A DNA stretch of 29,352 nt from Candidatus Eiseniibacteriota bacterium (GTDB lineage: Bacteria > JAFGKV01): assembly GCA_025453925.1 (NCBI GenBank), contig JALOPK010000006.1, forward strand, positions 1 through 29,352, written 5' to 3'. Under the pieces are notes generated by a model. It was not told the DNA's origin. It saw only the letters and a program-made list of their open reading frames with translations, and ran no database searches. Position 1 is the first letter of the stretch; each line of letters starts with the position of its first letter. Positions 1 through 29,352 of this stretch are shown one piece after another. Both the position numbers and the translations under genes were made by a program.

Positions 1-643
1 GGTCCTTCTTGAGGCGCTCGTTCCGCTCTCTCACTTCCTGCTCGTGGAGGGCCTGCTCCCGCTCCCATGCCTCCCGGGTCGATGACGTCTCGGCCTCAAC
101 CTGTTCCCGGGTAGCCGCAACCCATTCCTCGAACTCGGCCTTCGAACGACCAAGCGCCTCCTCGACCTCCTTGCGCTTCAGCTCGATCCGCTGCGCGAAC
201 TCCGTTTCGGCCTCGGCGTGCCGTTGGAGGAGCACGGCCAGCGTGTCCGCGGCAATCTCGATATCGTGGAGCCGGGAGAGCCGGGCTGACTCGGTAGAAA
301 TGGCGTCCTCCAGCTCCTTGAACCGCTCCGCCTGACCGATGAGTTTCTCGGACAGGCCGTTGAGCACGTTCGACACGTCGAGCTTCAGCTTGCCGATGGA
401 TTCCACGATGGCCGTCACCGTGGTGGTGCGGGCCGACTGGACGATGTCCTCCCGGCGTCTGGCCTCGGCTTCCGCTTTGTTCCGGGGAGTGCCGCTGTCG
501 TCCTGCTGCCGGGTAACGACGTCCTGATACGCGTCCAGCAGCTCCTGCTTGCTGCTCTTGAGCGACACCTTCGGGACACTGATCTCGAGTTGCCCGATGC
601 CCTCAGGGGGCTCCGCAGCCTTGGTTGTCTTCCGGGGCGCCAT
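1..643 (-). CDS. Coiled-coil protein of unknown function (partial, C-terminus outside window)
   Basis: The reading frame opens at an ATG at 643 with an AGGAGG box four to six bases upstream. It stays open to the window edge, giving 214 codons, so the C-terminus is missing. The N-terminus is basic and low-complexity (MAPRKTTKAAEPPEG) and is followed by a short segment containing KSSKQELLDAYQ. From about residue 55 onward the sequence is almost entirely charged, heptad-like helix rich in E, R, A and K, with no predicted membrane segment or signal peptide. It therefore looks like a cytoplasmic coiled-coil protein. I do not recognise the family or any catalytic motif. It lies 292 bp downstream of the threonine-synthase-like gene on the same strand and has its own ribosome-binding site, so it need not belong to the catabolic operon. 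The frame is very likely real; the function is unknown. Confidence 0.8.
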   Translation of the reverse strand, partial: MAPRKTTKAAEPPEGIGQLEISVPKVSLKSSKQELLDAYQDVVTRQQDDSGTPRNKAEAEARRREDIVQSARTTTVTAIVESIGKLKLDVSNVLNGLSEKLIGQAERFKELEDAISTESARLSRLHDIEIAADTLAVLLQRHAEAETEFAQRIELKRKEVEEALGRSKAEFEEWVAATREQVEAETSSTREAWEREQALHEQEVRERNERLKKD

Positions 644-703
644 GGTGTTCCTCCTGATTCGTGGGGAGGGCTGCCGGCCTCTGCGCGCAACCCTCAAGGT
701 CTC

Positions 704-826
704 TCATCTGGAATCCTCGGATGCCTTGGTACTCGGATTCACAAACACGATCACATTCGACCGCCGTTGCACCCCGAGTCCGTCAGCCGGCGGATTGCGA
801 GATCGGTGAGATATCGCAGCGGACAT
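704..826 (-). CDS. Possible 40-residue small ORF
   Basis: In the 292 bp gap between the threonine-synthase-like gene and the coiled-coil gene, an ATG at 826 follows a GAGGAGG box four bases upstream. It opens a 40-codon frame ending in TGA at 704-706. The product begins MSAAISHRSRNPPADG and has a short hydrophobic stretch (NVIVFVN) in the middle. It ends 60 bp before the coiled-coil start. Only the ribosome-binding site and position support it; length and composition do not distinguish it from chance, so it is a tentative entry. Confidence 0.2.
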   Translation of the reverse strand: MSAAISHRSRNPPADGLGVQRRSNVIVFVNPSTKASEDSR

Positions 827-935
827 CTGCCCTCCTCGCACCGTACTGCCCCGTCGCCCCGGCGGTCTCGGTGCGTGACCGTGCTCATGAACGCGAGGAC
901 GTAGTATGCACGGATGAGGCGGCGCCGCGCAATCT

Positions 936-2180
936 TTACCCCCGGGAGCGCTCCTCGTCGTGCGGCGCCGCGGCGATCACGGCCTCCAGCGTCGGCGGGA
1001 CCGGTGTCGGCATCACGAACGTGCGGCGCAACGAGGCAGCGTCTTTCAGCCCGTGGCCGGTTACCATCGCAACCACACGGTCTGATCTTCCCAGGCGGCC
1101 GCAATCCACGCCGGCAAGGATGCCCGCCACGGATGCCGCGCCGGCCGGCTCTGCCAGTACTCCCGCGTGACGCGCCATGAGCGTCATCGCTTCGCTGATG
1201 AGGGTATCCGGCACCGCCATGATGGCGCCACCGCTGGACCGGGCCGCCCGTAGCGCCTTCACCCAGTCGCGGGGATGCCCCACCGCGATGCTGTCAGCGA
1301 AAGTGGTGGTGGCGTGCCATGGTACGACGTTGGCACGAGCTTCCCACGCCTGGGCGAGCGGCGCGGCTCCCTCGGCCTGCACGCCCATCAGCGCGGGGAT
1401 TTTCCGTATCCATCCCACGGCGGACAGCTCTGACAATCCCTTCCACAGTGCGCCGAAGATGCAGCCGTCTCCCACGCCCACAAACCAGGCATCATCAACG
1501 TCCCAGCTCATCTGGAGGGCAGTCTCCAGTGCCGCGGTCTTCTTCCCCTCGGCGAGCACGGGGTTCACCGCCGTGCTCCGGATGTACCAGCCCTGTCGCG
1601 CGGCGACCTCGGTGGACAGATCGAAGGCCTGATCATACGTACCCTGGATCGGGATGAGGATGCCGCCGTGGAGCGCAATCTGCGCCAGCTTGCCCATGGG
1701 AGCGTCTTGGGGTACCAGCAGAACAGCCCGGCAGCCCGAGGCGGCGGCCAGGGTCGCCAGCGACGATGCGGCATTGCCCGTGGATGCCGCGACGATGGTC
1801 GGACAGCCCCACTCGCCCGCCTGCGCCACGGCCAGGGCCGATGCCCGGTCCTTAAGGGACAGACTGGGAAGAAAGGAATCCAACTTCAGCAGTATCCTGC
1901 CCACGCCGAGGTGATTCGCGAGGCGCGGGGCATCCACCAGAGGAGTGGGCCCGACCGCCAGCCGCGGCAGCGACCCGCCATCGCGAAGGGGCAGGAGCGG
2001 CAACCATGTGGCGAGTCCGCCGGGGGCATCCGGTCGTGCCCACCTTCGGCGCAACGCGGCGAGATCATAGGCGTAGTCGAGGGTGCCGCGATCCGGTCCG
2101 CAGGTGGTGCATGTCATGGCATGCCGCGGCGCCGCGGCCACCCGCTCGCCGCATGAAACGCAGACCAGTTCCGTTACCAT
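936..2180 (-). CDS. PLP-dependent threonine-synthase-like enzyme with N-terminal zinc ribbon
   Basis: This is a 414-residue fold-type II PLP enzyme. Residues 7-27 hold a CxxC...CxxC zinc ribbon (C7, C10, C24, C27), as in archaeal-type threonine synthases. The PLP lysine is K110 in SLSLKDRAS, and the phosphate/substrate loop is STGNAASS at 133-140. Later there is GVGDGCIFGALWKG, where classical threonine synthases usually have a G-N-G-G type loop. I chose the ATG at 2180, which overlaps the TAA of the upstream ssnA-like gene within ATGGTAA, implying translational coupling; a GTG-type extension to 2222 lies inside that gene. Neighbours are nucleobase-type oxidoreductases and an aminohydrolase, and no thrA or thrB is present. 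I infer a beta-elimination or replacement on an amino-acid intermediate of that pathway rather than threonine synthesis. The family is secure; the substrate is not. Confidence 0.85.
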   Translation of the reverse strand: MVTELVCVSCGERVAAAPRHAMTCTTCGPDRGTLDYAYDLAALRRRWARPDAPGGLATWLPLLPLRDGGSLPRLAVGPTPLVDAPRLANHLGVGRILLKLDSFLPSLSLKDRASALAVAQAGEWGCPTIVAASTGNAASSLATLAAASGCRAVLLVPQDAPMGKLAQIALHGGILIPIQGTYDQAFDLSTEVAARQGWYIRSTAVNPVLAEGKKTAALETALQMSWDVDDAWFVGVGDGCIFGALWKGLSELSAVGWIRKIPALMGVQAEGAAPLAQAWEARANVVPWHATTTFADSIAVGHPRDWVKALRAARSSGGAIMAVPDTLISEAMTLMARHAGVLAEPAGAASVAGILAGVDCGRLGRSDRVVAMVTGHGLKDAASLRRTFVMPTPVPPTLEAVIAAAPHDEERSRG

Positions 2181-3481
2181 CGCGCCCACAGCCCGCGGGC
2201 CCGGTCCCTGCACGCCGACCATATCCTGCCCGCGTCCAGTTCTACCGGCTCACCCCCGCGCACCAGTTCCCGGCCGCCCGCAACCACACGGTCCACAGGC
2301 GCATCTCCCAATCCGAAGAGTTGGTGGCCCCACCAGTTGTCCGCGGTGAGGGGCGTGGGCGGCTCATACCGGCGTACGACGAGATCCGCCGCGGCGCCCA
2401 CCTCAAGCCGTCCCAGAGTCAGACCGAAGGCCCGGGAAGCCAACGCCGGGTTTCCCTTGCAGTACATATCCTTCACCAGGTTCCACCCCGCGGACGGATC
2501 GCGATGCTCATGGCGGAGCAGGAGCATGGCCGCCATCATCTCCGGGACGGGATCGCTCCCCATGCCGTCGGTGCCCAAGGCGAGGCGGACACCCTCCTTC
2601 GCGCAGGCTGCCAGGTCGGCGGCGCCCACGCCGTTGTTCATGTTGGATCGGGGATTGTGCACGAGAAAGGCATCCGCCCGGGCGATAGCCGTCAGATCAG
2701 GCCCCGAGAGATGCACGCCGTGGACGAGAATGCTCTCCGCCGTCAGGAGGCCTCGGCGTACGAGTCGCGGGAGGATCTCCTCGCCGTACCGCTCTCGGGT
2801 GCGGCTGACGTCGGCCGCGTCCTCCGCCACGTGCACGTGCACGCCCTTGGAGCATCGCTCGGCGACGGTATCGAGGGTGCGGTCATCCAGAGTGAACGAT
2901 GCGTGCAGACCGGTGCGGGCCGCGAGCCAGCCCGGCCGCTGCGCGGCCAGCGCAAATCCCCGTAGATTCTCCTCGACTCCCTCCAGAGCCCCGCGGTGGC
3001 CGTGGCGATCCGTGATCTCGTAGCTCAGAAGCCCCCGGATTCCGATATGGCCCAAGGCCCGGGCGATCTGATCGAGACTGCCTCCGATACAGGAGGGACT
3101 CGCGTGATGGTCAATGATGGTGGTCGTGCCGCACAGCAGAGCGGACAGCGCGCCGCCCATGGCGCTCCAATAGACGTCTTCCAGGTCCATGGCCTGATCG
3201 AGCCGCCACCACAGGTGTTCGAGAACGTCCACGAAGTCCGCCGGCGCACGGGAGGGCGAGAGCCCCCGGGCCAGGAAGCTGTAGAGGTGGGTGTGGGCCA
3301 GAATCTGGCCGGGCAGGATCACCCGGTGGGGCAGGCTGATGCGCTCCTCCACGGCCGGCGGGGCACTTTCGGGGAGGCCCACGTAGGTGATCGTCTCGTC
3401 CTCGACCCCGATGCATCCGCCCTCGATGACCCGGTCTTCGGCGTCATTGGTGATGATGGTGGCGTCAGTGAAAAGCCTCAC
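2174..3481 (-). CDS. ssnA: SsnA-like amidohydrolase-superfamily aminohydrolase
   Basis: This 435-residue protein matches the usual size of SsnA and related metal-dependent deaminases. Metal-site motifs are in the expected order: H63-x-H65 in AHTHLYSF, HVHVAED at 215-221, HGVH at 254-257, and the catalytic Asp D305 in GTDGMGSD. SsnA is a putative aminohydrolase acting on a nucleobase-like or heterocyclic substrate; in enteric and gut bacteria it lies in the purine-degradation cluster beside ygfK. The start is GTG at 3481, sharing GTGA with the stop of the upstream PreA-like gene, with GGAGG seven bases upstream. An in-frame extension to 3547 lies wholly inside that gene and is unlikely. The protein is probably cytoplasmic and co-translated with the PreT/PreA pair. 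Related deaminases (guanine deaminase, atrazine-chlorohydrolase type) are the alternative; linkage to PreT/PreA favours SsnA. Confidence 0.85.
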   Translation of the reverse strand: MRLFTDATIITNDAEDRVIEGGCIGVEDETITYVGLPESAPPAVEERISLPHRVILPGQILAHTHLYSFLARGLSPSRAPADFVDVLEHLWWRLDQAMDLEDVYWSAMGGALSALLCGTTTIIDHHASPSCIGGSLDQIARALGHIGIRGLLSYEITDRHGHRGALEGVEENLRGFALAAQRPGWLAARTGLHASFTLDDRTLDTVAERCSKGVHVHVAEDAADVSRTRERYGEEILPRLVRRGLLTAESILVHGVHLSGPDLTAIARADAFLVHNPRSNMNNGVGAADLAACAKEGVRLALGTDGMGSDPVPEMMAAMLLLRHEHRDPSAGWNLVKDMYCKGNPALASRAFGLTLGRLEVGAAADLVVRRYEPPTPLTADNWWGHQLFGLGDAPVDRVVAGGRELVRGGEPVELDAGRIWSACRDRARGLWARW

Positions 3482-4698
3482 GCCACCGCCTCCATGCGGA
3501 TGCAACCGGCCGGACAGGTCAGCGGGCACAGGCCACACCCGACGCACCGTTCATCGTCCACCACTGGCAGCCGTTCTTCGCTCATCGTAATGGCCCGGTG
3601 TCCGCCGTCGCGACATGCGACGTAGCAGACGCCGCACCGCAGGCAGGCAGTCTCGTCGACGCGGCTGCGCACCTGGCGACGCGGCAGCTCATCGTGCTCC
3701 ACGATGTGGGGGAGGGCTTTCCCAACCATGTCGGCCACTTTGGTGAAGCCCTTGCGGGCCATGTAGCGCGCCAGACCCGAGCACAGGTCGTCGACAATCC
3801 GGAATCCGTGGTGCATCACCGCGGTGCAGATCTGGATGTTCTGCGCCCCTACGGCAAACAGTTCCACCGCGTCGCTCCAGGTCGAGATGCCGCCATTCCC
3901 GCTGATGGGAAGGGACACGTGGCGCGCGATCTCCGCCACGGTCCGCAGCGTGAGGGGCTTGATGGCGGGCCCGGTGAATCCGGAGTAGGTGCCGAACCCT
4001 CCGAGGCTGGGGATGGGAGCGAAGGTCTCGATGTCCACCCCCATGAGCGCCGGCACGGAGTTGGACGCGGTGATGCCGTCGGCGCCGCCGTTCTTCACGG
4101 CGCGCGCGATCTCCGCCACGTCGGCGACCTGAGGGGTGATCTTGATGAGCACCGGCAGGTCGCCCGCGGCCTCCTTGACCCATCCTGTCGCTTTCTCTGT
4201 GGCGGGCGCGGATTGCGCCAGCATGGCGCCGGGCCGTTCACCCATGGAGCCCTGGGGGCAGGAGAAGCTGCACTCGATGAGGTGTGCGCCAGCGTCGCGC
4301 AGGCGCCGCGCCAAGGCTTGCCAGGCTTCCTTGCTGGACCCCATGATGCTGGCGGCGATGAGCTTCGTGGGAAACTCGCGGGAAAGAACCCGAACTCGCT
4401 CTTCCACCGCGTCAATATGGTGTTCGGAGATCAGGTCGATGTTCCCCATGCCGACCAGACGCCGCCCTGCCCACTCCATGGTGGACATCATCGGGTACGC
4501 CAGCGGGACCGGAGTCCCTTCCATGCTGGTGGTCTTCAGCACGACACCCGCCCAGCCCGCCTCGAGCCCTGCCCGGGCCATATCCAGGTCATCAGTGCTG
4601 GGCGCCGCCGACAGGATGAAGGGATTCTCCAGACGGCGTCCGAGGAATACGACCGCGAGGTCCACGGCGGGGAGTGGTCGAACCGGTATGCTTCTCAT
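3478..4698 (-). CDS. PreA-like FMN/Fe-S dihydropyrimidine dehydrogenase family protein
   Basis: This 406-residue protein has the dihydroorotate/dihydropyrimidine dehydrogenase FMN barrel (about 12-310) followed by a ferredoxin tail with two complete [4Fe-4S] motifs (C352, C355, C358, C362 and C385, C388, C391, C395). FMN-site features include K186 in LIKITPQ, N213 in TASNS and GNGG at 267-270. The catalytic loop keeps SCPQG and GER (146-155), but the cysteine that acts as general acid in dihydropyrimidine dehydrogenase (ACGQ in that family) is absent; the loop reads GAMLAQSAPAT. The reaction is therefore probably not standard uracil/thymine reduction. The gene shares ATGA with the end of the upstream PreT-like gene and GTGA with ssnA, so it is tightly coupled to both. 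With the upstream protein it should form a PreT-PreA-type complex passing electrons from NAD(P)H through FAD and Fe-S to FMN. The exact substrate is unknown. Confidence 0.9.
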   Translation of the reverse strand: MRSIPVRPLPAVDLAVVFLGRRLENPFILSAAPSTDDLDMARAGLEAGWAGVVLKTTSMEGTPVPLAYPMMSTMEWAGRRLVGMGNIDLISEHHIDAVEERVRVLSREFPTKLIAASIMGSSKEAWQALARRLRDAGAHLIECSFSCPQGSMGERPGAMLAQSAPATEKATGWVKEAAGDLPVLIKITPQVADVAEIARAVKNGGADGITASNSVPALMGVDIETFAPIPSLGGFGTYSGFTGPAIKPLTLRTVAEIARHVSLPISGNGGISTWSDAVELFAVGAQNIQICTAVMHHGFRIVDDLCSGLARYMARKGFTKVADMVGKALPHIVEHDELPRRQVRSRVDETACLRCGVCYVACRDGGHRAITMSEERLPVVDDERCVGCGLCPLTCPAGCIRMEAVA

Positions 4699-5951
4699 CG
4701 CGCCGCCTCCGTGAGCATGTGGTGGATGGCCCGGGCGGCCCTGAGGCCGTGGGAGGCCGCCGCGACCACCGTGCCCTCCCGGGACACGAGATCGCCTCCG
4801 GCGAACAGCGAGGGCGCCGCGGTCTCCATGCGCTCGCTCACGGGGAGCGTCGCCTTGGATCCCCAGCGCAGATCCACGTCTTCATCACGAGCCGGCGATG
4901 AACCCACCGCGCGGATCACCTCTTCAGCGGGCAATACGAAGTCGAACCCCGGCATGTCTTCGGGAACAGGGCGACGCGCACCCTGATCCACGAGGCGGGT
5001 CCGGCGGCACTGGACCCCTCGGATCCGGCCGGCCTCCACCAGAAGGGCAATCGGCCGCGCATAGTACTCGATGGCCACGCCGCGGGTCGCGGCTTCCTCC
5101 AGTTCCCGCCGCCAGACAGGCATCTCCCGCGGGCCCCGCCGGTACACAAGCACGACCCGGGCCGCGCCCGCGTGGACTGCGGTGAGGGTCACGTCCAGCG
5201 ACACATTGCCCCCGCCAATCACGACCACTTCCTTGCCGGTCAGATCCTTGCCGATGCCGTCGCGCCACTCCCGGAGGAACGCCATCCCGGAGGTCACCAA
5301 CCCTTCCTCATCCGGGATCCCGAGGAGGATGTCCTCGTGGGTGCCCGGGGCGTAGAAGGCGGCCGCATGCGCGGCGAGGATCTCCCTCAGGGAACCCGCC
5401 GCCTGCCCCAGGTGCCAGGCGATCGGAGCGCCGTGCAGCGCGGAGAGATCACGGTCGAGCCGGTCCACGGCGAACCGATCCACGGCCAGGTTGTGACGCA
5501 CGATGCCGCCGGCGGCCGTGTCGCGTTCATACACGTCCACGGCGTACCCAAGGGCCGCCAACTCCCGGGCGCAGGCAATGCCCGCGGGACCACCGCCCAC
5601 CACGGCAACGCGCTTCGATCGTGACGCGGTCCACGTCGGCCACGGCGCATGGGCCGTTTCGGTCACGAAGCGGTGCAACTCCCGGACTCGGATCGGTCCC
5701 TCGACGCCGCGAAGCACGCATGCGCGGGCACAGTACTGCTCATCGGGGCAGATCTCGCCGCAGGTGCTGATGAGCGGATTCGCGCTCCTCACCAGCTCCT
5801 CGGCGCCCTGCGGGTCGGCCCCCCGCAGTCGCGCGATGAACTCGGGGATCGGCACGTGAACGGGGCAGGCGGCGGTACAGGGCGCGTCCCAGCACTGGAG
5901 ACACCGCCAGGCCTCCCGGTGCGCGCCATGGGGGGTGAGTAGGTCGGTCAT
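4695..5951 (-). CDS. PreT/GltD-like FAD, Fe-S NAD(P)H oxidoreductase subunit
   Basis: At 418 residues it is the size of E. coli PreT (about 412). The N-terminus carries two Fe-S cysteine sets as in GltD and dihydropyrimidine dehydrogenase: C17, C20, C25, C29 and C64, C68, C74, C78. An FAD Rossmann motif GGGPAG lies at 119-124, and a second nucleotide-binding motif GGGNVSLD at 246-253 is followed by YRR (270-272), suggesting NADPH preference. The C-terminal FAD-contacting segment is AGGDLVSREGT. The start is the ATG at 5951 because AAGGAGG stands just upstream; a GTG extension to 5972 would place that box inside the coding region. The stop overlaps the PreA-like start by four bases. It is inferred to be the electron-input subunit for the PreA-like protein; together they resemble a split YgfK or dihydropyrimidine dehydrogenase. 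Confidence 0.9.
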   Translation of the reverse strand: MTDLLTPHGAHREAWRCLQCWDAPCTAACPVHVPIPEFIARLRGADPQGAEELVRSANPLISTCGEICPDEQYCARACVLRGVEGPIRVRELHRFVTETAHAPWPTWTASRSKRVAVVGGGPAGIACARELAALGYAVDVYERDTAAGGIVRHNLAVDRFAVDRLDRDLSALHGAPIAWHLGQAAGSLREILAAHAAAFYAPGTHEDILLGIPDEEGLVTSGMAFLREWRDGIGKDLTGKEVVVIGGGNVSLDVTLTAVHAGAARVVLVYRRGPREMPVWRRELEEAATRGVAIEYYARPIALLVEAGRIRGVQCRRTRLVDQGARRPVPEDMPGFDFVLPAEEVIRAVGSSPARDEDVDLRWGSKATLPVSERMETAAPSLFAGGDLVSREGTVVAAASHGLRAARAIHHMLTEAAR

Positions 5952-6015
5952 TGGGCCTCCTTGTCCGGTCACACGGTGAGGAGGAGACCGCCCCCGTCCG
6001 TGTGGCCCTGACTGC

Positions 6016-7719
6016 TCAGTAGGTGAAGGTGCTGCCCCCGATGAACTCCCGGAGCAGGGAGTTCTGCGGCACCTCCTCGGGGAAGATCGGGACGAAGTAA
6101 TCGAGAAACGCCAGCAGCCGATGCGCCTCCGTGTAGGCCGGTGTGTTGCGCGTGACGGTAAGCAGGAAGCGCTGCGCGTATGTCTTCAGCACGGACGTCT
6201 CATATACGAGCGCCGAGTTGAACATCACGTCCGCTTCTTCCTGGTAGGGGAAGATGTATCGGTTCTCCCCCGCGCGCACGCTCGGCCACTGGGTGATGGT
6301 CTGCTCGGCGGAATACCCGCGGAAGAGCCGGTCGCGCACGAGGCGACGGATGAGCCTGCTGTCGGAGGTGAAGATCCGGCTGTGGGAGTCGATGATGAGC
6401 TGGGTAAGAGCGGAGACATAGATCTTGAACTTCGCATCCCGTGCCACCGCCCGGGATATCCGCTCATTGAGGCAGTGAATCCCCTCCATCACCAGCACGT
6501 GATCCGGTTCCAGACGCAAGGGAAGCGCCTTGTCGGCCCTACGCTTGCCCTCGGTGAAGGAGAAGATGGGCGTGGCGACCTCATCGCCGTTCATCAACCG
6601 GGCGAGATCGTCGTTCAGGTAGTCCACATCCAGGGCGTCCAGCGACTCGAAGTTGTAGGTGCCGTCGGGATTTCGCGGCGTCTTCTCGCGGTCTACGTAG
6701 TAGTTGTCCATGCTCAGAGCCACCGGCCGCAGGCCGTTCACTCGAAGCTGAACGGCCAGCCGCTTGGTGAATGTAGTCTTCCCGGACGAGGAGGGCCCTG
6801 CCACGAGCACGAGTCGTATCTTCCCGTGTTCCGCCTCGATCTGATCCGCAATACTGGCGATCTTCTTCTCCTGGAATCCTTCGACCACTCGGATGATCTC
6901 AGCGGTCTCATCGCGCAGCACGGCCGAGTTGAGATCCGCGACATTGTGGATGCCGATCTCCTGGTTCCACGCACGCGTCTCGCGGAACACCGTGAACAGC
7001 TTGTCCTGCCGGCCGCGGCTGGGCCGCATCTGAAACTTCACATCAGGGAATCGAAGGATGGCGCCGTGTTCATAAGCTTCCAGGGCGAATACGCTCACGA
7101 CGCCGGTCGAGGCCGCCAGCGGGCCGTGGAGAATGTCCCGGTACACCCCAAGGTCGATCCACCAGATCTTGGAATGGGGGAGGGTTTGCAGCAGCCTGGC
7201 CTTTTCGGGGTATCCCGAGTGCTGGAACTCCTCGATCGCCTCTTCCACGGCAATCCGGATCGGCACCAAGGGGAGATCCCGCTGGACGATTTCAGTCATG
7301 CGCGCACGGATGCGATCGACATCCGCGTCGGTCAGAGGGTGATCGTCAGGCATGGAGATCTTGAAGAAGTACCCGTGGCCCACTGATTGCCCGACCTCCG
7401 CCCTCGCGCCCGGGAACAACTCCGTGATCGCTTCCAGGAGAATGACGGTAGCCGTGCGACGGTAGATGGACGCTCCGCCTTTGCTGGCATAGTCAACGGT
7501 CTGCACCGTGCAATCGGAAACCAGCTCGTAGTGCAGCCCGGTGAGACGATAGGAAACCAAAGCGCCCAGCGGGGGCAGCGGCCCCGCATGAGGATGATCC
7601 CGAAGCAGCTCCGCTACCGTCGCCCCGTGTTGCGCCGTAATCGTCTCACCGTTGAACATGACCTGGATGGCGCGACAGGGCTTCTCGCCACGTTCGGCGC
7701 CGCGGTCGACGTCGGGCAT
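6016..7719 (-). CDS. Uridine-kinase-family nucleoside kinase with TGS/ThrRS-like N-terminal region
   Basis: This 567-residue protein combines a TGS-like domain (about 18-80, FNGETITAQHGATVAELL) and a threonyl-tRNA-synthetase second-additional-type segment (about 85-180, including SVGHGYFFKI) with a phosphoribulokinase/uridine-kinase domain from about 300. The P-loop is GPSSSGKT at 308-315. It is followed by the DNYYVDREKTP substrate loop near 337 and a VMEGIH Walker-B-like strand near 400. This architecture is known for bacterial nucleoside kinases that phosphorylate a nucleoside from ATP. The ATG at 7719 lies two bases after the stop of the upstream PLP gene, with AGGAG seven bases before it; the longer frame to 7845 lies inside that gene. 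The operon position suggests it acts on a nucleoside or ribosylated intermediate of the same pathway. The substrate base is not visible from sequence. Confidence 0.85.
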   Translation of the reverse strand: MPDVDRGAERGEKPCRAIQVMFNGETITAQHGATVAELLRDHPHAGPLPPLGALVSYRLTGLHYELVSDCTVQTVDYASKGGASIYRRTATVILLEAITELFPGARAEVGQSVGHGYFFKISMPDDHPLTDADVDRIRARMTEIVQRDLPLVPIRIAVEEAIEEFQHSGYPEKARLLQTLPHSKIWWIDLGVYRDILHGPLAASTGVVSVFALEAYEHGAILRFPDVKFQMRPSRGRQDKLFTVFRETRAWNQEIGIHNVADLNSAVLRDETAEIIRVVEGFQEKKIASIADQIEAEHGKIRLVLVAGPSSSGKTTFTKRLAVQLRVNGLRPVALSMDNYYVDREKTPRNPDGTYNFESLDALDVDYLNDDLARLMNGDEVATPIFSFTEGKRRADKALPLRLEPDHVLVMEGIHCLNERISRAVARDAKFKIYVSALTQLIIDSHSRIFTSDSRLIRRLVRDRLFRGYSAEQTITQWPSVRAGENRYIFPYQEEADVMFNSALVYETSVLKTYAQRFLLTVTRNTPAYTEAHRLLAFLDYFVPIFPEEVPQNSLLREFIGGSTFTY

Positions 7720-7721
7720 CC

Positions 7722-9116
7722 TCAACTCCTGGACCCCAGGATCAGGCGGTCGACCTCCGCCACCCTCTGCTGATGCGCAGCCCAGTACTCCAGCGAGAGC
7801 TGGGCATCGAGTTCCCTCACGTCCTTGCCGTGCTGTTCGACCCACGTGTAGTACTTCAGGTGGTGCCAGCGCAATCTCGTTGCCCGGTCACCTTCCTGAA
7901 CCCAATCAGTCTTCTGCCGACGGAAGATGCTCACGAATCTCACTGCGGCTTCAGTCTCGTCCATGGGGCCGTATGTCTCCGCAAGACTTCGCATGACGCT
8001 CTCGTAACGATCCCGGGCATCGGTGCAGACCGTGACCACCAGATCCTTGGGGCCCAGGTTGTAGTACTTCGCGGTCTTGATCGCTCCCAGCACGTTGCAG
8101 ACGCCGCTGATTCCGAAGATTCCCTGCATGCGGGACAGCGCGTCTGCAGGCACGCCATACCGCTGAGCGAGGATCTCGGGACCCGGTGATTCGAGGAGCA
8201 GTTGCAGCCCCTGCTTGCATTCGACATCGTCGATGGCCATCATCGCGTCCATGTTCATCACGTTGTGGATCCAGGTGACATGCTTGTCGCCGATGCCCTG
8301 GATATCGTGTCCGCCGTATCCGTTGTGGATGAGGGTCGGACACTGGATGGGTTCCAGGCCGACGACCAGGGTCTGCGGAGAGACCTGCTTGAGCTTGTCT
8401 CCCGCGCCGATGGTCCCCGCCGAGCCCATGGCGGAGCAGTAGGCAGCCACCGTGCCTTCCCCTACGCCGAGCCGGCACAGTTCCGCGGCCAGTTCGAGGA
8501 TGGTGCTGCCGGTGACGAAGTAGTGAAACCGGTAATTGCCGAACACCTCGAACTGGTTCAAGACCCTCACTCTCTCCGGATCGGCCGCCACCAGTTCCTT
8601 GCACTTGTCGTAGATCTCCTTGACATTGCTCTCGCACCCCGGCGTGAGCACCAGTCGCGCGCCATAGCCCCTGACGATCTTGAATCGTTCCGTGCTCATC
8701 AGCTCGGGAAGGATCACGAGCGAGTCGAACTGCATCCGGCACCCCACCCAGGCGCCGCCAATGCCGTAGTTGCCCGTCGAGGGCCACACCAGCGTGTGCC
8801 GCGCTGGGTCGACCTCGCCGGTGAGTTCTTTCTCCACCAGCACCGCGTACGCGGCGCCCACTTTGTGGGAGCCCGTGGGGAAGTCTCTGCTGTACAGCAC
8901 CGCGATGGGTGCCTCGACTCCGGTGAACTCCTTGGGGAGCAGGAGGTAGGCAATCGAATCATCCGGGGTCCGCCAGGTGATGTTGAACAGATTGATCGGA
9001 TCCATCGGGTCTTCAGTCCGCATGCGCTGGGCGTGCTGCCGTATCCCCGCGGGGATCGTCCACGGGTGGAGCATCTCCTCAAAAGTGGGGCCGATCACCA
9101 GAGAACGTGACGCCAT
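7722..9116 (-). CDS. PLP-dependent fold-type II (cysteine synthase/lyase-like) enzyme
   Basis: This 464-residue member of the PALP superfamily has its likely PLP lysine at K85 (FPTGSHKVGAAYA), a phosphate-binding STGNYGIG at 113-120 and a glycine-rich GSAGTIGAGDK loop near 245. It carries extra N- and C-terminal sequence relative to the roughly 310-residue cysteine synthases. The N-terminal segment DPINLFNITWRTPDD and the aromatic C-terminus (LRWHHLKYYTWVEQHG) look characteristic of a separate subfamily. It lacks the zinc ribbon of the other PLP enzyme in this operon. The ATG at 9116 follows AGGAGG by four bases and is the first gene after the divergent intergenic region. I infer a lyase or beta-replacement enzyme acting on a diamino-acid- or serine/cysteine-like intermediate, filling a role comparable to YgeX (diaminopropionate ammonia-lyase) in ssnA clusters. 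That role is a guess; the superfamily is clear. Confidence 0.85.
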   Translation of the reverse strand: MASRSLVIGPTFEEMLHPWTIPAGIRQHAQRMRTEDPMDPINLFNITWRTPDDSIAYLLLPKEFTGVEAPIAVLYSRDFPTGSHKVGAAYAVLVEKELTGEVDPARHTLVWPSTGNYGIGGAWVGCRMQFDSLVILPELMSTERFKIVRGYGARLVLTPGCESNVKEIYDKCKELVAADPERVRVLNQFEVFGNYRFHYFVTGSTILELAAELCRLGVGEGTVAAYCSAMGSAGTIGAGDKLKQVSPQTLVVGLEPIQCPTLIHNGYGGHDIQGIGDKHVTWIHNVMNMDAMMAIDDVECKQGLQLLLESPGPEILAQRYGVPADALSRMQGIFGISGVCNVLGAIKTAKYYNLGPKDLVVTVCTDARDRYESVMRSLAETYGPMDETEAAVRFVSIFRRQKTDWVQEGDRATRLRWHHLKYYTWVEQHGKDVRELDAQLSLEYWAAHQQRVAEVDRLILGSRS

Positions 9117-9150
9117 GGAGCCTCCTACGACCGGAAGAACACACCCGCCG

Positions 9151-9169
9151 GCCCGGGAAAACGCCGGGC
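9151..9169 (-). other. Possible leader hairpin upstream of the PLP enzyme gene
   Basis: A perfect six-base inverted repeat (GCCCGG/CCGGGC) flanks a seven-base A-rich loop at 9157-9163. On the minus strand it would lie in the 5' leader between the proposed promoter and the ATG at 9116. It has no U-run, so it is not a classical terminator. It may be only GC-rich chance pairing. Confidence 0.25.
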
Positions 9170-9195
9170 AGCAAAGAGCGAATCACATCCTGTCT

Positions 9196-9201
9196 ATTTT
9201 A
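9196..9201 (-). promoter_or_regulatory. Candidate -10 element (TAAAAT) for the minus-strand catabolic operon
   Basis: Within a very GC-rich sequence, the divergent intergenic region holds one AT-rich island. On the minus strand it reads TAAAAT, five of six matches to the sigma-70 -10 box. It would give a leader of roughly 70 nt before the ATG at 9116. No convincing -35 hexamer lies at the expected 17 bp spacing, so an activator-dependent or alternative-sigma promoter is possible. Confidence 0.3.
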
Positions 9202-9368
9202 CTCGCCACGCGGGGCATGCGCCACTCCGGCAGGCCACTGGAGGATTGACGATCCACGGGGGATCCCCACAGTTTCGCATCCTTGAACCACGACAGTGAC
9301 CATTCCCAGGAGAGTGCATCATCCGCTACGGACGTTTCGTACGACGCGCGGCGCCCTGCCTGTGCTGC

Positions 9369-10850
9369 ATGGCCGTATATGCAGCCATCGTCTTGGCGCA
9401 TCGGGACGTGCTCTGTCCCTACACGCCCGATTCGCTCTGGTACACTGACGTGGCACGATTCCTGGCCCGGGGAGATGGGCTCCGATGCAACATCACGCTG
9501 GCCTCGGATCCCACGCCCGTACCGCGCCCGTTCTATGGATGGCCGCCGCTCTACCCGGTTGCCGGCGCGCTCTTTGTCCGGCTGGGCGCGGATCCTCTGT
9601 TCGCCATGCGCATGGTGAGCATCGCGGCCTTCGTGGCATTGCCGATTCCGCTGCTGGCCTTGGGGACAAGGCTGTGGGGCCGTCTGCCTGCCGTGGCGGC
9701 CACGCTTTGGGTTCCCCTCTGGCCGACCATGTTCTCCCTGTCGGGCCAGGCACTCTCGGAGTCACTGTTCCTCGTACTTCTGGCATGGACGCTGGCTATG
9801 GTGGCACGTGACGAACAAGGTGCCCCCCATCCGGCCCGCGCCGGCCTGCTCCTAGGCGCGGCCGGATTGACAAGGCTGGCGGGGGCGCTGTTCGTGCCGG
9901 CGCTGGCCGTGTCTTTGGTACGCAGGCGCACGGGGTTCCGAACGCGGGACGCCGTCATCGCGGTGGGCATGTTCATGGGCACCGCGGGGCTCTGGGTCGC
10001 GCGGAACTCGCTGGCTACCGGGGCGCCCAGCGGATTCGAGGAACCGGCGCAGGCAGTGCGGCTCGCCCCGATCATCACCGCGTGCATCCAGCGGGTGTTC
10101 TGGGAGATGACGTCCATCGGGAGCCTCGGCCTCGTGGTCGCCAACCAGTGGAAACTGGCAGTGCCGGCGCTGGCCGCGCTCACCGTTGTGCTCCGGTTCC
10201 ACACGACTCCGGGAAACCGGATTCTCCTCCTGTGGGCCGCGATGTACCTCGTAGGGATCTCGTGGCTGCGCACTCAGGGGCCGTTCGACAGTCCCTCCGG
10301 GGGAAGGACCCTGGCGCCAACGCTGATGATCGTCGCGTTCTGGCTCGCCGGGAATCTGGGGGCGGCCGCGCTGCGGTCCCGTCGGCGCGTGGAGCGGATT
10401 CTGTCCGGGGCGCTGCTGGTGATGCTGTTGTGCGGGCTCCTCTACGGGCGCCTCCGCGACCTCATGGAGGTGCGCTCCCGCGCAGCGCCGGCATGCCAGC
10501 TCGTCCAGTGTGCGATGCCGGGATTGGCGCTTCTTGAAGAGATGGCCGGTGCCGGCGAGGCGGTCTTGAGCAATGTGGCATTCAAGACTGCCTGGTGTCA
10601 GGACCGCCCCTCGGTGCAACTGCCGATCAGGCCCTACTCGAACCTGGTCCTTAACCCACGGGTAGTGAGGTCCCTGGCGCGGTTCCACGGCGCCCGATTC
10701 ATGTACCTCGAGGAGACCTCGGTCCGTGGAACCCATGGCCACGATCCGCTGGTGTTCAGCCTGCTTCGGGGAGACTCGGTACCGGGCCTGCGTCCGGTTC
10801 TGGTCGACCGGACCGGCGCTCTCTTTGAGTTGACTGAGCCCCTCGGGTAG
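9369..10850 (+). CDS. GT-C family membrane glycosyltransferase-like protein
   Basis: This is a 493-residue multi-pass membrane protein with about ten hydrophobic segments and a GT-C (ArnT/PMT-like) layout. A short first membrane segment is followed by an external loop PDSLWYTDVARFLARGDG, in the position of the catalytic acidic motif, and then PLYPVAGALF. The protein ends with a soluble domain of about 100 residues. Such enzymes transfer sugars from polyprenyl-phosphate donors to lipid or protein acceptors on the outer face of the inner membrane. The ATG at 9369 leaves the first membrane helix only about ten residues long. The frame stays open upstream to a stop at 9297-9299, and residues encoded from about 9318 (RYGRFVRRAAPCLCC) would complete a normal basic-then-hydrophobic N-terminus, but no ATG, GTG or TTG is in frame there. 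The gene stands alone, divergent from the catabolic operon and convergent with the phosphorylase. Confidence 0.75.
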   Translation: MAVYAAIVLAHRDVLCPYTPDSLWYTDVARFLARGDGLRCNITLASDPTPVPRPFYGWPPLYPVAGALFVRLGADPLFAMRMVSIAAFVALPIPLLALGTRLWGRLPAVAATLWVPLWPTMFSLSGQALSESLFLVLLAWTLAMVARDEQGAPHPARAGLLLGAAGLTRLAGALFVPALAVSLVRRRTGFRTRDAVIAVGMFMGTAGLWVARNSLATGAPSGFEEPAQAVRLAPIITACIQRVFWEMTSIGSLGLVVANQWKLAVPALAALTVVLRFHTTPGNRILLLWAAMYLVGISWLRTQGPFDSPSGGRTLAPTLMIVAFWLAGNLGAAALRSRRRVERILSGALLVMLLCGLLYGRLRDLMEVRSRAAPACQLVQCAMPGLALLEEMAGAGEAVLSNVAFKTAWCQDRPSVQLPIRPYSNLVLNPRVVRSLARFHGARFMYLEETSVRGTHGHDPLVFSLLRGDSVPGLRPVLVDRTGALFELTEPLG

Positions 10851-10853
10851 CTC

Positions 10854-13409
10854 CTACCACCACGTCATGGAGCCCATCTCCAGGGGCTGGGCCATGCCGG
10901 GGCGCCACGGCACCACTCGAACGGAGAAGGCGTGCCGTCCCGCGAAGTCACACGGGCTGTTTCCTGTGAACACCCACGCGTCCTCGTGCCGTTCCTTCCG
11001 TGGCTTCAGTCTGATCGGTTTCCCTTCGATCACCCGCCCGTCGGAATCCGCCGGCCCGTGGTACAGCTCGACCGCGACATCTGATGGCGTCAGTGCCCCG
11101 AGCACGACCAGGACCTTCACCTCCAGATGCCCGCCCATGGGTATCGGCTGGTCGACCGCGGCCTCAACGCCCGCGACCCGCACTCGGCCCCACTCACGGC
11201 GCACCGTCTCACGCCACGTGCTGAGCCGTCGGGCTTCCGCCATGTCGTCCGCAGTGAGGGCATTCCATTGGAGAAGGCCCGGCAGATAGTACTGCTGGGT
11301 GTAGTCCTCCAGCATCCGGTTCGTGTTGAAGAACGGACACACCGACTTGATGGACGCCTTCATGGTGCCGATCCAGCCCCGCGGCAGGCGGTCGGGGCCG
11401 CGCTCGTAGAACAGGGGGACGACTTCGTCCTCCAAGAGGCTGTAGATGGCCATTGACTCGATCTCGTCCTGGTAGCCGAAATCCTCGAACTCATCTCCCG
11501 AGCCAATAGCCCATCCGTTCTCCCCATTGTGGCCCTCACCCCACCAGCCGTCCAGCACGCTCATATTGATGCCGCCGTTCACCGGCACTTTCATGCCGCT
11601 CGTGCCGCTGGCTTCCATCGGCCGCCGGGGCGTGTTGAGCCAGACATCCACGCCTTGCACCATGTATCGCGCGACGAGCATGTCGTAGTTCTCGAGGAAC
11701 ACGATGTGCCGGCGGAACCGCTCTTCGTTCGCAAACCTGACGACGGTCCGGATGAACTCCTTGCCCTCCAGGTCTTTCGGATGTGCCTTGCCGGCGAAGA
11801 TGAGTTGCACCGGCCGTTCCGCGTTGGTGAGAATGCTCTCCAGGCGATCGGGATCGCGAAAGATGAGGGTAGCCCGCTTGTACGTCGCGAACCGTCGCGC
11901 GAATCCGATCGTGAGGGCTTCGGGGTCGAGTACCTCGCTTGCCTGGAGAATGGTATTCTTGTGAGCTCCGCGCCGCTCGAGCTGGGTTCTCAGCTTCCGC
12001 CGGGAGTAGTCGATGAGCCGCTCCCGCAGACGCTCCTTACTGCGCCAGAGCTCAGCATCCGGGATCCGGTCGACCCGGGTCCACAGTCTGCGGTCGATAG
12101 GATTATCGATCCACGCGGGATCGAGATACAGGTCGTACAGGCGCTCGAACTCGTCCGAGAGCCAGGTTCGGGTGTGCACCCCGTTGGTGATGTGGCCGAT
12201 GGGAATCTCGCTCCGCGGCACCCCGGGCCACATGGATTCCCACATTCGCCGGGAGACCTCGCCGTGCAGCGCGCTCACGGCATTCGCATGGCCGGACAGG
12301 CGAAGTGCAAGCACCGCCATGCTGAATGGACTGGAGGAATCCGCGCCATCGCGCCGTCCCAATGCAAGGAACTCCTCCAAGGCGATCCCGAGCTCCTCTC
12401 CGTACGCGCCGAAGTACCGGCCGACCAGATCGCGCGGGAAGTTGTCAATGCCGGCAGGGACCGGCGTATGCGTGGTGAAGAGCGTTGACGCGGCAACGAT
12501 CTCGGAGGCCTCGGCAAAGCTGAGTTCGTGTTCCTGGAGGAGCATCCGCACGCGCTCCAGGCCCAGGAATGCGGAGTGGCCCTCGTTCATGTGGCATACC
12601 GTCGGGATGGCCCCGAGAGCCACCAGGGCCCGCATCCCGCCGATGCCCAACACGATTTCCTGGCGAATGCGCGTATCCTGGTCGCCGCCGTAGAGCTCGC
12701 CGGTAATGGCGCGGTCTTCGGCCCCATTCGCCTTCCGGTTGGTGTCCAGCAGGTAGAGCGGTACCCGCCCGACCTGGGCCTTCCAGATCCCGATCTCCAC
12801 GTTTCGGCCGAGAATCTCGACCACGACCGTGACGTCGCGGTCTTCCGCGTCCTTCACGGGGCGGATGGGCATGGTATAGAAATCGTTCTCAGGATAGGAC
12901 TCCTGCTGCCAGCCGTCTCGGTTGATGCGCTGCCGGAAGTACCCGTGGCGGTAGAGGAGGCCGACCCCTATGAGAGGAAGCCCCAGGTCCGCGGCGGACT
13001 TGAGATGATCCCCCGAAAGCACCCCTAGGCCTCCCGAGTAGATCGGCAGGCACTCATGCAGTCCGTACTCGGCGGAGAAGTAGGCAATGGAGCCGGTGAC
13101 GGTATCGCCGTGCGTGCGCGCATACCAGGTCTGTGCCCCCAGGTACCGGGAGAGGGTGTCGTGAACCTGTCGCAGCCGATGCATGAAGTGCTCATCCCTG
13201 GTGAGGCGCTCCATCCGTCGCGCCGGGACGGCGCCCAGCAGCTTCACCGGGTTGTGCCGGCTCTCCTCCCAGAGATCGGGATCAATGGTTCGGAAGAGCT
13301 CCTGGGCCTCGGGGTTCCAGGTCCACCAAAGGTTGTAGGCCAGGTCTTCCGCAGGGCGAAGCGCGTCTGGCAGCCGGGGAATCACGGTGTAGGTCCTCGT
13401 GGTAATCAT
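10854..13409 (-). CDS. glgP: Alpha-glucan (glycogen/maltodextrin) phosphorylase, short bacterial type
   Basis: This 851-residue phosphorylase of the GlgP type, with an N-terminal DUF3417-like region (LAYNLWWTWNPEAQELF), releases glucose-1-phosphate from alpha-1,4-glucans using PLP. The cofactor lysine is K607 in EASGTSGMK, followed by the conserved NGGINMSVLDGWWGEG. Other phosphorylase signatures are SAEYGLHECLPIYSGGLGVLSGDHLKSA, HMNEGHSA, THTPVPAG and the NGVHTRTW segment. I chose the ATG at 13409 (MITTRTYTVIPRL), where family similarity begins. An ATG at 13424 is directly abutted by AAGGAG, leaving no spacing, and longer frames to 13643 are poor in family features. The stop lies only three bases from the stop of the convergent GT-C gene. 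It is a cytoplasmic carbon-storage enzyme and probably has its own promoter. Confidence 0.95.
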   Translation of the reverse strand: MITTRTYTVIPRLPDALRPAEDLAYNLWWTWNPEAQELFRTIDPDLWEESRHNPVKLLGAVPARRMERLTRDEHFMHRLRQVHDTLSRYLGAQTWYARTHGDTVTGSIAYFSAEYGLHECLPIYSGGLGVLSGDHLKSAADLGLPLIGVGLLYRHGYFRQRINRDGWQQESYPENDFYTMPIRPVKDAEDRDVTVVVEILGRNVEIGIWKAQVGRVPLYLLDTNRKANGAEDRAITGELYGGDQDTRIRQEIVLGIGGMRALVALGAIPTVCHMNEGHSAFLGLERVRMLLQEHELSFAEASEIVAASTLFTTHTPVPAGIDNFPRDLVGRYFGAYGEELGIALEEFLALGRRDGADSSSPFSMAVLALRLSGHANAVSALHGEVSRRMWESMWPGVPRSEIPIGHITNGVHTRTWLSDEFERLYDLYLDPAWIDNPIDRRLWTRVDRIPDAELWRSKERLRERLIDYSRRKLRTQLERRGAHKNTILQASEVLDPEALTIGFARRFATYKRATLIFRDPDRLESILTNAERPVQLIFAGKAHPKDLEGKEFIRTVVRFANEERFRRHIVFLENYDMLVARYMVQGVDVWLNTPRRPMEASGTSGMKVPVNGGINMSVLDGWWGEGHNGENGWAIGSGDEFEDFGYQDEIESMAIYSLLEDEVVPLFYERGPDRLPRGWIGTMKASIKSVCPFFNTNRMLEDYTQQYYLPGLLQWNALTADDMAEARRLSTWRETVRREWGRVRVAGVEAAVDQPIPMGGHLEVKVLVVLGALTPSDVAVELYHGPADSDGRVIEGKPIRLKPRKERHEDAWVFTGNSPCDFAGRHAFSVRVVPWRPGMAQPLEMGSMTWW

Positions 13410-13835
13410 GTCGCCGGCGCGCATCTCCTTTCTGGAACGTCGATCGTGTGGACGAAGCCGCCGTATCATGCCCGCCCCGGTCGCGTTGCGCAAGTCCAGC
13501 GGGTCGCCATACTTGCGCGCAGAGCTGCCGATCCGCCGGAGACGATGACCGGCGCCATGCCGCGCCGCAACCGCAGAGAGATCCCATGGCCCCACCGTCG
13601 GAGTGCCGCACACGATCGCCCGAATCGCGGGGCCGTCAACCAATGGCGTTCACCCCGATCATCGGCTGGGGAAGAATGCAGGGTCTCGGGTGACGGCGGC
13701 CGAGCGGGCGCACCGACGGGTACCCGGATACCGGAAGAGGCGTCTCGTCCTTTGGCCTCTCGATCCCTGCCAGGGTGACATCTTCGTTCACTCCGCGGCC
13801 CCCCGCGGCCTCTCCTCTCTCTCCAGGAGCTCCCC
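13410..13835. other. Divergent intergenic region (426 bp) between glgP and the membrane-protein series
   Basis: I see no convincing gene here. The short frames present lack ribosome-binding sites and family features. The stretch holds a candidate minus-strand promoter for glgP and a CCGCGG...CCGCGG hairpin (13793-13808, loop CCCC) 28 bases before the GTG at 13836. An AGGAG box at about 13825 serves that gene. No clear plus-strand promoter could be assigned. Confidence 0.5.
13465..13493 (-). promoter_or_regulatory. Candidate sigma-70-like promoter for glgP
   Basis: On the minus strand TTGCGC (13493-13488) and CATGAT (13470-13465) are separated by exactly 17 bp. They match the -35 and -10 consensus at three and four of six positions. 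The predicted transcript would start near 13458, about 50 nt before the ATG at 13409. The optimal spacing is the main support; each hexamer alone is weak. Confidence 0.3.
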
Positions 13836-15137
13836 GTGCGCCGCGCCTCGGCAAACCTGAACACGCCGTCCGGGGCGCCGAAACGGATCCTTGGCGCCCT
13901 CGTGCTCATGGCGGCCGCGGGATTTCACTGGCTGGCGTGGGTCCGTGCCGGATCGGGCAGTCTGAACTGGGGCACCTGGTTCTACCATGGGGCGTGGTGG
14001 AGCTACATCGCCGCGTTAAGCGGTGTCCTCTGCCTGGCAGGATGGGACTTGACGGCGGTGTTACGGCGTCTGGTGATCATGCTCCCATGGTCGGTGGTGT
14101 GGTGGCTGGCCTTCGATCTCTACGGCCTGAGGCTCCGGAACTGGTACTACGTGATGGTCCCTCCGGCGGCGGGCGCCAGGTGGCTGGGATACTGGACGGC
14201 GTTTGCCACGGTCATCCCGCTCACCATGCTCACCCACGAAACGCTGCTCGTGGCGGGCCTCTTTCGCGGGGCGAAGTGGCGACCATTCCGGGTGACGCAG
14301 GCGCGACGCAGAGCCCTCACGATGGCGGGCATGGCGTGCTTTGTCTTGCCTCTGGCGCTGCCACGCTGCTTCTATCCGCTCACCTGGCTGTTCGCTCCGG
14401 CGCTGATCGAGCCATGGCTGGTCGGGCGGGGCGTGCCCTGTCTTCTGGCCGAGGTATCGGAAGGGCGTCCCGCCACCTTGCTCCGGCTGCTGGTGACTGG
14501 CCTGGTTGTCGGTGGTCTATGGGAACTCTTCAACCACGGCGCCTCGGGCCGGTGGATCTACACGGTACCCGGATTGGAAAGGGGCAAGCTGTTCGAGATG
14601 CCCGTGCCGGGCTTTCTTGGCTTCCCTCCCTTCGCGGTAGGGACCTATTCGTTCTGGACCTTGACCGCGACCAGACTAGGCATCGCGCCCGGCCTGAGTT
14701 CGGAGCGGATGGTGCGTCCTTTGCGGAAGGCTGCCGCCTCTCTGGCTCTGACGCTCCCCTTCTGTCTCGCGGGATTCGCCCTTGTGGATCGGGGCACGGT
14801 TCGCTCGCACGCTCCCGTGGCGGGTGATCTGCCTGGGTGGGAGCCGATCATGAGTGCGCGAGGCCGCAGCGCCGAGGAGCTTTGCGCACATGCGGGATCT
14901 CCCCACGTCTCTCCCTCGGTCCGCGACCGCTGGTGCCGGTTGCTGAAGATGGCACATCACCGGGGGATGGGTTTGCCACGGGCCATGGAACTTGAGGCTC
15001 TCGGGATAGCGACCCCAAGTGAACTGCGGCATCAGGAAGCCCGCCAGTTGCTTCGCCGCTGGCCCGGCGCCAACCCGCCGCGGCCCGAAGAGATCGCGGT
15101 GTGGGGGGCGGCCGCACCGGGAGGAAACAGCCGATGA
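13836..15137 (+). CDS. Multi-pass membrane protein with C-terminal helix-hairpin-helix-like domain
   Basis: This 433-residue protein starts at GTG 13836 with AGGAG seven bases upstream. Residues 17-310 hold about eight hydrophobic helices with conserved-looking polar/aromatic signatures between them, notably WELFNHGASGRWIYTVPG near 228-245 and KLFEMPVPGFLGFPPFAVGTY just after. These recur, as I recall, in unnamed membrane proteins of uncultured bacteria. After the last helix (about 300-320), the final 100 residues are soluble. They include LEALGIATPSELRHQEARQLLRRW, typical of helix-hairpin-helix (DUF4332/Cdd1-like) folds. I cannot name the protein's function. Its stop overlaps the next gene's start in ATGA, so it is the first gene of an operon with an FAD oxidoreductase and two GT-C proteins. 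A role in membrane-lipid or glycan modification is inferred from that context only. Confidence 0.8.
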   Translation: MRRASANLNTPSGAPKRILGALVLMAAAGFHWLAWVRAGSGSLNWGTWFYHGAWWSYIAALSGVLCLAGWDLTAVLRRLVIMLPWSVVWWLAFDLYGLRLRNWYYVMVPPAAGARWLGYWTAFATVIPLTMLTHETLLVAGLFRGAKWRPFRVTQARRRALTMAGMACFVLPLALPRCFYPLTWLFAPALIEPWLVGRGVPCLLAEVSEGRPATLLRLLVTGLVVGGLWELFNHGASGRWIYTVPGLERGKLFEMPVPGFLGFPPFAVGTYSFWTLTATRLGIAPGLSSERMVRPLRKAAASLALTLPFCLAGFALVDRGTVRSHAPVAGDLPGWEPIMSARGRSAEELCAHAGSPHVSPSVRDRWCRLLKMAHHRGMGLPRAMELEALGIATPSELRHQEARQLLRRWPGANPPRPEEIAVWGAAAPGGNSR

Positions 15138-16414
15138 ATCGCCTTCCGAACCACGCCGACACGATCGTCATCGGCGCCGGAATCACGGGCCTGTGTCTGG
15201 CGCGGTCCCTGGCGACACAGGGCGTATCCGTCGCGTTGCTGGAAGCGGCGGGCGCCCCTGGAGGGCTGCTGGCGCCCAAGCTTCTCAACGGAGTCAGCGT
15301 TGACTCCTACTACCACCACATCTTCGTGTCCGACCTGCGAACGCGCCGGTTGCTCGATGGCCTTGATTTGACGCGGGCCCTGGCATGGCGGACGACCTCC
15401 GTGTCCCTGCTGGACGAAGCGGGATTCCACCCTCTGACATCCCCGCTGGACATTCTCCGGTTCAAGGAGCTATCCCTGGGGGAGAAGGTGCGGCTGGCCC
15501 TCCTCGTCCGTCACGCCCGCTCCATCGAGCCGGCGGGTCTGGACGATGTCCTCGCGAGGAAGTGGGCGGTTTCGCTGGCCGGGCCGGTTGTCTGGGAGCG
15601 TTTTCTCCGTCCTCTTGTGGAGGCCAAGTTCGGCGCCGCTGCGCCGCGGGTTTCGGCGGCCTGGCTGGCGGGCCGGATCGGGTGCCGCTCAAACCGCGGC
15701 CTGCGCGGCGAGCGGTTGGGCTACCTCACGCCGAGCTTCCACGCCCTCGTCAGCCGCCTGGCCGGCGATCTGGAGCCTGTGCTGTGGTGCAGCGAACCCG
15801 TCGAAGGCATCGTCATTGAAGGCGGCCGCGTCACCGCCGTTTCCGCGGGCACCCAGACCGTCACGTGCCGTGATGTGGTGTTCACCGGCGGGGCGAACGC
15901 CCTGGCAAAGATACTGGCGGGCATGGATGACCTACTCCCCGACCTGGCATCCCTCGCGTTTCAGGGGATCCTCTGCGGCGTCTTTGCCGTTGACTCCCCG
16001 TCAAGAGGGGCCTACTGGACCAATGTGACGGTACCAGGCGCACCCTTCAACATCGTGGTACAGCAGGACCTCCTGGAACCGGTCAAAGGTGGCCGGGGGA
16101 TTGTCTATGCCTCCCGGTATGTCGACCCGGAGACTGCCCGGGCTGCACACCGCGAGCGGGAGCTCGATGCGATGCAGGAAGGATTGCGCGCGTACTTCGG
16201 GATCGACCCCTCCGCCATCTCGGATCGGGAGTTGGCCGTCACTGACGATGCGGGAATCGTGTACGCGACGGGCACCCGTGCCGTGATCGATAGCCTGCGC
16301 CCCTCGGTGAGCGGATTCCACGTGGCCGGCATGCTCACATCGTTCCCCGACCGGAGCATCGAGCAGTCGGTGGCCGGTGCGGAGGACCTGGCGCGGGCCC
16401 TGGCGGGGGCGTAG
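15134..16414 (+). CDS. FAD/NAD(P)-binding amine-oxidase/protoporphyrinogen-oxidase-like flavoprotein
   Basis: This 426-residue flavoprotein begins with a Rossmann FAD motif (VIGAGITGLCLARSL, glycines at 14-19). It ends with a typical C-terminal FAD-binding segment (GMLTSFPDRSIEQSVAGAEDLA, split around residue 405), as in the COG1232 amine-oxidase/HemY-like family. Related proteins occur in cell-surface polysaccharide and lipid clusters, where they act on sugar-lipid or polyprenoid substrates. No heme genes are nearby, so a true protoporphyrinogen oxidase is unlikely. The ATG at 15134 overlaps the previous stop by four bases and has GAGGA upstream; a longer frame from 15101 lies inside the upstream gene. 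Its stop TAG shares one base with the next GTG. The substrate is unknown; co-translation with membrane glycosyltransferase-like proteins suggests an oxidation or isomerisation step in the same product's synthesis. Confidence 0.85.
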   Translation: MNRLPNHADTIVIGAGITGLCLARSLATQGVSVALLEAAGAPGGLLAPKLLNGVSVDSYYHHIFVSDLRTRRLLDGLDLTRALAWRTTSVSLLDEAGFHPLTSPLDILRFKELSLGEKVRLALLVRHARSIEPAGLDDVLARKWAVSLAGPVVWERFLRPLVEAKFGAAAPRVSAAWLAGRIGCRSNRGLRGERLGYLTPSFHALVSRLAGDLEPVLWCSEPVEGIVIEGGRVTAVSAGTQTVTCRDVVFTGGANALAKILAGMDDLLPDLASLAFQGILCGVFAVDSPSRGAYWTNVTVPGAPFNIVVQQDLLEPVKGGRGIVYASRYVDPETARAAHRERELDAMQEGLRAYFGIDPSAISDRELAVTDDAGIVYATGTRAVIDSLRPSVSGFHVAGMLTSFPDRSIEQSVAGAEDLARALAGA

Positions 16415-18447
16415 TGCCGGCCATTCATCGACGCGCGTTTCCCCTTCTGGCGCTGCTGTGCGCGCCATTCGTGTCGACGGTCCTGCCGCTCCTGGCCAAA
16501 CCACCTCGTGCCGTCATGACGACGACGTCGCACGCGCCTGATGGTGTGGCAACTTTTAATGCCCAGGGGGTGTGGGGCACGCTTACCATCGGCGGCCGAT
16601 TCAATTCCGGGACCTCCATGCCAGGCATCCTCTCCTTCACCGTATCGGGCAGGGATTCCTCCGCCGTCTCCGTCCCGATAGATGGGGAACTCGTCACGTA
16701 CCAGCGTGTCACCGTCGTGTCGCGCCCCCGCGACCTGCGTCTGGTGATCACCTCGGATCGCGGGCACACGGGTCTCAGCCTCGAGAACGTGTCCGTTTCA
16801 TGGACAGTGCCGCACGGCCTCGGGGGGAGGGTTCTTGATGCGCTCGTCGCGTGGACGCTTCCTCATGGGCTTCCTGGCGTGTGCTATCAGAGCCTGCTCA
16901 TCCTCGGAATCGCCGCCGCGTGTATGCCCCGTTCGTGGCGTCGGAATCTCGCCGGTCCCTGGGTATGGTGGATCGGGTCCGCCACGCTGGCCGCCCTTTC
17001 CCCGGGATCGTTCTCGCCGCTCACACGCCTCATCGCCCCGGGCGGGATCTCGCTGTCGACTCTCGTGCTGTGCGGGGCCGCGGGCGGACTCGTCGCGAGT
17101 GTCGCCGGCGGTCGCTGTGCACCTCGCGCCGCAGGCGCGGCACTCCTCTTCTGGGCGGCCGTAGCGCGGCTGACCACGTTTCCTCTCTCCCGCGACTGGA
17201 ACCCAGGAGACGTTGACGAGATCGTGTACGCGGGCGTGGCGGAAAGCGTGGCAAACGGTCGCGGGTTCATTCTGCCTGATGCCGCCTACAAGGGCAGGAC
17301 CCATGCCGGGGGGGATCCCGTGCGCGCCTCCTGGTGGGAACATGAGCTTTACCTGGGAGTCGCCCGCAGGGGGGAACCCACCGCGGCCGTCCCGCCACTG
17401 TACCCCCTGATGCTTGCCGCATTCACATCGCTCGGATTGCACGATTTCCGCTGGGTGTGCGCCTCCCAGGCGCTGTTCGGACTGATGGCGAGCCTGCTGG
17501 CGGGGATTATGGGCCGGCGGATCGGTGGGGTGACTGCGGGCATCGGCGCCATGGCCTTGGGGCTCCTGCACTCCCCGGCAGTGGCGGTGACGGGATTCCT
17601 GTTCACCGAATCGCTCTTCGTAGTCCTGCTCATGGCCGCATGCGCGCTCCTCCTGTCGGACCGGCCGGTCCTGCAGATCGTCTCCTGCGCGCTGATCGGC
17701 CTGGCCGGTCTCACCCGCCCCGTGGCGCTGGCCACCGCCCCCCTGTGGCCGCTGTATGTGGCGTTCACGAACAAGGGGCGCGCGCGCTGGCTGGCATTGA
17801 TCGGTTGCGCACTCCTCGGGGTCGTACTGACTCCTTGGGCCGTCCGCAACCACCGCATCTACGGGGAACCTGTGGTGGGTTCCACGTTGGCCGGTAAGGA
17901 CTTCTTCATGGGCAACAATGATGCCGCCCGACGGTCGGGCTCCCCTCCTTCGTGGGACTGGTTCTCGCTGCCGGCCGGCCACCGCAGGATGCTGCGGCTC
18001 GCCGGCTTCGGCCCCAATGATATGACGCTGATGTACAAGTTTCCGGCCGACATTCCATCCGAGACGTCCCGCGATCGGGAACTCAGGCGGAAGGCTGCCG
18101 TCTTCGTCCTCGCCTACCCCACGGTGTTCCTGGCCCGCACTGCCCAACGGGTGCGGGAGTTCACCGGCATTGATCCACCTCCCGAACCTTGGGAGCATGT
18201 CGGCCAACTGCCGTTTCTCTTCGTGCCCGCACTCTTTTTGGCGACCCTGGCGTTCTGGACGGGACTCACCCGGCAGGGCGCCTTCCTTGCGGCGGTCGCG
18301 GTCCTGCTATCCGTTGTCCCGATCATATCGGTCGCCTACTCCCGGTACCGCCTTCCGGTGGATTTCACCCTGTTCCCTCTGGCCGGTGTCGGGCTTGCCG
18401 TCGTCCTCTCTCGTATCCGACGCGTGACGAACGCCCATGGTTCGTAA
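16414..18447 (+). CDS. GT-C membrane glycosyltransferase-like protein with extra N-terminal exported domain
   Basis: This 677-residue protein starts at GTG 16414, overlapping the previous stop by one base. An N-terminal membrane segment (about 8-25) is followed by a roughly 100-residue beta-rich region (about 33-130; alternating V/T/S/G strands such as ATFNAQGVWGTLTIGGRF) that would lie outside the membrane. Four hydrophobic helices come next, and then a standard GT-C module beginning near residue 260. Its first external loop contains the acidic pair D268-E269 (GDVDEIVYAGVAESVANGRGF), equivalent to the catalytic Asp-Glu of ArnT/PMT enzymes, and PPLYPLMLAAF follows. The usual GT-C protein is about 450-550 residues, so the first 250 residues are an addition. 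It is predicted to transfer a sugar from a polyprenyl carrier on the periplasmic face. The stop overlaps the next gene by 11 bases. Confidence 0.8.
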   Translation: MPAIHRRAFPLLALLCAPFVSTVLPLLAKPPRAVMTTTSHAPDGVATFNAQGVWGTLTIGGRFNSGTSMPGILSFTVSGRDSSAVSVPIDGELVTYQRVTVVSRPRDLRLVITSDRGHTGLSLENVSVSWTVPHGLGGRVLDALVAWTLPHGLPGVCYQSLLILGIAAACMPRSWRRNLAGPWVWWIGSATLAALSPGSFSPLTRLIAPGGISLSTLVLCGAAGGLVASVAGGRCAPRAAGAALLFWAAVARLTTFPLSRDWNPGDVDEIVYAGVAESVANGRGFILPDAAYKGRTHAGGDPVRASWWEHELYLGVARRGEPTAAVPPLYPLMLAAFTSLGLHDFRWVCASQALFGLMASLLAGIMGRRIGGVTAGIGAMALGLLHSPAVAVTGFLFTESLFVVLLMAACALLLSDRPVLQIVSCALIGLAGLTRPVALATAPLWPLYVAFTNKGRARWLALIGCALLGVVLTPWAVRNHRIYGEPVVGSTLAGKDFFMGNNDAARRSGSPPSWDWFSLPAGHRRMLRLAGFGPNDMTLMYKFPADIPSETSRDRELRRKAAVFVLAYPTVFLARTAQRVREFTGIDPPPEPWEHVGQLPFLFVPALFLATLAFWTGLTRQGAFLAAVAVLLSVVPIISVAYSRYRLPVDFTLFPLAGVGLAVVLSRIRRVTNAHGS

Positions 18448-19750
18448 GCCGGCGTTCGGCGTCTTTCTCCTGGCGCTTTTCGTCCGCCTCGCCTTCGTCA
18501 TCCCCAAAGGGCCGGATCTCATGCGTCCGCTGGAGGATCAGCGCCTGTACCTTCGGATGGGCCGGGCCGTGGCGGAAGGCAAGGGGCTCACGCTCACGGC
18601 GCGGGAGTATCACCCTCTCGAAGGCGGCGAATGGAAGCGGCAGGTTTCCGCCCATTGGATCGACCCCTACGATCCCGGCATGGGGGTCGCGGAGGAGGGG
18701 AAACAGACCGCGATCATCGAGCCGCTCTACCCTCTCCTCCTGGGGGGAATCCACCGCCTGTACCCGGGCAGCATTCCTTTCATCCGCATCATCCAGGCCG
18801 CGCTGGGCGCCCTGACCGCCGTGGCGCTGTTCGCGGCGGGGGCTTCGGTCAATCGCCGCGTGGGGGTGTTGGCAGGGCTCGGGTTCGCCCTGTTTCCCCA
18901 CGCGATCTACTATGCCGGGATGGTGACCACCGAGACGCTGTTCATCGCGCTTCAAGCCCTTGCCGCGGCAGCATGGGCAGCGTGGCTGACGACACCCGGC
19001 CCGGGACGCGCGGCCGTCTTCGGTCTCGCGTGCGGATGTGCGTTCCTGGCGCGCTCCGCGATGCTGCCGCTCTCCGGGTTGGCCCTCGCGGTCGCGGCGA
19101 TCGCCGACCGCCGGACCGTGCGAATGCTCCCGGTGGTCGTCGCGGGCTTCGCCCTCGCGGTCGCTCCGTGGGTGATCCGCAACGGCGTGGCCATGGGTGA
19201 GTATCGACTCATGCCCACCAAGGACGGCCTCAACCTCTGGATGCAGAACCACCCTGCGATACAGCAACTTCAGCTTGAGCGCATCGGGATGCCGATTCCC
19301 GAGAGTATGCTCAACACGCTGTCGTGCCGGGAACTTGAGGAGTTCCCCCTCTTCCCCGACTCGATGCCAGAGATTGAGCGCAATAGGGTTCTGAGCGACC
19401 GGGCTCAGGCGTACATACGCTGCAACCCGCGGTATTTCGCGTACCTGTGCTGGTTGAGACTGCGCTGGTACCTCAGATTCTCGGGTTCCACGGTCCGGTC
19501 CGACGTCGCCGATCTCGTGGGTGGCGCATCGTTCTCCCTTCTGCTCGCCTTGGCCCTGGCCGGCGCCGTCCGCGGGTGGCGGCATCCCATGGTGGCGTTG
19601 TCGGTCCTCGGATGGCTGGCCTACCTTGGCATGCACGCACTCTTTCATGGCGGTATCCGCTATCGAATCCCCGCCGACTCCCTGCTGATCATCGCGGCGG
19701 CACACGGGGCCGACCAGCTTCTCCGGCTGCTCGGACGGGGCCGTGGCTGA
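18437..19750 (+). CDS. GT-C family membrane glycosyltransferase-like protein
   Basis: This 437-residue multi-pass protein starts at ATG 18437 inside the end of the previous gene. A basic N-terminus and first helix (KPAFGVFLLALFVRLAFVI) are followed by an external loop with EDQRLYLRMGRAVAEGKGL, which has Asp-Gln where ArnT-like enzymes have Asp-Glu. The motif EPLYPLLLGGI then precedes about eight more hydrophobic segments. A short soluble loop with cysteine and aromatic residues (TLSCRELEEFP, RCNPRYFAYLCWLRLRWYL) lies before the last helices. It is shorter than the neighbouring GT-C protein and lacks that protein's N-terminal domain. The overlap suggests coupled translation, so the two may act in sequence or as a pair. 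Donor and acceptor are unknown. The gene ends 111 bases before the radical SAM gene. Confidence 0.8.
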   Translation: MVRKPAFGVFLLALFVRLAFVIPKGPDLMRPLEDQRLYLRMGRAVAEGKGLTLTAREYHPLEGGEWKRQVSAHWIDPYDPGMGVAEEGKQTAIIEPLYPLLLGGIHRLYPGSIPFIRIIQAALGALTAVALFAAGASVNRRVGVLAGLGFALFPHAIYYAGMVTTETLFIALQALAAAAWAAWLTTPGPGRAAVFGLACGCAFLARSAMLPLSGLALAVAAIADRRTVRMLPVVVAGFALAVAPWVIRNGVAMGEYRLMPTKDGLNLWMQNHPAIQQLQLERIGMPIPESMLNTLSCRELEEFPLFPDSMPEIERNRVLSDRAQAYIRCNPRYFAYLCWLRLRWYLRFSGSTVRSDVADLVGGASFSLLLALALAGAVRGWRHPMVALSVLGWLAYLGMHALFHGGIRYRIPADSLLIIAAAHGADQLLRLLGRGRG

Positions 19751-19861
19751 CGCCGGCGACTGCTCGCGACGGGATTCGACCGCCGGCACATCCCGATCGG
19801 CCGTGGAACTCAATCGGCGGGAGATACTCGCGGGTGATTCCATTCTCATTGCGCTCCCGCC

Positions 19862-20509
19862 GTGCCCCCTCTGCCCCGGCAGGTCGCCGTGACCGCACGC
19901 GCTCATTCCAGGGACTGCCTGGTCTACGAGTACCGCCCGAACACGCTCTATGTGAACCTCACCAACAGATGCACGAATGAGTGCCTGTTCTGCGCCCGAA
20001 GCGGGGGGGAGTACCGGCTGGGGTGCTTCGACCTCCGCCTGGCTGCCGAGCATCCCGCCGCCGACTACCTGAGTGCCCTCGAGCCTCGGTTCGCCCGTGC
20101 ATCCCTGCCGCGTGAGGTCGTGTTCTGCGGGTACGGGGAGCCAACGCTACGGATCGATGCCCTCATCGAGATAGCCGGCTGGGTGAGGAGCCGGGGCGTC
20201 CCGGTCAGGCTAAACACCAACGGCCAGGCCGAGCTGATTCATCGCACCGATGTCGTTTCGATGCTGGCGGCATGCGTCGACCGCGTGAACGTGTCATTGA
20301 ACGCGCCGGATGGTGCGAGTTACCTCCGGGTGTCCAATCCGGTCGCGGGAGAAGAGTCGTGGCGATGGGTGGTGGGCTTCCTGCGCCGGGCGGTTCGCTC
20401 CCTGCCCGAGGCGTGGGCCTCGGTCGTTGGTGAGGCGCTGACTGCCGAAGAAGTCTCCGCCGCCCGTGAGCTCGCCGGCTTCTGCGGCACCAGACTGCTG
20501 GTGCGGTGA
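19862..20509 (+). CDS. TatD-linked-type radical SAM protein
   Basis: This small radical SAM protein (215 residues from GTG 19862, or 206 from GTG 19889) contains the CxxxCxxC cluster motif in NRCTNECLFCARSG (C37, C41, C44) and a SAM-binding VFCGYGEPT segment (88-95). It also has LNTNGQAELIH and VNVSLNAPD. This combination matches the radical SAM family that is usually encoded beside, or fused to, TatD-type metal-dependent hydrolases. Its substrate is not established to my knowledge. No TatD gene is visible in this window. Neither start has a strong ribosome-binding site, and an in-frame stop at 19835-19837 limits any extension. It follows the GT-C series on the same strand but may be unrelated to it. 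Sequence ends cleanly at TGA with a full SAM-barrel half. Confidence 0.85.
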   Translation: MPPLPRQVAVTARAHSRDCLVYEYRPNTLYVNLTNRCTNECLFCARSGGEYRLGCFDLRLAAEHPAADYLSALEPRFARASLPREVVFCGYGEPTLRIDALIEIAGWVRSRGVPVRLNTNGQAELIHRTDVVSMLAACVDRVNVSLNAPDGASYLRVSNPVAGEESWRWVVGFLRRAVRSLPEAWASVVGEALTAEEVSAARELAGFCGTRLLVR

Positions 20510-20702
20510 TGCGCCCGGCGGGGTATGCCCCCGGAGCGAGTGCTCTGTCCGAAAAACGGGTCGACGCACCCAGGGGGTCGAGGCGTTCATCTTGTGAGGC
20601 GCGAGGAGGGCAGCTATCCGTCGTGACATCTCGCCGGCGAACAACACCGCAGGATGAAATGCGTCGGGCCCGCGAAGGCCAGAGTCCTCCCCGAGTGAAA
20701 CT

Positions 20703-21119
20703 CTATTCTCCCTCGAAGGGGACCGGCCCCCGTCCCGCCTTCTTCACCGCCTGTTCGCGCTTGTCGGTGAGCATGCGCTCCCTTGACCGCCGGGAGCGTC
20801 GGCGCTTCTGACGCCGGATCTTCTCTCGACGCTGCTGCTCCTCGCTGGCTTCCCCCTCGACGATCTGCGCCAGCTTCTCGGCCAGCCTTCGCCGCGCCAG
20901 GAACCGGTTGAGTTCCCGGGATCGCGTCTCCTGACAGCGCACCATGAGGCCGCTAGGCCGGTGAACGAGCATGACGCACACCGATGTCTTGTTGATCTTC
21001 TGCCCGCCCGGGCCGGACCCGCGGACAAAAGTCTCCTCGACATCCTCTTCGCGGATGCCCAGGCGAGCCATCCTCGCCTCCAGTTCTTGCCTCTTGGCCG
21101 GGGTCACCACGCTGAACAC
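20703..21119 (-). CDS. RF-1-domain ribosome-rescue factor (MTRFR/ArfB-like)
   Basis: This 138-residue protein consists of a single release-factor catalytic domain with the GGQ motif at 38-40 (RGSGPGGQKINKTS) and a conserved RCQETRSRELNR segment. A strongly basic C-terminal tail (RRQKRRRSRRSRERML) follows. It lacks the codon-recognition domains of RF1/RF2, as expected for factors that hydrolyse peptidyl-tRNA on stalled ribosomes or free large subunits. The NKTS...HRPSG pattern looks closer to the mitochondrial MTRFR (C12orf65) branch than to ArfB. I chose GTG 21119 because GAGGAGG lies eight bases upstream; the longer frame to 21206 adds an unconserved Gly/Ala/Arg-rich stretch. The gene is convergent with the radical SAM gene and 163 bases downstream of the L-2-hydroxyglutarate oxidase gene. 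Confidence 0.88.
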   Translation of the reverse strand: MFSVVTPAKRQELEARMARLGIREEDVEETFVRGSGPGGQKINKTSVCVMLVHRPSGLMVRCQETRSRELNRFLARRRLAEKLAQIVEGEASEEQQRREKIRRQKRRRSRRSRERMLTDKREQAVKKAGRGPVPFEGE

Positions 21120-21282
21120 GAAAGCAGCCTCCTCACCGCGGTCCCCGGCTGAGGCGCCCCGCACGGAGCCCGTCGCGGAGGCCGCGATCCCCGTGCGCAG
21201 CCCCACGAGTGAAAGATCCGCCGACGGGGCGAACGCCCTGGATGGGACGGTGGTCCATTTCCGTTGCGATCATGATGCTGCG

Positions 21283-22485
21283 CTATGAGGCGAACTGCTC
21301 CCGGGCAATCCGCGCGATGGACGTTCCGATGCTGATGGAAGCAGTCGCGGCTGGGGACGGCGCGTTCAGGACGTGCACCATGCGATGCGCCTGCACGATT
21401 CTGAAGTCGTCAAGAAGGAAGCCGGCCGGGTCCAGCGCCTGCGCGCGAACGCCCGCGCCGCCCGGGCGCACGTCGCTCTCGCGCAGTTCCGGCACCAGCC
21501 GCTGCAAAGCGTGGACGAATGCGCGCCGCGAAAGCGATCGATAGGCTTCTCCCAACCCCATCCGCCAGTGGCGCGCGGCCATGCGCCAGAATCCTCCGAA
21601 CGAGAGGAGTTCGAGGCTGTCGGACACAGAAATGTCCGATTTCCGGTACCCCTCGCGCTTCATGGCCAGCACGGCGTTGGGCCCGGCCTCGATTTCTCCG
21701 CCGGTCATCCGCGTGAAGTGAACGCCTAAGAACGGGAAACGCGGATCGGATACAGGGTAGATCAGGTTGCGCACCAGGTGGCGCCGTTGGGCAGTCAGCG
21801 TGTAGTACTCCCCTCGAAAGGGCACGATGGCAATCCCCGGATCGACGCCGCACATGCGGGCGACCCGGTCGGAGTAGAGGCCGGCACAGTTGACGAGGTT
21901 CTTGCACCGAACGACTCCGGTGCGGGTCTCCAGCACCAGCTCGGCGCCGTCGCGCCGGCACCCGACGACACGGGAAGAAAGCCTGACCTCGCCGCCGGAA
22001 CATTCCACCTGCGCGGCGAATGCCCTGGTGACATGGGCGAAATCGACGATTCCGGTCTCCGGGACGACCAGGGCCGCGGTCCCCGAGGCATACGGTTCAT
22101 ACTCCCTGATCTGCTCCGCGGAGATACGGGCAATCCCCTTCAGGCCATTGGCAATGCCCCGCTTCAGCAAATCGTCCAGCCTCGGGAGTCCCCGCTGCCC
22201 GGTTGCCACCACCAGCTTGCCGCATCGCTCGTGGGGCACACCGTGCATGGCGCAGAACCTGAGAAGTGCCTCCCGGCCCTCCCGGCAATTGGAGGCTTTC
22301 AGTGAGCCCGGCGCGTAGTAGAGACCTGAGTGGATCACCCCACTGTTGTTGCCGGTCTGATGCGCGGCCAGGCGGTCTTCGGCCTCCAGGACAACGACGC
22401 GGGAGCCGGGTGGATCCAATAGCGCCATGGCCGTCGCCATGCCGACGATGCCGCCCCCGATCACTGCGACGTGGTAGGTCGTCAA
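21283..22485 (-). CDS. lhgO: L-2-hydroxyglutarate oxidase/dehydrogenase
   Basis: This 400-residue FAD enzyme of the DAO/LhgO family oxidises L-2-hydroxyglutarate to 2-oxoglutarate and passes electrons to oxygen or the quinone pool. The N-terminus has the FAD motif (VIGGGIVGMATA, 8-19), followed by the family signature HQTGNNSGVIHSGLYYAPGS. Later motifs VNCAGLYSDRVARMCG and FPFLGVHFTRM agree, and the C-terminus carries a second flavin-contacting segment (LNAPSPAATASISIG). The length equals the family norm (about 400-420). The start is TTG at 22485 with GGAGG seven bases upstream; no better start fits. It is divergent from the EamA transporter across 164 bases in which I could not identify clear promoters. 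No aberrant residues were seen, so it is a confident housekeeping-type assignment. Confidence 0.93.
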   Translation of the reverse strand: MTTYHVAVIGGGIVGMATAMALLDPPGSRVVVLEAEDRLAAHQTGNNSGVIHSGLYYAPGSLKASNCREGREALLRFCAMHGVPHERCGKLVVATGQRGLPRLDDLLKRGIANGLKGIARISAEQIREYEPYASGTAALVVPETGIVDFAHVTRAFAAQVECSGGEVRLSSRVVGCRRDGAELVLETRTGVVRCKNLVNCAGLYSDRVARMCGVDPGIAIVPFRGEYYTLTAQRRHLVRNLIYPVSDPRFPFLGVHFTRMTGGEIEAGPNAVLAMKREGYRKSDISVSDSLELLSFGGFWRMAARHWRMGLGEAYRSLSRRAFVHALQRLVPELRESDVRPGGAGVRAQALDPAGFLLDDFRIVQAHRMVHVLNAPSPAATASISIGTSIARIAREQFAS

Positions 22486-22649
22486 GGAAAGCCTCCGGCA
22501 AAGGTCGAACAGCGGATGACCGCCACAAGATCGGGCGCCGTGGCCCGTGCGCCAACAAGTCGTGTCTCTTCTCGACGGCGACAGGTCCGCGCCTTACTTG
22601 CTCGGAGTCGGCATCATTTCCGACAGGGAGGGTAGGGAAGGAAGGCGTC

Positions 22650-23555
22650 ATGTCGTCCAACCGGAAGGCGTATGCCTACGGAATCTCTGCCGTGCTGCTC
22701 TGGTCGACGGCGGCCTCCGCATTCAAGCTCTCGCTGCGCCTCCTCACGCCGCTGGAGCTGCAATTCTCCGCGGTGGCGGTCGCGGTGGTATTCCTTGCCT
22801 TTCGCGCCGCCGCGGTCGGCGCCCTTCGGACCATGATCCCCGCGACGCCTGGCGATGCCGTGCGTTCCGCCGTCCTGGGCGCGCTGAATCCCTTCGGGTA
22901 CTACTGGATTCTCCTGGCGGCCTACGACCGGCTCCCCGCCCAGGAGGCGTTGGTCCTCAACTACCTCTGGCCCGTGGTGCTGGCGGTGCTGGCGGTTCCG
23001 TTCCTTGGTCATTCGCTGAGCGGTCGAAGCCTGGCCGCTCTGGGGGTGAGCTTCACGGGCGTGATCGTCATCGGCACCAGGGGAAACCTGGCAACCCTCC
23101 GGTTCTCCGATCCGGTCGGCGTGGCTCTGGCCGCGGGATCTTCCTTGGTCTGGGCGGTCTACTGGATCATCAATGTTCGTGACCCGCGCGACGGCGCCAC
23201 AAAACTCCTGCAGAGCTTCTTGTTCGGCCTCCTCTATCTCGCCATTCCCATGGTCGGGGCGGGCGCCCCCCATGCCATTCCGTGGAGGGGAGCGGCGGGG
23301 GCCACGTACGTCGGTCTATTCGAAATGGGCGTCACATTCAGTCTCTGGCTCGCGGCGTTGCGCCTGGTGGATCGTACGGCACGCATCAGCAACCTCGTCT
23401 TCCTCTCTCCGTTCATCTCACTGATCCTCGTTCGCCTGGTGCTCGCGGAGCCCATCGTCCCTACGACGATAGGCGGTCTCCTCCTCATTCTGAGCGGAAT
23501 CGCGCTACAGGCCACGAGCAGCCGGCGGCCGGCGGGGGCGCAACGGGCTCGCTGA
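22650..23555 (+). CDS. EamA/DMT-family membrane transporter
   Basis: This 301-residue protein has ten hydrophobic helices arranged as two EamA repeats (about 10-140 and 150-295), the standard drug/metabolite transporter layout. The first helix has the typical AYGISAVLLWSTAASAFK opening, and EALVLNYLWPVVLAVL and the VFLSPFISLILVRLVLAEPI helix are characteristic of the two repeats. These carriers export or import amino acids, nucleotide sugars or other small metabolites; sequence alone does not give the substrate. The ATG at 22650 follows an AAGGAAGG box. The frame remains open far upstream to 22266, but that part overlaps the divergent lhgO gene antisense and has no membrane-protein character. 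It ends 298 bases before the TonB receptor gene. Confidence 0.9.
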   Translation: MSSNRKAYAYGISAVLLWSTAASAFKLSLRLLTPLELQFSAVAVAVVFLAFRAAAVGALRTMIPATPGDAVRSAVLGALNPFGYYWILLAAYDRLPAQEALVLNYLWPVVLAVLAVPFLGHSLSGRSLAALGVSFTGVIVIGTRGNLATLRFSDPVGVALAAGSSLVWAVYWIINVRDPRDGATKLLQSFLFGLLYLAIPMVGAGAPHAIPWRGAAGATYVGLFEMGVTFSLWLAALRLVDRTARISNLVFLSPFISLILVRLVLAEPIVPTTIGGLLLILSGIALQATSSRRPAGAQRAR

Positions 23556-23853
23556 CCGGAAGCGGACGCGTTCGTTCGAACTCGGACAGCGATTCGCGCC
23601 TGAGTCTTCCCGCGGTCCGCCCAAGCCCTTTCATGGCCATGCGAGGTTTGTTACTGGACAAGGGCGCCCCCCTCCCGCGCCCGGACTGTGGCCTTCCGAC
23701 ATGCCGGGCACACCGTATGCTGAATTCACCGACACCCTGCCACACGGGCGGGCCCTTCTCCCTGAATTGCGGCCGATCGTCCTGTCCGTGTGGTGTGAGT
23801 GGGAAGGCCCGCCCGTCGGCGGGAGGTGAATGGCCCGACCTGGAGGTGAACCC
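23556..23853 (+). other. Intergenic leader before the TonB-receptor gene
   Basis: This stretch of 298 bases has no supported gene. A weak promoter-like pair is present at 23694-23699 (TTCCGA) and 23716-23721 (TATGCT), spaced 16 bp, which would give a leader of about 125 nt. No hairpin with a U-run, riboswitch-like structure or operator repeat could be made out. GGAGGTG just before 23854 is the ribosome-binding site of the receptor gene. Confidence 0.25.
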
Positions 23854-26814
23854 ATGGTCAGAACGGTTCTCGCTTTGGTGATGTGTGGTGCGCTGCTCTC
23901 GACTGCGCATGCGGGCACCACCGGCAAACTCATGGGAAAAGTGCTCGACACCGACACCGGCGAAGCGCTTCCCTACGCCAACGTGATGGTGCGGGGCACG
24001 CAGCTTGGCGCCGCCGCCAACGAGACGGGTGACTACTACATCATCAATGTTCCCGTTGGAGAGTACGTGCTTATCGGCACCATGATGGGTTACCACGACC
24101 TTGAGATGCAGGGGGTGTGGGTCTCTGCTGACCTCACCACCCACATGGACCTGAAGATGACGCAGAAGGTGTTGGAGACGGCGCAGGTCATCGAGGTGAT
24201 CGTCGAGCGGCCCATGGTGGACCGGGGCATCACCGCCAGCACCAAAATCGTGGACGGCGATGTCATCGAGTCCATGCCGGTCTCGGATTTCACGCAGGTA
24301 ATCGCCACTCAGGCGGGGGTGGTTCAGACCGGAGGCCAGCGCTCCGGCGGCATGCATGTGCGGGGAGGCCGCTCTACCGAGATCACCTTCGTGGTTGACG
24401 GCGTGAACACCACCGACCCGGTCACCATGACCAGGGGCATCACAATCGACAACAACGCCATCGCGGAAATGACCGTGGTGGCGGGGGGCTTCAACGCCGA
24501 GTATGGGGAGGCCATGTCCGGCGTGGTCAACATCGTGACCAAGGAGGGGGGCGAGGATATCCACGGGGGCCTCGAGTACTACACCGACGACTTCCTCGGC
24601 ACCGACTACGACTATGGCACCAATGATGCCAACTTCAACCTGGGCGGGCCCATTCCTTTCCTCGGCAGCCGCGCGACGTTCTTCGCGTCGGGCGCCACGC
24701 GGAACACCGATGACCGCGCGCCGAGCATCTTGCCCAAACCCAACAACGACCGCCATCAGAAGAGCGGCGCGGGGAAACTCCGCTTCGCGCTGTCCCCGAC
24801 GGTCAAGCTCGTCCTTTCGGGCAACGCTTCGGAAACCGAGACGCACATCTACAACCATCAGCGGGCCCGGGGTAACTGGATGAAGGATCAGTTCTTCCAG
24901 CGCAACGGGAACAGCCAGCTCGGCGCGACGCTGACCCATTCGATCGGGGCAAGCACGTTCTACACCGTGAACCTCGCGCGCTTCAACACCTACATGAAGT
25001 ACTCCACGCAGGATGGTGCCCACTACACGGACTTCCAGGTCATCGGCCTTGGTCTCCCCTGGGTCGGCGAGGCTGCGGACTCCGTCCAGTATGCCGACGG
25101 GGGCTGGGCCTGGTACGACGTTGAGAACCAGCGTTGGTACGGCGAAGATGGAACCGGCAATCCGATCACGGAGGAGGAAGTCTGGATCCGTTACTACGAG
25201 CGCCAGCTCGACGGGGATGGGAACCCGTGGCTGACCAGGGACGAGAATGGCAACCTCATCTGGGGGACCCTTGCCTATCAACGAGAAGCGTTGAACCGGC
25301 GGTGGTTCGACACGGGCAACTGGGACTATGACGCCGACTCAACGGGGGTCGTGTACACTCCCTTCGATGCCGATGCGTACCTGGCCGAGGTCGAGGCGAG
25401 CCCCCAACACCGGAGCGACCTGTATCGCGGGGACATCCATGGCTGGTATCAGGCCGACCAGGACGAGTTCAACGACTTCTTCTACGACTTCCCCCCATGG
25501 TGGCATGATCGCAACACGACCCACTACACCGCGGACTTCGCGCTGGTGCACCAGCTCGGCCAGCACAACCAGGTCAAAACCGGTGCATTCTTGAGGAAGA
25601 GCACGCTGGAGCTCAAGGACCTGCAGTTCTACAATGACAATCCCTACACCGATCACTACAGACTCAAGCCCACCAATGCGGCGGCCTATCTCCAGGACAA
25701 GATCGAATACGAAGACCTGACCCTGAACGCCGGGCTCAGATGGGACTACTTCAACCCCGCGGCTCGCCACTTCGTCGACATGGAAAGCCTGGACTACGGC
25801 ACCCAGGAAGCCGACTCCAAGCAGCAGTGGAGCCCGCGGCTGGGCTTGTCTTTCGCGGTGAGCGACAGAAGCATCCTGTATGCGTCCTATGGGCACTTCT
25901 TCCAGCCGGTGGAGCTGGGCGAGCTCTATCAGGGTCTCAACGCGGATGTGACGTCGGGACTGCCCCTCCTGGGCAACCCGGATCTCCCCTCGGAGAAAAC
26001 CGTTGCCTACGAGGTGGGCATCCGTCACTCCTTCGACCCCAACCTGGCCGGAGAGGTGACGGCCTACTACAAGGATGTGGAGAACCTCCTGGCGACCAGG
26101 GAGATCATCGCCACCCTCCAGGACAACCCGGTCAACTACACGATCTTCCTCATTGAGGACTTCGCGGTGGTGAAGGGCGTGGACCTCACGCTCACCAAGC
26201 GGGCTACGGAGTCCCTCTCCGGCTCGGTGAGCTACTCCTACCTCGATGCCAAGGGGTCGGGGAGCTCGGCGCGGGAGTTCTACTATCTCTTCCAGGACAC
26301 CGAGACGCCGCTCGTCCGCCGGGAGTACCCGCTTGAGTTCGACGTGACCCACACGTTCCGCGCCAACCTGAATTTCTTCATGCCGCCCGGATTCGGTCCA
26401 TCGATCGTGGGTCTGCGGCCCCTGGCGGACATGAACACCAACCTTCAGTTCAACGTTGCCAGCGGCGCGCCGTATACGCCCACCGACTCGCGGGGCAATC
26501 CGGGAGAGGTCGGGTCACGCCGGCTGCCGTCGAACACGCGGACGGACCTCCGCGTCGACAAAAACCTCGCGGTCGGCCGGCTCCAATTCGGCCTCTTCGC
26601 CGACGTGCGTAACCTCTTCGACAGGGTGAACATCGTGGATGCCTACTCCAGGACCGGCAGGCCCGACGATGACGGCAATCCCCCGACCAGGGAGAGCTAC
26701 GCCAGCGAGGAGCAGTACCGTCGGGCCATCGAGAACTGGCGTGCGTACTGCAAGGATCCTGACAACTACGGCACGCCGCGGACGATCACCGTGGGCGCAA
26801 CGCTGAGCTTCTGA
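23854..26814 (+). CDS. TonB-dependent outer-membrane receptor with carboxypeptidase-regulatory-like domain
   Basis: This 986-residue outer-membrane receptor begins with a signal peptide cleaved after STAHA (about residue 20). A CarboxypepD_reg-like beta domain follows (about 24-105, GKVLDTDTGEALPYANVMVRGT), then a plug domain (about 130-235, with SMPVSDFTQVIATQAGV, HVRGGRSTEI and VVNIVTKEGG) and a 22-strand-type barrel ending in the aromatic TLSF. The region 390-560 is an unusually large W/Y/D-rich insertion with a calcium-loop-like DGDGNPWLTRDENGN. The ATG at 23854 follows GGAGGTG; an alternative ATG at 23830 has no better support. It imports or binds a large ligand using TonB energy. The downstream secreted FN3-type gene begins 41 bases later, so the two likely form a surface complex. 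The ligand is unknown. Confidence 0.9.
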   Translation: MVRTVLALVMCGALLSTAHAGTTGKLMGKVLDTDTGEALPYANVMVRGTQLGAAANETGDYYIINVPVGEYVLIGTMMGYHDLEMQGVWVSADLTTHMDLKMTQKVLETAQVIEVIVERPMVDRGITASTKIVDGDVIESMPVSDFTQVIATQAGVVQTGGQRSGGMHVRGGRSTEITFVVDGVNTTDPVTMTRGITIDNNAIAEMTVVAGGFNAEYGEAMSGVVNIVTKEGGEDIHGGLEYYTDDFLGTDYDYGTNDANFNLGGPIPFLGSRATFFASGATRNTDDRAPSILPKPNNDRHQKSGAGKLRFALSPTVKLVLSGNASETETHIYNHQRARGNWMKDQFFQRNGNSQLGATLTHSIGASTFYTVNLARFNTYMKYSTQDGAHYTDFQVIGLGLPWVGEAADSVQYADGGWAWYDVENQRWYGEDGTGNPITEEEVWIRYYERQLDGDGNPWLTRDENGNLIWGTLAYQREALNRRWFDTGNWDYDADSTGVVYTPFDADAYLAEVEASPQHRSDLYRGDIHGWYQADQDEFNDFFYDFPPWWHDRNTTHYTADFALVHQLGQHNQVKTGAFLRKSTLELKDLQFYNDNPYTDHYRLKPTNAAAYLQDKIEYEDLTLNAGLRWDYFNPAARHFVDMESLDYGTQEADSKQQWSPRLGLSFAVSDRSILYASYGHFFQPVELGELYQGLNADVTSGLPLLGNPDLPSEKTVAYEVGIRHSFDPNLAGEVTAYYKDVENLLATREIIATLQDNPVNYTIFLIEDFAVVKGVDLTLTKRATESLSGSVSYSYLDAKGSGSSAREFYYLFQDTETPLVRREYPLEFDVTHTFRANLNFFMPPGFGPSIVGLRPLADMNTNLQFNVASGAPYTPTDSRGNPGEVGSRRLPSNTRTDLRVDKNLAVGRLQFGLFADVRNLFDRVNIVDAYSRTGRPDDDGNPPTRESYASEEQYRRAIENWRAYCKDPDNYGTPRTITVGATLSF

Positions 26815-26855
26815 CCGTGGACGCCAGACGAAACGCGACGCAAGGAGGATTGACC

Positions 26856-29352
26856 ATGCGAAGACTGACCTGGATGGCGGTGATCGGGGCCATTACACTT
26901 CTGGGGGCGCCCCGCGTCGAGGCAGCGCGGAATCGGATGTCCTGCCCGGCGCTGCCCCCCCGGCCCCAGTACACACCCGCCACTCCTGACGCGACGTACC
27001 CCGCACGGGTAACGTGGGCGGGAGTGGGGCAGCTACGGTCCTACACGGTCACCAATGTGGGCCTCTTGGGGCTGTATGAGCCGCCCATCGGATGGGACGG
27101 CTACGACGGTACCTGGCCTGACAACGTGACCAACTGGAACGGATACTGCTGCGAATGGCCGGCGGGATCGCGACAGTACTACAACTTCACCAGCGCGCTG
27201 TGGGTGGGGGGGATCGTCCCCCGCGTCGTGGGGTCTGACACGGCGTACACGCCGCTGGTGACCACCGGCGCCTGGGAGCCCGACTGCCAGGCCGTGAGCC
27301 CGCTGTGGACCAGCAACCAGCTCATCGAACCTGCGGTGGACGGGCGCCCTCTGTTCACGCAACCGGGCGAGGATCCGGCGGCGGGACAGCTCGCGTGGGG
27401 CGATTCCGCCAGCTTCCCGGACTATCTCTACTATGCGCAGACCGACACGGCCTCCATCAATCCGAGGCGACGGGCGGCGTTCGGCACCAACGCCTATGAT
27501 CTCGCCCCCACGGACTTCGTGTCACAGATGGACACCTACTGCGCATTCGGCGACTACGAGCCTGATCAGGGTCGGTTTCTCTTCCCGTCCGACGGCTATG
27601 ACGTAGACCCGTTGGGCATACGGCTGGAGCAGCGGACCTATTCCTGGGGCTACGGCTTTGCCGCGAACTACATCTACGTTGACTACAAGATCACCAACAT
27701 GAACCCGTACCCCATCGACAGCGTCTATGTGGGCTACTTCATGGACAACGACGTGGGATCCGGCGACATCAATGTGGAAGGTGTGGGCGGAAATGACGAC
27801 CTGATCGGGTTCGATGTCGGGCTCAACCTCGGCTACAGCTACGACTCGGACTTCAACGAACCCGGCTGGAGCACCAATGCCGGGTACATCGGCATCGTCC
27901 TCTGCGACACTCCCCGGAACCCGGGCGCGGCCGCGCCGCTGGGTCTCACCGCCTTCTCCACCTGGGATCGCGAGGGACCCGAAGGGGATGTCGACCTCGA
28001 TGATCGGGATGCGCTCAAGTATGCGCAACTGAGGGGTACCAATATCCCCGCCGATCCCGACCCCAGGGTCTTCGAGACCTTCGAGGAACCGCAGGACGTC
28101 CGCCACCTCAGCGGCTCAGGACCCTATGTTCGCCTGCAGCCCGGCGAGACCATCAACGTCACCTGTGCCATCGTCATGGGCCAGAGCCTGGACGATCTGA
28201 AGGAAAACACCCGCCGCGCGGTGCAGCAGTTTGAGATGGGGTTTCTCGGAACGGCGCCGCCGCCCGCCCCGCGGGTCGTCGCCACGCCCCAGGACCGCCG
28301 CGTCTACTTGAGCTGGGATGACTCGCCTGAACAGGCGGTTGACTTCATCACCGGTGAACGCGACTTCGAGGGCTACCGCGTCTACCGCAGCCGGACCGGC
28401 GTCGAAGGTTCCTGGCAGCTTCTGGCCGACTACGACGCTGCCGACAGCCGTACGCCGAAAGCCGTGACCATGAGCTACGCCCGAGGCGCCAGCGAGCTGC
28501 AGTTCGGTTTCGTGGGCTTCTGGGGCACCGGTCCCGATACCCTGTCGTTCACCGGCAGCGAGTACGTGCTGGAGTTCCAGAGCGACTCAACGTTCACCGT
28601 GTTCAACGTCGACCAGCAGACCCTCTACGACTACAATGAGGAAGCCCGGGACATCTACTCCGGAGACTTCTGCGTTGTCGACGCAGCGAATGACGCTATC
28701 GTCTACCCCCAACCCGATCCTGCCAATCCCTACCACGGCAAATGGGTAGACGGGGCCCGCATCTACGTTGACGGGTGCTACGTCCAGATCTCGTCCGGCG
28801 AACTTGACCCGGAGGACCCTCCCGGCACGACCTACGTCCCGCTCCAGGGAGATCTCTTCGCGGTGGCGGGATTCGGCTGGGAGGAAGTGGGCGAGCAGAC
28901 CGGCCTGTTCTACTCCTATCTGGACGATGAGCTGATCAATGGGCTGACCTACTACTACGCCGTCACGTCATACGATCGGGGCGAGCCCTCACAGGACATC
29001 GAGCCTCTGGAATCCAGCATCACCCAGGCACGAGTCCGGGTGGTGCCGCGGTCCCGCGCCGCCGATCGGATGAATCCGGATGCCCGGTGGAGCAGGGTGT
29101 CGCCCGCCATCGGCACGGGGGAGATCTACCTCGCCGTGCAGCAGCCCTCGGCGCTCACGGGCCATACGTACCGGCTCGAATGCCTGGGGGAGGCCGGCCA
29201 GCCTTCGTGGGAGTGGGTGCTCCGCGATGTCGACACTCCCCGGGTGGTAAGCGACACCATGGCCATCCTGCGGTACGACTTCAGCGACGCGACGCAGGTC
29301 GAGGAGATCAGAGTGCCCGAGGATCTTGCCGACACCCCGTTGGTCGACGGTC
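26856..29352 (+). CDS. Secreted large beta-rich protein with FN3-like region, partner of TonB receptor (partial)
   Basis: The ATG at 26856 follows AAGGAGG, and the frame stays open to the window end (832 codons), so the C-terminus is missing. Residues 1-23 form a signal peptide (WMAVIGAITLLGAPRVEA). A long W/Y/N/D-rich beta region with Asp-rich, calcium-site-like turns (DNDVGSGD, DVDLDDRD) spans about 40-460. From about 467 (PPPAPRVVATPQDRRVYLSWDD) an FN3-type fold begins, with FEGYRVYRSRTG as its typical strand pair. It is followed by further beta sequence and a YYYAVTSYDRGEP strand. Such proteins commonly follow TonB receptors in FCB-group genomes and are predicted to be surface-exposed or secreted; a C-terminal sorting domain cannot be checked here. 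Its spacing of 41 bases from the receptor suggests one transcript. No enzymatic motif was recognised. Confidence 0.85.
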   Translation, partial: MRRLTWMAVIGAITLLGAPRVEAARNRMSCPALPPRPQYTPATPDATYPARVTWAGVGQLRSYTVTNVGLLGLYEPPIGWDGYDGTWPDNVTNWNGYCCEWPAGSRQYYNFTSALWVGGIVPRVVGSDTAYTPLVTTGAWEPDCQAVSPLWTSNQLIEPAVDGRPLFTQPGEDPAAGQLAWGDSASFPDYLYYAQTDTASINPRRRAAFGTNAYDLAPTDFVSQMDTYCAFGDYEPDQGRFLFPSDGYDVDPLGIRLEQRTYSWGYGFAANYIYVDYKITNMNPYPIDSVYVGYFMDNDVGSGDINVEGVGGNDDLIGFDVGLNLGYSYDSDFNEPGWSTNAGYIGIVLCDTPRNPGAAAPLGLTAFSTWDREGPEGDVDLDDRDALKYAQLRGTNIPADPDPRVFETFEEPQDVRHLSGSGPYVRLQPGETINVTCAIVMGQSLDDLKENTRRAVQQFEMGFLGTAPPPAPRVVATPQDRRVYLSWDDSPEQAVDFITGERDFEGYRVYRSRTGVEGSWQLLADYDAADSRTPKAVTMSYARGASELQFGFVGFWGTGPDTLSFTGSEYVLEFQSDSTFTVFNVDQQTLYDYNEEARDIYSGDFCVVDAANDAIVYPQPDPANPYHGKWVDGARIYVDGCYVQISSGELDPEDPPGTTYVPLQGDLFAVAGFGWEEVGEQTGLFYSYLDDELINGLTYYYAVTSYDRGEPSQDIEPLESSITQARVRVVPRSRAADRMNPDARWSRVSPAIGTGEIYLAVQQPSALTGHTYRLECLGEAGQPSWEWVLRDVDTPRVVSDTMAILRYDFSDATQVEEIRVPEDLADTPLVDG

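Follow-up and report, generated by a model that had tools for sequence, protein, structure and literature searches.

A predicted variant of reductive uric acid catabolism with a split reductase and two PLP enzymes in place of YgeX in a Candidatus Eiseniibacteriota bacterium

Introduction

Six co-directional genes on a contig of a Candidatus Eiseniibacteriota bacterium probably encode the middle and final steps of reductive (anaerobic) uric acid breakdown (rough probability 0.7), with a threonine-synthase-like enzyme and a second PLP fold-II enzyme, P0006, replacing YgeX. The threonine-synthase-like protein P0001 and its group are referred to here as ThrS*. In the published pathway, urate is converted to 2,8-dioxopurine by XdhD, followed by reduction by YgfK or UacX and the successive action of SsnA, HyuA, YgeW/UacY, YgeY, and YgeX, which leads to pyruvate (PMC12507026). 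This pathway was solved and published in 2025, and the survey in that work marks the terminal enzyme by the PLP domain PF00291 (PMC12507026), which is generic, so that the survey cannot separate YgeX from the ThrS* and P0006 families.

The pathway is therefore of a known kind, and what is apparently new is a recurrent, undescribed terminal module together with a split variant of the reductase; literature searches on the P0006/ThrS* PLP pair returned nothing. As in E. coli, C. difficile, and C. sporogenes, where uric acid is degraded reductively (PMC12507026, PMC12990295), the system contains SsnA and a predicted NAD(P)H-type reductase with YgfK-like halves, and XdhD/YgfM and YgeY genes, together with YgeW-like and HyuA-like candidates, are found in the source or sister genomes. 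It differs from that pathway in the splitting of YgfK, the replacement of YgeX by ThrS* and P0006, the dispersal of the genes, and the presence of an additional kinase. The proposal of the first-pass annotation, a variant ygfK/ssnA/ygeX cluster, is supported. The reactions assigned below to proteins of the window are predictions based on gene content, operon structure, phylogenetic association, and active-site signatures. If they are true, the terminal step in many Chloroflexota, Bacillota, Spirochaetes, and other bacteria would fall to a pair of unstudied enzymes now labelled threonine and cysteine synthases, and purine catabolism in uncultured anaerobes would have to be annotated differently.

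Organization and conservation of the operon

The window, that is, the whole stretch of DNA analysed, is one entire contig of 29,352 bp (G000:C79) from a metagenome-assembled genome (MAG) of 3.9 Mb that is 82% complete (G000). The six genes, all open and all on the minus strand, span positions 936-9116 (Table 1), and their family matches agree with those named in the first-pass annotation. The spacing of mostly 2-7 bp or overlap described there was also confirmed: with refined starts, P0006 and the kinase gene are separated by 2 bp, PreT/PreA and PreA/SsnA each overlap by 4 bp, and SsnA/ThrS* overlap by 7 bp, the sole larger spacing being that between the kinase and PreT (64 bp, or 43 bp with the alternative PreT start). 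A GGAG-type Shine-Dalgarno-like sequence precedes five of the six starts, and scans for promoters and terminators gave no excess over shuffled sequence. Further along the window, plus-strand genes encode a flavin amine oxidase-like protein (15101-16414), a radical SAM domain protein (19862-20509), and a TonB-dependent receptor (23830-26814), which are apparently unrelated to the operon.

Table 1. Positions and assignments of the six operon genes in the window
Gene	Position	Strand	Description
P0006	7722..9116 (start 9116)	-	464 aa PLP fold-II enzyme, CysK/CBS branch; operon gene 1
P0005 kinase	6016..7719	-	TGS/ThrRS-editing-like N-terminus fused to uridine-kinase-like P-loop kinase
P0004 PreT-like	4695..5951	-	FAD/Fe-S subunit; alternative GTG start at 5972
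P0003 PreA-like	3478..4698	-	FMN and 2[4Fe-4S] reductase subunit; N668S, E611D, T737S (pig DPD numbering)
P0002 SsnA	2174..3481	-	Aminohydrolase; SsnA is the best family
P0001 ThrS*	936..2180	-	Threonine-synthase-like PLP enzyme; N-terminal zinc-ribbon-like CxxC pairs

The gene order is not unique to this contig. The identical six-gene order occurs in a congeneric MAG (L021, JAFGKV010000057.1, recorded as Candidatus Fermentibacteria), with protein identities of 87, 83, 77, 86, 71, and 69% in operon order from P0006 to ThrS*. In a second genus (G002:C287, L099), the order kinase-PreT-PreA-SsnA-ThrS* is kept at 60-78% identity without P0006, and conservation in both the congener and the second genus indicates that the order did not arise by chance. 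The P0006 homologue of G002 (45% identity) lies outside the operon on a separate contig, which counts against the main reading.

The kinase was regarded in the first-pass annotation as an addition to the pathway, and this holds insofar as the gene is kept in the operon within the source family; in other phyla it stands alone and therefore does not define the pathway. Homologues with approximately 40% identity occur here and there in those phyla, away from urate genes, and no conserved neighbours were found among 12 loci from those phyla. The kinase thus seems to be an accessory or passenger specific to this lineage. That it is instead a functional member, for instance phosphorylating a nucleoside or a pathway-derived metabolite, is the less probable view, to which its retention in two genera, between P0006 and PreT or heading preTA-ssnA-thrS*, lends some weight, against the lack of urate genes and of any conserved neighbour around the homologues in other phyla. 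The fusion of a TGS and ThrRS-editing-like domain to a uridine-kinase-like kinase is itself widespread in anaerobes, and a literature search for TGS-uridine-kinase fusions found nothing.

Remaining pathway genes and the substrate

The SsnA protein P0002 scores 406/421 bits against curated cut-offs of 455/444, with the next family at 134 bits. The first-pass annotation noted that xdh, ygeW, and hyuA homologues were missing and suggested a search for them elsewhere in the genome. The absence is true of the window, but homologues exist elsewhere in G000, those of hyuA and ygeW scoring below curated cut-offs. XdhC/XdhD-like genes are located at a contig end (C361), where XdhD is cut off, and complete XdhD-YgfM pairs with 37-39% identity to E. 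coli XdhD are present in G001:C97 and G002:C144. A YgeY gene in G000 (C497) scores 473 bits against a cut-off of 321.5, a YgeW-like carbamoyltransferase (G000:C314) reaches 222 of 500 bits (TIGR03316) and is 49% identical to the YgeW of the urate cluster L059, and a hydantoinase (HyuA) candidate (G000:C384) reaches 343 of 393 bits; neither of the latter two genes is clustered with other pathway genes. For YgeX, no TIGR01747 match was found in G000, G001, or G002. Every step of the published pathway except YgeX accordingly has at least a candidate gene in the same or sister genomes; the scattering of these genes over several contigs in G000, the truncated XdhD there, and the sub-threshold scores of SsnA and of the HyuA and YgeW candidates count against the main reading. 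In three family genomes (L083:11804-14589, which is G000:C314; L089; L097), a gene for an NtrC-type response regulator lies next to the YgeW-like gene or overlaps it, the layout being the same in G000, G001, and G002, which suggests regulation of a dispersed pathway.

The first-pass annotation had left the substrate as an unidentified heterocycle, which is not supported, because at least candidate genes for the other uric acid steps, apart from YgeX, are present in the genome and the full urate clusters of relatives carry the same enzymes; uric acid/2,8-dioxopurine is therefore the best-supported substrate. It seems quite unlikely that the same enzyme logic serves another, related purine or N-heterocycle (for instance xanthine, an 8-oxo- or methylated purine, or a xenobiotic): the XDH paralogues differ from E. 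coli XdhD (37-39% identity) and both SsnA and HyuA score below their cut-offs, yet the XdhD/YgfM pair type is present and relatives with full urate-type clusters possess the same enzyme set.

With uric acid as the substrate, an XdhD/YgfM-type hydroxylase encoded elsewhere in the genome would reduce it to 2,8-dioxopurine (yanthine). PreT would pass NAD(P)H electrons to PreA, which would de-aromatise yanthine, and SsnA may trap the resulting dihydro compound by opening its ring to give ureidomethyl-hydantoin. The HyuA-like hydrolase, the YgeW-like carbamoyltransferase, and YgeY, all encoded elsewhere, would then lead to 2,3-diaminopropionate (DAP), the presumed substrate of the terminal module.

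The predicted split reductase

The presence of PreT and PreA beside ssnA supports the view of the first-pass annotation that YgfK is replaced by two subunits. P0004 aligns with the FAD half of YgfK (TIGR03315 positions 441-836), and P0003 exceeds the curated NCBI cut-off for PreA (427 versus 335 bits). For P0003, the roles of the residues compared are those that they have in DPD structures. Compared with pig DPD (1gt8), P0003 keeps Cys671, Asn609, and Asn736, so loss of the catalytic cysteine can be ruled out, while Glu611, Asn668, and Thr737 are replaced by Asp, Ser, and Ser, respectively. These three positions are Glu, Asn, and Thr in all seven pyrimidine dehydrogenases compared (pig, E. coli, and five pyd-operon PreAs), and Ser occupies position 668 in every YgfK, UacX, and PreA-type reductase examined from urate clusters.

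These residues bear on whether the operon degrades pyrimidines, with PreTA as a conventional NAD-dependent dihydropyrimidine dehydrogenase and nucleosides salvaged by the kinase as a uridine kinase. The domain and subunit architecture is indeed that of PreTA and pig DPD, the PreA score and Cys671 are those expected of such an enzyme, and a uridine-kinase-like gene is present in the operon. However, the pyrimidine pocket is altered at the three positions that all seven pyrimidine enzymes keep; the operon contains no dihydropyrimidinase or beta-ureidopropionase and is linked to ssnA rather than to hydA/pydC; the closest PreA relatives outside the family (52% identity) adjoin XDH genes in urate clusters; and the kinase scores 97-98 bits, far below the curated uridine kinase cut-offs of 180-220 bits. 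Pyrimidine degradation is consequently highly improbable. N668S is an independent signature that groups P0003, as a predicted member, with the yanthine reductases despite the PreA name of the NCBI model; if this reading is true, the substitution would serve as a marker separating PreA-type yanthine reductases from pyrimidine dehydrogenases by sequence.

ThrS* and P0006 among fold-II enzymes

ThrS* resembles ThrC most closely in fold and sequence (Z of about 41-44, 34-38% identity to 2zsj, 2d1f, 6cgq, and 1uim). Canonical ThrC proteins, represented by three from the same genomes and four PDB entries, carry the motifs KDRGM, NPxRxEGQKT, VGNAG, and T[ILV]ATAI, whereas all 23 members of the ThrS-like group carry KDRAS, NPx[LTS]xEGKKT, VGDG (AGDG in one), and TxADS[IL]. 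The Arg of NPxRxEGQKT in ThrC binds the substrate phosphate; it is replaced in 23/23 group members, P0001 having NPVLAEGKKT. Homoserine dehydrogenase (PF00742) is absent in G000, G001, G002, and G052 and present in 14/14 controls, so no homoserine phosphate would be available. Threonine biosynthesis is ruled out by the missing dehydrogenase and the replaced Arg, and ThrS* is not a threonine synthase.

P0006 shares its fold with the CysK branch (cysteine synthase, CBS, and O-ureidoserine synthase): the predicted structure (pLDDT 92) matches the CysK/CBS fold with Z of 33-36 at 18-33% identity. It differs from this branch in its extended N- and C-termini, in scores of 125-127 bits against curated CysK models with cut-offs of 351/344, in its linkage to urate clusters, and in invariant motifs of its own. 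The PLP lysine, Lys85, lies within FPTGSHK, and GIGDKHVxWIH and TWVEQ are family signatures, the family also having a C-terminal extension. For both ThrS* and P0006, Foldseek/VIA returned only the general ThrC and CysK folds.

It is extremely improbable that P0001 and P0006 simply make threonine and cysteine as standard biosynthetic synthases and neighbour ssnA/preTA by chance. Their top database names are threonine synthase and cysteine synthase, and three family genomes hold no other gene of either type; against this stand the absent homoserine dehydrogenase and the phosphate-binding Arg replaced in 23/23, the coexistence of canonical ThrC and CysK-like proteins with ThrS*/P0006 in other genomes, and a linkage to urate genes repeated in many phyla. 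In G002, which is 98% complete, the only fold-II enzymes are ThrS*, the P0006 homologue, and one protein of the D-cysteine desulfhydrase type; CysK, TrpB, and ThrC are all missing, which suggests catabolism rather than biosynthesis. CysK, ThrC, and TrpB are likewise not recognisable in G000 and G001, the latter having two unidentified PALP fragments at contig ends. The evidence points to G000, G001, G002, and G052 being amino-acid auxotrophs.

ThrS* is similar to YgeX (TIGR01747; 4d9m, 5ygr) in its position next to YgeY and in profile comparison (hhalign E=3e-18), a strong match of the kind expected within fold II. It differs in that TIGR01747 finds no such protein in the family genomes (at E<=0.001 over G000, P0001 and P0006 included, there was no match) and in its catalytic Asp positions: the two catalytic Asp positions of DAPAL are not conserved in ThrS*, which counts against the main reading. 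In a phylogenetic tree, canonical ThrC forms a supported clade on a long branch, and the monophyly of ThrS* is not established (root support 0.43).

Within the proposed uric acid pathway, ThrS* would most likely be a DAP ammonia-lyase releasing pyruvate and ammonia, and P0006 may act alongside it, perhaps as a DAP racemase, or as a lyase or replacement enzyme working on one of the isomers or on a ureido precursor. The D-specificity described for HyuA and the action of YgeX on both DAP isomers (PMC12507026) allow the guess that the two enzymes share the work, either as racemase plus lyase or as lyases each specific for one isomer. An unlikely but still appreciable possibility is that ThrS* and P0006, rather than just reproducing the chemistry of YgeX, form a two-step branch (for instance racemisation, or beta-replacement of DAP or a ureido precursor) channelling purine carbon and nitrogen into another amino acid such as cysteine, with uric acid as a biosynthetic source in bacteria without CysK and ThrC.

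Distribution of the proposed terminal module across phyla

A scan of 84,980 genomes yielded 61 P0006 loci, whose neighbourhoods were compared with the E. coli ygeW-uacT region. P0006 homologues lie beside SsnA, YgeY, YgeW, XDH, YqeA, HyuA, and YgfK/UacX genes in many phyla, the urate clusters concerned belonging to Chloroflexota, Bacillota, Desulfobacterota, Spirochaetes, Actinobacteria, Proteobacteria, and Lentisphaerae-type MAGs. SsnA, scored as present at >=280 bits (a threshold chosen by us), occurs in 42/55 P0006-positive and 2/25 P0006-negative genomes (Fisher p=1e-8), a p-value that is indicative only, since kinship is ignored and the controls are a spread of unrelated bacteria.

Full urate clusters that contain ThrS* and P0006 and lack YgeX support the statement in the first-pass annotation that YgeX is replaced by two different PLP enzymes. 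They comprise L059 and L061 (XDH-YgeY-YgeW-P0006-HyuA-SsnA-UacX-ThrS*-XDH), L144 (ThrS*-YgeW-YgeY-P0006-SsnA-HyuA-YgfK-XDH), and the Bacillota MAGs G071, G089, and G095, in which ThrS*, HyuA, PreT, PreA (52%), two XDHs, SsnA, and P0006 fall within ~25 kb, YgeY and YgeW being inside that stretch in G071 and G089 and on another contig in G095. Where P0006 is unlinked (G015, G027, G096, G097), ThrS* remains in the urate cluster, beside YgeY/YgeW or just past YgeY-YgeW-YqeA, and thus holds the position of YgeX beside YgeY/YgeW despite the unlinked P0006, for example in G027, G096, and G097; in G031, also with P0006 unlinked, ThrS* shares a contig with SsnA at a distance of ~35 kb. In the P0006-negative genome G024, which has SsnA, YgeX is located beside YgeY near the cluster.

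YgeX exceeds the TIGR01747 cut-off in 5/55 P0006-bearing genomes. The PLP partner of P0006 within the loci is ThrS-like in 17, a family designated c10 in 9, and YgeX in 2, never two together. We take P0006 with ThrS* (or c10) to be a widespread, as yet uncharacterised substitute for YgeX at the last step. The five P0006-positive genomes that also have YgeX, adjacent in two of them (L051, L052), indicate that P0006 is not purely a YgeX substitute. In these two cases, both Clostridium species (L051:8551-11377, L052:8487-11377), the P0006 homologue is divergent from and adjoins an intact YgeX-YgeY-YgeW cluster.

The c10 family is a third PLP fold-II family of ~490 aa with a GSHK motif and a CxxC N-terminus, and it adjoins P0006 homologues in urate clusters (L027:8499, L032:8478, L044:8544, L073:4408, L074:10272, L075:10315, L076:11458, and L078:3019). 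In Chloroflexota urate clusters (L040, L045, L047, L048, L050, L053, and L060; ~13-18.5 kb), putative coenzyme F420 biosynthesis genes and a luciferase-family reductase gene, recognised by eye rather than by HMM, are found beside SsnA, a content that fits the F420-dependent yanthine reductase suggested previously (PMC12507026).
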